This document shows positions 1 to 64,000 of a stretch of 64,000 nt of DNA, piece after piece. Source of the stretch: Fusobacterium perfoetens. GTDB lineage: Bacteria > Fusobacteriota > Fusobacteriia > Fusobacteriales > Fusobacteriaceae. The translations under genes were made by a program, and so were the position numbers. Where the stretch lies: contig NZ_JADYTX010000003.1 in the NCBI RefSeq assembly GCF_021531475.1, forward strand, positions 1-64,000, given 5' to 3'. Positions within the stretch are counted from its first letter, which is position 1, and the number at the start of each line of letters is the position of its first letter. A model generated the notes under the pieces. It was not told where the DNA came from. It made no database searches and was given only the letters and a program-made list of their open reading frames with translations.

Positions 1-90
1 CATATAAAGTAAAAATATTAAATTAAACAATTTTTATCATAGAAAGTTAAGATTTACAGAAAACTCTTCACACCCTCTAAAAAGAAAAAA

Positions 91-118
91 TGTTACAAAC
101 CAGTAATAGTTTGTAACA
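91..118. terminator. bidirectional terminator after PBP gene
   Basis: Perfect 10-bp inverted repeat (TGTTACAAAC at 91-100 against GTTTGTAACA at 109-118). T-rich runs follow on both strands. On the minus strand it closes the penicillin-binding protein gene. The rest of 1-90 shows no gene. Confidence 0.8.
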
Positions 119-126
119 CTCTTTTT

Positions 127-2160
127 TTAATTATATAGGATTTCTACTAAATCTTTTTTATATTTGCTTGCTTTTTCAAGCTCAAGTCTGTTGTCTCTTA
201 TCAAGAATTTTCTTGAGTTCCAACCATCAGATAAAAGTCCTGAGAAAGCATCTAAGTTTTGATAGTATAATTCTCCACTAGCAACTAAAGTATCTATAAA
301 CTCAAACTTACTTGGAGTATAAAGTCCCTCATTTATTATCTCTTCATAATATCTTTTCCATAGTGGTGCAACAAGTTCTCCACCTGTTGTTTCCATTTTT
401 TTATTGTCATCATATCCAATATAAGCTGTCGTTACATATTCAGGAGTTATTCCAGCATACCAAACACTTAAAGAATCGTTTGTTGTTCCTGTTTTTCCTC
501 CTTGCTCAATATGTCCACCTTTTTTAGTTATAACAGTAGCTCCTTTACTTGTTCCATATTTTACAGAACCTATTAAAAGATTTGTTGTAAGAGCTATATC
601 TTTTGAGTCAAAAACTTTTTGTACAGATGGTGTATTTTTTATTAATGTATTTCCATTACTATCTCTCACTTCTGTAACAACCATAGGTTCAACAACATAC
701 CCACCATTTGAGAATATTGCAAAACCTTTTGCTAAATCTTTAGGAGTTACCGATAAAGTTCCCAAAGCTGTACTTAAATTTAAATCAGTTTCCATATTAG
801 CATTTAATTTTTTTAGATTTTCAGATAGTTTTCTTGGAGTAACACTTTTTAAAAGTTTTATAGTAACACTATTAACAGATCTAACAAGTCCGTCAAACAG
901 CGTGATATTATCTCTGTAAGTTACTCCATAATTTTTTGGAGCCCAACCTTGATCATATAAAACCCTTGAATCTTCTATAATTGTATTTTCAGAGTATCCA
1001 TCTATTATAGCAGAAAGATATACAAATGGCTTGAATGAAGAACCAATCTGTCTTTGTGACATTATAGCTCTATTGAAATTACCCGTTACATAATCTCTAC
1101 CACCTATGATAGAAGTGATATAACCATTTGAAGAATTTATTGTTATCATAGCACCTTGAAGTTCTTTATTTTTAGCAATGGCTGGATATTCGTTGAAAAC
1201 TCTCTCAGCTACTTTTTGCATATCGTAGTTTAAAGTAGTATAAACTTCTAATCCACCATTATAGATAACCTCTTCATCAAAATTATCATCTAAATAATCT
1301 AAAACTAAATCTGTAAAACTTGGAGCTAAAGATTTATTAACTCTACTTCTTGGATAAACAATTGTTGTATGAGCTAAATCCATTCCCTCTTTAAAATCCT
1401 CTTCCAATACAAACTTATGTTCCAAAGCCTCTTCATATTGGTCTTTTGTTATCATATTAAAGTTATACATTTGTTTTAGGACAAGCCTCATTCTTTGAAG
1501 AGCGTTATCAAGATGTTTTCTAGGATTATAAAATCCTGGTCTATTAGGTACACCTGCTAGAAGTGCCGCCTCTGGAATATTTATATATCTAATATCTTTT
1601 TTGAAAAGAGATTTTGCCGCACTTTTTATTCCGTAATCTCCGTCACCAAAATAGATTTCATTTAAATATTTAACAAATATTTCATCTTTTGTGTATCTTT
1701 TCTCTATCTCTATTGTAAGTATCGCCTCTTTTATCTTTCTAGAAATTTTCTTTTCATGACTTAAGAAAGCGTTTCTTGCTAATTGTTGAGTAAATGTACT
1801 AGCCCCTTGTCTTCTACTTTGATATTTTATATTTACAACTATAGCTCTTAAAATACCGATTGGGTCAATACCATAGTGACTGTAAAATCTTCTATCTTCG
1901 ATAGAGATAAAAGCATCTTTAGCACATTGTGGCACTTCATCAAACTTAGCTGGTATTCTTGATTCTTTGTATAAAACATCTATAACCTTTCCATTGATGT
2001 CATACACTTTTGTAGGAAGTGATGGAGAGTAAGATTCTATCAAAGTTTCAATATCTGGCAGTTGTTTTTTATAGTGGTTAATCACTAAGAATACACTTAA
2101 AATCCCACTAAAAAATAGAAATACAAAAGCTAATAAAATAATTTTAAAAATTTTTTTCAT
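127..2160 (-). CDS. penicillin-binding protein 1A-type transglycosylase/transpeptidase
   Basis: Bifunctional class A PBP that polymerises and cross-links peptidoglycan at the outer face of the inner membrane. The N-terminus is a signal anchor (hydrophobic, residues 7-27). The glycosyltransferase (GT51) domain carries the EDRRFYSHYGID and GASTFTQQLARN motifs. The transpeptidase domain carries SSFK (active-site Ser, near residue 373), SVN and KTGTTND. At 677 aa it is a little shorter than E. coli PBP1a but has both complete domains. It is followed at 14 bp spacing (upstream in its transcription direction) by rlmN, probably as one operon. Confidence 0.95.
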   Translation of the reverse strand: MKKIFKIILLAFVFLFFSGILSVFLVINHYKKQLPDIETLIESYSPSLPTKVYDINGKVIDVLYKESRIPAKFDEVPQCAKDAFISIEDRRFYSHYGIDPIGILRAIVVNIKYQSRRQGASTFTQQLARNAFLSHEKKISRKIKEAILTIEIEKRYTKDEIFVKYLNEIYFGDGDYGIKSAAKSLFKKDIRYINIPEAALLAGVPNRPGFYNPRKHLDNALQRMRLVLKQMYNFNMITKDQYEEALEHKFVLEEDFKEGMDLAHTTIVYPRSRVNKSLAPSFTDLVLDYLDDNFDEEVIYNGGLEVYTTLNYDMQKVAERVFNEYPAIAKNKELQGAMITINSSNGYITSIIGGRDYVTGNFNRAIMSQRQIGSSFKPFVYLSAIIDGYSENTIIEDSRVLYDQGWAPKNYGVTYRDNITLFDGLVRSVNSVTIKLLKSVTPRKLSENLKKLNANMETDLNLSTALGTLSVTPKDLAKGFAIFSNGGYVVEPMVVTEVRDSNGNTLIKNTPSVQKVFDSKDIALTTNLLIGSVKYGTSKGATVITKKGGHIEQGGKTGTTNDSLSVWYAGITPEYVTTAYIGYDDNKKMETTGGELVAPLWKRYYEEIINEGLYTPSKFEFIDTLVASGELYYQNLDAFSGLLSDGWNSRKFLIRDNRLELEKASKYKKDLVEILYN

Positions 2161-2174
2161 ATGACTTCTCCATA

Positions 2175-3224
2175 TTATTTAACAGTTCTTTGTCTTAATT
2201 GTCCGCAAGCTCCGTCTATATCAGTTCCTTTTTCTCCTCTGATGATAACATTAACTTTTCTATCATTTTTTAGATAGTTGTAGAATTTTTCGATTTTCTT
2301 GTCACTAGGTCTTTCAAAATCATTTTCAACAACTGGGTTATAAGGGATTAAGTTCAAAGCGTGGTCAAATTCGTGAACAAAATCTGCTAAAGTCTCAGCA
2401 TCACTTTGAGAAACATTAAAGTCTTTTATTAAGATATACTCAAAAGTTATTCTTCTATTTGAAGTTTTTTGATATTCTTGTAATACTGTAAATAGGTCTT
2501 CTAAAGGATATTTTTTATTGATTGGCATAAGTTCATCTCTTTTTTCGTTAAATACAGCGTGTAGAGATATAGCTAACTCAACTTGCATTTTTTCCTCTAA
2601 AAGTCTTTCTATTCCTGTGATAACTCCAGAAGTTGAAACAGTTATTTTTCTTCTTGAAATATTTAAACCTTTTTCGTCAGAAAGGATTTTTATAGCTTTT
2701 ATTAAGTTATCAATATTTAAGAAAGGCTCTCCCATTCCCATAAATACAAGATTGTTTACAGATTGTTCTTTATTTCTAAGTCTTCTTTCTATTGTGTAAA
2801 CTTGGTTTAAAATCTCGTGTACTGTTAGGTTTCTCTCATAACCAGATGCCCCAGTTGCACAGAATTTACATTTTACAGGGCAACCAACTTGAGTAGACAC
2901 ACATACAGTATTTCTATCTTTATGTTTTAATAAAACTGTTTCGATTGTATTTCCATCTTCTAGTTTAAATAAAAACTTTTCAGTTCCGTCTATTTTAGAT
3001 ATTTGATGATTTACTATGTTTAGTAAAGGTATATATGCTTTTTCACTTAAAGTTTCTCTATCTTTTAGAGAGATATTTGTCATATCGTGTATATTTCTTG
3101 CAAGTTTTGAATGTAGCCAGTTATATATTTGTTTTCCATAGAATTTTTTCATTCCTAAAGATAATATATAATCTGTCATCTCAGTTTCATTGAGATTTAA
3201 AAGTGCCATTTTTGTATTTTCCAT
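2175..3224 (-). CDS. rlmN: dual-specificity RNA methyltransferase RlmN
   Basis: Radical SAM enzyme that methylates C2 of A2503 in 23S rRNA (and A37 of some tRNAs). The CX3CX2C iron-sulfur motif is visible as CKFCATG after CPVK. The GMGEPFLN stretch and the C-terminal GACGQLRQ with its conserved catalytic Cys are also present. At 349 aa it is normal for the family. The start is preceded by CGGAGGAATA, a good ribosome-binding site. It probably shares a transcript with the PBP gene downstream. Confidence 0.96.
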
Positions 3225-3330
3225 TATTCCTCCGTTATTTTATCATTCTTTTAAAAAATTTATAAATCATTAAAATAAATATAATTGACTATCTATTTTA
3301 TCAGTTTTTTTATAAAATGACAAGCAAATA

Positions 3331-4455
3331 TTATATAATAGTGTTTAATATTTTTATTATCTCATCTTTTGTCAAAGTTCCCTTGATATTTCCTTGTTTT
3401 GGACTTCCTCCACCTTTTAAGTTTGGATATTCTTGACTTAATTTTTTTATAATCTCTCCACAATTTAGAGTATTACTTGAAAGCATAATAGAATCCTCTG
3501 TTATACCTATAAAAGTTTCCTCTCTTTTAGCAAAAGATTTTCTTACTTCGTTGATTATAGTTTTATTTTCCTCACAGATTATGATTCGTTTATCATTTAT
3601 TGTAATTGGATTTTCTAAGATCTCATTCAAGAAATATTTAGCATATTTTTGAGTTAGATTTGAATAATCTCTTTTTAAATTTTCATGCTCTCCCATATAT
3701 CTTTCAACCATATCTATGATTTCATTATCTCTACAGCTAAATTTATGATTTAACTCCCTTATAATTTTATCTTTTTTATTATAGTCAACCAAAGCTCTAT
3801 CTCCAGCTAAAAGATAGCATCTTGTATATTTTCCTTTGATTCTTTCTGAGAAAACCAATTTTAAAAGACGGATATCCTTTATATTTTTTACATGGAAACC
3901 TGCACAAGCACAATTGTCATACTCTGGTATCTCTACTATTCTTACAAGTCCCTCTTTTATCTTATCACTTAATGGTTTTCTAAGATTTATCTCTTTTGCC
4001 TCTGGGATAGTTACATTTTTTTCTAAGACTTCAATACCTAATTTTATAACCTCGTTTGTCTTAGCAAGTAACTCCTCTAAAGTCTCAGAAGATATTTTAT
4101 CGCTATCTAAATCAACTGTTGTGAAATCCTCAGCCATTCTGAATCCAACATTGTTTAAATTAAAATATTTTTTAGCAATCCCTGATAAAAGATGTTCTGC
4201 AGTGTGTTGTACAGCTATATCCTCTCTTCTTTTAAAATCTATTGTATAATCATATTCCTCTAGATTAAGCTCTCTATCTATTACTATTTCCTCAGCTAAA
4301 ACCTCTAAAACTGTAGCTTCTCCTATTGCTCCTCTATCTCCTAACTGTCCGCCCTTACCGTCAGTATAAAATTTTATAGGATTTTCATCTAAATATTCTA
4401 CAGTTATATTATAATTTTCTTTTTCTTTTCTACAATTAGTAACTTTTAATCTCAT
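3331..4455 (-). CDS. AlaX-like alanyl-tRNA editing protein with DHHA1 tail
   Basis: Stand-alone relative of the alanyl-tRNA synthetase editing domain, expected to hydrolyse Ser- or Gly-tRNA(Ala). Zinc and catalytic motifs are visible: HTAEH (HxxxH) and CAGFH (CxxxH). The C-terminus has a DHHA1-type region ending in a GGG-SPKQGNIKG glycine-rich loop, as in AlaS and in longer AlaX proteins (374 aa). There is no aminoacylation domain, so it is not AlaS. The RBS AGGGAGGG sits just upstream of ATG. Confidence 0.88.
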   Translation of the reverse strand: MRLKVTNCRKEKENYNITVEYLDENPIKFYTDGKGGQLGDRGAIGEATVLEVLAEEIVIDRELNLEEYDYTIDFKRREDIAVQHTAEHLLSGIAKKYFNLNNVGFRMAEDFTTVDLDSDKISSETLEELLAKTNEVIKLGIEVLEKNVTIPEAKEINLRKPLSDKIKEGLVRIVEIPEYDNCACAGFHVKNIKDIRLLKLVFSERIKGKYTRCYLLAGDRALVDYNKKDKIIRELNHKFSCRDNEIIDMVERYMGEHENLKRDYSNLTQKYAKYFLNEILENPITINDKRIIICEENKTIINEVRKSFAKREETFIGITEDSIMLSSNTLNCGEIIKKLSQEYPNLKGGGSPKQGNIKGTLTKDEIIKILNTII

Positions 4456-4539
4456 TTTTCCCTCCCTGCTAAAAAAACGCTATGATATATTATACAACAC
4501 TTTAGAGTAATTTTAAAGGCTAATTTTTTCAAAAACCTA

Positions 4540-4568
4540 TTGACAACCTTGTGAAAATATTGTATTAT
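4540..4568 (+). promoter_or_regulatory. sigma70 promoter of tRNA-Leu(CAA)
   Basis: TTGACA (4540-4545), 17-bp spacer, TATTAT (4563-4568), about 19 bp before the tRNA 5' end. A near-consensus, stable-RNA-type promoter. Confidence 0.85.
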
Positions 4569-4586
4569 ATTACTTGTTATAAGAAA

Positions 4587-4673
4587 GCCTGGATGGTGGA
4601 ATTGGTAGACGCGGCGGACTCAAAATCCGCTGGTAGCAATACCTTGCGGGTTCGAGTCCCGCTCTAGGCACCA
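4587..4673 (+). tRNA. tRNA-Leu (anticodon CAA)
   Basis: Class II tRNA with a long variable arm. The acceptor GCCTGGA pairs with TCTAGGC and CCA is encoded. The anticodon loop CTCAAAA gives anticodon CAA, reading UUG. The 3' end TCTAGGCACCA is the same as in tRNA-Leu(UAA) at 6565, where the prophage is inserted. Confidence 0.97.
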
Positions 4674-4686
4674 TTTTTAGAAAATT

Positions 4687-4712
4687 ATCTCCTAATATAG
4701 GAGATTTTTTTA
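4687..4712 (+). terminator. tRNA-Leu(CAA) terminator
   Basis: ATCTCCTA (4687-4694), 3-nt loop, TAGGAGAT (4698-4705), then a T run. The same CTCCTA/TAGGAG design recurs at the prophage left end (6694) and after the prophage (51293). Confidence 0.88.
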
Positions 4713-4853
4713 TTTTTTGGATATATCCTTTCTAATTTTTTAAAAATCAGAGGAAATATCGTACTAATGAAGAAAAATAGATAAAATCAATAGGAAACTT
4801 TAAAAAGCATTTTTAAATTATGTGATATAACGCTTTCAAAAATAAATCAAAAA

Positions 4854-4880
4854 GGAGAATCTGCATAATGTAAATTCTCC
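4854..4880 (-). terminator. terminator of the M24 peptidase gene
   Basis: GGAGAAT (4854-4860) pairs with ATTCTCC (4874-4880), followed on the minus strand by TTTTTGATTT. Nothing else is recognisable in 4713-4954. Confidence 0.7.
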
Positions 4881-4954
4881 CAATTTTTAATTAATTTTTT
4901 GTACCTATATAGTTGAAAGTTACTAATTTTCAATTATATATTTAATGTTTTTTA

Positions 4955-6349
4955 TTATTCAAAAGCTTTTTCTCTTACTTTTTCCACTTCTTCAGGATAT
5001 TTTACCATCTCTTCACCAAGTCTTCTATTTCCTGTCTTAGTTACTAAGAAATCTCCCTCATATCTCATTCCACCAAAGCCTATGTATTTTTCAAGCTCAT
5101 CATAATTTATATATTCTACAAATTTTTCTTCAATTTTCCATTGTTTGATTAGTTCTGGTATAAAATATATTCCCGGCTCAACAGTAAAGATAAAATCTTC
5201 CTCTAACTCTCTTCCAAGTCTTAAAGATGCTAAACCGAATTGTTCACTTTTAAATTGTCCATTATAACCAACTATAACTTCTCCGATATTTTCCATATCG
5301 TGAACATCTAACCCCATCATATGTCCTAGACCATGTGGCATAAATAAAGCATGAACACCTTTAGAAACTATCTCTTCTACATCACCTTTTAAAATATTTT
5401 TTTCCATTAATCCTTTAGTTAATACCTTACAAACTTCTAAATGAACCTCTTTATAAGTTATTCCCGGTTTTATAAGTTCGCTAGCTCTGTCAAACATAGA
5501 TATTAAAAGGTTATACATCTCTTTTTGTTCAGGAGTAAATTTTCCAGAAACTGGCATTGTAGTAGTCATATCCCCACAATATCCATTTTCAAGTTTTGCT
5601 CCAGCATCAATTAATAATAAATCCCCCTCTTTTAAAATATTGTTGTGGTTGTGGTTATGAAGTATTTGCCCATTGATTGTGCAAATAGTATGGAATGATG
5701 TGCCACAGTTGTAGCTTTTAGCAACTTTTTCTATCTCAGCCACCACTTCATATTCTTTCATTCCCGGTTTTGCCACTTCCATAGCTTTAAGATGCATCTC
5801 TCTTGTAATATTTACAGCTTTTTCTATCTCTTGAACCTCTTCAGGAGTTTTAAAGTTTCTTTGTTCTGCCACAGCATAACCTAAAGCATCTGAAGAATAT
5901 CTGTTGACTTCACTTGGTTTTATTCCAAACCACTCAGATAGTTTTAAAATATTTTCTGGTAAATATTGATTTATGTAGTGAACTCTTCTACCAGCATTTC
6001 TGGCATCTCTTAAATAGTTCCCTAACTCTTCATAAGGGAAAACATTGTCTACTCCAACTAATTTACATTGGTCAGCCAAAGTTATTTGTGGTCCTCCCCA
6101 AATTATATCATCTATTGTAAGCTCATTTCCAAAAATTATCTCTTGTTCTTTATCTATATCTATTATTCCCATAAGATTTTCTTTGTTCAAACCAAAGTAA
6201 TAAAGGAATGTTGAGTCTTGCACAAAAGGAAAAGCATTGTCAAGATAACTTGTTGGAGAAAGGCTATTCCCACAAATCAAAATAACTCCTTTTTCAAATT
6301 GATTTTTTAGTGCTAATCTTCTTTTCTCATAAGTTCTTCTTGAAAACAT
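4955..6349 (-). CDS. Xaa-Pro aminopeptidase (M24B metallopeptidase)
   Basis: Cytoplasmic di-metal aminopeptidase that removes an N-terminal residue preceding proline. It has an N-terminal AMP_N creatinase-type domain and a C-terminal pita-bread domain. Metal ligands are visible in order: LIDAGAKLENGYCGD, TTTMP, HGLGHMMGLDVHD, TVEPGIYF and GGMRYEGDFLVT. At 464 aa it is the usual length for PepP-type enzymes. It is transcribed alone, toward its own terminator at 4854-4880. Confidence 0.92.
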   Translation of the reverse strand: MFSRRTYEKRRLALKNQFEKGVILICGNSLSPTSYLDNAFPFVQDSTFLYYFGLNKENLMGIIDIDKEQEIIFGNELTIDDIIWGGPQITLADQCKLVGVDNVFPYEELGNYLRDARNAGRRVHYINQYLPENILKLSEWFGIKPSEVNRYSSDALGYAVAEQRNFKTPEEVQEIEKAVNITREMHLKAMEVAKPGMKEYEVVAEIEKVAKSYNCGTSFHTICTINGQILHNHNHNNILKEGDLLLIDAGAKLENGYCGDMTTTMPVSGKFTPEQKEMYNLLISMFDRASELIKPGITYKEVHLEVCKVLTKGLMEKNILKGDVEEIVSKGVHALFMPHGLGHMMGLDVHDMENIGEVIVGYNGQFKSEQFGLASLRLGRELEEDFIFTVEPGIYFIPELIKQWKIEEKFVEYINYDELEKYIGFGGMRYEGDFLVTKTGNRRLGEEMVKYPEEVEKVREKAFE

Positions 6350-6486
6350 ATATATCCCCCTCGTTGTAAAAAAATAGTTTTATATAATTATAATATGTTT
6401 TTTTAGAAAAATCAACTTTTTATAACTCCTTTAAAAATTTTATTCATTGATAAATAAAGAAAAACTCATTTTTTTAATAAAAATTA

Positions 6487-6515
6487 TTGACAGTTTTTAT
6501 AAAATATGATATTAT
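6487..6515 (+). promoter_or_regulatory. sigma70 promoter of tRNA-Leu(UAA)
   Basis: TTGACA (6487-6492), 17-bp spacer, TATTAT (6510-6515). Same hexamers and spacing as the other tRNA-Leu promoter at 4540. Confidence 0.85.
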
Positions 6516-6564
6516 TATTCTTGTCTTGAGGAAGTAGAAAATAAAACCTACTAAACTTAAGAAT

Positions 6565-6653
6565 GCCTGGATGGCGGAACAGGTAGACGCACAGGACTTA
6601 AAATCCTGTGGTATCTTGATACCGTGCCGGTTCGATTCCGGCTCTAGGCACCA
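6565..6653 (+). tRNA. tRNA-Leu (anticodon UAA), prophage attachment target
   Basis: Class II tRNA with encoded CCA. The acceptor GCCTGGA pairs with TCTAGGC. The anticodon loop CTTAAAA gives UAA. The prophage joins at its 3' terminus: the last 11 bases plus one more form the left attachment core. The tRNA remains complete after integration. Confidence 0.97.
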
Positions 6654-6654
6654 C
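6643..6654. repeat. left attachment core (attL)
   Basis: 12-bp TCTAGGCACCAC, covering the tRNA-Leu 3' end, repeated exactly at 51269-51280. The serine integrase gene starts its 3' end 64 bp away. Sequence to the right of the right copy, not this one, carries the expected host tRNA terminator. Confidence 0.82.
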
Positions 6655-6693
6655 AGATTACCATACTTTTTAAAAGTATTAACATAGAAAAAA

Positions 6694-6712
6694 CTCCTAA
6701 TATTTTTAGGAG
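6694..6712. terminator. phage-supplied terminator at left prophage end
   Basis: CTCCTAA (6694-6700), 5-nt loop, TTAGGAG (6706-6712), with A-rich and T-rich flanks on both sides, so it can act in both directions. It can stop tRNA-Leu transcription and also the leftward integrase operon. It replaces the host terminator displaced to 51293. Confidence 0.8.
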
Positions 6713-6717
6713 CTTTT

Positions 6718-8121
6718 TTATTTTATAAATATTTTTATTTCTAATGGTTTTGTATTTATTAATTCTATGTGATGAATGAGTAATCTAAACATATATTTTA
6801 AATCTTCCATATCTCTCTCATCTTTATTTTTTAAAACTTCTTTTAAAATTTCTAAATTTTCTAGTTGTTCATCAGAACTTACTATTTCATCTTTTAAAGT
6901 TTTTTCTAAAATTCTTTTTTCAGATTTTATATTATTGATTTTTATTACTAATTCTTGCATTTCTTCGTCTAGTTCTTTTTCAGATATATGCCCTTTTCTA
7001 AACATATACCTTATTCTTTCTTGCTCTTTCTCATAACTATCTAAAAAAGTTTCAAGATTTTTTATTTTAACTTTGTAACTACTTTTGCTGACTTCTACAC
7101 TATTTAATTCTTTTAGTTCTGCCATTTCAAATAGTTCTTTTTCAATCTTAGGCTCTAATCTCATCTTGCTAATAGATTTTCCACAAACATTACATCTATA
7201 ATCAACTCTACCGTTTTCTTTTGTATGAGCATACATTTTACCACCACAAGGACATCTAACTATCCCAGTAAACATTAATGTTGATTTTCCTGCCGTCTTT
7301 TTTCTTCTAACTTCTATTGTAGAATTAGCTTGATTAAATGTTTCCTCATCTATTATAGGCTCGTGGCTACCTTTGAAATATTTGTAATCCTTATTAACTT
7401 TAATTTCTCCAGTATTAATATTATTTTCTTTTTTACCATATCTTAAATACCCAAGATAAAATTTATTCTGTAAAATCCATTTTATAGTTGATGGATTTTT
7501 ACCAAATAACTCTCCAGTTTCTTTTAAGCTCCTACAAGCTATATAATAATCAAATATAGCTCTCACTTCATTAGCTTTCGTTTCATCTATTAATATTATT
7601 TTATTATCCTCTTTATCTTTTTTATAACCTAGTGGGAGCTTTCCACCTTGCCATATTCCCTCTTTTGCTCTAGCCCATTTATTAGATTTTACCCTAACCG
7701 ATATTTGCTTTCTCTCGTACTCTCCAAGACTTGATTGTATCTGAAAGAATAACATTCCAGTAGGAGTATTTGTATTTAATTCAGGCTGTGAGATACTTAT
7801 AAAATGTATATCATTCTTTTGTAGCTCCAATACGAAATTCAACATCGTTAATGTAATTCTTGATATTCTCGAACTTTCCCACACAACTAAAATATCAAAC
7901 TCTCTATTTTTTATTTTTTCTTGGAGTTCTAAAAAACCTTTTCTGTCGTCGTTTCCTCCGCTCTCAACATCTTGTATTATATCAATTAAATCATACCCTT
8001 GAAGTTGACAGAAGTCCTGACATTTCTTTATTTGAAATTCCAAACTTCTGCCCTCCTCTTGTGTAATTGTTGATACTCTACAATATGCTATTGTTCTATT
8101 TTTCTTCGCTGACAATAACAT
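6718..8121 (-). CDS. int: large serine recombinase (prophage integrase)
   Basis: Site-specific integrase. The N-terminal resolvase domain (residues 8-150) begins TIAYCRVST, where the catalytic Ser lies in CRVST. The Recombinase domain is at about 170-270. A zinc ribbon (CPCGG ... CNVCGK) and a coiled coil near 350-420 follow, which is the canonical large-serine-recombinase order at 467 aa. The RBS AAAGGAGAG lies just before ATG 8121. It sits directly beside attL. Tyrosine rather than serine integrases usually use tRNA 3' ends, which makes this pairing notable. Confidence 0.93.
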   Translation of the reverse strand: MLLSAKKNRTIAYCRVSTITQEEGRSLEFQIKKCQDFCQLQGYDLIDIIQDVESGGNDDRKGFLELQEKIKNREFDILVVWESSRISRITLTMLNFVLELQKNDIHFISISQPELNTNTPTGMLFFQIQSSLGEYERKQISVRVKSNKWARAKEGIWQGGKLPLGYKKDKEDNKIILIDETKANEVRAIFDYYIACRSLKETGELFGKNPSTIKWILQNKFYLGYLRYGKKENNINTGEIKVNKDYKYFKGSHEPIIDEETFNQANSTIEVRRKKTAGKSTLMFTGIVRCPCGGKMYAHTKENGRVDYRCNVCGKSISKMRLEPKIEKELFEMAELKELNSVEVSKSSYKVKIKNLETFLDSYEKEQERIRYMFRKGHISEKELDEEMQELVIKINNIKSEKRILEKTLKDEIVSSDEQLENLEILKEVLKNKDERDMEDLKYMFRLLIHHIELINTKPLEIKIFIK

Positions 8122-8188
8122 TTTCTCTCTCCTTTTGATTTTGTCTTATCTTATAAATAATATTTACTATCTCAACTTTATTAATCAT
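8096..8188 (-). CDS. 30-aa peptide overlapping integrase start
   Basis: Small ORF with GGGGG 6-7 nt before ATG 8188. It overlaps the end of the XRE gene by 8 bp and the start of int by 26 bp, so it could couple translation of the two. It encodes a lysine- and glutamate-rich peptide with no recognisable domain. It may be only a leader, or not translated. Confidence 0.35.
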   Translation of the reverse strand: MINKVEIVNIIYKIRQNQKERENVIVSEEK

Positions 8189-8558
8189 TGTCAACCCCCT
8201 TTTCTAAATCTTTTTTTAGAATAATATTTATAGTTTTTATTGTTCTTTCACTTATTTTATCCAAGTTTTCAGATAATAGTATTATCAGTTTTCTCTTATT
8301 TAACGAATCTATATTTTTTAAATCTATTAATATGCTAGAACTATTTAATTTTGTTATTGCCTTATATATTTCTTGCATTTCCTCAGAGATATTATATTCA
8401 GTAAATAATCTATTTAATGTGGTCTCTGAAAAATTTCTACGACCTGTTTCTACTCTATATAAGAAGTTTTTAGTTATACCTAATTTATTTGCCATTTCAA
8501 TTTTGCTATGCTTATGTCTTTTCCTAAGACTTATTAGCAAGTATTTTATATCTACCAT
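8181..8558 (-). CDS. XRE-family helix-turn-helix regulator
   Basis: 125-aa DNA-binding protein. The helix-turn-helix spans residues 10-60 (MANKLGITKNFLYRVETG is typical Cro/CI form). The C-terminal half is helical and charged, without a peptidase domain. It lies between int and an unknown gene in the leftward operon, so it may tune integrase or excision expression. There is no recognisable operator beside it. Confidence 0.8.
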   Translation of the reverse strand: MVDIKYLLISLRKRHKHSKIEMANKLGITKNFLYRVETGRRNFSETTLNRLFTEYNISEEMQEIYKAITKLNSSSILIDLKNIDSLNKRKLIILLSENLDKISERTIKTINIILKKDLEKGVDND

Positions 8559-8567
8559 AAAACACCT

Positions 8568-9248
8568 CTACACAATATGTTTTCTTTTTTTATAAATTTT
8601 AATATTATTCATTAGTTTATCTTTTTTATTATCAAAAGCTACTTTTTCAACGAAGTTTTTGTATTCCTCAAAAGTTTCAAATTCGCTTGTAACTATTATT
8701 TCGTTTTCTATGAATTTTTCGTATTTGCTAAAAAGATTCTTTAAAGTATTAATATCCTTTTCAAGACCATATTTTTTTATTGTAGGCTCCAGTTGTTCTA
8801 AATACTTGATAGAATACATCACTATACAAAAGGTACTTAAAAAATCTTTAGGAAGTGTATTCTCCTCAATTTCTGCATTTACTGAATTTTTAGGTCTTTT
8901 ACAATTCTTAGGCATTCTCTCTGTTGAATCTGCAATAGCTCTATAAGTTGCACTTGCTATTGTATCAACTTTCTTTAAATCACTGCTATTGACTTTGTAC
9001 CCATAAAAATTTTTTCTTAATTTTTCACATATATTGTATGCTCTTTTTAAAACTAAATTTCTGTAATAGATATTTAAAAACCCCCCCATTTTTATTTCTT
9101 CTTCCCAAATATCTATATGGGTTTTAAGGGATTTGTTAATAATTCCAACAGCTGTTTGAAGTTTTATGAAATATCTACTTTCAGAAACTTTAACCATTAT
9201 AAGATTTTTTGTTTCCTCTTGTTGACTTTTTACCATACCGTTTAACAT
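8568..9248 (-). CDS. hypothetical helical protein with a G7 tract
   Basis: 226 aa, mostly predicted helical, with no family recognised. It contains a run of seven C on the plus strand (9081-9087; MGG-coding GGGGGGG in the gene), unusual in this AT-rich DNA and potentially slippery. The start is uncertain: a second ATG follows four codons in. It was considered as a DGR accessory (Avd-like four-helix bundle), but no convincing resemblance is visible. Confidence 0.6.
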   Translation of the reverse strand: MLNGMVKSQQEETKNLIMVKVSESRYFIKLQTAVGIINKSLKTHIDIWEEEIKMGGFLNIYYRNLVLKRAYNICEKLRKNFYGYKVNSSDLKKVDTIASATYRAIADSTERMPKNCKRPKNSVNAEIEENTLPKDFLSTFCIVMYSIKYLEQLEPTIKKYGLEKDINTLKNLFSKYEKFIENEIIVTSEFETFEEYKNFVEKVAFDNKKDKLMNNIKIYKKRKHIV

Positions 9249-9262
9249 ATTTATATATTCAT

Positions 9263-9424
9263 TTAACCTCTACTCCTTATCTTTAATGCTATAATTCTTT
9301 TAGATTTCATAATTTTAAAACTTTTGCTGTTTATTTTATCTATAAACTTTCTTGCACTCTCTAAATCATCAAAAATCTCTAACAACTTTCTGTCTATTCT
9401 ATCAACTACTGCAAATCTAAACAT
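9263..9424 (-). CDS. 53-aa basic hypothetical protein
   Basis: Begins MFRFAVVDRIDRKLLEIF. A strong RBS, AGGAGG, lies 7 nt before ATG 9424. Rich in Lys/Arg; no family recognised. Part of the compact leftward operon. An ORF on the opposite strand (9324-9632) overlaps it, lacks an RBS and runs against the operon, so this strand was chosen. Confidence 0.6.
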   Translation of the reverse strand: MFRFAVVDRIDRKLLEIFDDLESARKFIDKINSKSFKIMKSKRIIALKIRSRG

Positions 9425-9445
9425 AGGCTACCTCCTATATTTTAA

Positions 9446-9652
9446 TTATTTTTTTGTAAGTTCTATTTTAAATAACTTTCCTTTTGCTGTTAACCATACT
9501 TTTTTATCGAGGTTAATTTTGACTGATTTAAAATTTCCTACTGGAACAATACCAATTCCATTTTTTATAACTGATTTAAAAATTTTATATTTCAAAATAC
9601 CTCTTCTTTTTTTTAAAGGCAAATATTTGTAATATAATTTACTCTTTCTCAT
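9446..9652 (-). CDS. 68-aa basic hypothetical protein
   Basis: Strongly basic small protein beginning MRKSKLYYKYLP. RBS AAAGGAGAAG before ATG 9652. A perfect-looking hairpin (9667-9691) lies just upstream of the RBS. No family recognised. Confidence 0.55.
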   Translation of the reverse strand: MRKSKLYYKYLPLKKRRGILKYKIFKSVIKNGIGIVPVGNFKSVKINLDKKVWLTAKGKLFKIELTKK

Positions 9653-9666
9653 TTCTTCTCCTTTTG

Positions 9667-9691
9667 AACTAGTCGGAAATACCGACCAGTT
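9667..9691. repeat. inverted repeat before the 9446-9652 gene
   Basis: AACTAGTCGG (9667-9676), AAATA loop, CCGACCAGTT (9682-9691), one mismatch. No T run follows on either strand. It stands 15 bp before the downstream ATG, like the hairpins at 13917 and 15351. Confidence 0.55.
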
Positions 9692-9693
9692 CG

Positions 9694-9792
9694 TTATAAA
9701 ATTCTTATCATTAATTCAGATACAAATGCTCCAAGTATAAAAGACAAGCATATACAAACTAGAAATAATAAAGGTATTAGATATTTATACAT
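9694..9792 (-). CDS. 32-aa single-span membrane peptide
   Basis: Begins MYKYLIPLLFLVC, almost entirely one hydrophobic segment (residues 4-29). AGGAAATAAGAGAAG precedes ATG 9792. Overlaps the end of the next upstream gene by 8 bp, consistent with coupled translation. Confidence 0.5.
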   Translation of the reverse strand: MYKYLIPLLFLVCICLSFILGAFVSELMIRIL

Positions 9793-10363
9793 CTTCTCTT
9801 ATTTCCTTTCTAAAAATTTCTTCACTCCAACATAAAATATTTTTAGAGTTCTTAGAGAATTTTCTTCTTAAAAGGTCCATTTCTTCAAGATTATCTCTAG
9901 AAATAGTCGCCCATATATCTAGCCATATTAAATCAAATTTTTCATCAGTGTTGAAATCGCAAATATCTTCGTTTATTATTTGTATTTTTTCATCTTGATA
10001 ATATTTTCCAACAAGTTCAATTACTTCTTGGCTATTTTCAATTACTGTTATTTTTTTTACTTCTTTTTTATCCTTGATAGCAGTTAGAAACATTCCAAGT
10101 CCTAACCCTGCTACAAGTACATTTCCTTTAGCTTTTTTTATTGCTTGTTGATGAGTTGCTACCTCCATTAAGGTATTGGACATCCATATATCTCCATTCT
10201 CTTTTAAAACTTTAAATGTTCCTGCTTCAACTACTTGTTCAGGTCTTTTATTTATCTTACAACTAAGATTGTGTAATTCGGCATCAAAAGGGGAAATTAT
10301 TAATGTTTCTACTGAAAAATCTCCTATTTTTTCATCTTTGATAAAGTCTAAATTTATTTGCAT
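9785..10363 (-). CDS. SAM-dependent methyltransferase-like protein
   Basis: 192 aa from ATG 10363, chosen because GGAGGG lies 7 nt upstream and itself encodes the extra N-terminal residues of a longer reading. The glycine-rich SAM loop NVLVAGLGLGMFLTAI is near residue 80. The following acidic strand (ITVIENS) and LIWLDIW are as in spermidine-synthase-like Rossmann methyltransferases. The substrate is unknown. It is preceded by a CxxC protein with which it overlaps by 10 bp. Confidence 0.7.
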   Translation of the reverse strand: MQINLDFIKDEKIGDFSVETLIISPFDAELHNLSCKINKRPEQVVEAGTFKVLKENGDIWMSNTLMEVATHQQAIKKAKGNVLVAGLGLGMFLTAIKDKKEVKKITVIENSQEVIELVGKYYQDEKIQIINEDICDFNTDEKFDLIWLDIWATISRDNLEEMDLLRRKFSKNSKNILCWSEEIFRKEIREDV

Positions 10364-10569
10364 TGCTCTCCCTCCACCCACTCTGCTATATCTTCTAAAA
10401 AATAACTTTTATTTCCACATTTTTTACAAAAATGATGCAACAATTCCTTATTTACTATTTTTGTTTTTTGGTCTATTATTTTTCTATTTTTATCTAATGT
10501 TAAAATAGAGATAGCTTTTGTTTCTATTTTAGATTTAATTTCTACCCCACAATCTTTACATCTCCACAT
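10354..10569 (-). CDS. small zinc-ribbon protein
   Basis: 71 aa with two CxxC knuckles, CKDC at residues 4-7 and CKKC at 48-51, predicted to bind one zinc. Function unknown. Its 3' end overlaps the methyltransferase-like gene. Confidence 0.6.
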   Translation of the reverse strand: MWRCKDCGVEIKSKIETKAISILTLDKNRKIIDQKTKIVNKELLHHFCKKCGNKSYFLEDIAEWVEGEQCK

Positions 10570-10571
10570 TT

Positions 10572-10934
10572 TTATATCTCCTTAAAACTATTTTTATCTT
10601 TAATTTCTTTATATAGAAAATTAAGAATATTTCTATCAACAGATTTTTTAAAACTATAACGATTAATAGAGTATTTCATATTATTTATAAACTTTATTTC
10701 TTTAAGTAATATTTTTTTAAATAGCTCTATATCATATTTGTCAAAGTTATTAATTATTTCTAGTTGATTAGCTTTAAATTTTTGGTCCGACATACAACTA
10801 TGTAAAAGAGATATATCAGAACCTATTCTATATCTAACTTGTATTCCGAATCCTTTTCCTCTGTAATCAAACCCATATACTTTAAATATAAGTATATTTC
10901 TATCGATTACTTTTCTTAATTTTATTCTTTTCAT
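10572..10934 (-). CDS. hypothetical phage protein
   Basis: 120 aa, basic, beginning MKRIKLRKVIDRN. No family recognised. The C-terminal half is helical and Lys-rich. Closely packed between neighbours (2 and 12 bp gaps). Confidence 0.55.
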   Translation of the reverse strand: MKRIKLRKVIDRNILIFKVYGFDYRGKGFGIQVRYRIGSDISLLHSCMSDQKFKANQLEIINNFDKYDIELFKKILLKEIKFINNMKYSINRYSFKKSVDRNILNFLYKEIKDKNSFKEI

Positions 10935-10946
10935 AAATTACTTTTA

Positions 10947-11597
10947 TTATTCCTCTTTAGATTGTCTAAACACTTTTTCATAAGCTTTGAAAAATTGTTC
11001 TTTAGTTATTTTTTTATTCTTTATATTTTCTTTAAATTTTTCTATACTATCTCTTGTAAAATATTCACAAGATGGTTTTTCAAATAGTTTTACACAAGTT
11101 ATATTTATTTCTTGTTCTTCGTGATCCCAGTGTAAAGAAAAATTTTCTTCTCCACATTCAAATTTTATTACTTCTAATTTTTTTAATTCTTTTTCTAAAT
11201 TAAAAGGTTTTTCAGGGATATTGAATTTTATCTCGTCCCAAAATAAAAAAGGGTTAATATCTGTTAAATTATATTTTCCGTCTAAATCAAATCTATGTTC
11301 TCTATTGTAATTATCAAAAGTTACTTGAATAGGATTTTCATAACAGAACTCAGCCTTTAAAATTTTTCTTAGTTCTTCAGGCTCGTATCCTAAAACATCT
11401 GAATAATCTCTACATAATGCAAAAATCATTTTCATTTGGTCGAGGGATAGTCTTTGCACTGGAGTTACCTCCCAATTTGCAACCTTCAGAACTTTGAAAA
11501 AGTTATTTACCTTTTCTTGTGTTATTGTGTTTTTATGAGAGGGTACAAGCACCCTAACATTGTTATTTTCTTTATCTATGTCTATTATGTACTGCAT
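10947..11597 (-). CDS. phage protein with HNHc_6/NinB-like N-terminal region
   Basis: 216 aa. The central segment (RLSLDQMKMIFALCRDYSD followed by GYEPEELRKILKAEF) resembles the N-terminal region of putative HNHc nucleases and NinB-like recombination proteins in Gram-positive phages. The usual HNH catalytic half is not evident. It sits beside the putative annealing protein, supporting a recombination role. Family assignment is from recall and is tentative. Confidence 0.5.
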   Translation of the reverse strand: MQYIIDIDKENNNVRVLVPSHKNTITQEKVNNFFKVLKVANWEVTPVQRLSLDQMKMIFALCRDYSDVLGYEPEELRKILKAEFCYENPIQVTFDNYNREHRFDLDGKYNLTDINPFLFWDEIKFNIPEKPFNLEKELKKLEVIKFECGEENFSLHWDHEEQEINITCVKLFEKPSCEYFTRDSIEKFKENIKNKKITKEQFFKAYEKVFRQSKEE

Positions 11598-11614
11598 TTA
11601 TACCCTCCATAAAA

Positions 11615-12406
11615 TTATTTGTTTAATCTTTTTTTGATTTCCTTATATTCTTCTTTTGCTAATTCACTAGGTTTTTTATGATATTCTCTTTCGCAATATT
11701 CATCTAAATTAACATCTAATATATCTGCACATTCCATTAAATCTTGTAGTTCATTTTTAGAGATTTTATTTTTCGATACTACCAAATGGTCGTGTACTTT
11801 TTTTAATACCACAAGGTCAAGATTGCCTATATTTTTTACTCCATAATATTTCATTATTTCTGACATTTTTTGTGAACTTGCTATTTTAGAAATTGCTTTG
11901 CAAATATCATCTTTTTCTTTAGATTTTAACTTAGTTTCTATTTCTTCCAGTTGCTCAACAGATAATAACCCAAGTTCATTTAATCTATATTTTTCTTCGT
12001 ATTCCTCTCTATTTTTATCATCTATCATATTATTGATAGAATCTATAAATTGTCTTTTCTTTGCTCTTAATGTTTCTTCATAAGTTGAAACTTCTGCTCC
12101 ATCTATTCCAATTCCTAAAAATCCTAATGCTCTACCAACTGCTGATGTCTCACAATTTTCAATATGAGATGTTTTATTAACCATAGACGACTTATTGTCC
12201 TTTTCTTCCATAGCCGTTCCCTCTGATTTAATAACTCCATTGCCATCTCTTATTATAGCTTTAGCAACAGCTCTAGTATCTGTAACTTCTATCCAGTTTA
12301 TTTCTATTCCGTAATCTTTGTACTGCTCTGTATTACGGAAATACTTAATTCTTTCAGCAACTGTTACATATTTTTTTCCCTTGATGTCAACTGTTTTTAG
12401 TTCCAT
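11615..12406 (-). CDS. putative phage single-strand annealing / Rad52-Erf-like protein
   Basis: 263 aa. The N-terminal 110 residues have the pattern found in many phage recombination proteins: WIEVTDTRAVAKAII, then KTSHIENCETSAVGRALG, then FLGIG. The C-terminal part is helical and acidic/basic. Expected to anneal single-stranded DNA during replication-coupled recombination. It begins with a 1-base overlap (TAATG) with the upstream small gene. The exact superfamily (Erf, Rad52/Sak) cannot be settled by eye. Confidence 0.55.
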   Translation of the reverse strand: MELKTVDIKGKKYVTVAERIKYFRNTEQYKDYGIEINWIEVTDTRAVAKAIIRDGNGVIKSEGTAMEEKDNKSSMVNKTSHIENCETSAVGRALGFLGIGIDGAEVSTYEETLRAKKRQFIDSINNMIDDKNREEYEEKYRLNELGLLSVEQLEEIETKLKSKEKDDICKAISKIASSQKMSEIMKYYGVKNIGNLDLVVLKKVHDHLVVSKNKISKNELQDLMECADILDVNLDEYCEREYHKKPSELAKEEYKEIKKRLNK

Positions 12407-12570
12407 TAATTTTCTTCCTCCTCTATCTTTTTAAAATTTTCATTGTGATACCAACCAGTTATTGTTCCGTACTGCATACCACAACTGCAAATATATATTT
12501 CTTCCTCTTCTTCATCAGTGTACCAATACCCAGTATTTCGCATTTTTTCTCCACATAAGCTACATTTCAT
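12406..12570 (-). CDS. 54-aa zinc-ribbon-like protein
   Basis: Begins MKCSLCGEKMRNTGYW, with a CxxC and later ICSCG. RBS AAGGAG before ATG 12570. Acidic middle (five Glu in a row). Overlaps both neighbours by a few bases, typical of this operon. Confidence 0.55.
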   Translation of the reverse strand: MKCSLCGEKMRNTGYWYTDEEEEEIYICSCGMQYGTITGWYHNENFKKIEEEEN

Positions 12571-12844
12571 TTTCTAGCTCCTTTTCCAAGCTTTCTATTT
12601 CTATTTTATAATCATCAAAGAACTCATTTACAACATCTTGGATAGTTCTTCCATAACTACATTTATTATCATCTAAGTAAATTGAATAACCACTGTCACA
12701 GAAGTTTATAAAACTCAAATCTTTTTTATTGAAGATTTTACACAATCTTTTTATTTTCTCGTCGATAGAGTTGTACTCTACAAGCTCATTGATAGAGCTT
12801 GTTAGTAAATTAAATTGTCTATCTATTTGCTTTTTAAATTCCAT
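12560..12844 (-). CDS. hypothetical phage protein
   Basis: 94 aa from ATG 12844 (MEFKKQIDR). The upstream ATG at 12859 was rejected because it lies on the AAAGGAG that serves this start. Mixed helix and strand, acidic C-terminus; no family recognised. Confidence 0.55.
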   Translation of the reverse strand: MEFKKQIDRQFNLLTSSINELVEYNSIDEKIKRLCKIFNKKDLSFINFCDSGYSIYLDDNKCSYGRTIQDVVNEFFDDYKIEIESLEKELENEM

Positions 12845-12845
12845 T

Positions 12846-13025
12846 TTAACTCCTTTCAATATTCTTTAGATATCTTCTAAACCTTTCTATACTAGATACC
12901 TTTTCATTTCCTCTGAAATGAATGTTTTCGAATTTTATTCCGTCGTTAAGTATTACATACCAAGATTCTTTGCTTATTTTTCCTTGTTCTTTTAATTTCA
13001 CAAGCAAGTTATTTATCTCCAACAT
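12846..13025 (-). CDS. 59-aa hypothetical protein
   Basis: Begins MLEINNLLVKLKEQGK. AAAGGAG lies 9 nt before ATG 13025. Ends 1 bp before the next start. No family recognised. Confidence 0.5.
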   Translation of the reverse strand: MLEINNLLVKLKEQGKISKESWYVILNDGIKFENIHFRGNEKVSSIERFRRYLKNIERS

Positions 13026-13167
13026 TTAATGCAACTCCTTTGAAAATATCATCGCATTTTATTTGCTTTTTATCTAAAAAGTTAGCAAAAGCTAAAACTG
13101 TAATTTCAGCTTCTAAGTTAGCTTTTTTTATAAATCTTTTTACTGCTTCCGTCTCTTTAACTCCCAT
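13009..13167 (-). CDS. 52-aa hypothetical protein
   Basis: Begins MGVKETEAVKRFIKK. GAGGG lies 6 nt upstream. Overlaps the PAPS-reductase-like gene by 11 bp and the following small gene by 17 bp. Nothing recognised. Confidence 0.45.
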   Translation of the reverse strand: MGVKETEAVKRFIKKANLEAEITVLAFANFLDKKQIKCDDIFKGVALNVGDK

Positions 13168-13891
13168 TGTTTCCCTCGCCTTTAAAATAATTTTTTTGTT
13201 TATATTCTTTCTTAAATTTCTTTTCGAGTTCTTCTACTGAATAATCAGCCCTAAAGTTTCTTCTTGCTTTTCTATCCCATTCTTTTAAGATTTTCCAAAG
13301 ACGAGGAAAATCATCGTATAGAGTTCTTAAGGATTTTAAACTTTGTAAAGGGCAACACCAACAAGAAATTCTATCAAACTTTCTATATAATCCATTCCAG
13401 TCAAAACCTTTACTGTAACAATATCTAAGAGCCATTTCTTCTGTAATACCCCATTCAGCTAGAGGAAATCTTATATTTTTAAAATTTTTATTTTTCTCTA
13501 ACCTTTCAGGCTCATCTACTGCTATTCCTATGAACTGAACTACATCATTGCTGTACTTTTGTTTTAAATATCTTCTTAAAACATCTTGCTTAAAAACTCT
13601 TGTACACCACCTTGATAGAGGTCCTGCCCAATCATATCCTTTTTGACCTTTATTTTTACCTTTCTTTTTCTCGTACTGAAACATCATATATTCATATGAA
13701 TGTTCAGCTTTTAGAATTGTTATAGGTCTATTTATATAAGCTTGTACTCTTTTTATATGCTCATACATTTCAGGAAACTCAACAGTAGTATCACAAAATA
13801 TTATTTCATCTATCTGTATATTTTTTTCAATCATTAATAACAACATTGCTGTACTGTCTTTTTCCCCTGAAAAACTTACTATATTTTTCAT
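13157..13891 (-). CDS. phosphoadenosine-phosphosulfate-reductase-like PP-loop protein
   Basis: 244-aa PP-loop ATP pyrophosphatase family member. The nucleotide-binding loop is SFSGEKDST near residue 6 (family SGGKDS, here Glu for the second Gly). Downstream are SRWCTRVFKQ and the CWCCP cysteine cluster. Phages carry such proteins with unknown substrate; they are related to DndC of DNA phosphorothioation and to 3'-phosphoadenylyl-sulfate reductases. No dnd partners are visible here, so function is open. Confidence 0.8.
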   Translation of the reverse strand: MKNIVSFSGEKDSTAMLLLMIEKNIQIDEIIFCDTTVEFPEMYEHIKRVQAYINRPITILKAEHSYEYMMFQYEKKKGKNKGQKGYDWAGPLSRWCTRVFKQDVLRRYLKQKYSNDVVQFIGIAVDEPERLEKNKNFKNIRFPLAEWGITEEMALRYCYSKGFDWNGLYRKFDRISCWCCPLQSLKSLRTLYDDFPRLWKILKEWDRKARRNFRADYSVEELEKKFKKEYKQKNYFKGEGNNGS

Positions 13892-13916
13892 TGTTCCTCC
13901 TTAAAATCTTGATAAG

Positions 13917-13936
13917 TCCTCTAACAACTTAGAGGA
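13917..13936. repeat. perfect hairpin before PAPS-reductase-like gene
   Basis: TCCTCTAA (13917-13924), CAAC loop, TTAGAGGA (13929-13936). No T run follows, so it is not a standard terminator. It is 26 bp before ATG 13891. Confidence 0.6.
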
Positions 13937-13952
13937 TATATTAAGAACTTAA

Positions 13953-14075
13953 TTAACAATTTAAAGATATTAAAAATCCTATAAGCATAATTACTATTGC
14001 CAAGCAAGTTATTTTGATTTCAATATCAATCTCTTTTTTTATTTCTTCCATATCTTTTTTATCTGCTTTCTTCAT
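13953..14075 (-). CDS. 40-aa membrane peptide
   Basis: Begins MKKADKKDMEEIKKEID, then a hydrophobic segment (residues 22-38). GGAGGG lies 6 nt before ATG 14075. A charged helix plus one span; function unknown. Confidence 0.5.
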   Translation of the reverse strand: MKKADKKDMEEIKKEIDIEIKITCLAIVIMLIGFLISLNC

Positions 14076-14085
14076 TGTGTCCCTC

Positions 14086-14274
14086 CTATATAAACATCTT
14101 GAAGATTTTTAAAAATCTTTTACCAAAGTATTTTTCTATAAAACTATACAGCTCTTTATTTCCTATTTCATCATCAATGTTTAAATCCTCAACTATCCAA
14201 TATAGTAGAGTTCCTATAACTAGTAGCCCTACTGTTATTCCTAACCACCATATACAAAATTCATATCCACTCAT
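14086..14274 (-). CDS. 62-aa membrane protein
   Basis: One or two hydrophobic segments in residues 5-28 (IWWLGITVGLLVIGTLLYW), then an acidic helix and a basic tail. RBS AGGAGG lies upstream of ATG. Function unknown. Confidence 0.55.
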   Translation of the reverse strand: MSGYEFCIWWLGITVGLLVIGTLLYWIVEDLNIDDEIGNKELYSFIEKYFGKRFLKIFKMFI

Positions 14275-14283
14275 AATAACCTC

Positions 14284-14640
14284 CTATCTAATGTGTTGCA
14301 TATAATATATGTCACGTTCTTCTTGTTCGTAGTTTGAAATGGATTTTCTAAGTTCTTCTTCTCTCCAGTCCCAAAAATCTTCTTCTGTCCACTTTAAAAT
14401 TTTTTCTCCTAACTTATCAAATGAAGATTCTTGGAAATCAACATCATCACTTAATGTCCACGTTAACCAATTTTTTCCATCTTCCATTTCTGTTTCAAAT
14501 GAAAAATTTATTCCAAACTCTTTACGCTCTCTGTTGACATAAAAGAAAAATCCGTCGTAATCGTTATCAGTTACTTTTATAACTCCATCGTCTACCATTT
14601 TTTGTAAACTTAGTAATGCTAGTTCAAATTTATTTTCCAT
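14284..14640 (-). CDS. hypothetical acidic phage protein
   Basis: 118 aa from ATG 14640 (MENKFELALLSLQK). AGAGGTG lies 8 nt upstream; an earlier GTG (14649) coincides with that RBS and is less likely. Aromatic- and acid-rich; no family recognised. Confidence 0.55.
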   Translation of the reverse strand: MENKFELALLSLQKMVDDGVIKVTDNDYDGFFFYVNRERKEFGINFSFETEMEDGKNWLTWTLSDDVDFQESSFDKLGEKILKWTEEDFWDWREEELRKSISNYEQEERDIYYMQHIR

Positions 14641-14890
14641 TATTTTCACCTCTTACTCTTTCTTTAAATCTTTTAAACTCTTTAAAATTTAAAGACTTTT
14701 TAAATTTGTTTAGCTTGCTTACTGTCTTAGCTTTATGAGGTTTTATTAAGTTTCTTATAAAAAAACCTCTTAAATAATTTCTATAAATATTGTTACTTTC
14801 TTTACCAATATATCTATTGAAATTATCTATTATTTCAAAAACGTGTTTTATAAATTTTTCTTTTTCTCTTACTTTTTTTATCTTTACCAT
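14630..14890 (-). CDS. 86-aa very basic protein
   Basis: Lys/Arg-rich throughout and helical, a possible nucleic-acid binder. Overlaps the next gene by 11 bp. No family recognised. Confidence 0.5.
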   Translation of the reverse strand: MVKIKKVREKEKFIKHVFEIIDNFNRYIGKESNNIYRNYLRGFFIRNLIKPHKAKTVSKLNKFKKSLNFKEFKRFKERVRGENNGK

Positions 14891-14901
14891 TTTCTACCTC
14901 T

Positions 14902-15087
14902 TTAAAACCAACCATATTCCTTAACTGTTGTGCTGTCTATTAGCTTTCCCTCTAGTGTATAAGTTAATCTGTTTAGCACTCCTTGAATATTAAATGCGTC
15001 TTTCTCTGCTAGTTTTCTATCGTCGTAAACTCTTACTTCGTCGCACATCTCATCTACTACTTGCCATTTGTAAACTTTATCTTCCAT
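14902..15087 (-). CDS. 61-aa hypothetical protein
   Basis: Begins MEDKVYKWQVVDEMCDEV. GGGGGA lies upstream of ATG 15087. Compact alpha/beta-type small phage protein; unassigned. Confidence 0.5.
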   Translation of the reverse strand: MEDKVYKWQVVDEMCDEVRVYDDRKLAEKDAFNIQGVLNRLTYTLEGKLIDSTTVKEYGWF

Positions 15088-15096
15088 TTGTTCCCC

Positions 15097-15315
15097 CTAA
15101 ACTATTTCAAATTTTTCTTCGCTTTCAAGTATGAAAGTATCTCCTAAGCAATCCACTATTTCAAGTCCTTTACTATGAAGTCTAAATGTGAAGTCATAAC
15201 CTACTACTGCTTTAAACACTTGTGTCCAATCACTGTTGTCTTTAAATATTCTTGCTCCGTTTTCTAGTAGTTTTTTTAGTTGTCTTGTATTTTTACCATA
15301 TTTTTTTATCTTCAT
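15097..15315 (-). CDS. 72-aa hypothetical protein
   Basis: Begins MKIKKYGKNTRQLKKLL. RBS AAAGGGG lies before ATG 15315. A perfect hairpin (15351-15368) stands 36 bp upstream. Unassigned. Confidence 0.5.
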   Translation of the reverse strand: MKIKKYGKNTRQLKKLLENGARIFKDNSDWTQVFKAVVGYDFTFRLHSKGLEIVDCLGDTFILESEEKFEIV

Positions 15316-15350
15316 CGTTTCCCCTTTCTAGCTTTAATCTTTTAATATGT

Positions 15351-15368
15351 CCCCTAATCTCTTAGGGG
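15351..15368. repeat. perfect hairpin in leftward early transcript
   Basis: CCCCTAA (15351-15357), TCTC loop, TTAGGGG (15362-15368). No T run follows. Third member of the set of intergenic hairpins in this operon. Confidence 0.6.
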
Positions 15369-15381
15369 CTGTATCAAAAGG

Positions 15382-15654
15382 TTAAAATCCAAATGCTCTT
15401 TCTGTGATTGTTTCTACTGTATCATCTACTGATTTAATGTTTTTCCATATTGTTTCAGCTTCTTCTACTGAGCTTATGTAATCTATTAATTCGGAAGCTC
15501 TATCAAATATTTCTTTTGTTTTTACTTTCATTTCTGCTACCCTATATCCGTTCCCTCTAAGGTTTCTAATGAAAGCTGTTTTGCTTTTTGCTTCCTGCTC
15601 TATTACTCTGTATTATCCATATTCGTTTTTTGCTAATGCTTTATATACTGCCAT
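15382..15654 (-). pseudogene. first gene of leftward operon, interrupted by a nonsense codon
   Basis: A strong RBS (CAGGAGGAAAG) and ATG 15654 open a 90-residue frame that is otherwise intact but has TAA at codon 14 (15613-15615). Residues before it are MAVYKALAKNEYG and the frame continues YRVIEQEAKS. The continuation ends properly at 15382. A single substitution (for example from CAA) would explain it. It is the first gene after the repressor-controlled leftward promoter. Restart at an internal Met (MKVKTKEIF) is possible. Family unknown. Confidence 0.65.
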
Positions 15655-15673
15655 TGTCTTTCCTCCTGAAATC

Positions 15674-15691
15674 AGTTGATATTTGTCAACT
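15674..15691. promoter_or_regulatory. repressor operator O1
   Basis: AGTTGA-TATTTG-TCAACT palindrome, lying between the leftward start site and the first RBS. Shares the GTTGAYATWTRTCAAC form with the sites at 15747, 15779, 17345 and 17573. Confidence 0.8.
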
Positions 15692-15732
15692 TTATTTATA
15701 AAAAAAATATAACTTTTTATCTTTGTGAATTT

Positions 15733-15762
15733 ATTATATAACTTTTGTTGATATTTGTCAAC
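15733..15762 (-). promoter_or_regulatory. leftward early promoter with operator O2
   Basis: Minus-strand consensus promoter: TTGACA (15756-15761), 17-bp spacer, TATAAT (15733-15738). The operator palindrome GTTGATATTTGTCAAC (15747-15762) covers the -35. Drives the integrase/recombination operon. Confidence 0.88.
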
Positions 15763-15778
15763 TGTTTTTTTGAAAAAT

Positions 15779-15808
15779 ATTGATATTTATCAACAAATAC
15801 ATTATTAT
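15779..15808 (+). promoter_or_regulatory. repressor promoter with operator O3
   Basis: Plus-strand TTGATA (15780-15785), 17-bp spacer, TATTAT (15803-15808). The imperfect operator ATTGATATTTATCAAC (15779-15794) lies over the -35. It is the weakest match of the three, as expected if the repressor limits its own synthesis only at high level (inference from the lambda model). Confidence 0.8.
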
Positions 15809-15843
15809 ATATATATAAAATATTAAATAAAAAAGGAGGATAT

Positions 15844-16611
15844 ATGGATAAAAAAAATTTTGAAGTTACAGATGAACAAGCATTTGAATTAGGAAAACTT
15901 TTAAAAGAAAGACGTGAAGAATTAAATTACAGCACCAATCACATAGAAATACATACTGGAATAGATAAGGCTGATTTATCAAGAATAGAAAATGGCAAAA
16001 AAAAGAAAATAAACCCCATATACCTCAAAGAATTAGCAAGAATTTTAAAACTAAATCAAATTGAATTATTTAATAAGATAGGGTATATTGATGATAAATA
16101 TCTTCCTAAAAATGAAATAGTTGAAACTGATTTTATAACAATTCCTGTTTACAGTAGTGTTTCAGCAGGATTTGGTTGTGAAGTTTGTTCAGAGCCTATT
16201 GATTATTTACCATACCCTAAAACTAGCGGAGAGATTATAGCTATTAAAGTTAGTGGAGATAGTATGGAAGATACAATCCCTGACGGAGCTATAATAGTTG
16301 TAAAAAAAGATGTTATGGTTGAAGTTGGAGAAATAGGAGTATTCTTAACTAATGGAATAGACTATAAAGAGGGTTTTGTAAAAAGACTTAGACATAAAAA
16401 TGGAACTTATGTTCTTGAAAGTGATAATAAAAAATACCCAGACATAGAAATAAAAACATCAGATATAGTAGCTTGTGGAAAAGTTATAAAAATAATGAAT
16501 GATACAAATAAAAAAATAAAAGACCCACTATATGAATATATTGATATGCTTAGCGAGGAACAAAGAAAAATTATAGAGCCTATGCTAAAAGGATTAGTTA
16601 ATAAAAAATAA
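15844..16611 (+). CDS. CI-type phage repressor (XRE helix-turn-helix + S24 peptidase)
   Basis: 255-aa lysogeny repressor. The helix-turn-helix is in residues 14-70. The LexA-like S24 domain carries VSGDSMEDTIPDG (catalytic Ser in GDSM) and, about 40 residues on, GFVKRL with the paired Lys. The Ala-Gly type cleavage site is likely SAGFG near residue 110. Self-cleavage stimulated by RecA after DNA damage is the expected induction route. It binds the five palindromes listed here by inference. RBS AAAGGAGG precedes the ATG. Confidence 0.93.
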   Translation: MDKKNFEVTDEQAFELGKLLKERREELNYSTNHIEIHTGIDKADLSRIENGKKKKINPIYLKELARILKLNQIELFNKIGYIDDKYLPKNEIVETDFITIPVYSSVSAGFGCEVCSEPIDYLPYPKTSGEIIAIKVSGDSMEDTIPDGAIIVVKKDVMVEVGEIGVFLTNGIDYKEGFVKRLRHKNGTYVLESDNKKYPDIEIKTSDIVACGKVIKIMNDTNKKIKDPLYEYIDMLSEEQRKIIEPMLKGLVNKK

Positions 16612-16639
16612 CTATATAGAAAAGGAGAGGTAATTAATT

Positions 16640-17278
16640 ATGAAAAAAATTTTAGCTGTTTTATGTATCTGCATGAATTGCATTTCTTATGCAAATATTT
16701 ATTTAAATAAGATATCTAACGATTTAGGATATCCTATTTACTTTTTCAAGACAGATGGCTATGACAAAAACAAAGATTTTGAAAGTTTTTTTAAGGAATG
16801 TAAAAAAATAAAAGTAGAAAAAGGGTATAGTGAGGTTAGTTTTGTTATTGAAGGAGAAATAGGAAACTTAGACAGAATAGATATAAGAGGTAACAATTAT
16901 ATTTTAGTAGATAGAGAAAAAGGATTTATAACTAGCTATACAGAAGAAGAGTTTTTAAATAAAAGAATAATTGGAAAGAATAATCAAAGAAATGATATTA
17001 AATTAAATTATAATATAAAAGAGGAAAAAATAGCAGGTTTAAGAAAATTAACTTTAAGAATTAAATTAAATAGAGAAGCTAGTCAAGATGAAATGGAAAA
17101 AATAGCTAAAGAAATTTATAAATCAGAGTTAAAATACAAAAAAAGTTATAGAATTGAAAGCACAAAAACTAATGTTCGTTACGAAGAATTTATTTTATTT
17201 TTTTATTTAAGTAATCAAGATATTTATTCTCAAAGTTTTGGAAAAGTGATATTAGATAAAAAAGGAAAAATTATATAA
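16640..17278 (+). CDS. secreted hypothetical protein, candidate lysogenic-conversion gene
   Basis: 212 aa. The signal peptide is clear (MKKILAVLCICMNCISYA, likely cleaved after SYA, residue 18). The mature part is charged and mixed alpha/beta with no recognised domain. It lies 28 bp after the repressor with its own good RBS (AAAGGAGAGG), so it is probably expressed in the lysogen. The inference is an envelope or periplasmic function for the host cell, such as superinfection exclusion. Confidence 0.65.
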   Translation: MKKILAVLCICMNCISYANIYLNKISNDLGYPIYFFKTDGYDKNKDFESFFKECKKIKVEKGYSEVSFVIEGEIGNLDRIDIRGNNYILVDREKGFITSYTEEEFLNKRIIGKNNQRNDIKLNYNIKEEKIAGLRKLTLRIKLNREASQDEMEKIAKEIYKSELKYKKSYRIESTKTNVRYEEFILFFYLSNQDIYSQSFGKVILDKKGKII

Positions 17279-17340
17279 AATATTTTAAAATTATTATTAT
17301 GATAATAGGTACCTAAATAGGTGCCTATATTATTTTTCAA

Positions 17341-17374
17341 AACAGTTGACATTCATCAACTGTTAGTGTATAAT
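17341..17374 (+). promoter_or_regulatory. operator-covered consensus promoter (O4)
   Basis: TTGACA (17346-17351), 17-bp spacer, TATAAT (17369-17374). The -35 is embedded in the longest operator palindrome: AACAGTTGA, 6 bp, TCAACTGTT (17341-17364), 9-bp perfect arms. A second repressor-controlled rightward promoter. Confidence 0.88.
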
Positions 17375-17394
17375 ATTTATAGAGGTGAAACGAA

Positions 17395-17556
17395 ATGACA
17401 TTCCAAGATTTAAAAATAGAGTTAATAAAAAGAAAATGTAAATTCATCAAACTTGTCAAGCTAGATGGTAGAAGTTATCAGTATTTACATAGAGAATGTA
17501 GCAACAACAATAAAAAAGTAATTGAAACTCTTTTTAAAATTTTAGAGAAACTTTAA
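17395..17556 (+). CDS. 53-aa basic protein directly under O4 promoter
   Basis: Begins MTFQDLKIELIKRK. AGAGGTG lies 9 nt before ATG. It is the first gene behind a fully consensus, repressor-controlled promoter, the place where Cro or an antirepressor would be expected, but no helix-turn-helix is obvious. Lys-rich; function unknown. Confidence 0.6.
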   Translation: MTFQDLKIELIKRKCKFIKLVKLDGRSYQYLHRECSNNNKKVIETLFKILEKL

Positions 17557-17570
17557 TTTTTTTGTTTATT

Positions 17571-17590
17571 AAGTTGACATACATCAACTT
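17571..17590. promoter_or_regulatory. repressor operator O5
   Basis: AAGTTGA-CATACA-TCAACTT palindrome (7-bp arms). It contains TTGACA but no good -10 at 16-18 bp, so it may be an auxiliary operator or a site regulating the next gene. Confidence 0.72.
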
Positions 17591-17627
17591 GATAAGCGAA
17601 AAATGAATGTATTTTAAAAATGATATA

Positions 17628-17669
17628 GACCTTGTCGTACCTCTCAATGATGTAGCCAATGATAAGGTC
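17628..17669 (+). ncRNA. hairpin in leader of the 17707 gene
   Basis: GACCTTGTC (17628-17636) pairs with GATAAGGTC (17661-17669) over 9 bp with one G-U. The 24-nt loop contains a repeated CAATGAT. It ends 24 bp before the RBS. A regulatory leader is possible. Confidence 0.4.
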
Positions 17670-17706
17670 GCTTTATAAAAATATAACTTACTTAAAGGAG
17701 CAGTAA

Positions 17707-18255
17707 ATGGAAAACAAAAGTGTATTTGAATATAAAGTTACTAAAATAAATGATGGGTATTCAGCTATAACGATTACTCATCAAGATGAAAAAGTATTCG
17801 TAAGAGGTATGTTTACAGACATTGAATTAAATATTTTTTCTAGGTCTAATCCTGCTTTAGGGGTTAATGGTTACTGTATTAAAGGATATTGCAAACACTT
17901 AGATTTAATGCCTATCGTTGCTGAAAACTGTGTTATTAAGAGCATTGTTAAGAGTTTTGAAGCGTTAAAAGAAAAATATAACAGAAAAAACAAACTAGAT
18001 GATTTTATAAAAAAGAATATTGCTATAAGAAAATTTAGAAAATTTGAAAAAAACTGTTATTTAGAATATTTTGGAGATGGAAGATGGGGATATGAAATAA
18101 GTTTTTTCAAACCTAAAAAAAATAGAGTTTGCATTGATTATGAAAAAGCTGAAAATTTAGTAAAAGTTTTAAATGATGATAAAGTAACTCTATATGATTT
18201 TGACTTAGCGATTACTAAACTTGGATTTTCTTATATAGGGTTAATACCTTATTAA
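17707..18255 (+). CDS. hypothetical phage protein
   Basis: 182 aa. No domain recognised; central Lys-rich helix and aromatic C-terminus. AAAGGAGCAG precedes ATG. It lies in the early rightward unit between O5 and a convergent gene. Confidence 0.6.
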   Translation: MENKSVFEYKVTKINDGYSAITITHQDEKVFVRGMFTDIELNIFSRSNPALGVNGYCIKGYCKHLDLMPIVAENCVIKSIVKSFEALKEKYNRKNKLDDFIKKNIAIRKFRKFEKNCYLEYFGDGRWGYEISFFKPKKNRVCIDYEKAENLVKVLNDDKVTLYDFDLAITKLGFSYIGLIPY

Positions 18256-18259
18256 AAAA

Positions 18260-18286
18260 TAGCAACGATATTAAATATCATTGCTA
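18260..18286 (-). terminator. terminator between convergent genes
   Basis: TAGCAA (18260-18265) and GATAT pair with ATATC and TTGCTA (18281-18286), with one mismatch. On the minus strand this is followed by TTTTTT, closing the 18298-18666 gene. Confidence 0.7.
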
Positions 18287-18297
18287 TAAATCAATAT

Positions 18298-18666
18298 TTA
18301 TTTTTTAAACAATGAGAGAAAATCAATTATAAGAGTTCCTAAAGAAGTAAATACATTAAATATTATTTTTAGAACATTAAAAATTTTTTTAAAAAAAGAA
18401 TTATCTTTTAAGAAGTTTTCTCCTTTTTCAGTGAGTTCTAAGGAATAAAAATGTAATTTGCCACCACCTTGGTCAAATTCAATAATATTAACTCCTTGGA
18501 TAAAATTTTCTTGATAAAGGTATTTAAGAATCTTAACTAATTTTTGATTATCTAAATTTTCGATATTTTCAATAAATAACTTTTCAGTAAATTCTTTAGG
18601 ATTTTTAGAATTTAGATTTTCTTTTATAAATTTTAAAAGTTCGATGATAATTTTTTTATCATACAT
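18298..18666 (-). CDS. YjcQ-like winged-helix protein with C-terminal membrane segment
   Basis: 122 aa. Residues 1-90 look like the YjcQ family winged helix (LVKILKYLYQENFIQG ... ELTEKGENFLKDNS). The last 35 residues are strongly hydrophobic, suggesting membrane attachment. It is transcribed against its neighbours, so probably from its own promoter and possibly expressed in the lysogen. GGGGGTG precedes the ATG. Confidence 0.6.
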   Translation of the reverse strand: MYDKKIIIELLKFIKENLNSKNPKEFTEKLFIENIENLDNQKLVKILKYLYQENFIQGVNIIEFDQGGGKLHFYSLELTEKGENFLKDNSFFKKIFNVLKIIFNVFTSLGTLIIDFLSLFKK

Positions 18667-18738
18667 TACAAATCACCCCCTTTTATTTTATTTTTTATCT
18701 CGCAAATACATTATAAAACTTTAAGGGGTGGTTTTCAA

Positions 18739-18826
18739 GGAGGGTTAAACCTAATGGCAAGGTAGCTGTTTGCTAAACAGTGAGTAGGCGTAAGCCGTGT
18801 GAGTTCAAATCTCATATCCTCCTCCA
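18739..18826 (+). tRNA. phage tRNA-Ser (anticodon GCU)
   Basis: Acceptor GGAGGGT pairs with ATCCTCC. The anticodon stem GCTGT/ACAGT encloses loop TTGCTAA, anticodon GCU. The long variable arm contains the GGC-GTAA-GCC hairpin, the T arm is GTGAG/CTCAT, and CCA is encoded (18824-18826). Complete class II tRNA. Confidence 0.88.
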
Positions 18827-18829
18827 TAT

Positions 18830-18902
18830 GTGAATGTAGCTCAATTAGGGAGAGCATATACCTCGGAAGTATAGGTTGTAAGTTCAAATCTTACCATTCA
18901 CT
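18830..18902 (+). tRNA. phage tRNA, anticodon read as CGG
   Basis: Acceptor GTGAATG pairs perfectly with CATTCAC. D arm GCTC/GAGC, anticodon stem TATAC/GTATA with loop CTCGGAA, T arm GTAAG/CTTAC with TTCAAAT loop. The anticodon CGG formally specifies Pro(CCG), but position 37 is A and the discriminator is T, unusual for tRNA-Pro, so amino-acid identity is uncertain. CCA is not encoded. It begins 3 bp after tRNA-Ser. Confidence 0.75.
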
Positions 18903-18982
18903 TCACTAGAACAACAGAACATTGGAAATCCCATATTATATCTCCGAGTTTAAGGAGTTCTCATTAAAAACTCCTAACATAT

Positions 18983-19067
18983 GAGAATGTGTCTGAGGTA
19001 GCAGTGGTGGTGGGATTCTTAGTTGAAACCACTATATCATAAGCAAGTTCGATTCTTGCCGTTCTCT
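18983..19067 (+). tRNA. degenerate or unusual tRNA-like sequence
   Basis: Acceptor GAGAATG pairs with CGTTCTC (one G-U). A perfect T arm GCAAG-TTCGATT-CTTGC is present. The middle does not fold normally: the only good stem is AGTGGT/ACCACT around a 16-nt loop, and the D arm is short. Either a decayed tRNA, a loop insertion, or a tRNA mimic. Between it and the previous tRNA there is an AGGAGTT/AACTCCT hairpin. Confidence 0.45.
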
Positions 19068-19114
19068 CATAATCTTTCCTAAATATTAAGGCTAAGGGAG
19101 TGCCTAAAACTCCC

Positions 19115-19139
19115 AACTGTCAACCGTTAGTTGACAGTT
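19115..19139. repeat. inverted repeat with outward operator half-sites
   Basis: AACTGTCAAC, CGTTA, GTTGACAGTT: perfect 10-bp arms. The half-site GTTGACA is that of the repressor operator but the halves are in reversed order, so normal repressor binding is not expected. No T run follows. Confidence 0.6.
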
Positions 19140-19197
19140 CAGCATATTACCGACGCCAGCAAAATGGTTAGGTGTGGTTAGCTAATGGTTATGTAAG

Positions 19198-19282
19198 GGA
19201 ACGATTATTTTTTTATAAAGTTATTAAATATAATAAATTATAAAAAATAAAGAATAACTCAGGAAACGATTTAGGAACGATT
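19198..19282. repeat. three iteron-like GGAACGATT repeats upstream of the replication gene
   Basis: Copies at about 19199-19207 (GGAACGATT), 19262-19271 (GGAAACGATT) and 19274-19282 (GGAACGATT), within an AT-rich stretch. Such repeats before a replication initiator can mark an origin. Three short copies is weak evidence. Confidence 0.35.
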
Positions 19283-19295
19283 AATTTATTAAATT

Positions 19296-19367
19296 GAATA
19301 ATCTGAAAAATATAAAAAAAGGGAGGGGAATCTCCTAATAAAAAAGTCTCAAAAGTTCAGATTATTC
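19296..19367. repeat. 12-bp inverted repeat in replication leader
   Basis: GAATAATCTGAA (19296-19307) and TTCAGATTATTC (19356-19367) are perfectly complementary. They enclose about 48 nt with a smaller GGAG/CTCC hairpin. It could be a cruciform at an origin or an RNA domain of the long leader. Confidence 0.65.
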
Positions 19368-19400
19368 TATTGAGTAAATTAAAAATTTTATATTTTAGTT

Positions 19401-19482
19401 GTACTCATCAAGATTATTTGCACTAGACTTAATAGTCTTGGTGGGTACGAATAAACTATAAAAAAACAGGGGTCTAGTGCAA
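19401..19482 (+). ncRNA. stem-loop with loop-to-leader pairing (putative pseudoknot) before replication gene
   Basis: 17-bp stem: 19401-19417 with 19432-19448. Fourteen Watson-Crick and three G-U pairs. The 14-nt loop contains TTGCACTAGAC (19418-19428), perfectly complementary to GTCTAGTGCAA (19472-19482), which lies 12-14 nt before the replication-gene RBS. Both helices can coexist as a pseudoknot. The design resembles the leader control regions of IncI/IncB-type plasmid rep genes; that analogy is inference. Confidence 0.65.
19455..19482 (-). promoter_or_regulatory. possible antisense promoter opposite replication leader
   Basis: Minus strand: TTGCAC (19477-19482), 16-bp spacer, TATAGT (19455-19460). 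Transcription would start near 19448, exactly at the edge of the 17-bp stem-loop, giving an RNA complementary to it. The hexamers are only moderate matches and no strong terminator is seen for the antisense RNA. Confidence 0.4.
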
Positions 19483-19485
19483 TAG

Positions 19486-19500
19486 CTCCTGGCAAGGAGG
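19486..19500 (+). promoter_or_regulatory. hairpin sequestering the replication-gene RBS
   Basis: CTCCT (19486-19490), GGCA loop, AGGAG (19495-19499). The RBS AAGGAGG (19494-19500) is the 3' arm. ATG follows at 19505. Pairing of 19472-19482 abuts this hairpin and could compete with or stabilise it. Confidence 0.6.
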
Positions 19501-19504
19501 AGTA

Positions 19505-20311
19505 ATGAAAAAAGAGAATTATATATTAATTCAAGGATTTATGGTTACAGACTTAAATTTAAAAGGAAACGAACTTTTAGCGTATGCAATTATCTATGGA
19601 TTTTCTCAAGAAGAGGGACAAACATTCAGAGGGAGTTTAAGTTATCTTGAGAAATGGCTAAACGCAAGCAAACAAACAGTTATAAACACTCTTAAAAGTT
19701 TAGTAGAAAAAGGACTTATTAAGAAAACCGAAAAAGTAATAAACAATATAAAATTTTGTGAATATTCTTGTAATATTGAAGAAATTGATAAGATGTCAAA
19801 AAATTTGACTACTAGTCAAAAAGACAATGAAAAAGTAGTCAAAAAATTTGATAAGGGTAGTCAAAAAAATAGACATAATAATATAAATAATAATATAAAT
19901 AATAAGATAGATGATAATAATATATATACTATGCCTGAAGAAAATTTAATTGATGAAGAACTAGACGTTTCATCAATCGATTTTAAAAATAATTTTTTGG
20001 AATATAAAGAATTAGTATCTAAAGCAACAGGTATGGGAATGAATATTGTTGATAATCTTATGGCTAATATAATTCACACTCTTAAATCACAGTATGATAT
20101 TAAGTTCCTCATTCAGAAAATTAAAGAGAGTGATTTTTTAATGGGGAAATTAGAAACTAAACCAAGTACAGCTAATTTCTCTAAAAAAGTTATGCTAGAT
20201 AGGATAATGGCTGATGAGTATAAGAATAAAATTAGTTCTAAACCACAAGAAATAAAATCTCCTGCTACAAGAATAATCGGAGATATAAATCCTTGGGAGG
20301 TTGAGGACTAA
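19505..20311 (+). CDS. phage replication protein (helix-turn-helix / replisome-organiser type)
   Basis: 268 aa. The N-terminal 80 residues form a winged helix typical of phage replication initiators (YLEKWLNASKQTVINTLKSLVEKGLIKK). An Asn-rich linker (near 120-140) and a C-terminal helical, DnaD-like region follow. Expected to recognise the phage origin and load the helicase encoded next. Its stop overlaps the helicase ATG by 1 base. Confidence 0.75.
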   Translation: MKKENYILIQGFMVTDLNLKGNELLAYAIIYGFSQEEGQTFRGSLSYLEKWLNASKQTVINTLKSLVEKGLIKKTEKVINNIKFCEYSCNIEEIDKMSKNLTTSQKDNEKVVKKFDKGSQKNRHNNINNNINNKIDDNNIYTMPEENLIDEELDVSSIDFKNNFLEYKELVSKATGMGMNIVDNLMANIIHTLKSQYDIKFLIQKIKESDFLMGKLETKPSTANFSKKVMLDRIMADEYKNKISSKPQEIKSPATRIIGDINPWEVED

Positions 20312-21558
20312 TGAATAAAATGGCTCATATGTTAGATAAAATTATTGTTTTAAAACTTGCTACTAATCCTGAAATGATTGAAAAGGACTTTATAACAGAA
20401 TTATACAAGACAAAAGATGTGTTCAATCCTTGGTATAAAGAGGGTATCACTAAGATATACCAAGCACTAGAAAAAAATATTATAGTCAAGGTTGAAGAGA
20501 GTTTTGATGAGAAATATTTATGGGAAGTTTTAAAAGATGAGGAAGTTACAAGAAACTCATATTATTACAGCTCAAAAGATAGTATTCTACAAGATGTCAA
20601 AAGGGAATATGTAAAGGCACAAGCTAAATACATAAGCACAAATGATGATACTGAGGATATTATTCAAAAACTTGATAATATGAAAAGCGTATTTGAAAAA
20701 ACTCAATCAATAAAAGTTGTTGATATAGGAAAAATGGTTAATAAATTCTTTGAGAATATAGACAAGAAATTATTAAACAACAGTGTAAAAACTAGAAATT
20801 GGTTGAGATATAACAAAGCTATAAATATGACTGGTGGAGATTTAATTGTGATAGCAGGAAGACCAGGAATGGGAAAAACAGCCTTTGCTTTGAGTTATAT
20901 GCTAGAACTAGCAAAAAACAAAAGCAAAGGGATATTCTTTTCACTAGAAATGTCAGAGGGACAGTTAATGGAGAGAATAATATCTCAAATGTCCAATGTA
21001 TTAATGATTAAATTTATGAATAAAGAGGGTTGGGAATCTATCACAAAAGAAGAACATAACAGAATTACAAATGCTTGTGAGGAGATAAAAAAAGAATACT
21101 CTCCGTATATTGATATTATCAGTGGAAACTTCTCAACGACCGATATTTACAATGTGGTTGAAGATAAAAAGCCTGATTATATTATGATTGACTATTTGCA
21201 AATATTAAAAAGTGCAGATAGAACAGCTGACAGAATAAGAGAGATAACTAACATTTCAATAGAGTTAAAAAGAATAGCAATGAAATTTGACATTCCAGTA
21301 ATTGCACTATCTCAATTATCAAGAGCAGTAGAGCAAAGAGCTAATAGAAGACCTATGCTATCGGATTTAAGAGAATCAGGTCAAATAGAGCAAGATTCAA
21401 GTATTGTATTAATGCTTTATAGAGATGAATACTACAACGAGGGTACAGAGGCTAAAGGAGAAATAGAAGTTGCAATATCTAAAAATAGAAATGGAATGTT
21501 AGGAACTATATTATTTAAGTTTCGAAAAGGAGTACAGAGAGTATATGAAAGCTATTAA
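20311..21558 (+). CDS. DnaB-like replicative helicase
   Basis: 415-aa RecA-fold hexameric helicase. Walker A GRPGMGKTAF near residue 190, Walker B IMIDYLQIL, then the DnaB signature VIALSQLSRAVEQRANRRP and LRESGQIEQDSSIV. It is shorter than host DnaB (about 450 aa). The N-terminal collar is divergent. Works with the preceding loader/initiator. Confidence 0.92.
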   Translation: MNKMAHMLDKIIVLKLATNPEMIEKDFITELYKTKDVFNPWYKEGITKIYQALEKNIIVKVEESFDEKYLWEVLKDEEVTRNSYYYSSKDSILQDVKREYVKAQAKYISTNDDTEDIIQKLDNMKSVFEKTQSIKVVDIGKMVNKFFENIDKKLLNNSVKTRNWLRYNKAINMTGGDLIVIAGRPGMGKTAFALSYMLELAKNKSKGIFFSLEMSEGQLMERIISQMSNVLMIKFMNKEGWESITKEEHNRITNACEEIKKEYSPYIDIISGNFSTTDIYNVVEDKKPDYIMIDYLQILKSADRTADRIREITNISIELKRIAMKFDIPVIALSQLSRAVEQRANRRPMLSDLRESGQIEQDSSIVLMLYRDEYYNEGTEAKGEIEVAISKNRNGMLGTILFKFRKGVQRVYESY

Positions 21559-21658
21559 GGAACTTCTTGAACAAAAGAAAAAACTAGCTAATAAACCTAC
21601 AATAATTCTACTTGATAGACTTAAGCTAAGAAAATTAAAACGGAGTTTCAGAAAATGA
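21545..21658 (+). CDS. 37-aa basic peptide
   Basis: AAAGGAG before ATG 21545. Overlaps the helicase end by 14 bp and its TGA overlaps the next ATG (ATGA). Very Lys/Leu-rich helix. Could be only a coupling ORF. Confidence 0.45.
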   Translation: MKAIKELLEQKKKLANKPTIILLDRLKLRKLKRSFRK

Positions 21659-21903
21659 AAAAAATAGTTAGAGTTGATATTTTTAGAGGCATATTTTCTA
21701 AAACTCCAGTAGATACAATGTACCAAATAGTTAAAGGAGAGGGTAAAACAATGAATGAATATTGTGCAAATGATAAATGTAGACATAAATATAAATGTCC
21801 AATTTATCATTATGTAAATGAAAAAGTAACTAACGAATTCTACTTAAAAAAATACAATCCTGAGGATTGTAAATATAATACGGAGGGAAAAAATGGGAAC
21901 TAG
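21655..21903 (+). CDS. Cys-rich hypothetical protein
   Basis: 82 aa from ATG 21655. An internal ATG at 21751 (MNEYCANDKC) has the better RBS (AAAGGAGAGGG) and would give a 50-aa protein with all the Cys pairs (CxxxxC...CxxY). Possible zinc-binding protein. Confidence 0.5.
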   Translation: MKKIVRVDIFRGIFSKTPVDTMYQIVKGEGKTMNEYCANDKCRHKYKCPIYHYVNEKVTNEFYLKKYNPEDCKYNTEGKNGN

Positions 21904-22531
21904 CAATAGAAGAGATACTTTAAGATGGCTTGTATCAGAGTTAAAAACTAGATTTGGAGTAACGATTAACACTGGAAAATTAAATAGCAATGATGATTGT
22001 ATAGAAGCTCTTTATAAGATTTACTATGAAGTAGTTAATAAAGAACAACTGAAAAAAATCGAAGAATTAGACAGTAAGATAAAACAGTTGGAAAAAGATT
22101 TACACAGTCGTGAATTAGAAATCAATAAGAAAAGCAACAAATTGAAAGATTATCAAAAAGAAAACGAAGAACTAAATAAGAAAAACTCAATCATAACGAA
22201 AGATGATTTTATACATAAAAAAGCTATTGAGGAGTTTAAAAAAGAAATAGTTTCCCAAAAGGACACCATAAACAATTTACAAAATAAAATAATAAATCAA
22301 AAAGACGAAAAAATTCTTTTGAAAGATGAGATTTTAGAACTTAAAAATAAATTATGCAAATCTGATTGCTTAATAAAAAATTTAAAAGACGATAATAGTA
22401 AACTTGAAACTTGTTCAAATAGATTAGAAAAGTCAAAAGAAAAGCTAGAAGATAAAATCCACGAGTTAGAGATGAAACTAGAAAATAAACGTTCTTGGTT
22501 TGAGAGAACATTAGAAAAAGTATTTTGGTAG
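21893..22531 (+). CDS. coiled-coil phage protein
   Basis: 212 aa. A short N-terminal globular part (about 45 residues) then continuous heptad-rich coiled coil from residue 50 to 200. Overlaps the preceding gene by 11 bp. Function unknown. Confidence 0.6.
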   Translation: MGTSNRRDTLRWLVSELKTRFGVTINTGKLNSNDDCIEALYKIYYEVVNKEQLKKIEELDSKIKQLEKDLHSRELEINKKSNKLKDYQKENEELNKKNSIITKDDFIHKKAIEEFKKEIVSQKDTINNLQNKIINQKDEKILLKDEILELKNKLCKSDCLIKNLKDDNSKLETCSNRLEKSKEKLEDKIHELEMKLENKRSWFERTLEKVFW

Positions 22532-22542
22532 GTGGAGAGTAA

Positions 22543-23046
22543 ATGTTAAATGAAGATTCTAAGAAAATTTTAGTTACTATGTCAGAAATGATATTTTACC
22601 AAGAAAAAGAAATTAGCGAGTTAAAGTTTTATAAAGAAAATTTAATAGCTCACCTAAACCAAAAGAAAGAATTGTTAGAAGAGAAAAACAACGAATTAAA
22701 AAGACGTGTATTAGAAACAAATTCTCTAAATGAAAAAATAAAAACTCTAGAAGAAGAATTACAACAAAAAGATAATTCCTCTAAACTTAGAAAAGAGTTG
22801 AAAGAGAAAGATAATGTAAACAGTCCAAATCACTATAAACTAGAGGGACTGGATATAGAAAGTATTGATGTTATATTTGCAGTTGTTAGAGGTATAAAGA
22901 ATGGTGTAATAGCTGATTGTGTAGGTAATATTCTTAAATATGTAATGAGAGCTGAGAAGAAAAATGGTTTAGAGGACTATAAGAAAGCTAGAAAATATTT
23001 AGATTGGTGTATAGAGGAGAAAGGGAAAGAAAATAAAAATGAGTAG
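22543..23046 (+). CDS. coiled coil + DUF3310 protein
   Basis: 167 aa. Coiled coil in residues 15-90, then a DUF3310 domain: NVNSPNHYK, then FAVVRG, then GNILKYVMRAEKKNGLEDYKKARKYLDW. DUF3310 is common in phage replication regions and its activity is not established. Joining it to a long coiled coil is not the usual arrangement. Confidence 0.78.
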   Translation: MLNEDSKKILVTMSEMIFYQEKEISELKFYKENLIAHLNQKKELLEEKNNELKRRVLETNSLNEKIKTLEEELQQKDNSSKLRKELKEKDNVNSPNHYKLEGLDIESIDVIFAVVRGIKNGVIADCVGNILKYVMRAEKKNGLEDYKKARKYLDWCIEEKGKENKNE

Positions 23047-23164
23047 TGATTTAAAAGATTTATTAATATTCACATTATTAGGAATAGGAATATCAATCAT
23101 AGGGATTGTATTTGAGCATTTAGCTGATAAATTAAGAAAAAAAATAACTAAAAAGGAGAAATAA
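23039..23164 (+). CDS. 41-aa membrane peptide
   Basis: Begins MSSDLKDLLIFTLLG, one hydrophobic span then a basic tail. Overlaps the previous gene by 8 bp and the next by 1 base. RBS weak (AAGGGAAAG). Confidence 0.5.
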   Translation: MSSDLKDLLIFTLLGIGISIIGIVFEHLADKLRKKITKKEK

Positions 23165-23712
23165 TGGAGAAAAAGCCTAAAAGTTTTCAAGAATTATTAA
23201 ACTTGCAAGCGTTATTAGATGAAACAATAGATAGACCAAGAGAGAATGGATTTAAACCAAGGCACCGAACATACGAAGATATAAAAATGTCTATAATAGC
23301 AGAGGTAATAGAATTCAATGAGGAAACAAAATTCTCACATAAAACTTGGAAAGAAAAAGAATTTAATGAGGAAAATTTAAAAGAAGAATCTATTGATATA
23401 TTATTTTTCTTTTTACAATTCGTAAACAAAAGTATAAGAGATAACTCTATCTTAGATTTGAGATTTTTTATAAACAACTGGGATACTTTATTCAAAGATA
23501 AAAGCAGGATAGATTATTCAGATGGATTGGAGCTTGGAATAATAAGAAATGTATCTCGTGATGATATTTGGAGAGCCTTTGTATACTTAATTGATTTATA
23601 TAGAGCTTATTCTATAAGTCAAGATGAAGTATATTCTATTTATTACAGAAAATGGCAAAAGAATATGGAGAGAATAAAAAAGGACTGGACTTTAAAAGGA
23701 GTTGAAAAATAA
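23164..23712 (+). CDS. dimeric dUTPase-type all-alpha NTP pyrophosphatase
   Basis: 182 aa. Hydrolyses dUTP (or a related dNTP) to keep uracil out of phage DNA. The helical metal-binding pattern of the MazG/dimeric dUTPase superfamily is seen: LLNLQALLDETI near the N-terminus, IIAEVIEFNEETKFSHKTW with acidic ligands, and LKEESIDILFFFLQFV (ExxD). RBS AAAGGAG. Confidence 0.78.
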   Translation: MEKKPKSFQELLNLQALLDETIDRPRENGFKPRHRTYEDIKMSIIAEVIEFNEETKFSHKTWKEKEFNEENLKEESIDILFFFLQFVNKSIRDNSILDLRFFINNWDTLFKDKSRIDYSDGLELGIIRNVSRDDIWRAFVYLIDLYRAYSISQDEVYSIYYRKWQKNMERIKKDWTLKGVEK

Positions 23713-24014
23713 TGATAGATTATATTATAGGTGGACTTATTATATCAATAGGAATTTATGTTTTTTATAGGCATTGCAAAAAAAATATAAAAATAAAGAG
23801 TTTAGAAAAGGAAATATTATGGGGATATCCTAAAACTTGTGAAAATTGTAAATACTTTGAAAAAGATTTTTTACAAGATAACGGAACTTGTGAAGATGGA
23901 ACTTATAGAGAATGCAACAATCGGTGCGAACTGTTTAAATTTAACAGTATGATATATTACAAAGCTAAAAAACAAGCTAAATTTAGATATGAAGTAAAAA
24001 GGGAAAGAAAATAG
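23712..24014 (+). CDS. membrane-anchored Cys-rich protein
   Basis: 100 aa. One N-terminal membrane span (residues 4-20), then a Cys-rich part (CENCKYF ... CEDG ... CNNRCELF) that could bind metal. Unassigned. Confidence 0.55.
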   Translation: MIDYIIGGLIISIGIYVFYRHCKKNIKIKSLEKEILWGYPKTCENCKYFEKDFLQDNGTCEDGTYRECNNRCELFKFNSMIYYKAKKQAKFRYEVKRERK

Positions 24015-24085
24015 GGTTAATAGTTTTTAATACACAAGACAGCGAATATATTATCAAATTAGAAATAAAAAACAAGGAGAAAGAT

Positions 24086-24361
24086 ATGATTAAAAATTAT
24101 AAAAAAAGAATGCCTAAAATACAAGCTATCAAATTCGAAGATACAGCTAAAAATATTGAAGAGATTAACAATTTTCTAAGTAATTCAGGGATTGAAGAAA
24201 TAAAAGTTGATTATTCAGACAAAAACAAACCTGTATTAAAATTTAAAATAGATAAGAATACAATCAGAGTTCCAAAGGGAGATTATATAGCTAAAAATAA
24301 AGATTATATTTTCTCTTGTAGTAATGAGAATTTTAACAAGAATTACGAGGAAGTGAAGTAA
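24086..24361 (+). CDS. small phage protein of unknown function
   Basis: 91 aa. The C-terminal RVPKGDYIAKNKDYIF ... NFNKNYEEV pattern is common in many phage-encoded small proteins; no biochemical role is known. RBS AAGGAG. The 70 bp before it stay open in frame but offer no start. Confidence 0.6.
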   Translation: MIKNYKKRMPKIQAIKFEDTAKNIEEINNFLSNSGIEEIKVDYSDKNKPVLKFKIDKNTIRVPKGDYIAKNKDYIFSCSNENFNKNYEEVK

Positions 24362-24594
24362 TGGGAAAACATTTCGAAAAATTATTAAAAGACAGAGAAG
24401 AACTTATTCAAGAAATAAATAGAATACATAATTTCTTGACTAAACAAGCAGGAGTTCCAATTCATTTCAGAGAGATAGACACGGAACAATTTACATTAAT
24501 GTCAAAAGAATTAGAATTAAGAGTAAAACTACTTGAAATATTAGATAAAAGAATTGAGTACGATAAGGAGAAAAAGAAAAATGTTGGAAAGTAA
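24361..24594 (+). CDS. hypothetical helical protein
   Basis: 77 aa, mostly helical. Stop/start overlap with both neighbours. Unassigned. Confidence 0.55.
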   Translation: MGKHFEKLLKDREELIQEINRIHNFLTKQAGVPIHFREIDTEQFTLMSKELELRVKLLEILDKRIEYDKEKKKNVGK

Positions 24595-24919
24595 AATCCA
24601 GTCAGGAATAATTGATTACTTAAATATATTAGAGAAACAAGGAAGATTATTCTTCCACAGAAGTAATAACAACCCAGTATATGACCCAGTAGGAAAGAAA
24701 TTTAGAAGTCTAGCAAAAGGACAGAAGAAAGGATTTCCTGATATAGTTGTTCTAGCTGATAAAAGATTTATCGGTTTAGAGGTTAAATCTGAAAAAGGTT
24801 ATCAAACAAAAGAACAAAAGGAAATTGAAAAATCTTTCTTAAAGCAAGGCTTTGAATACTACGTAGTACGTAGTATAGATGATGTTAAAAACGTCCTAGG
24901 GAAATATATAGCGAGATAA
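24581..24919 (+). CDS. VRR-NUC domain nuclease
   Basis: 112 aa from ATG 24581 (MLESKIQSGIIDYL), chosen over an upstream ATG at 24554 because AAGGAG lies suitably before it. PD-(D/E)XK fold VRR-NUC: GFPDIVVL carries the Asp, GLEVKSEKG the E-x-K. Stand-alone phage VRR-NUC proteins likely cut branched or replicating DNA (Holliday-junction resolvase-like); here the role is inferred. Confidence 0.85.
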   Translation: MLESKIQSGIIDYLNILEKQGRLFFHRSNNNPVYDPVGKKFRSLAKGQKKGFPDIVVLADKRFIGLEVKSEKGYQTKEQKEIEKSFLKQGFEYYVVRSIDDVKNVLGKYIAR

Positions 24920-24924
24920 AACAA

Positions 24925-24953
24925 AGCGAGGGTATGTTTATATATCCTCGTTA
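24925..24953 (+). repeat. hairpin between nuclease and next gene
   Basis: GCGAGGGTAT and ATATCCTCG can form an imperfect stem. No T run follows. Possible RNA processing or attenuation site. Confidence 0.4.
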
Positions 24954-24968
24954 AATTATGGAGGAAAA

Positions 24969-25190
24969 ATGGCTATTAACAGTAGTATAGTTAAACACAA
25001 TAATAGTATTTTACGTTTAATGATAAAAGAAATTAACGAGGGGATATATAACGATAAATGGATAAAAATCAAAATTGATGAAGATGGATATATATCAGGA
25101 ATAAAAAAAGAGGAAGATATAAAATATAAAGGATTTACAAAAAGAAAAAAACCTACAAAAAATTATAACTTAAATGATAAAAACTACTAA
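24969..25190 (+). CDS. 73-aa hypothetical protein, last of early operon
   Basis: Lys- and Asp-rich; no family recognised. Its last codons lie in the following terminator. RBS GGAGG. Confidence 0.5.
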   Translation: MAINSSIVKHNNSILRLMIKEINEGIYNDKWIKIKIDEDGYISGIKKEEDIKYKGFTKRKKPTKNYNLNDKNY

Positions 25191-25216
25191 ATTTTTGGTA
25201 GTTTTTTTTATTTTTT
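25180..25216 (+). terminator. terminator of replication operon
   Basis: AAAACTAC, loop, GTAGTTTT followed by a long T run (25201-25216 region). Confidence 0.82.
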
Positions 25217-25228
25217 TCTAAGAAAGTG

Positions 25229-25257
25229 TTGACTTTTAATACGTTGCATAGTATAAT
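25229..25257 (+). promoter_or_regulatory. consensus promoter of small-peptide locus
   Basis: TTGACT (25229-25234), 17-bp spacer, TATAAT (25252-25257). Immediately after the replication-operon terminator, so this is an independent unit. No repressor operator overlaps it. Confidence 0.85.
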
Positions 25258-25300
25258 ATATGTGTAGCAAGGAGCTATAAAAAATAAGAAAGGAGGTTTA

Positions 25301-25478
25301 ATAATTGAGGGATTTACTAAAAAAACTGGAAAGAATAATAAACTCCCTTCCAGTTTCTCTAAGATTCATAATCTTGGTAATATTAATAAACAATCTAACT
25401 TTTATAGTAATGGCATACATCTTAGTTAGATAATATTCCAAGACCTTGGGGAGTAGGTTAACTCCCCACCTCAATTAT
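25301..25478 (+). ncRNA. highly structured small transcript
   Basis: Hairpin AAACTGGAA/TTCCAGTTT (25323-25331/25348-25356, 9 bp), hairpin AAGATT-CAT-AATCTT (about 25360-25374), CCAAG/CTTGG, and GGGGAG/CTCCCC (about 25449-25466). ATAATTGAGG at the peptide start (25301-25310) is perfectly complementary to CCTCAATTAT (25469-25478). A 5'-3' closing helix over a start codon is typical of type I toxin mRNAs. Confidence 0.5.
25305..25433 (+). CDS. 42-aa hydrophobic peptide (TTG start)
   Basis: AAAGGAGG lies 7 nt before TTG 25305. Sequence begins with a basic amphipathic part (RDLLKKLERIINSLP), then one membrane span. Size and layout resemble small membrane toxins or holin-like peptides. The start codon is inside a 10-bp complementarity with 25469-25478. 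Confidence 0.5.
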   Translation: MRDLLKKLERIINSLPVSLRFIILVILINNLTFIVMAYILVR

Positions 25479-25485
25479 AACAAAT

Positions 25486-25572
25486 ATGAAAAAAGAATAC
25501 AAGACATTTATAACAATAGTATTTATTATTTGGTTAATAACAGTTATTAGTTTAGTGATTATATTAAAATAA
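25486..25572 (+). CDS. 28-aa membrane peptide
   Basis: Begins MKKEYKTFITIVF, hydrophobic to the end. No clear RBS, so translation is doubtful. Lies just after the complementary segment of the structured RNA. Confidence 0.3.
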   Translation: MKKEYKTFITIVFIIWLITVISLVIILK

Positions 25573-25583
25573 AAGGAGGCATA

Positions 25584-25766
25584 ATGGTAGCTGAGTGTCA
25601 GAAAAGAGCAAATAAAAAATGGGCAGAAAAAAATCCTGAAAGAACTAAATACCTTTCAGATAGAAGCAGAGCAAGAAATTTTTTAAAAAAGCAAATTTTA
25701 ATAGAAGATTTAGAAGAATTTAAAAAATTAATAATAGATAGAGAAAAGGAACTTAAAGGGGAATAA
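25584..25766 (+). CDS. 60-aa basic phage protein
   Basis: RBS AAAGGAGG before ATG. KKWAEKNPERTKYLSDRSRARNF is a pattern seen in small phage proteins of unknown function. Helical and strongly basic N-terminal half. Confidence 0.6.
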   Translation: MVAECQKRANKKWAEKNPERTKYLSDRSRARNFLKKQILIEDLEEFKKLIIDREKELKGE

Positions 25767-25863
25767 AAAAGTCACTATATTTTTTTATAGAGCGAAATAA
25801 AATTTCCACAAAATTATATTATTCTTTTATTATCAATATATTATAGATTTTTATACTAAAGTA

Positions 25864-25872
25864 TGATATAAT
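25864..25872 (+). promoter_or_regulatory. extended -10 promoter for late leader
   Basis: TGATATAAT (extended -10, TATAAT at 25867-25872) with no good -35. Faces the structured leader and late operon. Such promoters often need an activator. Confidence 0.5.
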
Positions 25873-25879
25873 TATTTCA

Positions 25880-26018
25880 TAAATTTAGAGCTATTTTCTT
25901 ACAAGTGTATTGTAAGTCAGGCAAAGACAATTGAATATAACCGTTGAAAAAACGTGACTTAATCGGGTAGATTAAAAATTTAAACTGGAAAACAGTTATT
26001 TTTAGTCTACCTTTTTTT
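25880..26018 (+). ncRNA. structured leader RNA ending in a strong terminator, before late operon
   Basis: Contains hairpin CTTACAA/TTGTAAG (25898-25904/25910-25916) and ends in a 14-bp rod (25966-25979 with 25998-26011) capped by AACTG/CAGTT, then seven T. Transcription from 25872 would give an RNA of about 135-140 nt. It does not match a riboswitch class known to me. Either a stand-alone phage RNA or an attenuator/antitermination leader of the late genes. Confidence 0.55.
25966..26018 (+). terminator. long-stem intrinsic terminator before late genes
   Basis: 14-bp stem with one G-U, internal 5-bp cap hairpin, T7 tract (26012-26018). It lies 20 bp before the RBS of the first late gene, so late expression needs read-through or another promoter. 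Confidence 0.85.
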
Positions 26019-26050
26019 ATTTTTATAACAAAAAATTGGAGGTGTGAAAT

Positions 26051-26863
26051 TTGATAGAAAGAAAATTAAGGGTTGATTATATTTCTGTAAATGACATCAA
26101 GGAATATGAAAATAATGCTAAAGAACACCCAGATTGGCAAGTTGAACAAATAGCTAATTCAATCAGAGCTTTTGGATTTAACGACCCTTTGGCACTAGAT
26201 GAGGACAACCAAATAATTGAAGGGCACGGAAGATATTTGGCAGCAAAAAGAATGGCTATGAAAAAAGTTCCTTGTATATACTTGAAAGGTTTATCAGAAG
26301 ATGAAAAAAGAGCATACATTATTACTCATAACAAATTAACGATGAACACTGGATTTGATTTAGAGGTGTTAGAGTATGAACTAAACTCTTTAAAAGTACA
26401 AAACTTTGATTTAGGTCTAACTGGTTTCACAAATTCAGAACTTGATGATTTATTGGAAAAAAGCAAACAAGAACTTGAAGATTTTGAAACAGAAGAAAAA
26501 GATAGACTTGATAACGATTATTCATTAAAAATAGAAGCTCCAATTTATGAGCCTAAAAATGAGAAACCTGAAATCTCTGAAATGGTTGATTATACCAAAT
26601 ACAATCAACTTATCGAGGAGATAGAAAATAGAAAAGATATATCAGAAGAAGAGAAAAAGTTTTTAAAGTTCGCAGCAACAAGGCACATTGTATTCAACTA
26701 TGAAAAAATAGCAGATTATTATGCTAACTCTGATAAAAATACACAAGAATTAATGGAAAATTCAGCACTTGTAATAATTGATTTTGAAAAAGCTATTGAG
26801 AATGGTTTTGTTCAAATGTCTAAAGAGACAATGCAAGAGTTTGGAGCTGATTGTGATGAGTAA
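26051..26863 (+). CDS. ParB/Srx-domain protein (DNA modification cassette)
   Basis: 270 aa, TTG start with GGAGGTG 7 nt upstream. The N-terminal ParB-like domain (residues 4-135) contains IIEGHGRYLAAKRMA and YIITHNKLTMN. The C-terminal domain (RHIVFNYEKIADYYA ... LVIIDFEKAIENGFV) is one often found beside phage ParB-methyltransferase genes. Its N-terminal half is clearly paralogous to the 27739 protein. Not a partition protein: no helix-turn-helix or ParA. Role in DNA-base modification is inferred from neighbours. Confidence 0.82.
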   Translation: MIERKLRVDYISVNDIKEYENNAKEHPDWQVEQIANSIRAFGFNDPLALDEDNQIIEGHGRYLAAKRMAMKKVPCIYLKGLSEDEKRAYIITHNKLTMNTGFDLEVLEYELNSLKVQNFDLGLTGFTNSELDDLLEKSKQELEDFETEEKDRLDNDYSLKIEAPIYEPKNEKPEISEMVDYTKYNQLIEEIENRKDISEEEKKFLKFAATRHIVFNYEKIADYYANSDKNTQELMENSALVIIDFEKAIENGFVQMSKETMQEFGADCDE

Positions 26864-27734
26864 TGAAATAGATTGGAAAAAAGAAAAGTTCGCTATTTTT
26901 ATTCTTACTCACGGAAGACCTGACAATGTAGTTACGTATGACACCGTTAGACGACACGGATATACTGGAGAGATATATTTACTCATCGACAATGAGGATA
27001 AGATGGCAGACAGCTATTATGACAAATATGGTGATGAAGTAATTATGTTTGACAAACTAGCTATATCTAAAACTTTTGACCAAGCAGATAATTTTGAAGA
27101 TAGAAGAGCTATTGTTTATGCAAGAAATGCTGTATTTGATGTAGCTGAAAAATTAGGCTTAGACTATTTTATGCAACTTGATGATGATTATACAAGTTTT
27201 TCTATAAGAATAGATGAAAATAAAAATTTCACACATAAAAGTGTTAAAAATTTAGATAGACATATAAAAAGTTTATTAGATTTTTATAAAAAGGTCCCTA
27301 ACTTAAAAGCAATATCTTTCGCACAAGGTGGAGATTTTATTGGTGGAGTTAGTTGTTCTTTATTAAAAAGTAATCTAGCTAAAAGAAAATGTATGAACTC
27401 TTTCTTATGTTCGGTCCACAGAAAATTTACTTTCAAAGGTAGAATTAATGAAGATGTTAATACATATACTCACGAAGCTAGTAAGGGTATGTTATTTTTT
27501 ACATTCCCATTTGTAATGCTTAATCAAAAGGTAACACAAACAAATAATGGTGGAATGACTGACATATACAAAGCTAATGGAACTTATATAAAAAGTTTCT
27601 ACTCGGTATTGTTCCAACCCTCATCTGTAAAAGTTTCACTAATAAATGGTCCTAGTCAATCAAGAATACATCACAAAATAAAATGGGTCAATACTATTCC
27701 TCATATTATAAGTGAGATTTATAAGAAAAGGTGA
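26856..27734 (+). CDS. TET-associated-type glycosyltransferase (GT-A)
   Basis: 292 aa from ATG 26856 (MSNEIDWKKEKF), overlapping the ParB gene by 8 bp; a frame open from 26778 is less likely. Family features: FAIFILTHGRPDNV at the N-terminus, YLLIDNEDK, and the metal-binding LDDDY near residue 120. This matches the TAGT family, predicted to glycosylate modified bases in phage DNA. No TET/JBP oxygenase or hydroxymethylase is seen in the window, so the acceptor is unknown. Confidence 0.75.
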   Translation: MSNEIDWKKEKFAIFILTHGRPDNVVTYDTVRRHGYTGEIYLLIDNEDKMADSYYDKYGDEVIMFDKLAISKTFDQADNFEDRRAIVYARNAVFDVAEKLGLDYFMQLDDDYTSFSIRIDENKNFTHKSVKNLDRHIKSLLDFYKKVPNLKAISFAQGGDFIGGVSCSLLKSNLAKRKCMNSFLCSVHRKFTFKGRINEDVNTYTHEASKGMLFFTFPFVMLNQKVTQTNNGGMTDIYKANGTYIKSFYSVLFQPSSVKVSLINGPSQSRIHHKIKWVNTIPHIISEIYKKR

Positions 27735-27738
27735 TTAG

Positions 27739-28425
27739 ATGATAAAAGATTTACAAATTGAAATGATTAGTATAGACAAGATAATTCCTTATGAGAATAA
27801 TGCTAAGTTACACCCAAGGGAACAAGTAAATCAAATTATAGGTAGTATAAAAGAATTTGGTTTTAACGACCCAATAGCCGTTAATGAAAAAATGGTAATT
27901 ATAGAGGGACACGGAAGAATGTTAGCTGCACAAAAAATGGGACTAAAAGAAGTTCCTTGCATAGTTCTTAAGGGATTAACACCTGCACAAGAAAAAGCAT
28001 ATATGCTAGCACATAATAAGTTGACAATGAACTCCGATTTTGACATTGAATTACTGGAAGAAGAATTAAAGTCATTAAAGAATGAAAATTATGATTTATT
28101 AATGACAGGATTTAGTGAAGATGAATTTAAAGAGATATTTGATACAAATACGGAAAGCCAACTTTTAAAAGATAGGTATGAGCTAGAAGAAGAAAGCAAG
28201 GGAGCTTTGAACAGAAAATTTATAGTACCCCCATTCTCTGTTATAAATAGCTCTGCTTCTCCTTGGGTAGATTTAAAAAATAAATGGAAAAATTATTTTG
28301 ATAGTAAAAAAGGTAGAGCAAAAGATTTAATAGGAACAATGTATGGAACTAGTGAATTTGATGGTGCAATTTGTGAAGTCTTTTATCAGTGGTTTATGCC
28401 GACGGGGGGGGGGGCAAGATACTAG
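27739..28425 (+). CDS. ParB domain half of a ParB-DNA methyltransferase, truncated at a G tract
   Basis: Residues 1-135 form a ParB-like domain (IIEGHGRMLAAQKMG, YMLAHNKLTMN). From about 155 the methyltransferase part starts (FIVPPFSVINSS) and reads to FYQWFMPTGGG. The frame then enters the 11-G tract (28404-28414) and stops four codons later. One extra G (12) or two fewer (9) would join it to the 28389-29045 frame, giving a protein of about 435 aa. As sequenced the enzyme is OFF. Confidence 0.85.
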   Translation: MIKDLQIEMISIDKIIPYENNAKLHPREQVNQIIGSIKEFGFNDPIAVNEKMVIIEGHGRMLAAQKMGLKEVPCIVLKGLTPAQEKAYMLAHNKLTMNSDFDIELLEEELKSLKNENYDLLMTGFSEDEFKEIFDTNTESQLLKDRYELEEESKGALNRKFIVPPFSVINSSASPWVDLKNKWKNYFDSKKGRAKDLIGTMYGTSEFDGAICEVFYQWFMPTGGGARY

Positions 28426-29045
28426 ATTGTTTTAGTGGTGGAGTTGTAAGAGGTGCTGTTGCTGAAAGTCTTGGGTATAAATACACAGGTTTTGATATAA
28501 GACAAGAACAAATTTCGCAAAATAAAAAAATATGCAAGTTTTTAAATTTAAGTCCTAAATACATATGTGATGATAGCAGAAATATAGAAAAATACAACTT
28601 GGATAATGATTATGATTTATTATTCAGTTGCCCACCTTATGCTGATTTAGAAGTGTATAGTGATTTAGAGGGAGATATATCAAATAAAGAATATGATGAG
28701 TTTTTAAAATTGTATGAGGATATAATAGAAAAATTTACTTTAAAGTTAAAAGATAATAGATTTGCTATTTTTGTTGTTGGAGATATAAGAGATAAACAAG
28801 GCTATTATAGAGATTTTATATCAGATACAGTGAAAGCATTTAAAAAGGCAGGTCTTAATTTATATAACCAAGTAATTTATGTTGAACCTGCAGGTACAGC
28901 TCCTATAAGAGCAGGAGGACAATTTAATTCGTCAAGAAAAATATGTAAGATACATCAAAACATTTTAATTTTCTATAAAGGTAATATAAGAAAAATAAAA
29001 AACGAGTTTGGAGAATTCGAAAATAATATAGAAACATTTATTTAA
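28389..29045 (+). CDS. DNA methyltransferase half, currently out of frame
   Basis: The coding sequence continues KILDCFSGGVVRGAVAES (SAM-binding motif I) and LLFSCPPYADLEVYS (motif IV, CPPY). The order I then IV is that of gamma/alpha-type amino-methyltransferases. The GTG at 28389 is only the frame limit: there is no RBS, and the true N-terminus is the 27739 gene. C-terminal part is complete (GTAPIRAGGQFNSSRK, a conserved tail in such ParB-linked methylases). Confidence 0.85.
   Translation: MVYADGGGGKILDCFSGGVVRGAVAESLGYKYTGFDIRQEQISQNKKICKFLNLSPKYICDDSRNIEKYNLDNDYDLLFSCPPYADLEVYSDLEGDISNKEYDEFLKLYEDIIEKFTLKLKDNRFAIFVVGDIRDKQGYYRDFISDTVKAFKKAGLNLYNQVIYVEPAGTAPIRAGGQFNSSRKICKIHQNILIFYKGNIRKIKNEFGEFENNIETFI
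28404..28414. repeat. poly-G tract of 11, probable phase-variation switch
   Basis: Eleven consecutive G in otherwise AT-rich DNA, positioned at the seam of one methyltransferase gene. Slipped-strand changes of one base would turn the enzyme on or off. A sequencing length error is the alternative. Confidence 0.85.
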
Positions 29046-29058
29046 AAGAGGTGATGAA

Positions 29059-29730
29059 GTGGCAAGGATAAGAGACCCTGCTAGAGAAAAGGCATACACC
29101 TTATGGAAAGAAGCAGGAGGAAGAAAAGCTCCTAAGGGAATATTAAAAGAGATAGCAAAAATATTAAATAAAAGTGAATCTCTTATCAGAAAATGGAAGA
29201 ATACAGATGAATGGGATAATGGTAACGTTACTAATAATACAAATAGTAACATTACTAATGGCAATGGTAACGTTACTAATAGAAAATCGCTCATAAAACA
29301 AGCAAAATCAATGGTTGAAGAAGGAAGCACAATAAAAGAAGCTTCGACAAAAACCGACATTAATTATAGTAGTCTTAGGGATATTGCAGCCAAAGAGAAT
29401 TGGCTAGAGCAACAAGAAAAATTTATGAAAAGAGTATATAAGAGATTACAAGATGAATTATGTGAGGAACATATATCAGAAAGAAAAAAGACTATTAAAT
29501 CTCTTAGTTATTTAAAAGAGAAAACCTTAAATGATGTACTACAAAATTCTTTTGCAAATCTCAAACACTATAACACAGCTATAAAAAATATCGGAGAAGC
29601 CACAGAGCTACAATCTAAATTCTTAGGACTTCCTGAAATGAAAATGTATATAAGACAAGATAAAGAAGATAAAGATTTAGAGAAAAGTAAACCTATATTT
29701 ATAGCAGGAGGGGACGAACTTGAAGATTAA
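29059..29730 (+). CDS. terS: terminase small subunit
   Basis: 223 aa, GTG start with AGAGGTGATG. The N-terminal segment (ARIRDPAREKAYTLWKEAGG, then LKEIAKILNKSESLIRKWKN) is the helix-turn-helix of the phage terminase small subunit family. A repeated Asn-Val-Thr linker (NGNVTNNTNSNITN) follows, then a second DNA-binding-like helix pair. Recognises the packaging site and recruits TerL. Overlaps terL by 11 bp. Confidence 0.85.
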   Translation: MARIRDPAREKAYTLWKEAGGRKAPKGILKEIAKILNKSESLIRKWKNTDEWDNGNVTNNTNSNITNGNGNVTNRKSLIKQAKSMVEEGSTIKEASTKTDINYSSLRDIAAKENWLEQQEKFMKRVYKRLQDELCEEHISERKKTIKSLSYLKEKTLNDVLQNSFANLKHYNTAIKNIGEATELQSKFLGLPEMKMYIRQDKEDKDLEKSKPIFIAGGDELED

Positions 29731-31051
29731 TCAAGAAAAAGAATATGTATACCTACCTGAAATAGTAGGAAAAAGATACAAGACATTTTGGAACTACAAA
29801 GGAAGATATAGGCTTGTAAAAGGTGGAAGAGGTAGCAAGAAAAGTTACACAACAGCTCTTTGGTTTATTGCTCATATAATGGAACTGAAAGACAGTAACT
29901 TATTAGTTGTTAGAAAAGTTTTTGAAACTCATAGAGGAAGTACATTTGCGCAATTAAAAATAGCAATGAAACGTCTTAAAGTTTACCATTTATGGAAATG
30001 TACCACATCTCCAATGGAAATGACATATTTACCAACTGGACAAAAAATTATATTTAGAGGACTAGATGACCCTTTAAAAATAACTTCTATTACAGTAGAT
30101 GTTGGATATTTATGTTGGGTATGGTTTGAAGAAATGTATCAAATAGAAAATGAAGATGATTTCAATAAAATTGATATGTCTATTAGAGGAGCTATACCGA
30201 GTAATTTATTTAAACAGATAACTGGGACGTTCAATCCTTGGGCTGAAACTCATTGGTTAAAAGAAAGGTTTTTCAATACTGGAATAGAAGATAGAGAAAA
30301 TTTGATAAAAAAAGGTCTTGCAATACACAGGAATGATGATGAAGTTCTAACAATGACAACTAATTTTAGAGCTAATGAATTTCTTGATGAATCAGACCTA
30401 AAGGTTTTTAGAACTATGGAAAAAGAAAACCCTCGAAGATTTGAAATTGAGGGTAATGGTAATTGGGGTATATGTGAGGGAGCTATATTTTATCGTTGGG
30501 AGATACAAGAATTTAATATAGATGAACTTATAAAATCCAAAAGATTTAAAACTTGCTTAGGTCTAGACTTTGGATTTAGTAATGACCCTACTGCTCTTAT
30601 ATGTAGTCTAGTAGACGAAACAGCAAAAGAAATTTATGTATTTGATGAGCATTACGAAGTTGGAATGTTCAACGAAGATATAAAAAATCTTATAGAGTAC
30701 AAAGGATATTCAAAGTCAGAAATTACAGCTGATAGTGCAGAAGAAAAATCTATAAAATGGTTAAAAAGAAATGGTATTCCGAGAATTAAAAGTGCTTTCA
30801 AAGGACCAGACAGTATTATATTTGGTATTCAATATTTACAAGGATATAAGGTATATATACACCCTAGATGTAAGAACTTTATTATCGAGATAAAAAATTA
30901 CGTATGGGCTGTTGATAAAAAGACAGGTAAATCATTAAATAAACCAATAGATGAATACAATCACTTAATGGACGCTTGGAGATATTCGGTTGAAAAACTA
31001 ATGCTTAAAAAAGGTGTTAGCAGAGAGAAATTTAAGTATATTACTAATTAA
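29720..31051 (+). CDS. terL: terminase large subunit
   Basis: 443-aa packaging motor and nuclease, PBSX/Terminase_3 family. Walker A-like GGRGSKKSYT near residue 35, Walker B WVWFEEMYQ, coupling motif TFNPWAETHW, and nuclease acids in LGLDFGFSNDPTA and the C-terminal NHLMDAWRY. TTG start with AGGAGGGG upstream. Confidence 0.93.
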   Translation: MKINQEKEYVYLPEIVGKRYKTFWNYKGRYRLVKGGRGSKKSYTTALWFIAHIMELKDSNLLVVRKVFETHRGSTFAQLKIAMKRLKVYHLWKCTTSPMEMTYLPTGQKIIFRGLDDPLKITSITVDVGYLCWVWFEEMYQIENEDDFNKIDMSIRGAIPSNLFKQITGTFNPWAETHWLKERFFNTGIEDRENLIKKGLAIHRNDDEVLTMTTNFRANEFLDESDLKVFRTMEKENPRRFEIEGNGNWGICEGAIFYRWEIQEFNIDELIKSKRFKTCLGLDFGFSNDPTALICSLVDETAKEIYVFDEHYEVGMFNEDIKNLIEYKGYSKSEITADSAEEKSIKWLKRNGIPRIKSAFKGPDSIIFGIQYLQGYKVYIHPRCKNFIIEIKNYVWAVDKKTGKSLNKPIDEYNHLMDAWRYSVEKLMLKKGVSREKFKYITN

Positions 31052-31056
31052 AGGAG

Positions 31057-33219
31057 GTGGGAAAAATAGATAAGAAAATTAAAAAAGATATGATTGTATC
31101 TAAAGTAATAGAGCTAACAAATAAATATCCTATTTCATATGATGAAAAAGATGAGGAAATTATAAAAAGAATGTTAAAAGATGTAGATATAGCTTCGGCA
31201 ACACAAAAACTTGAAAGGGCTGTTGCTAGTAGAAAACTTATTCCAAGAACAAGAAATCAAGAATTGAGTGAGGTAGAAAAAGATATTCAACAAAGATTTT
31301 CAGGAATTAAATTCAACAGAATAATAAATCATCTTATAACAGCAAGATACTTTGGGTTTTCTTGTTTTGAGATAATTTATAATGAGGATTTCACAATAGA
31401 AACTCTAATACCTATACCATTTGACCTTATTACATATGATTTTAAAGAAAATAAATGGAAGTTAAAAATAGGTAGCGAAACAGTAGAACTAAACAAGCAA
31501 AAATTCTTATTAGCGATACATAAATGGGACCCTAAAAATGCAAAAGGTAAAAGTATATTTGATTGCTGTAATAAGACATTCTTAAATAAAGAACTTTACC
31601 AAAGACAACTTACTTCTATTTCTCAAAAGTATGGAGATATTATTGTTATATACCCATATGATGTAAATATGAAAGAAGAAGAAAGAGAGGAACTAAGGAA
31701 GTCGGTTGAAAATATAGGTTCATCTCACAGCATTGGAGCACCAGTTGATTTTAATGAGGAATTCGATTTAAAGAAAAATATAGATTTCATTAAGTTATCA
31801 GATTTAGACCCTAGTATTTATACAGAACTTGAAAAAATAGAAAAAGAAAAAATTGTACAAAATATTTTAGGCTCTACATTAACAATGGACAACGGAGGAG
31901 GAACTGGCTCATATTCTCTCGGAGAGGTGCATAGGCAAGGTTTTGAAGAAGTTGTTGAAGAAATATGCAGGTTTGTTTCGGATAGCTTGTATCAGCTTAT
32001 AGAGTTAGATTCTAGCTTCTTTGGATATAATCCTAAAGATTTTTACTGGGAACTAGAAAAAGTTATTACTGATGAAGAAAAAGAGGTAAAAGACAGAAAG
32101 AGAGAAGAAGTATTATCTTTAAAAATGGATAATATAAATAAATTTCTTACTGGAGGATATAAATTATCAAAAGGGTATCTTTCTAATTATTTAGGAATAG
32201 ATGAAAAAGATATAGAAGAGGTAAAAATATTACCTACTATATCGAATGGACCAGAGTTCTCTGAAACCAAATTAGATAAACTATTGAAGAGAGTTGAGGA
32301 ACAAAACTCGACAGTTCTCGAAGAAATAGAAGATAGCTTTGGAGAGTTCTTTGATGATATTTCACCACAACTTAGAGAACAATTAGAAAAAATTAAAACA
32401 ATAGATGATTTAGAAAATATAGTTTTAAATATGCAAAACTTTAAAGATAAAATGCTTATTAGTTTTTTAAAAGGAATTACGGACGATATAGCAATATCAA
32501 CAGGTATTTTTATAAGTGAGGAATTAAATCCTTTTAAAATAAAACCTGAAGAAGCTATACAATTCTTTTTAAAGAAAACACCAGTGTTGTTTGATAAGTT
32601 AGATGATATTTCAGCAAGTATTCAAGAAAAATATTTTTACATAAAGAAAAGCACAAGTTTAGAAGTCACGAAAGCATTATATAAAAATCTTTTATCAGCT
32701 CTGGAAGAGGGGAAATCATTTAAAACTTGGTTAAAAGATTCAGGCAATATATTAAGTTTATCAGGATTTGGAGACAATCCTTGGTACTTGGAATTAATAT
32801 ACAGAAATAATATGATGACCTCATATAATGCAGGAACTTTCTATAATCAAGAACTTAATAAGAAATATAAACCATATGGTATGTATGACGCCGTAGGAGA
32901 TAACAGAACTACTGATTTATGCCTAGCATTAGACGGAAAGGTTTATCCTTTAAATCATAGTTTTTGGAAGAGCTTCCTACCACCAAATCATCACGGTTGT
33001 AGAAGTAGAAGAATCGCTTTAAGCAAAGATGACGTTAAGGAATATGGTTTAACTATAAGCAATACTCTAACCGATAAAATCAAAGAATTGAAGAAAGAAC
33101 TTGGAGATTTTAAAGGCAATCAAGTTGAAAATTTAGCTAAATCTTTAGAAAAAAAAGAAACACAAGTAAAAGAACTGAAAAAAGAAGTTACTAAAAAACT
33201 AGAGCAATTATCTTTATAG
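31057..33219 (+). CDS. portal (DUF935, Mu gp29-like) fused to Mu gpF-type head morphogenesis protein
   Basis: 720 aa. Residues 40-430: portal with IPRTRNQELSEVE, FGFSCFEIIY and GSTLTMDNGGGTGSYSLG. Residues 560-680: Mu gpF/minor head domain with YDAVGDNRTTDLCLALDG and LPPNHHGCRSR. In Mu these are two genes. A coiled coil ends the protein. Start: the GTG at 31057 lies on the RBS AAGGAGGTG itself; initiation at ATA (31066), 8 nt after AGGAGG, fits better, otherwise ATG 31090. Confidence 0.88.
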   Translation: MGKIDKKIKKDMIVSKVIELTNKYPISYDEKDEEIIKRMLKDVDIASATQKLERAVASRKLIPRTRNQELSEVEKDIQQRFSGIKFNRIINHLITARYFGFSCFEIIYNEDFTIETLIPIPFDLITYDFKENKWKLKIGSETVELNKQKFLLAIHKWDPKNAKGKSIFDCCNKTFLNKELYQRQLTSISQKYGDIIVIYPYDVNMKEEEREELRKSVENIGSSHSIGAPVDFNEEFDLKKNIDFIKLSDLDPSIYTELEKIEKEKIVQNILGSTLTMDNGGGTGSYSLGEVHRQGFEEVVEEICRFVSDSLYQLIELDSSFFGYNPKDFYWELEKVITDEEKEVKDRKREEVLSLKMDNINKFLTGGYKLSKGYLSNYLGIDEKDIEEVKILPTISNGPEFSETKLDKLLKRVEEQNSTVLEEIEDSFGEFFDDISPQLREQLEKIKTIDDLENIVLNMQNFKDKMLISFLKGITDDIAISTGIFISEELNPFKIKPEEAIQFFLKKTPVLFDKLDDISASIQEKYFYIKKSTSLEVTKALYKNLLSALEEGKSFKTWLKDSGNILSLSGFGDNPWYLELIYRNNMMTSYNAGTFYNQELNKKYKPYGMYDAVGDNRTTDLCLALDGKVYPLNHSFWKSFLPPNHHGCRSRRIALSKDDVKEYGLTISNTLTDKIKELKKELGDFKGNQVENLAKSLEKKETQVKELKKEVTKKLEQLSL

Positions 33220-33228
33220 GGAGTAAAA

Positions 33229-33774
33229 ATGTTTAATGTAACGGATAATAGCAAGTTATTTCTCAGTGGTATGGAAAAACTAAAAATAAATGCTCAGAAC
33301 ACAATTCCTCTGATGAGAAGAATAGCAGAAGATATGAAAACAAAGGTAGATTTTAGATTCAAGCAATCAAAAGACCCTAATGGTAATTCTTGGGAGCCGT
33401 TATCAGAAGCTACAATATCTCAAAGAAGAAAAAACAGCAGTAAACCTCTAATTGATTCAGGAGAGTTAAGAGCTAGTATCAATGCAAAAGTTACTCCAAC
33501 AATGGCTATTGTAGGAAGTAATAAAGAGTATGCAGCCTACCAAAACTTTGAAGCTAAAAAGGGAGAGTTCGGAACAGTAAATGTAACTGAAAACGTAAGG
33601 GAATTTACAAGAACTAGAAGAGGTAGAAGAGAGAATGTAAGAGCATTTAGAAGAACACGTAGAATGGATATACCTTGGGGATATAAACCTGCTAGACAGT
33701 TTATAGGATTTAGTGATAATCAACGGAAAATTTATGCTTCTTGGGTTAGAAAGTATTTGTTGAAAGGAAAGTAA
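33229..33774 (+). CDS. Mu gpG-like virion morphogenesis protein
   Basis: 181 aa of the Phage_tail_S family, probably tail-completion or head-tail joining. Family pattern MKTKVDFRFKQSKDPNGNSW and LIDSGELRASI is visible. C-terminal region is unusually Arg-rich (three RTRR-type clusters at residues 120-145), ending PARQFIGF. Confidence 0.85.
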   Translation: MFNVTDNSKLFLSGMEKLKINAQNTIPLMRRIAEDMKTKVDFRFKQSKDPNGNSWEPLSEATISQRRKNSSKPLIDSGELRASINAKVTPTMAIVGSNKEYAAYQNFEAKKGEFGTVNVTENVREFTRTRRGRRENVRAFRRTRRMDIPWGYKPARQFIGFSDNQRKIYASWVRKYLLKGK

Positions 33775-33775
33775 A

Positions 33776-34570
33776 ATGCAAAATTTAAAAATTATATTTG
33801 GTACTAAATGCAATCTTAATTGTGATTATTGCTATCAAAAGCACGAGAATAACGAAATATCACAAGAAGTTTTAGATAAAATTATAGAAAAAATCAATAA
33901 GAATAACGAAAGTTATAACATTCATTTATTTGGTGGAGAGCCATTACTGTATTTAGAAAAGATTTTTTATTTACTAGATAGAATTGATATTAAAAAACAT
34001 AATTTCAGTATATCTACAAATGGAACTTTAATAAATGAGTTTGGGAAACTAGAAGAGAAATTAGGTTATCCTATACAAAATTTAATATCTAATAAAAGTA
34101 TTGGAAACTATGAAAAATTAAATAAAAATTCTCAATTTAGATTTATTTTAACTAAAAGCAATTTAGAGGAACTTGAAAGAAAATTAGATTGGTTTTTAGA
34201 ACAATATGGGAATGATTTTTCTATTTACTGTAATTTCTATGAGGAATGGTCGCAAGATTTATTAAATAGAATTGAAGTTATAGAGAGAAAAATACATCTA
34301 AATTATCCAAGAATAAGAGTTTTAAAACCTCTAATAACTAAAGGCACTCCTTGTAATTGTAGAAGCATTATAATTAATTGGAATGGAGATTATTTAAAAT
34401 GTCATAGAGACCCTAATAAGGTTATAGGAAATATATTTACTGATGAATTTATAGTTTCTAAAAATACTGAATGTATATTTAAAGATGATATTCAGAATAA
34501 TTTTATTAGAACTATGAGTAATACAGAAGAAATGGCTTGTTGTGATTATGACGCAGTGTTTTATTGTTAA
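33776..34570 (+). CDS. radical SAM/SPASM-type enzyme within the head operon
   Basis: 264 aa. Radical SAM CX3CX2C motif in TKCNLNCDYCYQ (residues 10-21), GGEPLL (SAM-binding GGE) near 52, and STNGT. The C-terminal CNCRSIIINWNGDYLKC fits the SPASM pattern CX9-15GX4C, with more Cys in CIFKDD and ACCDYDAVFYC for auxiliary Fe-S clusters. SPASM proteins usually modify peptides or proteins (sactisynthases, anSME) or alcohols. Located 1 bp after gpG with RBS AAAGGAAAG, so part of the late operon. The substrate is unknown. Confidence 0.88.
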   Translation: MQNLKIIFGTKCNLNCDYCYQKHENNEISQEVLDKIIEKINKNNESYNIHLFGGEPLLYLEKIFYLLDRIDIKKHNFSISTNGTLINEFGKLEEKLGYPIQNLISNKSIGNYEKLNKNSQFRFILTKSNLEELERKLDWFLEQYGNDFSIYCNFYEEWSQDLLNRIEVIERKIHLNYPRIRVLKPLITKGTPCNCRSIIINWNGDYLKCHRDPNKVIGNIFTDEFIVSKNTECIFKDDIQNNFIRTMSNTEEMACCDYDAVFYC

Positions 34571-34582
34571 AGGAGGGATAAA

Positions 34583-34702
34583 ATGTTTCAAACATTTTTA
34601 AACGGAGTACAACCACCACTTATAATTATAGTGACTGGGTTGGCAATAGTTGGTATTTTAGCCTTGATTAAACATCACAAGGATAAAAAAAATAAAAAAT
34701 AG
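34583..34702 (+). CDS. 39-aa membrane peptide after radical SAM gene
   Basis: Begins MFQTFLNGVQPPLIIIV; one hydrophobic span (residues 12-29) and a basic tail (KHHKDKKNKK). Strong RBS (AAAGGAGGGA). Adjacency to the radical SAM gene makes it a candidate substrate, but it has no Cys. Resembles holin-like or class II bacteriocin-like small membrane peptides in size only. Confidence 0.6.
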   Translation: MFQTFLNGVQPPLIIIVTGLAIVGILALIKHHKDKKNKK

Positions 34703-34717
34703 AAAGGAGGGAGAGGA

Positions 34718-35719
34718 ATGCCGAAAATTTTTAAAGCAGGGAATTATGGTAAAAAAGGAAACTACTCAATAGATACCTTAAAATCTTGGGTAGGAAAAGA
34801 ATTTAATATTACAGCAGGACACGTTGGGGATTGGTTAAAAAACGGATTTCCAACAACAGCAATTCCAGTTGCAGGGAGTTGTAAAGTTACTAATGTAGAT
34901 GACCAAGGATTTTTAATAGGGGAATTTAATTACAACTCCTTTGGAGATAGTATCAAAGACAAATACCCTAATCTATCAATAGGGATTGGAGAGGACGGAA
35001 CACCTAATCATTTAGCATTGTTAGGTTATGCACCACCTCATATAAAGGACTTGGACCAATCTTTTAGTGAGTTTTCCCAAGATTTAACATCTATCGAAGA
35101 AACAGAAACGATAGAGTTTGCTGAAGAAAGTGACCAAGATAAAATTGATGAATTTATAGCATTTTTTAGAGCAGTAGATGTTTCAAAAGTAAATTACAAG
35201 GCATTATTTGATGTTCTTTACGAGAAAGACGATGAAAAATATGCCGTTAATAAACTAAAAGATTTAGGTTATACAGTAGAAAAAACAGCAGAATTTTCAG
35301 AGGAAACATTAAAATCTATCGCTAATACTTTAGGAATGATAGTTACAGCTAAACCAGTGAATGACTTAACACCTGATGAAATTTACGCAAAAGCGAAAGC
35401 TGAATTTACTAGAGAAGCAGAGAAAGAAGAAACAAAGAAAAATATTATCAAGATGTTTCCACCAGTAATGCACAAGATACTTGAATTTGCTATTGATAAG
35501 GCTTATGAAGAAAGCGAATATACAAACATCATTGAGTTCTCGGAAGATGACAAAACAAGTATGGCAACTAAGTTAAAAGAGTTTTCTCAAAAAGAAACAC
35601 CTTTTAAAGAACTATTTAAGAATGTCACTAGTAAAATAGAATTTTCAGAGGAAGAAAACAAAGAAAAAAGCGAAGAAGAAATAAAAATAAGAATAGGAGG
35701 ATATTATGAATTTAGTTAA
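34718..35719 (+). CDS. prohead protease/scaffold (Mu gpI-like)
   Basis: 333 aa. The N-terminal protease-like part contains GHVGDWLKNGFPTTAIPVAG and the conserved YPNLSIGI ... LALLGYAPPHIKDL. The C-terminal two thirds is acidic, helical and rich in EFSEE repeats, as in scaffold regions. Matures the capsid. Position before decoration and capsid genes agrees. Confidence 0.8.
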   Translation: MPKIFKAGNYGKKGNYSIDTLKSWVGKEFNITAGHVGDWLKNGFPTTAIPVAGSCKVTNVDDQGFLIGEFNYNSFGDSIKDKYPNLSIGIGEDGTPNHLALLGYAPPHIKDLDQSFSEFSQDLTSIEETETIEFAEESDQDKIDEFIAFFRAVDVSKVNYKALFDVLYEKDDEKYAVNKLKDLGYTVEKTAEFSEETLKSIANTLGMIVTAKPVNDLTPDEIYAKAKAEFTREAEKEETKKNIIKMFPPVMHKILEFAIDKAYEESEYTNIIEFSEDDKTSMATKLKEFSQKETPFKELFKNVTSKIEFSEEENKEKSEEEIKIRIGGYYEFS

Positions 35720-36056
35720 AAATGTAGCAACTTATGATACAAAAGTCCTTAAAATTTCAGGACCTTTAGGAAAGAACTTCACATTAAAAAGTGGAGAAAA
35801 AACAATACAAGCAGGACAATTATTATCTTACGATAAAGAAACTGGAAAGTTAGTTAAATATGCAAAAGATACAAAACTTGCTTTCACAATAGCATTAGAG
35901 GACGCAGACGCAACATCAGGAGATGTACCTGTATTAGTAGCAGTGCCTGGAACTGTATTCAATTCAGCTGAAGTTAAAGGAGCAGATTTAGAATCAGATT
36001 TTAATGTAGTTAAAGAATTATGGGAAAATGGAATAATTTTAGAGGAGGTAAAATAA
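35706..36056 (+). CDS. head decoration protein
   Basis: 116 aa. Lambda D/DUF2190-like pattern: SGEKTIQAGQLLSYDKETGK ... FTIALEDADA ... VAVPGTVFNS. Stabilises the expanded capsid. Overlaps the protease by 14 bp; ends 1 bp before capsid. Confidence 0.8.
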   Translation: MNLVKNVATYDTKVLKISGPLGKNFTLKSGEKTIQAGQLLSYDKETGKLVKYAKDTKLAFTIALEDADATSGDVPVLVAVPGTVFNSAEVKGADLESDFNVVKELWENGIILEEVK

Positions 36057-36057
36057 T

Positions 36058-37053
36058 ATGGCACTAACACAACAACAAGAAGCTATGGTTGGAGTTTACG
36101 GACAACTACCACACGTAGTAAATAGATTTTTCACAAGAAGAATTAAAAAAGGGAAAATTCCTTTTATAACAAACACACAAACAATCAATTTTGAAATTTT
36201 AGAAGAATTTGTAAGAAAAGCAAAAATTTTACAAAGAGGAGCTAAATTTCCTAATGCAAAATTAAATGGAAGTTCAATTAAATCTGTAACTCCTGAAGTT
36301 ATCAAAGATAGTTTCCCTTTCTTTGTGACTGATGAGTTAAACAGACAAGCAGGAATGTCTATCTATGTAAATGGTAAAAAAGTAGATAATACAACTTATG
36401 AAAGAGACAGAAGAATAGCAGGTTTAAAACAATCTATTGAAACAGTTCAAGAAGAAATTTCGGCAGGTGTATTCTTAAAAGGAACTTACAAATCTCCTGA
36501 CACTAAAAACGAGGTTAAATATGATTTTGCAAAAGAAACATCAGTTGCTAAAACAGCTGTTGAAGATTGGGCTATATGGTTAACTAAACAAATAAATGAA
36601 TTTACTAAAAAATCAAAAGTTCCAGTTTCGGAAATATTAGTTGGAGAAAAAATATTTAATGACCTTTTAAAAACTTACAATGCTGTATCAAATAAAGTTA
36701 TTCCTGCACAAGTTAATAGAGTTAAAACAGAGGACGGAGATTTTGAATTACATTTCAATGCCTTTGGATTTGATTTAGTAATGATACCACAAATTTCTGA
36801 TACAGAGGGTAATGCTATTGATTTTTCGGATAAAATTATATTCTATAATGATTTGGCTTATTTACCTGCATATGCCGGTGTCTTAAATGTTGTAAATGGT
36901 GTCGCAAGTATGGAAGCGATAGATACTATTATAAGAGAAACTGACGCAGACAAAGAAACAGGAGAAGCTAAAACTCTTGGAGAATCAGCATATTGTCCAA
37001 TCGTTGTAAATTCATCTCTTATAAAAATAGTTAAAATTACAGGTCTATCTTAG
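36058..37053 (+). CDS. major capsid protein (lambda gpE type)
   Basis: 331 aa, HK97 fold by family. Features of the Phage_cap_E family: ERDRRIAGLKQSIETVQEE in the N-terminal half, ILVGEKIFNDLL and the AYCPIVVNSSLIKIV C-terminus. Good RBS (GAGGTAAAATA). Followed by a GC-rich hairpin. Confidence 0.88.
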   Translation: MALTQQQEAMVGVYGQLPHVVNRFFTRRIKKGKIPFITNTQTINFEILEEFVRKAKILQRGAKFPNAKLNGSSIKSVTPEVIKDSFPFFVTDELNRQAGMSIYVNGKKVDNTTYERDRRIAGLKQSIETVQEEISAGVFLKGTYKSPDTKNEVKYDFAKETSVAKTAVEDWAIWLTKQINEFTKKSKVPVSEILVGEKIFNDLLKTYNAVSNKVIPAQVNRVKTEDGDFELHFNAFGFDLVMIPQISDTEGNAIDFSDKIIFYNDLAYLPAYAGVLNVVNGVASMEAIDTIIRETDADKETGEAKTLGESAYCPIVVNSSLIKIVKITGLS

Positions 37054-37058
37054 AATTT

Positions 37059-37076
37059 GAGGGGATTTTTCCCCTC
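37059..37076 (+). repeat. hairpin after major capsid gene
   Basis: GAGGGG (37059-37064), ATTTTT, CCCCTC (37071-37076), 6 bp after the capsid stop. Only CTCCTTT follows, so partial termination or mRNA 3'-end protection is more likely than full termination. Confidence 0.65.
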
Positions 37077-37093
37077 TCCTTTAAGGAGGAACT

Positions 37094-37474
37094 ATGGAAT
37101 TTGAATACTTAAAAGATGATTTTATGCCTACACCGGTGAAAAATATATTACTTGCTTTTTCTGAATACTCGGAGAATAGATTTAACGAAGTAGCAGTAGA
37201 ATTTGAGAAAGAAGCATTAGGAGTAATAAATGCTAATATCTCTTTAAGTGAATTATCAAAGGACACAGAGTATGGAACACCATTAATAAGAGGGTTATGC
37301 ACTAACTATGTAACAGCTAAACTTCACGAAATGATAGCACACCCTGATTACATAGATTTGGCAGCCGACTTAATGGTAACTTTTAGGGATAATCTAAAAA
37401 GGATAAAAGATTCTAAAAACGAAGCTGAAGAAAAGCAACTAGAAAATAAAGTAGCTTCTTTAATTATTCGTTAA
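37094..37474 (+). CDS. putative head-tail connector protein
   Basis: 126 aa, helical, between capsid and tail genes, where head-completion proteins lie. No sequence family is certain. Confidence 0.5.
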   Translation: MEFEYLKDDFMPTPVKNILLAFSEYSENRFNEVAVEFEKEALGVINANISLSELSKDTEYGTPLIRGLCTNYVTAKLHEMIAHPDYIDLAADLMVTFRDNLKRIKDSKNEAEEKQLENKVASLIIR

Positions 37475-37486
37475 GAGGTAATAAAA

Positions 37487-37921
37487 ATGGAATATATAGA
37501 AAAAGCAATTCCTTTAGGACCTTGTCAATTTTTCCTTAATGATGATGAATTAGGTTATACAGTAAAAGGTGAAAACACTTTATTGAAGATAGTTCCAATA
37601 ATTCAAGAAATAAAAACCGATGAAAGCTCAGAAATTAAAGATATTATTGAATTAGGAAGAAATATAAATGTTGAAACAACTATTTTAATCTCGAAAAAAG
37701 CTTTGGTTAATTTAGATATTGATTCAAAGATAACTTCATTAATAAGAAGAGGACAGATAAGAATTGTGTCAACGGAAGATAACAGCATAATAAAACTATT
37801 TAATGCTATTTTAGTTTTAGAATTTAATTTTAATTTTAAATCAGATAAATTTCATAGTGTAAAGGTAAAAATCAGTGCATTAAAAGACAATAAAAACAGA
37901 GATATAGAAATAATAAATTAA
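37487..37921 (+). CDS. putative tail protein, distant paralogue of tail tube
   Basis: 144 aa. Starts EKAIPLGPCQFFLND, resembling the next gene's KEYPLGECEIKFTPK. Both then run into beta-rich sequence. Could be a tail terminator or a second tube-like protein. Confidence 0.5.
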   Translation: MEYIEKAIPLGPCQFFLNDDELGYTVKGENTLLKIVPIIQEIKTDESSEIKDIIELGRNINVETTILISKKALVNLDIDSKITSLIRRGQIRIVSTEDNSIIKLFNAILVLEFNFNFKSDKFHSVKVKISALKDNKNRDIEIIN

Positions 37922-37935
37922 AGGAGGGAAAATAA

Positions 37936-38454
37936 ATGGCAGTACAACAAAAAGAATATCCATTAGGAGAATGCGAAATAAAATTTACTCCTAAAGAGGG
38001 AACAGAAGTAAAGATATTAAGAACATTAAAAGAAGAAGAATGTTCGTTAGTTGTTACAACGGATGGATACAAAGTTGAAGTGGACCAATTAGAGGGACCA
38101 TATTTGTATAATACTAAACTTGGAGAAGCTACTTTTAAATGTTCAACAATATTAGATATTGCAGAACTAACAAAAATGACAAACTTAATGGAAGAGGGAA
38201 CAAGTGGAGTAGCATTTTCTACATCAGGAAAACCAATGCAAGTTGGTAAATTAGAGATACACCCACTTTCTAAAGGAGAATCTAAAGATTTTGACATCAC
38301 AGCTCCAAAAGCATTTTTAAAACCTGAAATAAATATAGCATATAAAAAAGAGGGGCTTGCAAAATGTGGCTTAACTTTTGAGTTTGCAGCAGATGAAAAT
38401 CCTGAATCTCCAACTTATAAAAAAATATTTACAGTAGGAAATTATACAAAATAA
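37936..38454 (+). CDS. putative major tail tube protein
   Basis: 172 aa, beta-rich, RBS AAAGGAGGG, positioned before the assembly chaperone and tape measure as tube proteins are. Tube-like pattern: PLGECEIKF and a long beta meander. Assignment is by context and length. Followed by a hairpin. Confidence 0.65.
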   Translation: MAVQQKEYPLGECEIKFTPKEGTEVKILRTLKEEECSLVVTTDGYKVEVDQLEGPYLYNTKLGEATFKCSTILDIAELTKMTNLMEEGTSGVAFSTSGKPMQVGKLEIHPLSKGESKDFDITAPKAFLKPEINIAYKKEGLAKCGLTFEFAADENPESPTYKKIFTVGNYTK

Positions 38455-38460
38455 AATTAA

Positions 38461-38479
38461 CCTCTCTTTTATAAAGAGG
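38461..38479 (+). repeat. hairpin after tail tube gene
   Basis: CCTCT (38461-38465) and AGAGG (38475-38479). Like the one after capsid, it follows a gene whose product is needed in high copy number. Confidence 0.55.
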
Positions 38480-38505
38480 GGTAATTACATATAAGGAAGA
38501 AAAAA

Positions 38506-39138
38506 ATGATTGAATTTTCAAATATTAACAATTATATAGATGAAAAATATTCTGTATTTATTAGGGCAAAAGATTATGATGTTAAAATACCAAATTTAAG
38601 AGATTGGCTTTTTATAACTTCTTTAGATTTTACTAAGCTAGACCGTAATTTCAGAGATAAAGTTAATTGTATTACAGATATAATGATACCTGACTTAAAT
38701 ATAAATGATTTAACAAATATGGAATTACTGGATATTGTATCAAAATGTTTTAATATTTTATCAAGAAAAAAAGAAGAAACTTCCAAAGATGAAGAACAAC
38801 AAGAAGAAAGTACAGATAGTGTATATATGAACTTTGACTATCTAATGGCTAAATATTGTAGGTATACAAATTCATCTCCAAAAGAAGCCTTAGAAACTAA
38901 TATATTTGTATTTCTTGGTGTCTTAAATGGAATTGATTCTTTAATAGCCGAAGAAACTCTAAGAATGGCAGAAATATTTGATAATCATTTGCATTTGAAG
39001 TCTAAAGACGGAAGTTTCAACTATAAAAAGACACTTGATAAATATAGAGATTCTTTTAAAAAAGGAGTTAATGTCGTTGCAGGGATAGATACTAACAAAT
39101 TAAATAGTTTAAAAGCGTTATTGGAGAGTGGTAAATGA
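38506..39138 (+). CDS. putative tail assembly chaperone
   Basis: 210 aa, acidic, directly before and overlapping (4 bp) the tape measure gene, where tail assembly chaperones are encoded. No obvious slippery site for the usual frameshifted extension. No sequence family recognised with confidence. Confidence 0.55.
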   Translation: MIEFSNINNYIDEKYSVFIRAKDYDVKIPNLRDWLFITSLDFTKLDRNFRDKVNCITDIMIPDLNINDLTNMELLDIVSKCFNILSRKKEETSKDEEQQEESTDSVYMNFDYLMAKYCRYTNSSPKEALETNIFVFLGVLNGIDSLIAEETLRMAEIFDNHLHLKSKDGSFNYKKTLDKYRDSFKKGVNVVAGIDTNKLNSLKALLESGK

Positions 39139-41774
39139 TGATACCTTATTCAGATGAATATATATTACAATATAAGGCAACATTAGCGACAGGTGGTTAT
39201 ACATCTGGTCTTGAAAAAATGAAGCAATCCACAGAAAAAACTACTAGCAATATCAACAGTAATTTCTCTAAATTGAATAGTATTATAGGTAATGTTACTA
39301 AAAGCAAATTGTCACTTGCAGCTGCCGCTATGTATTTTGGTAACAAAACAAGACAAGCTATACAAGATATGATAGCTTTCCAAAAACAATTAACGACTGT
39401 AAATACTCTTTTGAAAGGGTCGCAACAAGAACTTAATCGTTTTGGAAATGAATTTATAAATTTATCAATAAGAACAGGACAAGCAAAAGAAGATATTGCT
39501 AATGGAGCTTACCAAGCATTGTCAAGTGGAATATCTAAAGAAGATTTAACAAACTTCTTAGAAATAGCAACAAAAACAGCTCAAGCAGGATTAACAACAA
39601 CAGAAACTTCTATAAAAACAATTTCATCAGTATTAAATGCTTATAAAATGAGTGCCATAGAAGCTACTAATGTAGCAGATTTATTACTAACTATACAAAA
39701 TAAAGGAGTAACAACTGTTGGAGAATTAGGAGCTTATCTATCAGATGTTACATCTATATCATCATCATTAAATATTAATTTAGATGAGGTAGGAGCAGCA
39801 ATAGCAACTCTTACTCAAAATGGTAATAACACAGCTAAAACAATGACAATGTTAAAAAGTATGTTCACTGAATTATCCAAAGAGGGGCAAAAGGCTGCCG
39901 ACGTATTCAAAGAAGTGTCAGGCGAAAGCTTTAGTGCGTTTATAAAAAATGGTGGAACTTTACAAGAAGCTATGAAATTATTAGAAGAACACGCCAAAAA
40001 GACAGACAAATCTCTTATGGATTTATTCGGAAATACAGAATCAGGAAGTGCTGCCTTAAACTTAACAGGGTTAAATGCAGAAGTATTTGCTAAAAGATTA
40101 GAGGATATGAAAAATAAATCAGGAGAATTAAATACTTCTTATGCTATTGCAACAGCAAATATAAAATCTGAATGGGATAAATTATGTAATGCAATGGATT
40201 CTAAATGGAGAAAAGTTGTTATTGCATTAGAAAAACCAATTTACGTAACTTTAAAAACTATAAGAAAGGCTGCCGATGGAGACAATAGTGCCTTTGAAGA
40301 TTATGACAAAAATAAAAAAGAGGTTAAAGTTCTTGAAGAAAAAATTGTTAGTATAGTAACGAATGATAGACTTAACCAAGCACAAAAAGAAGTTTCTATA
40401 AAAAGATATACTCAGAGAATAGAAAAATTACAAAAAGAAATAGATACAGTTGAAAGAAAAATGGCTGAAGACAGAAAAAGACAAAAAGAGTTGGAAGCCG
40501 AAGAAGAAAGAAAAAGAATCTTAAAGGAAGAAAAAGAGAAAAAAGAAGTAGAATTACAAGCTATCACTAACAGAACAAAAGAAATAGAAGAAAGAGAAAA
40601 GCGACATAAAAATAACTTAAATATCTCCGAGATTAACTATCTTTCTAAAAAAAGAGATTATATCTCACAACAACAAGATTTATTAGCTTTAGGTATCATC
40701 TCGGAAGATGAATATAATAGAAATATAAAAATAAAAAACAAAGAATTAATGACAGAGCAGGAACAAGCTAATCTTGAAAGCCTTAGACAAATGGAGCAAT
40801 ATTATAGAAGTATTGACAATATTGTAAAGGCTAACGAGTATAAAAAGAAAGTTATTGAGGTTGAAATTCAAATAAAAGAAAATTCTATTTCATCTCCTGA
40901 GAATAGAGAAGATTTGTTTTTACAATCCCAAGAAGAGCAAATGAAAGAACATCAAGCTAATATATTAGCTGACGAATGGGAGTATTTAACACAACTTGCT
41001 GAAATGAGGGAAAACGGCTTTTTATCAGAAGAACAAATAGAAACTTATAAAATTGACAGAATGAGGGAAGTCGAGCTAAAAAGATTAGAGTTAGAAGCAG
41101 AACAATTACAAAATAGATTGAATTTCTATAATAGCGATGAAGCTTACAAGCAACAAGCCGTTGATACTTTAAAAAAAATAGAAGAAAACTCTTTAAAACA
41201 AGAAGAAATTAGAAATCAAAAAGATGTTTCATTAAGTAAAAGACTTTCTAATTTAAAAACAGATATTCTAAAAAGGTCAAAAGACGCATTACTAGATACT
41301 TATGATATGGTAGCTAAAGGACAAATGAAATCATTAGAAGATTTTAAAAAATTTGCTGCCTTACAATTAGCTGAAGTAATGCTTAGTCACGGAAGAGAAG
41401 CTATGATTGACGGAGGAAAAGCTACTGTAAAAGCTATAACTTTGGCAGCAACACCAGGTCTAAGAAGTCAAGCACCACCATTATTTGCTGCCGCAGCTAA
41501 AGATTTTGCCTTTGCTGCCGCAATGGGAGTAGGAGCTAATGCTTTATATAGTAGTGCTAATGAATCAGAAAGCGAGAGTGTGGATAACAGAAGTAACGAA
41601 AGAACAAAATTTGACGAAAGTATAGATTCCAGAGTTGAATCGGCAGAGAAAGAATCAGAGGGAACTGTATATATAGATGTATCTAATTCATCTTTAATGA
41701 AAATTCTGATAAAAGATATAGAGAAAGAACTAAAAGACGGATATAACGTTACACTGATAGGTAAAAAAAGGTAG
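39135..41774 (+). CDS. tail tape measure protein
   Basis: 879 aa, largest phage gene, sets tail length. The N-terminal half matches the TIGR01760-type core: LTTVNTLLKGSQQELNRFG, GAYQALSSGIS, TTVGELGAYLSDVTSIS, LDEVGAAIATLTQNG. A long coiled coil runs from residue 390 to 720, then a small hydrophobic, Ala-rich region (AAAAKDFAFAAAMGVGANAL). Confidence 0.92.
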   Translation: MMIPYSDEYILQYKATLATGGYTSGLEKMKQSTEKTTSNINSNFSKLNSIIGNVTKSKLSLAAAAMYFGNKTRQAIQDMIAFQKQLTTVNTLLKGSQQELNRFGNEFINLSIRTGQAKEDIANGAYQALSSGISKEDLTNFLEIATKTAQAGLTTTETSIKTISSVLNAYKMSAIEATNVADLLLTIQNKGVTTVGELGAYLSDVTSISSSLNINLDEVGAAIATLTQNGNNTAKTMTMLKSMFTELSKEGQKAADVFKEVSGESFSAFIKNGGTLQEAMKLLEEHAKKTDKSLMDLFGNTESGSAALNLTGLNAEVFAKRLEDMKNKSGELNTSYAIATANIKSEWDKLCNAMDSKWRKVVIALEKPIYVTLKTIRKAADGDNSAFEDYDKNKKEVKVLEEKIVSIVTNDRLNQAQKEVSIKRYTQRIEKLQKEIDTVERKMAEDRKRQKELEAEEERKRILKEEKEKKEVELQAITNRTKEIEEREKRHKNNLNISEINYLSKKRDYISQQQDLLALGIISEDEYNRNIKIKNKELMTEQEQANLESLRQMEQYYRSIDNIVKANEYKKKVIEVEIQIKENSISSPENREDLFLQSQEEQMKEHQANILADEWEYLTQLAEMRENGFLSEEQIETYKIDRMREVELKRLELEAEQLQNRLNFYNSDEAYKQQAVDTLKKIEENSLKQEEIRNQKDVSLSKRLSNLKTDILKRSKDALLDTYDMVAKGQMKSLEDFKKFAALQLAEVMLSHGREAMIDGGKATVKAITLAATPGLRSQAPPLFAAAAKDFAFAAAMGVGANALYSSANESESESVDNRSNERTKFDESIDSRVESAEKESEGTVYIDVSNSSLMKILIKDIEKELKDGYNVTLIGKKR

Positions 41775-41790
41775 CCTATAAGACTACCTT
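41763..41790 (-). terminator. terminator of lipoprotein gene
   Basis: AAGGTAG (41768-41774) and CTACCTT (41784-41790); on the minus strand TTTTTTT follows. It overlaps the tape measure stop codon. Confidence 0.78.
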
Positions 41791-41797
41791 AAATAAA

Positions 41798-42370
41798 TTA
41801 TTTCACATTGTGAGTTTTTAAACCTAGATAAATTTCAAGTAGGTCAACGAACCCTTTCTTATTTTCTTCTCTGAAAGGTAAATCATAATAACCAGTGCTT
41901 GATAGTATTCTTAAAATAACAGGTTTTTCATTATTCATTAAATTATAAAGTTTTTTAGCTTGAGTTCTGTTCAAATTAATATTTGGAATATATGCTTTGA
42001 TTACATTTGATAAATTTGATATTTTAGCATTCATAACAATTTCTTTATTTGAGAAAGTTATTTCTTTTATTATATTAGAAGCTCCATCTTCATATAAAGG
42101 GAAAAGTAAATTTAAAGATTTTTCTTCAGGATAATATCTTAATTCTAAAAGAATTTGTTTGCTAGTATCAAGAACAAAATTTGTTTCAACTGATATAGCA
42201 CTTACAGAATAGTATTTTTCCAAAGTTATATTATCTTTTAAAAGAAAAACATCACTATCTGTAACTTTCAAATAAGTAATATTATCCTTTTCAACAGTTT
42301 GTCCTACTTGCATATTTGTGCACCCAAGTAGAGAGAATAGCAAAATAAAAAGTGTTAATAATTTTTTCAT
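41798..42370 (-). CDS. lipoprotein encoded against the tail operon (moron)
   Basis: 190 aa. Signal peptide II: MKKLLTLFILLFSLLGC, lipobox LLGC with Cys 17. The mature part is beta-rich; no family recognised. It is the only minus-strand gene in the late region and has its own promoter (42402-42430), RBS (AAGGAGG) and terminator. That makes expression in the lysogen likely, so a lysogenic-conversion or superinfection-exclusion lipoprotein is inferred. Confidence 0.82.
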   Translation of the reverse strand: MKKLLTLFILLFSLLGCTNMQVGQTVEKDNITYLKVTDSDVFLLKDNITLEKYYSVSAISVETNFVLDTSKQILLELRYYPEEKSLNLLFPLYEDGASNIIKEITFSNKEIVMNAKISNLSNVIKAYIPNINLNRTQAKKLYNLMNNEKPVILRILSSTGYYDLPFREENKKGFVDLLEIYLGLKTHNVK

Positions 42371-42401
42371 AAATTTTCCTCCTTAAAATATTGTTTAATA
42401 A

Positions 42402-42430
42402 TTAATACTATATTTTTTTAAAAAAGTCAA
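42402..42430 (-). promoter_or_regulatory. promoter of lipoprotein gene
   Basis: Minus strand TTGACT (42425-42430), 17-bp spacer, TATTAA (42402-42407). Lies in the gap between tail genes. Confidence 0.78.
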
Positions 42431-42450
42431 TAGCTCGAAAGGAGGTTTTA

Positions 42451-42858
42451 ATGCAAAGACAAATTTCAACTTTTATTTCCAAGTTACAAGATTATAAAAT
42501 AAAAGGAATTAAATACAATGGAGTAGATGATAAAAATGGTATTATATGTCAAGTAGCAGAATCAGGAGAGGAATTTAATATAATAAGGTGGTTAATACAT
42601 AGATTTACGTTATCTATACAGTATTTAACATATGAGGAATGCGAAAATATTATCAAAGAATTATTAGAATTAAAAAAAAACAGAAAATTGTTAATTATTA
42701 ATAAAGAGATGATAGAAAATAAAGGATATATAGATTTTAAAGAAATTAAAGGAAATCCAAGCTTTTCATATGAGATAAAAGATATTTCTCCAAAGCCTAT
42801 GTTAGGAAAACCATTTTACGAATTATCAATAAAATTAAATGAAAGGATTGATTTATGA
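42451..42858 (+). CDS. putative tail protein
   Basis: 135 aa following the tape measure, by position a minor tail (distal) protein. RBS AAAGGAGG. Overlaps the next gene by 4 bp. No family recognised. Confidence 0.5.
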   Translation: MQRQISTFISKLQDYKIKGIKYNGVDDKNGIICQVAESGEEFNIIRWLIHRFTLSIQYLTYEECENIIKELLELKKNRKLLIINKEMIENKGYIDFKEIKGNPSFSYEIKDISPKPMLGKPFYELSIKLNERIDL

Positions 42859-44435
42859 TGTTTGATAAATATTACCACTATATAGCGAAGATATATGACA
42901 GTTTAAGGCAGGATAAAGGAAAACCATTATATTTATCTACTAAGAAAGGATTATCTTTTGAAAATATATTGTGTAAACCTTATATGAGCGTTCCAAATGG
43001 TGGTGGTAGCTCTATTACACCTATTTCTTCACAATGCTCTGTATCATCGTTAAAATTCGATGTAGTGAATGTTGATTATGAAATATCTAAATGGTTTTAT
43101 GAAAGATTAAATAATGGAAACTCTATGATGTATGGAGAAATGGTAGATGTCTATGCAGTTTCAAATACTGGAGAAACATCTTTGATATATAGAGGACTTA
43201 TAAGAGACGTATCTAATGATAATTTTGAAAGTAAATATACTTTTGAGGTAGCAGACTTCCAAGAAAGATTGAAATCATCTGTATTTGATAGAGAATTATC
43301 AGAATATAACGAAGAAACTATTTCAGATATAAACACATACAGACTTCCATATATAATGGTAAATGAAGAAAGGAAAGGATTTTCTATTAAGGAAGTTGAC
43401 GAGGGAAAAACCAACGACAATGGCGAAAAAATCCTAACTAGAGTTATTACATTCGAGGGACACGTTATTGATTTTATAGAGATGATATTTAAAATGATAT
43501 TCTCTACACCTGAATTAGCTGTACAAGTTCCATATTTAACAAATAAATATTATGATTTCGTTGATTTAGAATCATTAAAAAGTATAAGAGAAGCACTAAG
43601 TAGACCAACATACAATTTCTATTTTGAATTTAGAGAGCCTATATCAGACCCATACGAATTTTTAATAGAAAATATATATAAACCTTGTGCAATATTCCCT
43701 TATTTGAATCTTGATGGAAAATTAGGTTTAAAACTACATAAACAACCTGCTATCGGAACTCACGGAATAACATTATCAGAGAACAATATAATATCCATTG
43801 ACGAAAAAATAATAACTAATGAGAATATCACTAATAACATTATAGTTAAATATGATAAAGATTTTAAAGAGGATAAAGAATATTCAAAGAGATATTTTTC
43901 TTCAATAGCGTCTTTTAATAAATTTAGAATGTTGATACCAAGTACACCATCTGAATATATTATATCAGGAGTAAATAAATTATCTGAAACAGACAAGGCT
44001 ACATTTACAGCTACCCTTGCAGATAGTATTTTTAACAGATATGGTAGCACTGGAATAGAATTAAAAATAACAATCCCTTTAGAAATTGGAGTTAGGCATA
44101 AAGTCGGAGATTATTTATTCATTATGCACAAAACTTTAGTAGCTTGGGAGGGAGAGGTATCAGGAACAAAAGGTGTTGGTTATGATTCATCTCCTGAAGA
44201 AGAAACTGATAAATATAATGGTATAGCTCATCTTGATGTCAAACACGATTGGGGAGGATTTATTTCTAATAATACTCTAGGAAAAGCGATTGACGGAACT
44301 TGGATAGTAGATACCACGATGAAAGAAATTTCACATAAAATATTTAACTCTAGAGAAATCAGAAGCTGTATGACTAATCACGAGCTTATAAAACAATGGT
44401 TAACCGAAGAGGGCATAGATATTTCAGGTGTGTAA
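42855..44435 (+). CDS. putative baseplate/tail hub protein
   Basis: 526 aa. Mixed beta-rich protein; segments such as MYGEMVDVYAVSNTGE, YRGLIRDVS and TFEVADFQERLKSSVFDRELS recall phage tail-tip hub proteins that follow the tape measure. Starts MMFDKYYHY with overlapping ATGATG. Confidence 0.55.
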   Translation: MMFDKYYHYIAKIYDSLRQDKGKPLYLSTKKGLSFENILCKPYMSVPNGGGSSITPISSQCSVSSLKFDVVNVDYEISKWFYERLNNGNSMMYGEMVDVYAVSNTGETSLIYRGLIRDVSNDNFESKYTFEVADFQERLKSSVFDRELSEYNEETISDINTYRLPYIMVNEERKGFSIKEVDEGKTNDNGEKILTRVITFEGHVIDFIEMIFKMIFSTPELAVQVPYLTNKYYDFVDLESLKSIREALSRPTYNFYFEFREPISDPYEFLIENIYKPCAIFPYLNLDGKLGLKLHKQPAIGTHGITLSENNIISIDEKIITNENITNNIIVKYDKDFKEDKEYSKRYFSSIASFNKFRMLIPSTPSEYIISGVNKLSETDKATFTATLADSIFNRYGSTGIELKITIPLEIGVRHKVGDYLFIMHKTLVAWEGEVSGTKGVGYDSSPEEETDKYNGIAHLDVKHDWGGFISNNTLGKAIDGTWIVDTTMKEISHKIFNSREIRSCMTNHELIKQWLTEEGIDISGV

Positions 44436-44450
44436 AAAAGGAGAATATAA

Positions 44451-45446
44451 ATGGCTAAACTTATGGAAATAATTGAAAAAAATCCTAACTTTGAAAAAGG
44501 TACTGTGACTTTAAAATTACTTGATACAAACTTTACTCAATTAACTAGAAAAATAGGTAATAACCCTACAAATTATCATTATCTCAACGCAAAGCCTGAA
44601 ACAATGTTATCTAAGCAGTTATTAGTATCACTTAATCAAGACCAACTTAAGATGATAGCACTATTAAATAGATGGCTCAATGCAGTTAATAATCAAATAG
44701 ATATTTACAATAAAACTATGGGAAATTTAAGCCACTTCATATATAATTTTACTTCTCTTATTGATTATTCAAGCAAATATGTTCCTAATCAAACTCTAGC
44801 TGATTATTATTTATTAACAGAGTTTGTAAATGCTGAAAAAGAAATGTATGAGTTCGGTAGATTTTGGGGAGCTAAACATATATATGAAACTGGGCAAAAA
44901 ATGAAAGAGTGGAGTAAAAATAGAGATTATGGAAGTTGTGTAGGCAGTATTTATTGTCAATATGAAATTAGAGATGGTTGGGATTATAAATGGCAATTAT
45001 ATCAAAATACACATAACCTTGATGTAAAAATAGAACACGAGGGTGGACGTCCTGATTTCTGTGATATGACTGTATCAGGACTGACTAAAATACCAGTAGG
45101 AGAAACAGCAGTAGTGATAGCTCGTGCTGATTGGAAATACAAATACGATTATAATAAGACCTTTAATTTTTGGGCACACTGTATAATGAAAATTACTAGA
45201 AATAAATTAGGAGTTGATATTGATGACGGAAGAATAACTTTCAAAGCAGAGGGAGATGGAAATGAAGTAAGTTGGTATGAAAATTGGGGAGATGGAAGTG
45301 GGACTACACGCTGGGTTACAGCTTTTGACAATATAAGAAGAGCACCGAGAATTAATTCTCGAAGTGGTAAAGGAAGTCCACATTTTGATTATGATACAAA
45401 AGATGGCAAACCATTAACTTGGTTAAAATCAAGAGTAATATTATAA
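44451..45446 (+). CDS. putative tail tip protein
   Basis: 331 aa. An N-terminal helical part, then a beta-rich, Trp- and Gly-rich C-terminal half (YENWGDGSGTTRW). No family recognised. Position indicates a tail-tip component. Confidence 0.5.
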   Translation: MAKLMEIIEKNPNFEKGTVTLKLLDTNFTQLTRKIGNNPTNYHYLNAKPETMLSKQLLVSLNQDQLKMIALLNRWLNAVNNQIDIYNKTMGNLSHFIYNFTSLIDYSSKYVPNQTLADYYLLTEFVNAEKEMYEFGRFWGAKHIYETGQKMKEWSKNRDYGSCVGSIYCQYEIRDGWDYKWQLYQNTHNLDVKIEHEGGRPDFCDMTVSGLTKIPVGETAVVIARADWKYKYDYNKTFNFWAHCIMKITRNKLGVDIDDGRITFKAEGDGNEVSWYENWGDGSGTTRWVTAFDNIRRAPRINSRSGKGSPHFDYDTKDGKPLTWLKSRVIL

Positions 45447-45461
45447 AAAAGGAGGTCACAA

Positions 45462-46616
45462 ATGAAAAGAGTTTTTAAAATTGTAGTATCATCTTCGAAA
45501 GCTCCAATTTATGAATTAGGCACAAGATTTACCCAAGAAGATAATAAATCACATTTTTTAGAAATAGAATTTAAAGACGAGATAGATTTTAACGGAAAAA
45601 GTCTAAAAGCAAATTTCATAAGAGCTGACGGAGTAGTAGTTACTGCAATAGTTACAAAATTATCTAAAATAACGAGCGTAGAAGTTCCTACCAATGCTTT
45701 ATCAGTTATTGGAGAGCTAGGGATAGAATTAGTAATTATTCAAGGAGATACAGTTTTAACGATAAATAAAGTTGTTAAACTACGTGTAGTAAGTACAACG
45801 GCAGGACAAGGAAATACAGTTATTGTTGGAGATAATTTCCTGAATGAAGTTAACAAAGTTACTGCTGAATTATTAAAAATACTTAATGGAAAAGCAGAAG
45901 AACAAGTAAAAGCAATAGAAAATAAATCTCTTCAAGAAAGAAGTTATATCCAACAACAAGTTGATACATCGAAGAAAGAATTAAATGATATAAAAACTAG
46001 TGCTATTTCAGAAATAACTAATAAAGAATCTATAATAAAAGACGTAGCAACAAAAGGTGTAGAAGAATTAACCTCTACAAAAGACCAAGCAGTTGCTGAA
46101 CTAACTCTTATGATGAAAGATTTAGATGTTACAAATATTATTACCTTGCTTGGAAACAGTTATAGAGGAATATATGTACATACTAATGATTATATCGAGG
46201 GGGATATTTATTATAAAAAAGACAGTAGTACAGTTTCTTTTGAAATCCCTAATTCTAGTGGTGTTAATTTAACAAAATTAAATCAAACTGTTGAATTGAA
46301 GAAATTTTATAAATTAGTTAATGGAATGGAAAAAGAATTTAATATAACATCTAATGATGATAATTCAGTAGTTGGATTTTTTATGGGAAATTCTTTGAAA
46401 CTTGATAGAGTAAATTCAGCTATAACATTTGAATTACCTATCATAACAAACGTTGTAGCAGTTGAGTTTCAAGCTACCAATAGTACAGATTTAATAAAAA
46501 CTATTGTATTGAGTGAAAATACACCTACACCAACAATCATTAAGACACAAAGGGACAGACCTTTGACAAGTTCATTAACTCAAAGAGAAACAAATTTAAG
46601 AAAATTTAATTATTAG
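45462..46616 (+). CDS. BppU-like baseplate upper protein / fibre connector
   Basis: 384 aa. The N-terminal 125 residues (FLEIEFKDEIDFNGKSLKANFIRADG ... VPTNALSVIGELGIELVI) match the layout of BppU N-terminal domains that attach receptor-binding proteins. A coiled coil at 140-220 and a beta-rich C-terminus follow. Directly upstream of the DGR target, so it probably holds that protein on the tail. Confidence 0.65.
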   Translation: MKRVFKIVVSSSKAPIYELGTRFTQEDNKSHFLEIEFKDEIDFNGKSLKANFIRADGVVVTAIVTKLSKITSVEVPTNALSVIGELGIELVIIQGDTVLTINKVVKLRVVSTTAGQGNTVIVGDNFLNEVNKVTAELLKILNGKAEEQVKAIENKSLQERSYIQQQVDTSKKELNDIKTSAISEITNKESIIKDVATKGVEELTSTKDQAVAELTLMMKDLDVTNIITLLGNSYRGIYVHTNDYIEGDIYYKKDSSTVSFEIPNSSGVNLTKLNQTVELKKFYKLVNGMEKEFNITSNDDNSVVGFFMGNSLKLDRVNSAITFELPIITNVVAVEFQATNSTDLIKTIVLSENTPTPTIIKTQRDRPLTSSLTQRETNLRKFNY

Positions 46617-46628
46617 GAGGAAAAATAA

Positions 46629-47777
46629 ATGGCAGATTATACACAAAATACAAAAGCGAATTTACCACATTTAAGTCAATCTTATTCATCACCTTTTGAT
46701 AGTCACCCTGTCTTTTCTCAAATCGGAGGGTGGGTATGTGATGAAAATACGGCTGATTTAAAATATAAACTAAATAAAACAGATTGGAGTAAAAAAGCAG
46801 ACGGAAGTCCATCTAATCTTGATGGAACAGACGGAGATGTTATGGTTAAAGTTCCTGCTTTCTTTATGAAAGTTACTAGAATGCCTAATGGAAAACCAAA
46901 ATTTGAAATTGACGACATAATTCCTGATGAATTTGGAAGCAATGGAAAGCCTGGATTCTTCGTTCACCCTGCGTTTAAAATGAGTAATGGGAAAGTAAGA
47001 CCATATTTTTTATGGGGAGCATATCCTGCATTTGAAAAAAGTGGAAAATTAAGAAGTATATCAGGTGTTCTTCCAACTACATCAAAAAACAAAGGAGATT
47101 TCAGAGATTTAGCTAGACAAGGTAGAAATACAGACTATGATATTTCTTCTGTATTTGAGAGAGTAGCTATACAAATATTATTTTACACTGAATTTGGTAC
47201 TTTAGATTCTCAAACAGCTTGTGGAAATGGGATAGTTAATATGACTTGGGAATCAGGAACAGGAGCAGAACAAAATCAAAGAATAACTGGAGGAAGTGAT
47301 GCTCTAGGAGATAGAAGTGGTTATTTAGAAAATGGAGCATACAAAAATGGTAAATGTTCCGTAAGATATAGAGGAATTGAAGATTTATGGGGGAATGTTT
47401 ATAACTTTTTAACTGGGATAATGGTTACTGATAAAGGGTGGCATTATACAAATGAACATTCTAAAATGGACACAATTTCTTCAATGACACTATATGCTAA
47501 AGATTTAAAAGAAAAAGTTCCTAATGGATATATTTCAGATATGGAATACCCAGTAGGTGCCGAATGGTTATTTTTACCTAAAACTACTGGAGGGTCAGCT
47601 ACTACTTATTTCTGCGACTACTATTATACACACGACCCAGGCGAAGAAAACGTACTGCTTGCCGGTGGTCATTGGGACAGTGGCTCTTTTGCAGGGCTTG
47701 CGTATTGGAATTGCCCTAATGTCGCTTCGACTTCGGGTGTGAGTCTCGGTGCTCGCTTGTCTTGGGCAAAGCAATAG
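46629..47777 (+). CDS. DGR target: C-type-lectin-fold tail adhesin with variable C-terminus
   Basis: 382 aa, presumed receptor-binding protein. The C-terminal half has FGE-sulfatase/C-lectin signatures (YRGIEDLWGNVYNFLTG, YPVGAEWLFLP, AYWNCPNVASTS). The VR covers residues 342-377 of 382. Twelve residues differ from the template: 345, 348, 350, 351, 354, 358, 363, 370, 372, 373, 375 and 376. N-terminal part carries WVCDENTADLKYKLNKTDW and FFMKVTRMPNGKPKF. RBS AGGAGG. The gene ends 73 bp before the TR. Confidence 0.9.
   Translation: MADYTQNTKANLPHLSQSYSSPFDSHPVFSQIGGWVCDENTADLKYKLNKTDWSKKADGSPSNLDGTDGDVMVKVPAFFMKVTRMPNGKPKFEIDDIIPDEFGSNGKPGFFVHPAFKMSNGKVRPYFLWGAYPAFEKSGKLRSISGVLPTTSKNKGDFRDLARQGRNTDYDISSVFERVAIQILFYTEFGTLDSQTACGNGIVNMTWESGTGAEQNQRITGGSDALGDRSGYLENGAYKNGKCSVRYRGIEDLWGNVYNFLTGIMVTDKGWHYTNEHSKMDTISSMTLYAKDLKEKVPNGYISDMEYPVGAEWLFLPKTTGGSATTYFCDYYYTHDPGEENVLLAGGHWDSGSFAGLAYWNCPNVASTSGVSLGARLSWAKQ
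47654..47758 (+). repeat. DGR variable repeat (VR)
   Basis: 105 bp aligned without gaps to the TR at an offset of 197. Sixteen mismatches, every one at a template A: ten A to G, four A to C, two A to T. Two are silent. Non-A positions (about 77) are all identical. Confidence 0.97.
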
Positions 47778-47806
47778 CACAAAAGCAGTAGCACAAGCAA
47801 AGCAAT
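47766..47806 (+). repeat. direct repeats just after VR
   Basis: GCAAAGCAAT at 47766-47775 and 47797-47806; TAGCACAA at 47775-47782 and 47789-47796. They follow the VR, where DGR homing signals lie, but are not the usual inverted repeat. Confidence 0.6.
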
Positions 47807-47850
47807 TTTTTAAATGAAATATAGGTTGAATTACTTATACCGAAAAAGAC

Positions 47851-47955
47851 ACTACTTACCGGTGGTAATTGGAACAATGGCTCTAATGCAGGACTTACGT
47901 ATTGGAATTGCAATAATGTCGCTTCGACTTCGAGTGTGAATATCGGTACTCACTT
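47851..47955 (+). repeat. DGR template repeat (TR)
   Basis: Non-coding donor copy of the VR, read as RNA and copied by the reverse transcriptase. In the VR frame it is rich in AAY codons, which gives maximum amino-acid range when A is mutated. It continues to a stop in that frame but has no start. The invariant GTCGCTTCGACTTCG block (47918-47932) is the most GC-rich part. Confidence 0.96.
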
Positions 47956-47995
47956 TATGTCTTAAAATTCAAATAAAAATTATAGTGATTTGACC

Positions 47996-48009
47996 TTGCC
48001 ACTTGGCAA
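47996..48009 (+). repeat. small hairpin between TR and RT
   Basis: TTGCC-ACTT-GGCAA, 41 bp after the TR core. It may be part of the TR RNA 3' structure needed for priming; that role is inferred. Confidence 0.45.
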
Positions 48010-48108
48010 AACATAAGAAAAACGTTGATAAATGTGTTAGTAGATATAATATCGAAAACTCGTTAATTTTTCCAAGACAAACTATATCAACAAGAAAAGA
48101 GGTTATCA

Positions 48109-49164
48109 ATGAAAAGAGTAGGTAATGTGTGGGATAAAATAATCTCATATGAAAATTTAATGAATGCTCATTTAAGAGCTAGTAAAGGCAAAGGGCATTA
48201 TAAAGAAGTTATAAGGGTTAATGAGAATCCTGAACATTTTATCAAGAATCTTAGATTTTTACTTGCTAATAAAATTTATTATATCAATTATAGTGATTAT
48301 AAAATGGAAACCATAGATGATAAAGGGAAACAAAGAGATATATATAAATTATCCTATTACCCTCATAGAATAGTGCAATGGGCAGTAGCTCTTCAAGTAG
48401 AGGATAGATTTTTAAAGAACTTAATACACGATACTTATTCCAGTATAAAAAACAAAGGTATAATTTTAGGTGTAAAAAGAATTAAAAAAGCCTTAAAAAA
48501 TGAAGAAGAAACTAGATATTGCCTAAAACTTGATATGAAGAAATATTATCCCTCAATAGATAATTATATCTTATTTGATATTATAGAAACACTAATAAAA
48601 GATAGGGAATTGTTAGAATTATTAAGAATGATAATATTTAGTTACGGAATTAAAGGGCAACCTATTGGCTCATTATTATCTCAATGGTTTGGAAATTTGT
48701 ATTTATCTAAATTGGACCATTACATAAAAGAGAATTTAAAAAGTAAATGGTATTTCAGATATTGTGATGATATTGTATTATTAGGAAGCTCCAAAGAAGA
48801 TTTAAGAAAAAAATTAAGATGTATAGAGATAGTAGCACAAGAAAAATTAAATCTAACTATCAAAGAGAATTTTCAGATTTTTCCTGTCAGGACTAGAGGA
48901 ATAGATTTTTTAGGATATCGTTTCTTTGGAGAATACACTTTATTAAGAAAAAAGATATTAAAGAAAATGAAAAAGAAATTAGTACCACTTCAAGATAAGA
49001 ATATTTTAACTAATTCAGATAATAGTGCTATATGCTCATATAAAGGTTGGTTAAAGTATTGTGATAGTTATAGGCTATGGGAAAAATATTTTACACCATT
49101 AAAAGATAAATATTATATATGTGAAAAAGGTTATAAAAGGAGAGTGAACATATGTTTAAAATAG
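48109..49164 (+). CDS. DGR reverse transcriptase
   Basis: 351-aa RNA-dependent DNA polymerase of the group II intron/retron-like DGR clade. Motif A CLKLDMKKYYPSID (Asp 142), the DGR-typical IGSLLSQ at 186-192, catalytic YCDD at 218-221, and LGYRFF in the thumb region. No maturase or endonuclease domain. RBS AAAAGAGG before ATG. The TR lies 150-260 bp upstream on the same strand, the usual DGR order. Confidence 0.96.
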   Translation: MKRVGNVWDKIISYENLMNAHLRASKGKGHYKEVIRVNENPEHFIKNLRFLLANKIYYINYSDYKMETIDDKGKQRDIYKLSYYPHRIVQWAVALQVEDRFLKNLIHDTYSSIKNKGIILGVKRIKKALKNEEETRYCLKLDMKKYYPSIDNYILFDIIETLIKDRELLELLRMIIFSYGIKGQPIGSLLSQWFGNLYLSKLDHYIKENLKSKWYFRYCDDIVLLGSSKEDLRKKLRCIEIVAQEKLNLTIKENFQIFPVRTRGIDFLGYRFFGEYTLLRKKILKKMKKKLVPLQDKNILTNSDNSAICSYKGWLKYCDSYRLWEKYFTPLKDKYYICEKGYKRRVNICLK

Positions 49165-49427
49165 ACAAAGAAAACAGAAAAATAATAATTACTGATGAAG
49201 TTTCAAGAAAAGTTATAGAAATTAGAGAGGGAGAAGCTTTAAATAGAAAGTTTTTAGAGGGAACACAAGACAAATATAAATGTATCTTAAAACTCATCGA
49301 AGTAGACATTGTAGACCCTAAGACTGGAGAAAAAACAGGAAATAAAGAAACAAAGGCATTCGCTCAAAGAGAAAATAACGAGGGTTGGTTAATGGAGTTT
49401 GTGGAAGAGGAATACAATTACGCATAA
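49152..49427 (+). CDS. hypothetical small phage protein
   Basis: 91 aa, overlapping the RT end by 13 bp. Beta-rich, acidic. No resemblance to Avd accessory proteins (which are basic helical bundles). Confidence 0.55.
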   Translation: MFKIDKENRKIIITDEVSRKVIEIREGEALNRKFLEGTQDKYKCILKLIEVDIVDPKTGEKTGNKETKAFAQRENNEGWLMEFVEEEYNYA

Positions 49428-49440
49428 GGAGATGTAAAAA

Positions 49441-49959
49441 TTGGAAAAAATTTTCAAGAATATTAAAGAAAATATATCTTATTTTACAAATGAAAATGAT
49501 TCTTGTGAAACTATAATAAATAAAATAGTTAAAAAATTAAAAGAAAACAATGTTACTTTAGAGGTTGGAGATTATGAAATTTTAGAGTTTGGAGAAAACT
49601 TCTCGAAAGTAAATTTTAAAATCAAAATACAAAACTTAGAGAATATCAAAGAAGAAAATATAGATTTGATATTACCAAATAATTCTTTTTATGATTGTTT
49701 GGTTAAAAGTTTTAAAAGAGTTACTGAATTGTATATCATAAAAACTTTTAAAATAGAAAAATCACCTAATACTGAAAAAGAGGGTATCACAGATAAGCAA
49801 AGAAGTTTTATAGAGGATAAAATGAAATATAATTCTCAGGTAATAGAGAAAGAACTTGATAAAATGCAGGTATCATCTATAAAAGAGCTTACAAAGGCTC
49901 AAGCTTCACAAATTATTACTTTTATTCAAGGTAATAAACATAGAAGTAAAGAATTTTAA
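49441..49959 (+). CDS. protein with recombination-protein-like C-terminus, next to DGR
   Basis: 172 aa, TTG start with AAGGAG. The C-terminal TDKQRSFIEDKMKYN ... SIKELTKAQASQIITFI pattern is that of the small C-terminal helical module seen on phage annealing and replication proteins. The N-terminal part is unassigned. Unusual position among tail/lysis genes, directly after the RT unit; a DGR helper role is speculative. Confidence 0.5.
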   Translation: MEKIFKNIKENISYFTNENDSCETIINKIVKKLKENNVTLEVGDYEILEFGENFSKVNFKIKIQNLENIKEENIDLILPNNSFYDCLVKSFKRVTELYIIKTFKIEKSPNTEKEGITDKQRSFIEDKMKYNSQVIEKELDKMQVSSIKELTKAQASQIITFIQGNKHRSKEF

Positions 49960-50013
49960 GAGGTTATATTAGCAAATTAATAACTTCGAAAAATAATTTT
50001 TAAGGAGGAATTT

Positions 50014-50421
50014 ATGAAAAAAAGCTATTTTACAGTAGAAGAAATCAGTCGTTCGGAAATGGCGAACAAGTCAAATATAAAGAATATTCCTAATAGATTA
50101 GAACTTCATAATATTGAAACTATAACTATTCCACAAATGAATATTATTAGAGAATTTTTAGGAGTTCCTATCATTGTGAATAGTGGTTATAGGTGTAAAG
50201 AATTAAATAGAAAAGTTGGAGGAGTTTATAACAGTAAGCACCTTGAAGGACTAGCTGTCGATGGAATACCAAAAGGTTTAAATCTTAGAGAATGTTGGAA
50301 TAAACTAAGAGATAGTAAATACGCAAGTCTTTTAGACCAGTGTATTCTTTATGAAAAAAGGGGATTTATACATTTTGGATTTACAGTAGGAATACCAAGA
50401 CAACAATTTTTTGAAAAATAA
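50014..50421 (+). CDS. M15-family peptidase endolysin
   Basis: 135 aa. Peptidase M15_3 motifs: NSGYRCKELNRKVGG, SKHLEGLAVD (zinc His and Asp) and IHFGF (second zinc His). Cleaves peptidoglycan cross-bridges for lysis. Single domain with no signal peptide or wall-binding module. RBS AAGGAGG. Confidence 0.85.
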   Translation: MKKSYFTVEEISRSEMANKSNIKNIPNRLELHNIETITIPQMNIIREFLGVPIIVNSGYRCKELNRKVGGVYNSKHLEGLAVDGIPKGLNLRECWNKLRDSKYASLLDQCILYEKRGFIHFGFTVGIPRQQFFEK

Positions 50422-50434
50422 GGGGGAGTGATAA

Positions 50435-50611
50435 ATGGGGGTAGTGTTATTATTTTTAAAAAAATTTGTAGTTAAATATTTTACATCATTAGCACTTGAA
50501 AAAATAGTTATAATATTTCTTAGAGAGCTAGTAAAAAGAACAGATAGTAAAGTTGATGATGAATTGTTTGAAGCAGTATTCAATCAAACTAAAGTAGGCG
50601 AGGAGCAATGA
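50435..50611 (+). CDS. 58-aa membrane-associated protein (lysis region)
   Basis: Begins MGVVLLFLKKFVVKYFTS; hydrophobic N-terminal half, acidic C-terminal helix. RBS GGGGGAG. Its TGA overlaps the ATG of the next gene. Possible holin partner. Confidence 0.6.
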   Translation: MGVVLLFLKKFVVKYFTSLALEKIVIIFLRELVKRTDSKVDDELFEAVFNQTKVGEEQ

Positions 50612-50961
50612 GGGTACTGCTTGAAAAAATGAAAAATATTAGTGAATCTGTTATAGCTATTGTGACAGCTACAAGTGTTATTATAGGAGTTCTATTAGCA
50701 ATATACAATGGAATATATAGATTAAATCAGACTGTGACTTCAGTTGTAAAGGCTATACCTTTACTAGAAGAACATAATAGATTTTTAGAAATTACAGTTG
50801 ACTATGACATATATCTTGCAGAAAGTCAACTAAATGAAAAAGGTGGAATAGATATGTTGCTGATGAGAAAATTAGTTCAGTATGAATCGGAACTAGCTTT
50901 AACATCTGAACAACTGAATAATATAAAATACTTAAAAAGTAAAAGTAAATATTATCAATAA
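50608..50961 (+). CDS. putative holin
   Basis: 117 aa with one strong membrane span (residues 14-36) then a soluble helical tail with an amphipathic segment. Located after the endolysin and before the late terminator. Class III-type single-span holin or spanin-like; assigned by position and topology. Confidence 0.55.
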   Translation: MRVLLEKMKNISESVIAIVTATSVIIGVLLAIYNGIYRLNQTVTSVVKAIPLLEEHNRFLEITVDYDIYLAESQLNEKGGIDMLLMRKLVQYESELALTSEQLNNIKYLKSKSKYYQ

Positions 50962-50984
50962 AAAAATAGAACAGAGAAACAATA

Positions 50985-51013
50985 TAAGAGGGAGAAATCC
51001 CTCTTACTTTTTT
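50985..51013 (+). terminator. late operon terminator
   Basis: TAAGAGGGA-GAAA-TCCCTCTTA: 9-bp perfect stem with a GNRA loop, then TTTTTT. Confidence 0.93.
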
Positions 51014-51014
51014 A

Positions 51015-51044
51015 TTGACGTCTACTTTAGAGAAATGTTATAAT
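51015..51044 (+). promoter_or_regulatory. promoter at right end of prophage
   Basis: TTGACG (51015-51020), 18-bp spacer, TATAAT (51039-51044), immediately after the late terminator. Confidence 0.75.
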
Positions 51045-51050
51045 AGAATA

Positions 51051-51131
51051 AAGTTGCCAGTTTCATTCTTAGAGCATAATATTTCTCTAGGAATTACCAA
51101 TAGTCTAAGTAATTTAGATTATTGGTTTTTT
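51051..51131 (+). ncRNA. candidate phage small RNA
   Basis: From the promoter above to a 13-bp stem (51096-51108 with 51114-51126; one G-U, GTAAT loop) followed by a T run: a transcript of about 80-85 nt with about 45 nt unpaired at its 5' side. No RBS or convincing ORF. Possibly expressed in the lysogen. Confidence 0.5.
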
Positions 51132-51168
51132 ATATTATTAAATATCATTTTAAATTATAAAATAAAAA

Positions 51169-51204
51169 GTGGTTGTCAATTATTAGTTGATAACCACCTT
51201 TTTT
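51169..51204 (+). terminator. second terminator at prophage right end
   Basis: GTGGTTGTCAA (51169-51179) with TTGATAACCAC (51187-51197), one G-U, then C and T6. With the previous hairpin it insulates the host side. Confidence 0.8.
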
Positions 51205-51268
51205 AATGCTATAATAAATTATAGATTTTTAGCTAGAAGATAAAAAGTACCCTAAAATTTAGCTCGTA

Positions 51269-51280
51269 TCTAGGCACCAC
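51269..51280. repeat. right attachment core (attR)
   Basis: TCTAGGCACCAC, exact copy of 6643-6654. It is a detached fragment of the tRNA-Leu 3' end; bases to its left do not form a tRNA. Confidence 0.82.
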
Positions 51281-51292
51281 TTTTAAGAATTA

Positions 51293-51320
51293 ATCTCCTA
51301 GTTTTAGGAGATTTTTTTTA
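51293..51320 (+). terminator. original host terminator of tRNA-Leu(UAA), displaced
   Basis: ATCTCCTA (51293-51300), GTTT, TAGGAGAT (51305-51312), T run. Same form as the terminator after tRNA-Leu(CAA), supporting the reconstruction of the empty site. Confidence 0.85.
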
Positions 51321-51348
51321 TTATTAAAATATTTTTTATAATAAAAAA

Positions 51349-51381
51349 GGAATTACTAAATTTTATCTCTTTGGTAATTCC
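51349..51381 (-). terminator. terminator of sepF/nrnA/hprK operon
   Basis: GGAATTAC (51349-51356) with GTAATTCC (51374-51381); TTTTTT follows on the minus strand. Confidence 0.78.
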
Positions 51382-51393
51382 TCTTTATTTTAA

Positions 51394-51711
51394 TTATTTC
51401 TTTGAAAACATTGGAACTATTTCTTCTTCTTCATCATAAGCGTCAAACTCTTTTTTTAGTTCAACATTTTCATACTCTAAGAAATACTTTCCAGTTTTTG
51501 GTATAGTACAAATTGTATTCTCTCCAAGATATAATATTTGTCCCTCTTGAATGAATAAAGCTCCGTTCAAGAAATCAAGTATTCTTCTTTTTACGCTATC
51601 ATTTACATCTGATAGGTTTATATGAACATATTTTTGAGCTTTGATATACTCAATGTATTTCAAACACTCTTCAAATCTTTTTGGTTTAAAAAAGGCTATA
51701 TCATAATTCAT
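51394..51711 (-). CDS. sepF: SepF-like cell division protein
   Basis: 105 aa, the conserved SepF core (FFKPKRFEECLKYIEYI, VHINLSDVNDSVKRRILDFLNGALFI) without the long N-terminal amphipathic region of Bacillus SepF. Helps organise FtsZ filaments. The acidic tail is short. 13 bp after nrnA in the same operon. Confidence 0.82.
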   Translation of the reverse strand: MNYDIAFFKPKRFEECLKYIEYIKAQKYVHINLSDVNDSVKRRILDFLNGALFIQEGQILYLGENTICTIPKTGKYFLEYENVELKKEFDAYDEEEEIVPMFSKK

Positions 51712-51724
51712 ATTGTATCACTCC

Positions 51725-52663
51725 CTATATTTTTTCTTTTATGATTTTTATTATCTCTTCTTCTGTTAATGTAGTCGTAAATCCAGCAGCCTTTCTATGA
51801 CCTCCACCATCAAAAGATTTCGCTACTTCGTTTACGTCTATATCTCTTTTACTTCTTAGACTTCCTTTTATTTTTCCATTTCCCTCTTCTTTTAGGAAAA
51901 CTGCTACTTCACAATCTTTATATTCAAGTAATTTTTCAACTATTCCCTCCGTTTCATCTTTTTGAATATTATTTTTTGTCATAAAATCCTTTGTAAGTAA
52001 AAATGAAACTAATTTTTTCTCGTTATCTATTTTCATTTCTGACAGAGCAATTCCTAAAGTTCTTATAAATCCTAAAGTTCTACTTCTATAAATTTCGTTT
52101 ATTATATTATCTCTATCAATTCCTAGAGCTAGCAACTCTCCAGCAATTCTGAAAGTATCCATTGATGTAGAATCATATTGAAAGTTTCCAGAATCTGTAA
52201 CTATTCCTGTATATAGGCTTTCTCCTGCTAAAGTATCTATTTCAATTCCTAAATCTTTTATAACTCCATAGACAACTTCACTAGCTGAGGAGATATTTTT
52301 TACAATGTTTAAATCTCCGTAATTATCATTACTTATATGATGGTCTATATTCACCAAGAAAGCATCTTTTCTTAAATCTGCCACCTTTCCTATTCTTTTA
52401 AATACAGCTGAGTCAACAACTATAAAAAGGTCTGCTTTTGGCTCGTCTTTTAGTTCATCAAATTTTTCTATTTTTTCAGTTCCTTTTAAAAAAGAATAAT
52501 TATAAGGAACTTTATCTTCTAATATAAATCTTATACTTTTATCTGGATATTTTTTTGTTAAAGCCAGATAAAGCCCTAATCCACTTCCTATAGCATCTCC
52601 GTCAGGATTAATATGAGAAGAGATTATTATATTTTTACTTTCCTCTATTTTCTGTAAAAGCAT
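51725..52663 (-). CDS. nrnA: NrnA-like DHH phosphodiesterase
   Basis: 312 aa. Degrades nanoRNA and dephosphorylates pAp. DHH-family motifs: SSHINPDGDAIGSGLG, IVVDSA, NIDHHIS (DHH) and the DHHA1 motif FDGGGHRKAAGF. Normal length. Cytoplasmic. Confidence 0.92.
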   Translation of the reverse strand: MLLQKIEESKNIIISSHINPDGDAIGSGLGLYLALTKKYPDKSIRFILEDKVPYNYSFLKGTEKIEKFDELKDEPKADLFIVVDSAVFKRIGKVADLRKDAFLVNIDHHISNDNYGDLNIVKNISSASEVVYGVIKDLGIEIDTLAGESLYTGIVTDSGNFQYDSTSMDTFRIAGELLALGIDRDNIINEIYRSRTLGFIRTLGIALSEMKIDNEKKLVSFLLTKDFMTKNNIQKDETEGIVEKLLEYKDCEVAVFLKEEGNGKIKGSLRSKRDIDVNEVAKSFDGGGHRKAAGFTTTLTEEEIIKIIKEKI

Positions 52664-52740
52664 ATTTTGCCCCTTTCTTTTGGCTAAGTTTTTCTTATAT
52701 TGTATTATACATTATTTGGGACTAAATTCAAAATATTTTT

Positions 52741-54654
52741 TTATTTCTTAAAAACTCCCTTTAACTTTTGATAGCTGTCTTCTGGGTTATGTCCCAATTT
52801 TTTCGCCATCAAGTTCATAACAACTATTTCTACCATTGCCGCAGCATTTCTTCCAGATGACATATATAGCTCAGCCTTATAAACCTCTTTATCCAATATT
52901 TTATCTGTTCCAGTAGAATAGTTTACCCTTGTCAAATAATCATCAGTTTCTTGCTCTTTAATCTCGATTATAGCCTCTACATTCTTGCTTAAAACAACAG
53001 AACTCATTCCGTATAAAGTTTTTATATCAATTATTCCAAGACCTCTTATCTCCATAAAGAATGGTAATTTTGACGCAGTTCCTATAACTTCTCCATCTGT
53101 ACTTTTTCTAAATTTTACCAAGTCATCAGCTACAAGTCTGTGACCTCTATGGATAAGCTCAAGAGCTGTTTCACTTTTTCCAATTCCACTTCTTCCAGTT
53201 AAAAGGACACCAAGTCCATACATCTCTAAAAATACTCCGTGGACTGTAAGAGTTTCCGCAAATTGTTGCTCTAAATATGAGTTAAGACTAGCAATTACTC
53301 TTGATGGAGTTTTTTCTGATGATCTTAACACAATTTTTTTATTCTCTTTTACCAATGTCTTAAAATCTTCAGGAAGTTTCAAATCTCCACACAGTATTAT
53401 GCTTGGAAAATTGTACGAAAAGAATTTCTCCAAATTTTCCTTTCTCTTATTAGGAGGTAGTTGCTCTAAATATTCAAGCTCTATGTTAGTTATAAGTTGT
53501 AAACCTTTATTTTCATAAGTTTCTTCTTCCAAATTAAAATATCCAGAAAGAGCCATTGCAGGTCTTGTTATACTAGTAGATGTTATATAGTTTTCTTTTA
53601 GATAATCTTTTCCATATAATATCTCTAGTCCATTATTAACTCTTACGAATTCTTCCATAGAAAGTTTTTTTTCGTCCATATCTTCCCCTCTTTTTTTTCT
53701 CGCTCTTTTTTCCATAATAATTCTTTGAGATTCTTCCATAAAATATTTTGCTGAGTTTACTCCAAGAAGTTTTAATCTCGAGTCAATAGCAGCTGTCTCT
53801 ATTACTACTGCCAAGTTTCTTCCCTTTCTTGCTGGAAGAGTGATTTTCTTTATAGGATAATCAAGTATCTCCTCATAAACTTCATCAAGTCCAAGTCTAT
53901 CATAAAACTTTTTATCTTGCCATGGCTCTAACTCCACAATAAGCTCTATTTTCTTACTCATCTCGTTAGATATTATCCCAAAATTCAAAGTAAGATTTAT
54001 ATCCTCTTGATCTTCTCCCATAAGCAAGAAAAAATCTTTCTCTGGGTGTGTAAGAACTCTTGTATTATATCCAATAAGTCCTCTGTCTGTTTCTTTTACC
54101 AAGATATTAGTATCAGAGATAAATTTATGTCCTCTTTCAATAAGCTCTATTGTAGCTCCCATTTTAATATCTCTTTCACCTTTTAGGATAACTCCCATTC
54201 CGTACACATCAAGAAGAATAACATCATTTATTATAGTCTCTCTTCCTAGCATATTTCTCAAATAATCATTTAAATCTCTTATAAATTCAGTGGTTCTATG
54301 TTTTGTTCTAAGCACCACCTTATTATAAATCTTAGCTCTTTCTAAGATTGTTTCCACATCTTTAACTTTAGAGCTAAGTACCAAAGCTGGAAATTTATGA
54401 GAAAAATATTGGTCTAGTATAGCGTCTCTTTTTTCCTCACTAAGTCTTGAAAGATATTCACTTTCTTTATGTCCCATTACGTGAATAGATCTTTGAAGTT
54501 CCTCTTTATCCATAAAAAATCCAGTAAATTCATAACCAGCTCTATGGATATCATTTGCCATTATATTTTGTTCAAAATCTCCGTCAACTAATATTTCTAA
54601 TTTAAAATGTTTTACTATATCTCTAAGAGTTACTGTTTTTTCTTGACCTATCAC
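52741..54654 (-). CDS. hprK: tandem-duplicated HPr kinase/phosphorylase
   Basis: 637 aa, twice the usual 310-330. The C-terminal copy (about 340-637) is complete: Walker A GRSGIGKSE (487-495), VADDLV, and the family signature EIRGLGIIDI. The N-terminal copy (about 8-320) aligns to it but its P-loop is degenerate (GERDIKMGA at 159-167) and the signature is eroded, so it is probably regulatory or structural. Phosphorylates HPr Ser46 in carbon control. Operon: folC, small membrane gene, hprK, nrnA, sepF. Confidence 0.9.
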   Translation of the reverse strand: MIGQEKTVTLRDIVKHFKLEILVDGDFEQNIMANDIHRAGYEFTGFFMDKEELQRSIHVMGHKESEYLSRLSEEKRDAILDQYFSHKFPALVLSSKVKDVETILERAKIYNKVVLRTKHRTTEFIRDLNDYLRNMLGRETIINDVILLDVYGMGVILKGERDIKMGATIELIERGHKFISDTNILVKETDRGLIGYNTRVLTHPEKDFFLLMGEDQEDINLTLNFGIISNEMSKKIELIVELEPWQDKKFYDRLGLDEVYEEILDYPIKKITLPARKGRNLAVVIETAAIDSRLKLLGVNSAKYFMEESQRIIMEKRARKKRGEDMDEKKLSMEEFVRVNNGLEILYGKDYLKENYITSTSITRPAMALSGYFNLEEETYENKGLQLITNIELEYLEQLPPNKRKENLEKFFSYNFPSIILCGDLKLPEDFKTLVKENKKIVLRSSEKTPSRVIASLNSYLEQQFAETLTVHGVFLEMYGLGVLLTGRSGIGKSETALELIHRGHRLVADDLVKFRKSTDGEVIGTASKLPFFMEIRGLGIIDIKTLYGMSSVVLSKNVEAIIEIKEQETDDYLTRVNYSTGTDKILDKEVYKAELYMSSGRNAAAMVEIVVMNLMAKKLGHNPEDSYQKLKGVFKK

Positions 54655-54668
54655 TTATTGCCTCCTAG

Positions 54669-54872
54669 TTATTTTTCGTCGATTTTTATCTCTTTGATTA
54701 TTTTATTTTCATCTAAAAAAGCCATTCTCAAAGTGTTGGTATTTTTATTCTCCTTAACGATTATATTTTTTATTTGGTGTAAATACCCTGCCTCTTTATA
54801 GCATAAGAAACATACTATTACCCCTATCACTGTATTAGTTATAAATAACAATATCTTTTTTAAAATCTTCAT
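54669..54872 (-). CDS. small membrane protein
   Basis: 67 aa with one N-terminal span (residues 5-27) and a charged periplasmic or cytoplasmic tail. No family recognised. Tightly placed between folC (3 bp) and hprK (14 bp). Confidence 0.6.
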   Translation of the reverse strand: MKILKKILLFITNTVIGVIVCFLCYKEAGYLHQIKNIIVKENKNTNTLRMAFLDENKIIKEIKIDEK

Positions 54873-54875
54873 CTT

Positions 54876-56105
54876 TTAAACTTCCTTTTTAAATTTTTCA
54901 CAAGTATAAAATGAACCACATACAACTATTACTTTTCTACCAAAAGATTTAGCTATTTCATAAGATTTTTTCATATCCTCACAAACCTCATAAATACTTG
55001 ATTTATCAGAATGTTCATAGATACTTGCTCCCTCTAAACCTCTTGGATTTTCACTTAGAGAAGTAAGGATTATCTTATCACTCATATCTTCACAAATTTC
55101 AAGCATCTCATCTATCTTTTTATCTTTTAATATAGATACAATAAGTACCACTTCATCTTTTTTATAACCTTGTTTTATTATTTTTCTAAGGTTGCTCATT
55201 CCATCTATGTTGTGAGCTCCCTCTAAAACTGTCAACGGTTCATTTTTATAAATTTCAAATCTACATTGCCATTTAATTTCTTTTACCGCGTCCATTATCA
55301 CTTCATCAGATATTCCCAATCTTTTTAAAGCCTCATAAGCACATAGGAAATTTTTTACTTGATAATCTCCAAAAAGAGAAAGTTTATATTTTTTATCATC
55401 TATCTCTATATTAGTTACAAAGTTTTTAAAATCTAATTTATAATCTATATTTTTATATTTTTCCAAAACATTAGTATAATCTTTTTTCTTTTCAACTATC
55501 GCTTTTAAAAATTCTGGATTGCTATCTCCTACTATTACATAGCTTTTATCTTTTATTATTCCCGCTTTTTCTCTAGCTATTTCATAAATAGTTTTTCCTA
55601 GATATTCAGTATGATCTATTGATACATTAGTAATGATAGCTATATCAGAATCTACAACGTTAGTAGCATCAAATCTTCCGCCCATTCCAACTTCCAACAC
55701 AACATACTCTACCTCTCTCATTGAGAAATATAAAAACATCATAGCTGTTGTTACTTCAAAGAAAGTAGGTGTTATTTCTAACTCTTTTATTTTTTCTCTT
55801 ACAATTCCATATACTTTTGTTATATCTTCATCAGATATATCTTGACCATTCACTCTTATTCTTTCATTAAACTTTAAAATGTGAGGAGAAGTATATTTTC
55901 CTACTTTATATCCTTGTTTTAAAAGTACAGTTTCCACTATTGTGGCTGTTGACCCTTTTCCATTAGTCCCTGTAATATGGACTATTTTATAATTTTTTTC
56001 AGGATTTCCCAAAGAATCACATATTTTCTGAATATTTTCTAGCCCCAATTTAATTCCGTGTAAGGAATAAGAATATAATTCGTTTAAAAGTTCGTTCATT
56101 TCCAT
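54876..56105 (-). CDS. folC: folylpolyglutamate synthase / dihydrofolate synthase
   Basis: 409-aa Mur-ligase-fold enzyme adding glutamate to folates. P-loop HITGTNGKGSTAT near residue 43, YTSPHILKFNERI, VLEVGMGGRFDATN (catalytic Glu) and TNVSIDHTEYLG. First gene of the leftward operon. Divergent from dnaE across a 147-bp gap. Confidence 0.93.
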   Translation of the reverse strand: MEMNELLNELYSYSLHGIKLGLENIQKICDSLGNPEKNYKIVHITGTNGKGSTATIVETVLLKQGYKVGKYTSPHILKFNERIRVNGQDISDEDITKVYGIVREKIKELEITPTFFEVTTAMMFLYFSMREVEYVVLEVGMGGRFDATNVVDSDIAIITNVSIDHTEYLGKTIYEIAREKAGIIKDKSYVIVGDSNPEFLKAIVEKKKDYTNVLEKYKNIDYKLDFKNFVTNIEIDDKKYKLSLFGDYQVKNFLCAYEALKRLGISDEVIMDAVKEIKWQCRFEIYKNEPLTVLEGAHNIDGMSNLRKIIKQGYKKDEVVLIVSILKDKKIDEMLEICEDMSDKIILTSLSENPRGLEGASIYEHSDKSSIYEVCEDMKKSYEIAKSFGRKVIVVCGSFYTCEKFKKEV

Positions 56106-56145
56106 TTTATCACATTCTTTCTTAATAAATTTATCTATAAGAGAA

Positions 56146-56215
56146 TTATAACATATTTTTTATGATTATAGAATTTTAATTTTATATAGAATAATAATTT
56201 TTTTTAAGGTATAAT
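56146..56215. promoter_or_regulatory. divergent folC/dnaE promoter region
   Basis: Minus-strand TATAAT (about 56146-56151, preceded by TG as an extended -10) for folC, and plus-strand TATAAT (56210-56215) for dnaE. -35 elements are poor. The whole gap is AT-rich without other signals. Confidence 0.5.
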
Positions 56216-56252
56216 ATAGTAAGTTAATTTAGCCATTAAGGAGGATTATTTT

Positions 56253-59200
56253 ATGGAAAAAAATTTTGTTCATTTACATCTACATACTGAATATAGTCTT
56301 CTTGATGGAGTTGGAAAAATAGAAGAGTATATTGAAAAAGCTAAAAGTTTAAAAATGAAAGCTTTAGCTATTACTGACCACGGAAATATGTTTGGAGCTA
56401 TTGAAATGTATCAAAAAGCTCTTGCTAGTGGTATCAAACCAATTATCGGAATGGAAGCTTATGTTTCGGAGTTTGGGGCAGAGTCAAAAGAGGGAAGAAT
56501 TTTCCATTTGGTTTTACTAGCTCAAAACAATACTGGTTATAAAAATCTTATAAAAATCTCATCTTTTGCTTATACACAAGGTTTTTATTACAAACCAAGA
56601 GTTGATAAAGAATTTCTTAAAAATCACAGTGAGGGGATTATCGCCCTTTCAGCTTGTATGCAGGGAGAAATTTCGAGAAGAGTTTTAGATAGAGAAAGTG
56701 ACGAAAATATAGAAAAATCTATAAATGAGTATATAGCTATTTTTGGAAAAGATAATTTTTATATAGAAGTTCAAGGAAATGGAATAAAAGAACAAAAAGA
56801 ATTAAATAAAAAGTTAAAAACTTTGGCAGAAACTTTTGATTTAAAGCTTGTAGCTACAAATGATACTCACTATGTGAATAAAGGAGATGACACTTTACAA
56901 GATATTCTTCTTTGTATTCAGACTGGTGCTAAAGTTTCTGAAGAAAAAAGAATGAGGATTGAAACTGATGAGTTATATTTTAAATCTCGTGAGGAGATAA
57001 TCCAATCACTCGGAGAAGAATATATCGAGGGAGTTAATAACACTGAAGAGATTGCTAGCCGTTGCAATGTTTCTATTGAGTTTGGAAAGTTTAAATTTCC
57101 TTATTATGAAATTCCAGAAAATTTTTCATCTACAAGCGATTTTCTAAAACACCTTGTCTATAAAGGTTTAGAAGAAAGATATCCTTTTGGTATATCAAAT
57201 GAAATTTTAGAAAGAGCCGAGTACGAACTTTCTATCATCAATAGAATGGGGTATGCTGAATATTTCGTCGTTGTTTGGGACTTTATAAATTTTGCTAAAA
57301 ATAATAATATTCCAATAGGACCGGGAAGAGGTTCTGCTGCTGGAAGTTTGATTGCTTATGCTCTTAAGATAACAGAGCTTGACCCTTTAAAATATAATCT
57401 GATTTTTGAGAGATTTTTAAACCCTGAAAGAGTTTCAATGCCAGATATTGATATTGATATTTGCCAAGAAAGACGTCAAGAGCTTATTGACTATGTAACA
57501 AATAAATATGGAATTGATAAAGTTGCTCAGATTATAACTTTTGGAACTTTAAAAGCTCGGGCTGCTATAAGAGATGTTGGACGTGTCCTTGATGTTCCTA
57601 TCTCAAAGGTTGATAAAGTTGCAAAACTTATTCCTTTTAACTACTCAATAAAAGATTCCCTTGAGGAGATAAAAGAGTTTCGTGATATTTATCAAACTGA
57701 TTCTCAGATAAAAAAAATTGTTGATTATTCAAAAAAATTAGAAAATAAAGTAAGACACTCATCTATCCACGCTGCTGGTATCGTTATCACAAAGGATTCT
57801 TTAGACGAAACTGTCCCAGTCTTCAAGGATAAAGATTCTACAGTTGCCACACAATATCAGATGAAAGAGTTAGAAGACCTTGGACTTTTAAAAATGGACT
57901 TTCTTGGTCTTAGAAATCTTACAAACCTACAAAGAACCATTGATTATATAAAAGAAAACTTAAAAGAGGATATAAATCTTTCAGATATTCCTCTTGATAT
58001 AAAAGAAGTTTATCAAATGCTTTCTGAGGGAGATACTCTTGGAGTTTTCCAACTTGAATCTTTAGGAATTAGAAAACTTTTAAGAAGATTAAAACCGGAT
58101 AAATTTGAAGATATTATCGCCTTACTTGCTCTTTATCGTCCCGGTCCTTTAGGTTCTGGAATGGTTGATGATTTCATAAACTGTAAAAATGGTATCTCTC
58201 AAATAAAATATCCTGATGATTCCTTAGAAGACATTTTAAAAGGTACATACGGAGTTATACTTTATCAAGAGCAGGTAATGAGTATTGCCAATAGAATGGC
58301 TGATTACTCTTTGGGAGAAGCTGACCTTTTAAGAAGAGCTATGGGTAAGAAAAAATTTAGCATAATGAATGAAAACAGAGAAAAATTTATCTCTCGTTCT
58401 ATGGCTAAAGGTTATTCTGAAGAAATTGCTAGTGAAATATTTGATTTGATTTACAAATTTGCTGGTTATGGATTTAATAAATCCCATTCGGCAGCTTATG
58501 CTTTAGTTGCCTATTGGACAGCTTATTTCAAATATAAATATCCAAAATTTTATTATGCTGCCCTCATGACATCTGAGATGAAAAATATTGATGATATTGC
58601 AGTGTATCTACAAGATGCCAAAAGACACAATACTATCATCGAACTTCCAGATGTAAATAAGCCTGCATCAAAGTTTATTGTAAAAGATGGAAAGATTCTT
58701 TTTGCTCTATCTGCTATCAAAAATGTAGGAGAAAAAGTAGCTGAAAGTATAAAAAAGGAGTGGGAAGAAAATGGAGATTACAAATCCTTTGAAGATTTTG
58801 TTATAAGAACTAAGATTTACGGAGTAAATAAAAAAACTTTAGAGGCTCTTATATTTGCTGGAGCTTTAGACTCAGTTCCCGGTAACAGAAATGAAAAACT
58901 TTCATCACTTGGAAAACTTATTGACTATGCTACTAAGGTTTCAAAAGAGGACGAGATTCAACAAATGAACCTTTTTGGAGATGCAAAATCCACTATTAAC
59001 TCTTTTACTTTAGCAAATGCTCCTGATTTTTCATTGGAAGAAAAGTTAGAAAAAGAAAAAGAGGTTCTTGGATTTTATTTCAGTGGACACCCTCTTGATA
59101 AATATATAAATCTTATAAACTCCTTTGAATATACTCCAACAAATCTTGTAAAAAATGAGCAAGAAGGAAAAGATATTCAACTATTTGGTATTTTAAGAAA

Positions 59201-59666
59201 TATAAAAAAAATAGTTACAAAAAATTCTGGAGAGATTATGTGTGTATTTGAGATAGAGGACTTTACAGGAATTGTTTCTTGTATCGCTTTTCCTAGAACT
59301 TTCACAAATTTCCAAAATGAGTTTTTAGAGGGAAACAAAGTATATATCCAAGGTAGTATCCAAGTAGATTATTTCAATGGAAACGAGAATAAAAAAGTCA
59401 TTGTAAGAACTATTTCAAGTATAGAAACTGTCCTGAAAAGACGCTCTTTGACTACTTACATACTTTTGCAAGAAAAAGACAAAGATAAATTTTCAAGTCT
59501 TTTAAATATTTTAAAAAAACATTTAGGAGAATCTCCAGTTTATTTCGCTCTTAAAACAGAAACTAGAAAAGAAGTGAAGTTATCCAAATATAAAATTACA
59601 CCTGATATTTATTTTATTGATAAAATTACAAAATTATTAGGTGAAAATTGCTTAAAGTTTAAATAA
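56253..59666 (+). CDS. dnaE: DNA polymerase III alpha subunit
   Basis: 1137 aa. The PHP domain opens VHLHLHTEYSLLDG. Polymerase motifs GPGRGSAAGSL and PDIDIDICQERR (catalytic Asp pair), later LYQEQVM and GYGFNKSHSAAYA, then an OB-fold. DnaE1 type. AAGGAGG before ATG. Begins a rightward series continuing with accB/accC. Confidence 0.96.
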   Translation: MEKNFVHLHLHTEYSLLDGVGKIEEYIEKAKSLKMKALAITDHGNMFGAIEMYQKALASGIKPIIGMEAYVSEFGAESKEGRIFHLVLLAQNNTGYKNLIKISSFAYTQGFYYKPRVDKEFLKNHSEGIIALSACMQGEISRRVLDRESDENIEKSINEYIAIFGKDNFYIEVQGNGIKEQKELNKKLKTLAETFDLKLVATNDTHYVNKGDDTLQDILLCIQTGAKVSEEKRMRIETDELYFKSREEIIQSLGEEYIEGVNNTEEIASRCNVSIEFGKFKFPYYEIPENFSSTSDFLKHLVYKGLEERYPFGISNEILERAEYELSIINRMGYAEYFVVVWDFINFAKNNNIPIGPGRGSAAGSLIAYALKITELDPLKYNLIFERFLNPERVSMPDIDIDICQERRQELIDYVTNKYGIDKVAQIITFGTLKARAAIRDVGRVLDVPISKVDKVAKLIPFNYSIKDSLEEIKEFRDIYQTDSQIKKIVDYSKKLENKVRHSSIHAAGIVITKDSLDETVPVFKDKDSTVATQYQMKELEDLGLLKMDFLGLRNLTNLQRTIDYIKENLKEDINLSDIPLDIKEVYQMLSEGDTLGVFQLESLGIRKLLRRLKPDKFEDIIALLALYRPGPLGSGMVDDFINCKNGISQIKYPDDSLEDILKGTYGVILYQEQVMSIANRMADYSLGEADLLRRAMGKKKFSIMNENREKFISRSMAKGYSEEIASEIFDLIYKFAGYGFNKSHSAAYALVAYWTAYFKYKYPKFYYAALMTSEMKNIDDIAVYLQDAKRHNTIIELPDVNKPASKFIVKDGKILFALSAIKNVGEKVAESIKKEWEENGDYKSFEDFVIRTKIYGVNKKTLEALIFAGALDSVPGNRNEKLSSLGKLIDYATKVSKEDEIQQMNLFGDAKSTINSFTLANAPDFSLEEKLEKEKEVLGFYFSGHPLDKYINLINSFEYTPTNLVKNEQEGKDIQLFGILRNIKKIVTKNSGEIMCVFEIEDFTGIVSCIAFPRTFTNFQNEFLEGNKVYIQGSIQVDYFNGNENKKVIVRTISSIETVLKRRSLTTYILLQEKDKDKFSSLLNILKKHLGESPVYFALKTETRKEVKLSKYKITPDIYFIDKITKLLGENCLKFK

Positions 59667-59761
59667 AAAGCTGATTTTTTGTTGATAGTTAATTTTATTT
59701 GTGATAAAATAAATACATATCTTAACTACTTATTAATATTGAAAAAATTTTGGGAGGAACT

Positions 59762-60178
59762 GTGGAAGATAAGCTAATAATCGATAGATTAATTGATATC
59801 CTAACTAAAAATGAGCTTTCTGAAATAAAATTTCAGGACAAAGATTTTAAAATAAACATAAAAAAAGATATCACAATAAAAGAAGAGGCTCCTGTGATTG
59901 AGCCTGTTGAAGAGGTTTCTTCTGAGGAAGAGGATACAATATATATAAAATCAGCTAATATTGGTAAATTCTTCTTCTATGATAAAACTGGTGTTCCTTT
60001 GATAGCTGTTGGACAAACAATCAAAGTTGGACAAACAATCGGATATATTTCCACTGTTGGTATAAAAACTTCTATAAAATCAGAAGTAGCTGGAACAGTT
60101 GAGCAAATACTTCTTAAAAATGGAGAGGTTACTGACTATGGAAAAAATTTAATAAAACTTAAAAAAATAGTTGATTAG
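59762..60178 (+). CDS. accB: AccB-like biotinyl-domain protein lacking the biotin lysine motif
   Basis: 138 aa from GTG 59762, which has GGGAGG 5 nt upstream; a TTG at 59750 coincides with that RBS. N-terminal helix, acidic linker, C-terminal barrel (VGQTIKVGQTIGYIS ... EVAGTVEQILLKNG). Where AccB has EAMKM this protein has STVGI, so the biotinyl Lys is replaced by Gly. Directly before accC, as accB normally is. Perhaps a non-biotinylated partner of AccC, or uses a different Lys (TSIKSE). Confidence 0.82.
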   Translation: MEDKLIIDRLIDILTKNELSEIKFQDKDFKINIKKDITIKEEAPVIEPVEEVSSEEEDTIYIKSANIGKFFFYDKTGVPLIAVGQTIKVGQTIGYISTVGIKTSIKSEVAGTVEQILLKNGEVTDYGKNLIKLKKIVD

Positions 60179-60200
60179 TTTATAGTTTGGAGGAAATAAA

Positions 60201-61541
60201 TTGAAAAAATTACTTATTGCTAATAGAGGGGAGATTGCAGTGAGAATTATAAGAGCTGCCAAAGAGCTTGGAATAAAAACTGTAGCTGTTTATTCTGAGG
60301 CAGACAAAGATAGTCTTCACGTAAAAATGGCTGACGAAGCTGTTTGTATAGGACCTGCTGCTGCTATTGATTCTTACTTAAAAATTCCTAATATTATAGC
60401 TGCTGCTGAGATAACTGGTGCTGATGCTATTCACCCGGGATATGGATTTTTAGCTGAAAATTACAGATTTGCAAAGATATGTAGAATTCACAATCTTATC
60501 TATGTTGGCCCAAACCACGAATGTATAAAACAGATGGGGGACAAAGCTACTGCTAGACAAAAAGCTATTGAAAATGATGTACCTGTAACTAATGGTACTG
60601 GAATAATAATAAATATAGAAGATGCTAAAAAAGAGATAGCTGAAAGAATTGGTTACCCTGTAATGATAAAAGCCACTGCTGGTGGTGGTGGAAAAGGTAT
60701 GAGAATTGCCAGAAATGACCAAGAGTTAGAAAAAAATATAGTGGCTGCTCAAAATGAGGCTGAGGCTGCTTTCAACAATCCAGATGTTTTTGTCGAAAAA
60801 TTTGTAGAAAATCCAAAACATATTGAGATACAAATCGTTGGAGATAAACACGGAAATATAATTCATCTTGGAGAAAGAAACTGTTCTATCCAAAGAAGAA
60901 ACCAAAAACTTATAGAAGAATCTCCATCATTTAAACTTCCTGAAAAAGTAAGACGTGCTATGGGAGAAGCTGCAGTTCGTCTTGCAAAATCAATCGGATA
61001 CGACTCAGCTGGAACATTAGAATTCTTAGTTGATTCAAACAACAAATTCTACTTTATGGAAATGAACACAAGAATCCAAGTTGAACATACAGTTACTGAG
61101 GCTGTTACAGGTTTAGATATTATAAAACTTCAAATCAGTCTTGCAGAGGGAGATAGACTTAATATCTCTCAAGAGGATATCATTCCTTATGGACATGCTA
61201 TCGAATGTAGAATAAATGCTGAAGATACTAAAAATCATTTTATTCCTTGTCCAGGAAAAATAACAAAATATGTTGTTCCAGGGGGAATCGGTATAAGAGT
61301 TGATTCTCACTCTTACCAAGGATATGAAATATCTCCATATTATGATTCTATGATAGGAAAAATAATTACTTTTGGAATGGATAGAGAAGAGGCTATTGCC
61401 AGAATGAAGAGAGCTTTAAATGAGTTTATCATTGAGGGAGTTGAAACAACTATTCCTTTCCACTTAAAAGTCTTAGAAAATAAAAATTATTTAAAAGGTA
61501 ACGTTACAACTTCTTTTATCGAAAAAGAATTTGGTTTATAA
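60201..61541 (+). CDS. accC: acetyl-CoA carboxylase biotin carboxylase
   Basis: 446-aa ATP-grasp enzyme that carboxylates biotin. N-terminus [24 protein letters not shown] loop [44 protein letters not shown] (metal and substrate residues). TTG start after TGGAGG. Complete; raises the question why its carrier lacks the usual lysine. Confidence 0.95.
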
Positions 61542-61583
61542 AAAAATAATAATAAATTATTTACAAATGAAGGAGGCTTTAAT

Positions 61584-61967
61584 ATGAATAACTTAGGAAA
61601 CATTAAAATCGCTGATGATGTAGTAAAAACAATAGCTGCAAAAGCAACAGAAGATGTTGAGGGAGTTTATAAACTAGCCGGAGGTGTTGCTGACGAGTTT
61701 GGAAAAATCCTTGGTAAAAAAAGAGGAATAAATGGTGTTAAAGTAGAAGTTGGAGAAAAAGAATGTAGCATCGATACTTTCATAATTGTAAAACATGGTT
61801 ATCCAATCTCTGAAGTTGCAAAAAAAGTTCAAGAATCTGTTCTTGAAGCAGTATCTAGTTTAACTGCTTTAAAAGTTATAGAAGTTAACGTTTTTGTTCA
61901 AGATGTAAAAATTGAAGATGTAAAAGGAATTAAAGACGAATCTGAAACTACTGGTGAAATAGAATAA
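61584..61967 (+). CDS. Asp23/Gls24 family envelope stress protein
   Basis: 127 aa. Family pattern IADDVVKTIAAKATEDVEGVYKLAGG and SIDTFIIVKHGYPISEVAKKVQ. Such proteins are anchored to the membrane by AmaP, encoded next. RBS AAGGAGG. Confidence 0.92.
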   Translation: MNNLGNIKIADDVVKTIAAKATEDVEGVYKLAGGVADEFGKILGKKRGINGVKVEVGEKECSIDTFIIVKHGYPISEVAKKVQESVLEAVSSLTALKVIEVNVFVQDVKIEDVKGIKDESETTGEIE

Positions 61968-61985
61968 TAAAAGGACGTGATTTAT

Positions 61986-62501
61986 ATGTTTAAAAAGGTT
62001 CTATTTTTTATCGCTTGGGTAGGAATTTTTGTTCTTTCAGTGGCAGGAATAATTTTCTCTGTACGTCCATTAGATCAAAGATTATTACTAAGCTTTAAAC
62101 CTGATCAATTACAGCACCCAATATATGTTATTTTCTTGGGTATATCTGTAGTTTATTTTGTTCTTTCATTAATAAAATTCTTTAGCCTTTTCAATAGAAC
62201 TAATGGATACCTTATCAATGGTTCAAATGGAGAAGTTTTAGTATCTACTGAATCAATCAAAAGTATTATAAAAGAATCTCTTGAAAATGATACTGAAGTA
62301 AAAAATTTAAAAATCCTTTGTGGAAAAAGTGGAAAAAAATATAAAGTTACACTTTTTATAGATCTTCACACAACAAGAAGTATTGCAGAAAAATCTGCTG
62401 AAATTCAACAACTTATAAAAGATGAACTTTTCAAAAGACTTGAATTAGAAATAAGCGTTGTTGAAATAAAAATTTCTAAAGTTTCTACAAAAGCTGACTA
62501 A
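61986..62501 (+). CDS. amaP: AmaP-like membrane anchor protein
   Basis: 171 aa from ATG 61986. Two N-terminal membrane spans (about 5-25 and 50-70), then a soluble domain related to Asp23 (GEVLVSTESIKSIIKESLE). Family: alkaline shock response membrane anchor AmaP. Confidence 0.85.
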   Translation: MFKKVLFFIAWVGIFVLSVAGIIFSVRPLDQRLLLSFKPDQLQHPIYVIFLGISVVYFVLSLIKFFSLFNRTNGYLINGSNGEVLVSTESIKSIIKESLENDTEVKNLKILCGKSGKKYKVTLFIDLHTTRSIAEKSAEIQQLIKDELFKRLELEISVVEIKISKVSTKAD

Positions 62502-62522
62502 TTCTATTAAGAGGTGATAAAA

Positions 62523-62753
62523 GTGTTAGAAGAGTTTATATATTCTTTTTTAGAAAATAGAAAAAAAATCTTAGGTGGAATTATTGGTTTTGTAGTTTCA
62601 ATCCTATTTATTTCTTTTGGTTTACTATCTACATTGTTTATAGTTGCTATGACAATTCTAGGTTATAATCTTGGAAATATGGAATATAAAAATTTATTAA
62701 CAAAATTTAAAGAATTATTAAGTAATATGCTTAATAAAATTGATACAAATTAG
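62523..62753 (+). CDS. DUF2273 small membrane protein
   Basis: 76 aa from GTG 62523, AGAGGTG 7 nt upstream. Hydrophobic hairpin in residues 15-50; DUF2273 regularly follows amaP. Confidence 0.85.
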   Translation: MLEEFIYSFLENRKKILGGIIGFVVSILFISFGLLSTLFIVAMTILGYNLGNMEYKNLLTKFKELLSNMLNKIDTN

Positions 62754-62767
62754 AAAAAGGGGAAGAA

Positions 62768-63169
62768 ATGACTAGAAAAGCTGCTAGAGAGCAATTATTT
62801 AAATTAATATTTGAGGCAGAGATGAAAGAAACTGCTTTAAAAGATATTTTCGATTCTTTTATGCAAAGAGTTGTAGAAGATGAACTAGAAATATCTAATA
62901 GTTCTATGGAATTTATAAAAAAATACTGTTTAGGTATTGATGAACATTCTGAAGAAATATTAAATAAAATAAACAATACTATGGAAGGTTGGAGTTTTGA
63001 CAGAATAGGAAATGTTGAAAAAGCTCTTTTAAAAGGTGCTGTATACGAACTTTCTTATGAAGATACTCCTAAAGAAATAGTTATAAATGAAACTATCGAA
63101 CTTGCTAAAAAATACGGAGATACAAAATCTTTTGAATTCTTAAATGGAGTTTTAGCAAAATTTGTATAA
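62768..63169 (+). CDS. nusB: transcription antitermination factor NusB
   Basis: 133 aa, all-helical RNA-binding factor for rRNA antitermination. Starts TRKAAREQLFKLIFEAE; C-terminus VINETIELAKKYGDTKSFEFLNGVLAKF is the family signature. Confidence 0.95.
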   Translation: MTRKAAREQLFKLIFEAEMKETALKDIFDSFMQRVVEDELEISNSSMEFIKKYCLGIDEHSEEILNKINNTMEGWSFDRIGNVEKALLKGAVYELSYEDTPKEIVINETIELAKKYGDTKSFEFLNGVLAKFV

Positions 63170-63177
63170 TTAAAATT

Positions 63178-63220
63178 AAGAGCTATTGCAAGTAAATTTT
63201 TATTTGCTAGCTCTTTTTTA
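63178..63220 (+). terminator. terminator after nusB
   Basis: AAGAGCTA (63178-63185) and TAGCTCTT (63208-63215) with inner GCAA/TTTGC pairing, then a T run. Confidence 0.82.
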
Positions 63221-63237
63221 TATTCGGAGGAAATATT

Positions 63238-63837
63238 TTGAAAAAAGCTATTATATATATTCATGGAAAAGGTGGAAGTTCTTTTGAAATAAACCAATAT
63301 AAAGAAAGTTGTTTGGGATTTGATATGATTGGAATAGACTACAATGAATATTTGCTGTGGATCGTGGAAAAACAAATAAAATCAGTTTATGAAAAAGTAG
63401 AAAAAACTTATGAGGAAATTTATATTCTTGCAAATAGCATTGGAGCTTATTTCGCTATGCACACTTTACAAAATAGTAATATTAAAAAAGCTCTCTTTAT
63501 ATCTCCCATTCTTGATATGAAGCAACTTATTTTAAATATGATGAATTGGGCAAATGTAAGTGAAGAAATTCTTTGTGAGAAAAAAGAAATTCCTACTGAT
63601 TTTAAAGAGACATTATCTTGGAAATATCTGTGTTTTGTGAGAGAAAATCCAATAATATGGAATATTCCTACTGAAATTTTATATGCAGAAAAAGACAATT
63701 TAACTTCACATGAAACAGTAGATAAATTTATCAAAAATCATAATGCTCATTTTACTGTAATGGAAAATGGAGAGCATTAGTTTCACACTGAGGAACAACT
63801 TATATTTCTAAACAACTGGTTAAAACAATCTCTTTAA
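63238..63837 (+). pseudogene. alpha/beta hydrolase interrupted by a late TAG codon
   Basis: Serine-hydrolase-like protein: IIYIHGKGGSS near the start, ILANSIGAYFAMHT (nucleophile Ser in NSIG), and GEH (His) at the end of the first open part. TAG at 63778-63780 follows; the same frame then reads FHTEEQLIFLNNWLKQSL to TAA 63835-63837. A TGG to TAG change would restore GEHWFHTEEQ, the usual hydrolase ending. The catalytic residues are before the stop, so some activity may remain. Confidence 0.75.
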
Positions 63838-63861
63838 TTTTAAAATATTTTTTTAGAAAAA

Positions 63862-63885
63862 ATGCTGAGAAAAATTTTCTCAGCA
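63862..63885. terminator. bidirectional terminator between convergent genes
   Basis: TGCTGAGAAAA and TTTTCTCAGCA form an 11-bp stem with T-rich flanks on both strands. Confidence 0.85.
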
Positions 63886-63894
63886 CTTTTATTT

Positions 63895-64000
63895 TTATTT
63901 AAACATATTTAAGAAGAAAGTGATAATAGCAGCATTTGTAAAGTTACTGATAAGACCACCTATTACTGGTACAACGAAGAAAGCGATTTTTGAATATCCG
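63895..64000 (-). CDS. C-terminus of a membrane transporter, possibly GltS-like (partial)
   Basis: 34 residues up to the stop at 63895: GYSKIAFFVVPVIGG, then NFTNAAIITFFL. Hydrophobic last segment resembling the end of sodium/glutamate symporters; too short to be sure. The gene continues beyond the window. Confidence 0.45.
   Translation of the reverse strand, partial: GYSKIAFFVVPVIGGLISNFTNAAIITFFLNMFK

Follow-up and report, generated by a model that had tools for sequence, protein, structure and literature searches.

What does a radical-SAM enzyme act on when its gene lies in the head operon of a phage, and is the small membrane peptide encoded beside it involved? A prophage of Fusobacterium perfoetens raised this question within the window, as we call the whole stretch of 64,000 nucleotides that was analyzed. 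The preliminary description of this DNA had placed the enzyme gene 1 bp after gpG and a 39-residue membrane peptide with a strong ribosome-binding site next to it, and both reading frames were found as described (Table 1). The gpG stop lies at 33774 and the enzyme start at 33776, with the Shine-Dalgarno-like AAAGGAA of the enzyme gene sitting within the 3′ end of gpG. That description had also held that this is not a normal structural-module gene, which was half right. The head-operon position of this radical-SAM gene is unusual, but tail modules of phages repeatedly contain such genes, which are a known kind there.

Table 1. Features of the prophage discussed in the text, with positions in the window.
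Feature	Position	Strand	Remarks
Prophage	about 15.8–51.2 kb		contig C3 of the 2.0-Mb genome
TAGT DNA-glycosyltransferase-type gene	26778–27734		PF20691, 7.5e-37
Fusion of a Mu-type portal and a gpF-like minor head protein	31057–33219	+	PF06074 and PF04233; same operon, 5′ of the enzyme gene
gpG-like virion morphogenesis/tail-completion protein	33229–33774	+	PF05069 (Phage_tail_S), 3e-20; PHROG connector
Radical-SAM enzyme, 264 aa	33776–34570	+	PF04055; C12/C16/C19; GGEP motif at 53–56; auxiliary-cluster-type C193/C209/C233/C264
One-TM peptide with basic C-tail, 39 aa	34583–34702	+	KD19 maximum 2.61; tail net charge +5
Putative prohead protease/scaffold	34718–35719	+	11 of 61 genomes of the family and 9 viral contigs have a homologue; no significant Pfam match
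Diversity-generating retroelement	46629–47777, 47647–47758, 47844–47955, 48109–49164		RVT_1, 1.7e-13 (reverse transcriptase)

Radical-SAM core and C-terminal region

The gene product belongs to the radical-SAM superfamily. It matched Pfam PF04055 well above the cut-off of 29.5 (3.2e-14, 53.9 bits) and has the ligands C12, C16 and C19, in keeping with the earlier description of a CX3CX2C enzyme of the peptide-modifying type in a structural operon. Its cysteines lie at positions 12, 16, 19, 152, 193, 195, 209, 233, 255, 256 and 264. Outside the core, C209, C233 and probably C193 and C264 are the sole cysteines that align with relatives, which suggests one auxiliary cluster of twitch-like type. 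The CX13GX4C motif first proposed for this region was misread, as the actual spacing is C193-X10-G204-X4-C209 (or C195-X8-G). The resulting CX10GX4C may be set beside the SPASM/twitch pattern CX9–15GX4C, and C209 and C233 are kept among close relatives. The Pfam SPASM profile (PF13186) matched the window enzyme below its cut-off (E 0.024) and the relatives just under it (E 4e-4 to 6e-4; 20.5–21.1 bits against 21.5). Overall, the sequence suggests a short twitch/SPASM-like C-terminus.

An AlphaFold model of the enzyme (mean pLDDT 66.7; last 36 residues unmodelled at pLDDT about 23) was compared with structures of known SPASM enzymes, as had been proposed. Among SPASM/twitch enzymes with peptide or protein substrates, it aligned best to PqqE, anSMEcpe and ChlB at Z 12–13.5, with CteB, SkfB, SuiB and EpeE ranking below these. 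For PqqE, anSMEcpe, SkfB and EpeE, Z ranged from 11 to 13.5 at 10–17% identity. These four share with the window enzyme the radical-SAM core fold and probably a C-terminal auxiliary-cluster region, although its auxiliary domain is poorly modelled. MoaA, BlsE, BtrN and viperin-like structures scored nearly equal to PqqE, anSMEcpe and ChlB. The structure matches fit protein modification, without proving it.

None of the named NCBIfam families was matched at its cut-off, and the clade of this enzyme fits no NCBIfam family. The top score went to the ranthipeptide maturase PapB (NF047865; 6e-17), at 61.8 bits against a cut-off of 340, with the radical-SAM core in common (residues 4–88). Unlike PapB, the window enzyme has no Cys-rich substrate beside it. 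The prokaryotic viperin profile (pVip) matched the core alone (6e-14, residues 10–88; 45.6 bits against 180). TIGR04115 (cut-off 350 bits) was absent from the best 25 NCBIfam families, which puts its score far short of that cut-off, and the enzyme has no Cys-repeat neighbour.

Relatives of the enzyme and their distribution

Six relatives were identified at 28–43% identity, in Fusobacterium phage phiKSUM and five prophages. The phiKSUM protein (EBOLISVW_CDS0070, OR492276) is a direct homologue, 38% identical over 234 residues. Among 98 genomes of the phylum, the search yielded one further full-length relative (G021, 42–43%) and a distant one in an Ilyobacter polytropus prophage (G040; 28–37% depending on the aligned part), while the remaining matches were partial, to other radical-SAM proteins. 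Viral contigs gave three more prophage relatives (L081, L082 and L083) together with the Ilyobacter one (L084); viral contigs queried with the enzyme alone or with the major capsid protein returned none. Scanning genome contigs gave three distant matches, to the radical-SAM core only, and among plasmids the Ilyobacter prophage was the sole relative. A check of the homologues for loss of the Fe-S ligands found CX3CX2C and the GX4C cysteine intact in all six relatives, and C233 in all save the distant Ilyobacter protein. Within the phiKSUM clade dN/dS was 0.05–0.11 (about 0.07), indicating that the enzyme is under strong purifying selection there.

As in the window, the relatives adjoin structural genes, here of the tail. 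In phiKSUM, G021, L081, L082 and L083, the enzyme gene lies 4–8 bp 3′ of the gene for a giant tail protein, which ends in GEVxYIAMEID. The phiKSUM homologue is also in a structural module but, unlike the window gene, outside the head operon and without a small peptide. Downstream, phiKSUM-type loci and G021 encode a 214–224-residue protein and then a small Prp-like protein, whose match to Prp proteases was sub-threshold (E 0.058) and was not accepted. The Ilyobacter enzyme has just upstream a TSxSTTTSW-repeat protein with an N-terminus similar to PHROG tail proteins. Its operon (L084, 6284–9934), which lies just before a lysozyme-like gene, comprises this Thr/Ser-rich tail-type protein, a 201-residue protein, the radical-SAM enzyme, a methyltransferase-like protein and a further small protein. 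The neighbouring structural gene varies among carriers (gpG, giant tail protein, or repeat protein), and blastp among the window, phiKSUM, G021 and G040 phages found the enzyme to be the only protein common to all. No substrate common to the carriers emerged from this, which counts against the virion-protein target proposed below.

To locate related head operons, we used as a marker the protease gene, whose product we presume to be akin to Mu-type gpI; the phage collection contained no relatives of it. The enzyme was present in none of 16 related head operons with a readable gpG–protease junction, several of which are near-duplicates, such that the 16 do not represent independent events. One of these phages, the prophage of G024, has the same gene order as the window prophage from portal to tail (portal 64%, gpG 65%, tape measure 47%) and carries neither the enzyme nor the diversity-generating retroelement, with no match to TAGT or its neighbouring methylase. 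In a relative of the phiKSUM-type tail locus (L121), the enzyme gene is missing and a gap of about 12 bp separates the tail protein from a 206-residue protein. Neither the head slot nor the tail slot is fixed, as related phages lack the enzyme at both. Enzyme-free head operons, the empty tail slot and a low GC content (23.5%, compared to 28.7–34.1% in neighbouring late genes) together show that the enzyme behaves as an accessory (moron-type) gene. The same genome contains another related head operon (L113, G000:C5, 13905–19796), which is also without the enzyme and has an 84-residue protein in its gpG–protease gap.

Radical-SAM genes in other phage structural modules

Two known systems come close to this one. 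Enzymes of TIGR04115 ("radical SAM peptide maturase, CXXX-repeat target family"; L087, L089, L098 and L101) are radical-SAM/SPASM proteins of phage tail modules, adjoin PHROG tail or baseplate genes on viral contigs, and are thought to modify an adjacent phage-encoded protein. They possess a full SPASM domain in about 440 residues (719 in the L098 fusion) and occur by Cys-repeat proteins, whereas the window enzyme has 264 residues, no family match and no repeat partner. CXXX-repeat proteins were seen beside these maturases in tail/baseplate modules at L087 9528–9920, L089 9204–9875 and L098 5531–6634.

In Thermus phages Cumys and phiMa, too, a radical-SAM gene is found among the late tail/baseplate genes, but its product has about 410 residues and, unlike the window enzyme, is accompanied by a DUF483 protein and by a neighbour dense in HxD repeats (PMC11437467). 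The Cumys module follows baseplate and tail collar fibre genes, and its authors proposed an unknown DNA modification (PMC11437467). In Cumys (L152, 3961–6251) and in L085, L093 and L099, the radical-SAM gene is directly 3′ of a gene for a dense H-x-D-repeat protein. This protein looks like a candidate substrate, as an alternative to the published idea. Campylobacter phages CP220 and CPt10 encode 11–12 radical-SAM genes, which were read as metabolic (PMC2853527).

Candidate substrates

The structural-module neighbours of its relatives suggest that the enzyme probably modifies a protein of the virus particle. By context, it would work like a late-module protein-modifying enzyme, and modification of a virion protein is plausible. 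We therefore propose, with moderate confidence, that this accessory, presumably late-expressed radical-SAM enzyme of twitch/SPASM-like type acts on a protein of the phage virion, with components of the tail or neck as the likeliest targets. Judging from the 1-bp spacing, its gene would be co-transcribed with the head and tail genes. Host reductants would then reduce the CX3CX2C cluster for cleavage of SAM, as fold and motifs imply, and radical chemistry may crosslink, epimerise, methylate or oxidise a residue of the candidate virion protein, a modification that would be set in the anaerobic host. A more specific version is offered tentatively: these enzymes may form a clade of fusobacterial phages that can move between head and tail modules and whose target would be a folded virion protein, not a peptide, for instance through a crosslink or an epimerised residue in a tail or neck protein. 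When giant tail proteins from loci with the enzyme were compared with those from loci lacking it, they differed by general divergence, and no motif set the carriers apart.

We know of no virion protein that a radical-SAM enzyme modifies, and the papers searched included none on a phage-encoded radical-SAM enzyme acting on virions. If modification of a virion protein is correct, phages of anaerobes would harden or diversify their particles by radical chemistry, adding a layer that sequence-based annotation cannot show. The presence and absence of the enzyme among close relatives makes this directly testable.

A small-molecule or nucleic-acid substrate is a less likely alternative, to be considered given that MoaA, BlsE, BtrN and viperin-like structures scored nearly as high as the protein-modifying ones. 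One form of this, a metabolic, tRNA or defence moron (QueE-, MoaA- or viperin-like) that acts on host metabolites, is unlikely. Such enzymes have the radical-SAM core in common, as reflected in the pVip match above. However, coverage of the enzyme was partial, the QueE profile scored 41.9 against 260 and viperin fell similarly short, and the host genome holds a separate QueE-sized radical-SAM gene elsewhere (C17).

Action on phage DNA, e.g. together with the TAGT glycosyltransferase, is a more doubtful proposal. The same prophage does encode both TAGT and a DNA methylase, the Cumys authors suggested DNA modification for their radical-SAM module, and the Ilyobacter enzyme is followed by the methyltransferase-like and small proteins. 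Against this, the window enzyme is encoded in a late structural operon 6 kb away from TAGT, and the genes of phiKSUM, G021 and L081–L083 directly follow the tail protein with no adjacent DNA-modification gene. TAGT itself lies between ParB-like and N6/N4 methylase genes (26051–29045), a possible DNA hypermodification cluster.

The adjacent gpG protein is a poor candidate. Its gene adjoins that of the enzyme, translation is likely coupled, and its two F-x-R motifs (REFTRTRR and RAFRRTRR) might be crosslinked cyclophane-style. At both positions the window has Phe, where His stands in nearly all loop-bearing gpG proteins from relatives lacking the enzyme (Tyr in one). This His-to-Phe pair was the only enzyme-correlated difference in gpG, and it comes from a single lineage. 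The Arg-rich segment in the C-terminal half of gpG, singled out earlier as a possible target, is not supported as a specific one: the loop also occurs in enzyme-free relatives and is missing from gpG of the enzyme-bearing G021 prophage.

Least probable of all is the RiPP-like pair suggested in the preliminary description, in which the enzyme would alter the 39-residue peptide to give a bacteriocin- or holin-like product. The two genes are adjacent, with a 12-bp gap. The peptide's reading frame encodes MFQTFLNGVQPPLIIIVTGLAIVGILALIKHHKDKKNKK, with AAAGGAGGGATAAA upstream, and the gene has AAAGGAGGGATAAAATG and a strong ribosome-binding site. Nevertheless, the peptide contains no Cys, Trp, Tyr or Ser, has no obvious leader, and matched nothing above curated cut-offs in Pfam or NCBIfam. 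A search for the pair in other prophages found the peptide next to none of the six enzyme relatives, such that the maturase–precursor linkage of a RiPP cassette is not conserved. The preliminary description had itself named an enzyme that mostly lacks the peptide in relatives as evidence against the idea. Conversely, 10 of the 16 enzyme-free head operons encode a one-TM basic peptide of 30–54 residues. Three have it in the same gpG–protease slot (53–54 residues; G024 twice and G029), and G033, G034, L102, L104, L105, L106 and L110 have one of 30–42 residues just before gpG. These peptides were grouped by likeness, which does not establish their mutual homology. Enzyme and peptide are separable both ways: the small peptide gene is independent, is often seen in head operons of this kind, and is not the enzyme's partner. 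Ruling it out clears away a false RiPP lead.

The prophage also carries a diversity-generating retroelement with a reverse transcriptase (Table 1). Its variable repeat of 112 nt forms the end of a 382-residue protein of the tail-fibre region. The template repeat is 83% identical, and 17 of the 19 differences fall at template adenines.

Follow-up and report, generated by a model that had tools for sequence, protein, structure and literature searches.

The window analysed here, a single stretch of 64,000 nt, contains a prophage that extends from about position 6643 to 51280 and is flanked by two copies of a 12-bp direct repeat (TCTAGGCACCAC), the right one at 51269-51280 and the left one located at the 3' end of a gene for tRNA-Leu (6565-6653). 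In addition to a recombinase, the prophage encodes a repressor, a replicative helicase, a terminase and a portal protein, and a cassette built around a reverse transcriptase (RT) is located between its tail genes and its endolysin (Table 1). Several further genes were encountered in the same prophage: a PAPS-reductase-like gene with SspD/DndC-type matches in the left arm (13157-13891, minus strand), possibly involved in DNA modification; tRNA genes for Ser(gct) and Pro(cgg) (18739-18902); a gene matching a phage beta-glucosyl-HMC glucosyltransferase (phrog_842; 26778-27734); and a radical SAM gene within the head operon (33776-34570).

Table 1. Features of the cassette and of its prophage surroundings (positions in the window)
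Feature	Position	Strand	Description
Serine recombinase	6718-8121		Part of the prophage
Tape measure gene	at 39135		Tail/lysis surroundings of the cassette
Target gene	46629-47777	+	382 aa; phrog_5302 tail protein (E 5.7e-70); C-terminal variable region
Variable repeat (VR)	47654-47758	+	105 nt; C-terminal in the phrog_5302 target
Template repeat (TR)	47851-47955	+	105 nt; offset to VR 197
IMH*-like TGTCTTA	47958-47964	+	Just 3' of TR; predicted pairing with 48074-48079
TR-RT spacer RNA	47992-48084	+	Rfam RF03020 (RT-17), 46.2 bits (gathering score 40.4)
Helix P2	47996-48009	+	Hairpin TTGCC-ACTT-GGCAA, 5 bp
Helix P3	48031-48064	+	7-bp stem, 48031-48037/48058-48064, around TAGTAG...CGAA
Helix P1, 3' strand	48074-48079	+	AAGACA; predicted partner of the TR-end sequence
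DGR reverse transcriptase (RT)	48109-49164	+	351 aa; phrog_1423 (E 3.9e-97)
ORF91	49152-49427	+	91 aa; overlaps the RT stop; conserved companion gene
ORF172	49441-49959	+	172 aa; TTG start; conserved companion gene, 3' of ORF91
M15-type endolysin	at 50014		Tail/lysis surroundings of the cassette

The four core parts are contiguous in the window, in the order target-VR-TR-RT. A previous sequence-only reading had described them as a complete diversity-generating retroelement (DGR) in a prophage tail operon, and both the usual order of the parts, with their coordinates and open reading frames, and the tail setting are borne out, with the tape measure gene upstream, the endolysin downstream and a phrog_5302 protein as target. 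That reading had overlooked the absence of Avd, the Rfam family to which the spacer RNA belongs and the two RT-linked genes downstream.

All 16 mismatches in the VR/TR core face an adenine of the TR, against a DGR criterion of at least 75% of TR/VR mismatches; with 28 adenines among the 105 TR bases, the chance of such an outcome is 1e-11. The VR bases opposite the changed adenines include G, C and T. Of the TR codons, 19 contain an A, but changes at A turn none of them into a stop, and about 10^14 protein variants are permitted by the TR. No further copy of either repeat was found in the whole genome, where a second VR was specifically sought. DGRs are recognised by a VR within a coding gene, usually one with a C-type lectin fold, by IMH and IMH* elements and by a stem-loop following the VR. 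In the window, a GTCTT block is common to the ends of the two repeats with an offset of 3 nt (a TAT insertion is absent in the VR), and the post-VR stem-loop is weak (z -1.2), while being clear in two related cassettes described below (G006 and G035). The target protein yielded no match in Pfam, its VR region matched the PDB profile of 5vf4 weakly (E 5e-5), and its AlphaFold model (pLDDT 40) is too poor to read a fold from.

The RT gene is intact, with the motifs IGSLLSQ (IGxxxSQ) and RYCDD, and is under purifying selection (dN about 0.25, dS 1.8-2.9). Its best sequence match in the PDB is 8ub7 (E 1e-37; next RTs 6e-12), which we take to be bRT, the DGR RT of BPP-1. A tree that placed the window RT among RTs of the order and of other origin united the DGR RTs in a single group (support 98/96 against non-DGR RTs), and the DGR-type RT proposed from the sequence alone falls inside the DGR clade. 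A group II intron, retron or DRT identity was rejected on the tree, the PDB matches and the low scores against TIGR04416 (71 bits, cutoff 300) and retron St85 (52 bits, cutoff 235). The same genome holds a second RT (G000:C29:28336-28947), a Drt2 defence RT (PADLOC E 4e-122) that is no DGR.

Among 96 genomes of the order examined, the cassette recurs in three others (G006, G035:C2 and G012), whose RTs are 66%, 67% and 56% identical to that of the window, respectively. Together these four RTs nest in a supported group (99/99) without recognised Avd, the other members being crAss-like phages, Psychrobacillus phage Perkons, Lactobacillus phage LBR48, an archaeal-virus contig and IMG/VR contigs. 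An Avd gene is found in about three quarters of DGRs (PMC7290462). A bAvd search (PF22296) returned no match anywhere in the window genome, G006 or G012; bAvd is present beside more distant DGRs of the same order (G035:C1 and G049:C9). A lineage with the target-TR-RT order and without avd, which includes crAssphage LMMB, has been defined as lineage 3 (PMC7290462), and the window cassette fits as a member of this known Avd-less phage lineage (Wu et al.), a placement made through the 99/99 clade with crAss-like phages and the published assignment of crAssphage LMMB. It resembles the phage DGRs of that lineage in the target-VR-TR-RT order, the lack of avd, the tail target, the single 99/99 RT clade and the structure of the spacer RNA; its RT is 40-45% identical to those of crAss-like phages and Perkons. 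It differs from them in the apparent host group (Fusobacteriales), the sequence of the VR/TR pair and the two companion genes. In the BPP-1 DGR, the TR likewise lies between target and RT, mutagenesis is A-specific, the RT is homologous (8ub7) and the spacer is structured; BPP-1 differs in carrying Avd, in having a spacer of a different Rfam family and in an RT that lies well apart from that of the window in the tree. The Avd-containing DGRs of the order share the A-specific TR/VR pattern, whereas they have bAvd between VR and TR and an RT-14-type spacer (below the gathering score in G049:C9), and their RTs are only about 33% identical to that of the window.

The interval between TR and RT is itself distinctive. 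The RT-17 family is found in the order in exactly the four spacers of these cassettes and nowhere else in the 96 genomes; it also scores above its gathering threshold in the spacers of L006, L012, L016, L078 and L084, and RT-18 (RF03021) does so in those of LBR48 and L018. The BPP-1 spacer matches the Rfam family Phage_DGR (RF03022), and the position of RT-17 in the window cassette is therefore equivalent. The Rfam RT-17 and RT-18 entries, as returned, give names only, whereas here these RNAs are placed as the TR-RT spacer of DGRs; compared with the RT-17 model, the P3 stem of the window (7 bp) is longer. Over 16 distinct phage spacers, pairing in P2 and P3 reaches 90%, and double-sided changes number 40 where 13.4 would be expected; it falls to 41.7-47.4% on a one-base slide. 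Conserved anchors were used to place the alignment register manually, a choice that somewhat favours the structure. The fold of the spacer RNA into P2 and P3 is supported by strong covariation across the 16 phages. The predicted helix P1, between the 3' end of the TR and the 3' end of the spacer, is less well supported than P2 and P3: an ungapped-helix test over 18 spacers, not all of them independent, reached p = 1e-5 when combined by Fisher's method, and a duplex-energy test on the same spacers a mean z of only -0.74. In BPP-1, an adenine within the spacer serves as primer for synthesis that runs into the end of the TR (PMC12875486); P1 would bring together the same ends. Elsewhere, the spacers of three other DGRs (L046, L047 and L009) match Rfam RT-14, that of L047 below the gathering score, and RT-14 likewise seems to be a spacer RNA of DGRs.

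ORF91 and ORF172 lie directly after the RT in all four genomes that have an RT of this clade; the 92 others lack them, the sole borderline match being to ORF172 in G033 (E 7.6e-4). Purifying selection acts on ORF91 (dN 0.3, dS 1.7 or saturated). Neither protein has a significant match in Pfam, PHROGs, NCBIfam, the PDB, the phage collection or the viral contigs. Apart from this, the prophages carrying them have almost nothing in common with that of the window, although part of the upstream tail gene ORF384 is shared as well.

Two explanations of this linkage were weighed. According to the first, which we consider about evenly balanced between true and false, ORF91 and ORF172 belong to the tail-tip or lysis module, for instance as chaperones or assembly proteins, and are carried along with the target. 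Their position between tail fibre and endolysin agrees with this, as does the finding that in other members of the lineage the RT is followed by unrelated short ORFs; however, the two genes persist where the target is strongly different, as in G006, where the target is an 864-aa fusion of 37% identity and ORF91 retains 64%. According to the second, which is possible but rather doubtful, they are accessory factors of the DGR that replace Avd or aid cDNA integration in this clade. The co-occurrence with the RT in otherwise nearly unrelated prophages points in this direction, and so does the absence of bAvd from the window genome, G006 and G012. ORF91 is 64%, 60% and 42% identical to the window protein in G006, G035 and G012, and the target 37%, 68% and 45%, so that the divergence of ORF91 parallels that of the RT rather than that of the target. 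A low-confidence AlphaFold model of ORF172 (pLDDT 60), too weak to serve as evidence, has several weak Foldseek matches to ERF recombination proteins (best E 1.3e-3, not significant). Against an accessory role, the association comprises only four genomes, and Avd-less relatives outside the order with the same type of RT (Perkons, LBR48, crAss-like phages, V5 and V7) are without both genes, which are therefore not generally required by this RT; moreover, the sharing of part of ORF384 means that the whole receptor-binding module may be what moves. An extended form of the accessory reading, in which the RT of this clade partners with ORF91 and ORF172 instead of Avd and constitutes with the RT-17 RNA a cassette mobile between unrelated phages, ORF172 perhaps being a small ERF-like single-strand annealing protein, is speculative and on balance improbable.

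Comparison of the repeats between genomes bears on whether the element works. The three related cassettes have 14-15 VR/TR core mismatches each, of which 0-1 are non-A, and the TRs of different genomes differ from one another at 14-20 non-A positions. Each VR agrees with its own TR at non-A sites even though the TRs have diverged, which implies that copying from TR to VR has continued since the lineages split. The A-specific TR/VR pattern also occurs in Perkons, crAss-like phages, archaeal-virus contigs and IMG/VR contigs. No near-identical copy of the window phage was found, and a single VR state is visible. The sequence-only reading had suggested looking for A-position variation confined to the VR, and in a relative the differences are concentrated there: between two near-identical IMG/VR contigs (L013 and L014), whose target is homologous, 13 of 116 VR sites differ, 12 of them opposite TR adenines, compared with 12 of 2924 sites outside the VR (Fisher p 7e-13), and the TRs are identical. 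Another DGR of the order (G049:C37, 3682-4523 and 5146-5276) combines two tandem copies of a VR-bearing target with one TR, and both copies are A-specific. It is very unlikely that the window element is a relic, structurally complete yet inactive now, with a VR fixed long ago: the single visible VR state and the weak post-VR stem-loop would suit such a history, but the RT and spacer are intact and conserved, and the VR/TR core differences all lie at A despite the non-A divergence of TRs between genomes.

We are therefore highly confident that the element is a complete, Avd-less, phage-borne DGR of the target-VR-TR-RT type in a prophage tail region. The four core parts, the A-only differences between TR and VR, the intact RT under selection, the agreement of each VR with its own TR and the structured spacer are all seen in the sequence; the DGR is real and probably functional. 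By analogy with BPP-1, the RT would bind the RNA of TR and spacer, and cDNA synthesis would start inside the spacer and run into the 3' end of the TR, with adenines copied at random; the cDNA would then take the place of the VR. Each lysogen might in this way give rise to phages with varied tail-protein tips, some possibly using other receptors, as the initial reading had proposed. ORF91 and ORF172, travelling with the cassette, may assist either the RT or the tail protein.

What is distinctive here is the RT-17 spacer RNA together with ORF91 and ORF172, the DGR core being otherwise ordinary. That core adds one example, and the literature searched held no published DGR from the bacterial group to which it apparently belongs. 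For RT-17 and RT-18, the analysis suggests a role, as the spacer between TR and RT in phage DGRs of the Avd-less kind, with helices supported by covariation, and ORF91 and ORF172 become two candidate partners of DGRs without Avd.

Follow-up and report, generated by a model that had tools for sequence, protein, structure and literature searches.

We analyzed a 64,000-nucleotide stretch of Fusobacterium perfoetens DNA (hereafter the window) and found a phage diversity-generating retroelement (DGR) whose pair of repeats carries the pattern expected of mutagenesis at template adenines, a reading to which we assign a probability of about 96%. The element is an ordinary, clean example of a known system. 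Its variable repeat (VR) occupies the 3'-terminal part of an intact target ORF, which ends 19 bases past the repeat, and its template repeat (TR) is intergenic and close to the start of a reverse transcriptase (RT) gene at 48109; the parts of the window's cassette described below are all on the forward strand. The surrounding genes are those of a prophage and include a CI-like repressor, a helicase, the large terminase, the portal and tape measure proteins, and an M15 endolysin.

The VR (47654..47758) and the TR (47851..47955) align without gaps over 105 bp at an offset of 197. Our re-alignment gave 16 mismatches, all of them at TR adenines, where the VR has G (10 cases), C (4 cases) or T (2 cases). 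The TR contains 28 A and 77 non-A positions, and the VR was identical to it at 77 of the 77 non-A positions. If the 16 mismatches were placed at random, the probability of their all falling on the 28 adenines would be 9.7e-12. The original prediction, made from the letters alone, had described this pattern correctly, including the 10, 4 and 2 split of the substitutions, the roughly 77 unchanged non-A positions and the statement that random divergence would not do this; no mismatch at a template C, G or T was found inside the 105 bp. Its count of altered residues also agreed with ours: 14 codons are changed, 12 of them altering the residue and 2 silently, and the silent changes are likewise at A. 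One amendment concerned the extent of the repeats, as the ungapped alignment is correct within the 105 bp while the full homology extends further 3' with one indel. The TR itself is noncoding, and the interval between the target gene and the RT gene (47778–48108) contains no open reading frame (ORF) of at least 80 aa on either strand.

Two similar repeats separated by 197 bp, with most of the changes altering residues, could also be the product of an ordinary duplication that has diverged by random mutation or under selection for amino-acid change. We give this explanation practically no credence, considering the improbability of every mismatch falling at A by chance, the two silent changes likewise found at A, the RT gene and spacer RNA adjoining the repeats, and the recurrence of this pattern across 43 related cassettes. 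The direction of change does not follow from mismatches by themselves, and the 16 differences, all with A in one copy, could also be written in the reverse direction, the noncoding copy being derived from the VR and changed toward A. This would require G, C and T all to have been converted to A and nothing else to have happened; moreover, in four related cassettes as well, the A-rich copy lies between genes, adjoining the RT-17 spacer and the RT as in known DGRs, and we consider the reversed direction hardly credible.

The homology beyond the 105 bp concerns the 3' edge of the repeats. There, the TR contains an extra TAT at 47956-47958, after which both copies read GTCTT (VR 47759-47763, TR 47959-47963). 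The 3' end of the VR (GTGCTCGCTT GTCTT; 47747..47763) is IMH-like in character, and the TR edge with the insertion (47956..47963) is IMH*-like. Two of the related cassettes have an insertion at the same place ahead of the common GTCTT, its length being 3 nt in the window, 4 nt in L020 and 1 nt in L028. Just inside the repeat end, ACTCAC in the TR corresponds to GCTCGC in the VR, identically in the window, L020 and L028. Because the two A-to-G differences, at TR positions 47948 and 47952, recur in both relatives, they were probably fixed at the end of the repeat and do not belong in the count of changes due to activity. A similar tendency was seen across 43 cassettes, in which the changed fraction of TR adenines reached 0.83 within the final ten bases, compared with 0.51-0.62 at positions 20-89 from the end. 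Comparison of the repeats suggests that the terminal differences were fixed as an IMH/IMH* pair or through selection on the conserved G-A-R-L residues, rather than by fresh mutagenesis; with the two sites set aside, about 14 of the 16 changes bear on activity as likely products of mutagenesis. Downstream of the VR, a search for a GC-rich hairpin like that of Bordetella phage BPP-1 yielded nothing closer than a 6-nt inverted repeat whose arms lie 32 nt apart, and the folding of the region was no better than that of shuffled sequences (z -0.62).

A search of 96 genomes of the order yielded three cassettes with RTs 55-66% identical (L020, L028 and L029), and IMG/VR supplied 80 more distant loci; TR/VR pairs were detected automatically in most of the loci that had enough flank. 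Pooled over 43 distinct related cassettes, 831 of the 850 mismatches were at a TR adenine; the scan for repeats prefers adenine differences by design, however, and this purity is therefore no independent proof of the mechanism. The types of change are informative: the A>G share was 61% (505 of 831) in the 43 cassettes and 62% (10 of 16) in the window, and the published share for the BPP-1 system rebuilt in E. coli is 59.3% (PMC12875486). Among the loci collected, L032 appears to have one template (TR 6146-6276) serving two VRs: in the first (5382-5512) all 17 differences are at A, and in the second (4731-4861) 21 out of 22 are. The spacer between the TR and the RT of L112 (4678 to 5000) contains an apparent second TR-like sequence, which may represent tandem templates.

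The window and its three closest relatives allow past copying from TR to VR to be read from concerted evolution. When each VR was compared with its own TR, the non-A differences inside the repeat numbered none in the window, none in L028, two in L020 and one in L029. Between the four cassettes, in contrast, 16-21 of the roughly 75 non-A positions are different when TRs are compared, and the VRs diverge to the same extent. The VR thus tracks its own TR at non-A positions, from which it follows that copying continued after the cassettes split. At the level of sequence comparison, this establishes repeated TR-to-VR copying in the past of this DGR. The original prediction had argued from the mismatch pattern that the element must have been active after the TR acquired its current sequence; concerted evolution of the repeats in four cassettes supports the claim as far as past activity is concerned, and we regard the comparative argument as the stronger of the two. 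The same four-cassette set also serves to separate the likely products of mutagenesis from the fixed differences at the 3' end.

A DGR that was once active could now be dead, with the VR preserved as a frozen copy of the last homing event. A single VR state was seen, an exact search of the viral-contig collection with the first 39 TR bases returned no second isolate with a changed VR, and the BPP-1-like hairpin is missing after the VR, all of which fit such an ending. Nevertheless, the RT and target ORFs are intact, the TR and the VR moved together after the related cassettes split, and the non-A positions are still identical at 77 of 77, implying little ordinary mutation since the last copying. 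On balance, we consider a dead element unlikely, if a possibility of some weight, and regard a DGR that may still be active as the better reading.

The target gene (46629..47777) encodes a 382-aa phage tail protein, matching phrog_5302 (tail protein) with an E-value of 5.7e-70. Sequence searches alone found no solved relative, and we predicted the structure with AlphaFold2 using 23 aligned relatives (pLDDT 84, pTM 0.89). The best structural match to the model was TaqVP (5vf4), with a Z score of 26.8 over 272 aligned residues at 22% identity, followed by TvpA (2y3c; Z 14.2), relatives of the formylglycine-generating enzyme and Mtd of BPP-1 (1yu0; Z 12.2). The predicted fold is of the C-type-lectin/FGE-like type, resembling the DGR variable proteins TaqVP, TvpA and Mtd, and has the variable tip in the C-terminal part. 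C-type-lectin folds are common among DGR targets, though not all targets have them. Elsewhere in the prophage region, we observed two adjacent tRNA genes (18740-18902) and an ORF (26778-27734) matching phrog_842, a family labeled as beta-glucosyl-HMC-alpha-glucosyltransferase; the ORF might be a DNA-modification gene or its family mislabeled.

The RT gene (48109..49164) is intact and encodes 351 aa with matches to RVT_1 (1.7e-13) and phrog_1423 (3.9e-97). The protein contains the SQ motif IGSLLSQ and the catalytic motif YCDD and, in a midpoint-rooted tree of 29 rows, groups with the DGR RT of crAssphage LMMB and with viral loci, apart from BPP-1, L030, L031 and L019. This grouping apart from BPP-1 and the two Avd-bearing RTs (L030 and L031) received support of 100/99. 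As the authors describing crAssphage LMMB placed it in the Avd-less lineage 3 (PMC7290462), the RT sequence assigns the cassette of the window to the Avd-less lineage-3 phage DGRs, an assignment that runs through LMMB only and not through the original set of Wu et al. The gene content agrees with this. No ORF of at least 80 aa lies between the target and the RT, and no match to Avd, a four-helix protein, was found among the ORFs of the cassette. The Pfam model for bAvd had no match in the source genome, in a search in which no control genome matched either; the same model recognizes Avd in two other DGRs of the order, L030 and L031.

The spacer between the TR and the RT contains a structured RNA, RT-17 (RF03020), at 47992..48084. 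The covariance model matched at full length (model positions 1-95) and above the gathering threshold (46.2 bits against 40.4). RT-17 was also found in the TR–RT interval of L020, L028 and L029 and in 10 of the 14 further loci of the lineage tested, and within the order it occurs only in the four genomes carrying this cassette. For the RT-17 region, RNAalifold predicted just one 4-bp hairpin, in which one pair has both partners changed in 3 of 19 loci. The BPP-1 spacer brings in the RT together with Avd and provides the adenine used for priming (PMC12875486); by analogy, the RT-17 spacer would recruit the RT and initiate synthesis of the cDNA.

Two other Rfam families with similar names were found at comparable places. 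RT-14 is located directly 3' of the TR in the Avd-bearing L030 (6890-7031, minus strand) and in L019 (5164-5312), while RT-18 is found upstream of the RT in Lactobacillus phage LBR48 (L129, 702-777). Judged by their positions, the three Rfam "RT" RNAs (RT-17, RT-14 and RT-18) are linked to DGRs. None of the papers searched names RT-17. Tying RT-17, in an Avd-less system, and RT-14, beside an Avd-bearing RT, to DGR template spacers should aid the finding of DGRs and help test how cDNA starts in Avd-less RTs. This spacer-RNA link and two ORFs downstream of the RT are the parts that deserve closer study.

The first of these ORFs, of 91 aa (49152..49427), overlaps the RT stop and the second, of 172 aa (49441..49959), follows it. 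Both travel with the cassette: among the 96 genomes, they were present only in the four containing it, besides one truncated contig-edge fragment resembling the 172-aa ORF (G013), and we detected no homologues beyond the four cassettes in the viral-contig collection or in phage records. The 91-aa protein was modeled with confidence (pLDDT 91) as an all-beta structure, and the model had no significant fold match in the PDB or BFVD. In an all-against-all comparison of proteins from sampled neighboring genes, the target domain, the RT and the 91-aa and 172-aa proteins were common to all four loci. Of the flanking genes, none was in common with L020, and among the other three loci sharing was partial and confined to the gene that immediately precedes the target. 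The module being shared and its flanks not, it has moved as a block between unlike phages.

The distribution of the companion ORFs is also that of the target domain, so that a link with the RT and a link with the tail protein are indistinguishable. Roles in tail assembly or as chaperones are at least as likely as accessory roles in the DGR. It seems doubtful that the two proteins are accessory factors of an Avd-less DGR, such as nucleic-acid or RT cofactors doing the job of Avd, and not passengers serving tail assembly; if they did turn out to be cofactors, they could help explain how DGRs of this kind work without Avd. Many viral lineage-3 cassettes have an ORF of ~97 aa ("KFSDF...") near or overlapping the RT stop (L083 6053-6340, L122 5948-6247 and ten others), possibly a DGR companion gene. 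Two of its members were scanned and had no Pfam match, and one matches phrog_19665 (function unknown). A relationship between this ORF and the 91-aa protein was rejected (hhalign probability 0.1).

By analogy with BPP-1, the element would work through a transcript that spans both TR and RT-17 spacer. Recruited by the spacer RNA, the RT would copy the TR and insert random bases opposite its adenines, and the resulting cDNA, guided by the sequence at its 3' end, would then replace the VR in the terminal part of the gene for the tail protein, with the TR itself staying unchanged throughout. The outcome would be a phage tail with varied C-type-lectin tips, presumably binding receptors.

Among known systems, crAssphage LMMB (PMC7290462) resembles the window in the order of target/VR, TR and RT, the lack of avd, the RT clade, the C-type-lectin tail target and the adenine-specific differences. 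It is nevertheless a phage of another type and host, the two RTs being only 39% identical, and the LMMB stretch has no Rfam match whereas the spacer of the window is RT-17. The 91-aa and 172-aa companions similarly set the window and its relatives apart, as searches of the phage and viral-contig collections did not find them. L030 and L031, from the same bacterial order, share the DGR layout and the adenine-specific TR/VR pairs with the window but carry a protein of the bAvd family, and the spacer of L030 is RT-14, not RT-17. The differences from BPP-1 are that BPP-1 carries Avd between the target and the TR, where the window cassette has none that we could find, and that its VR is followed by a GC-rich hairpin (PMC3240598), whereas no GC-rich hairpin of that type, with 7-10 bp and a GRNA loop immediately behind the VR, was found in the window. 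In other respects, the two systems agree: in both, the repeats involve the terminal part of a gene for a tail protein, mutagenesis is directed at adenines, a spacer separates the TR from the RT, the RT motifs are of the forms IGSLxSQ and YxDD, and the target folds are related (Mtd, Z 12). The solved structure closest to the target of the window is TaqVP of Thermus aquaticus (5vf4).
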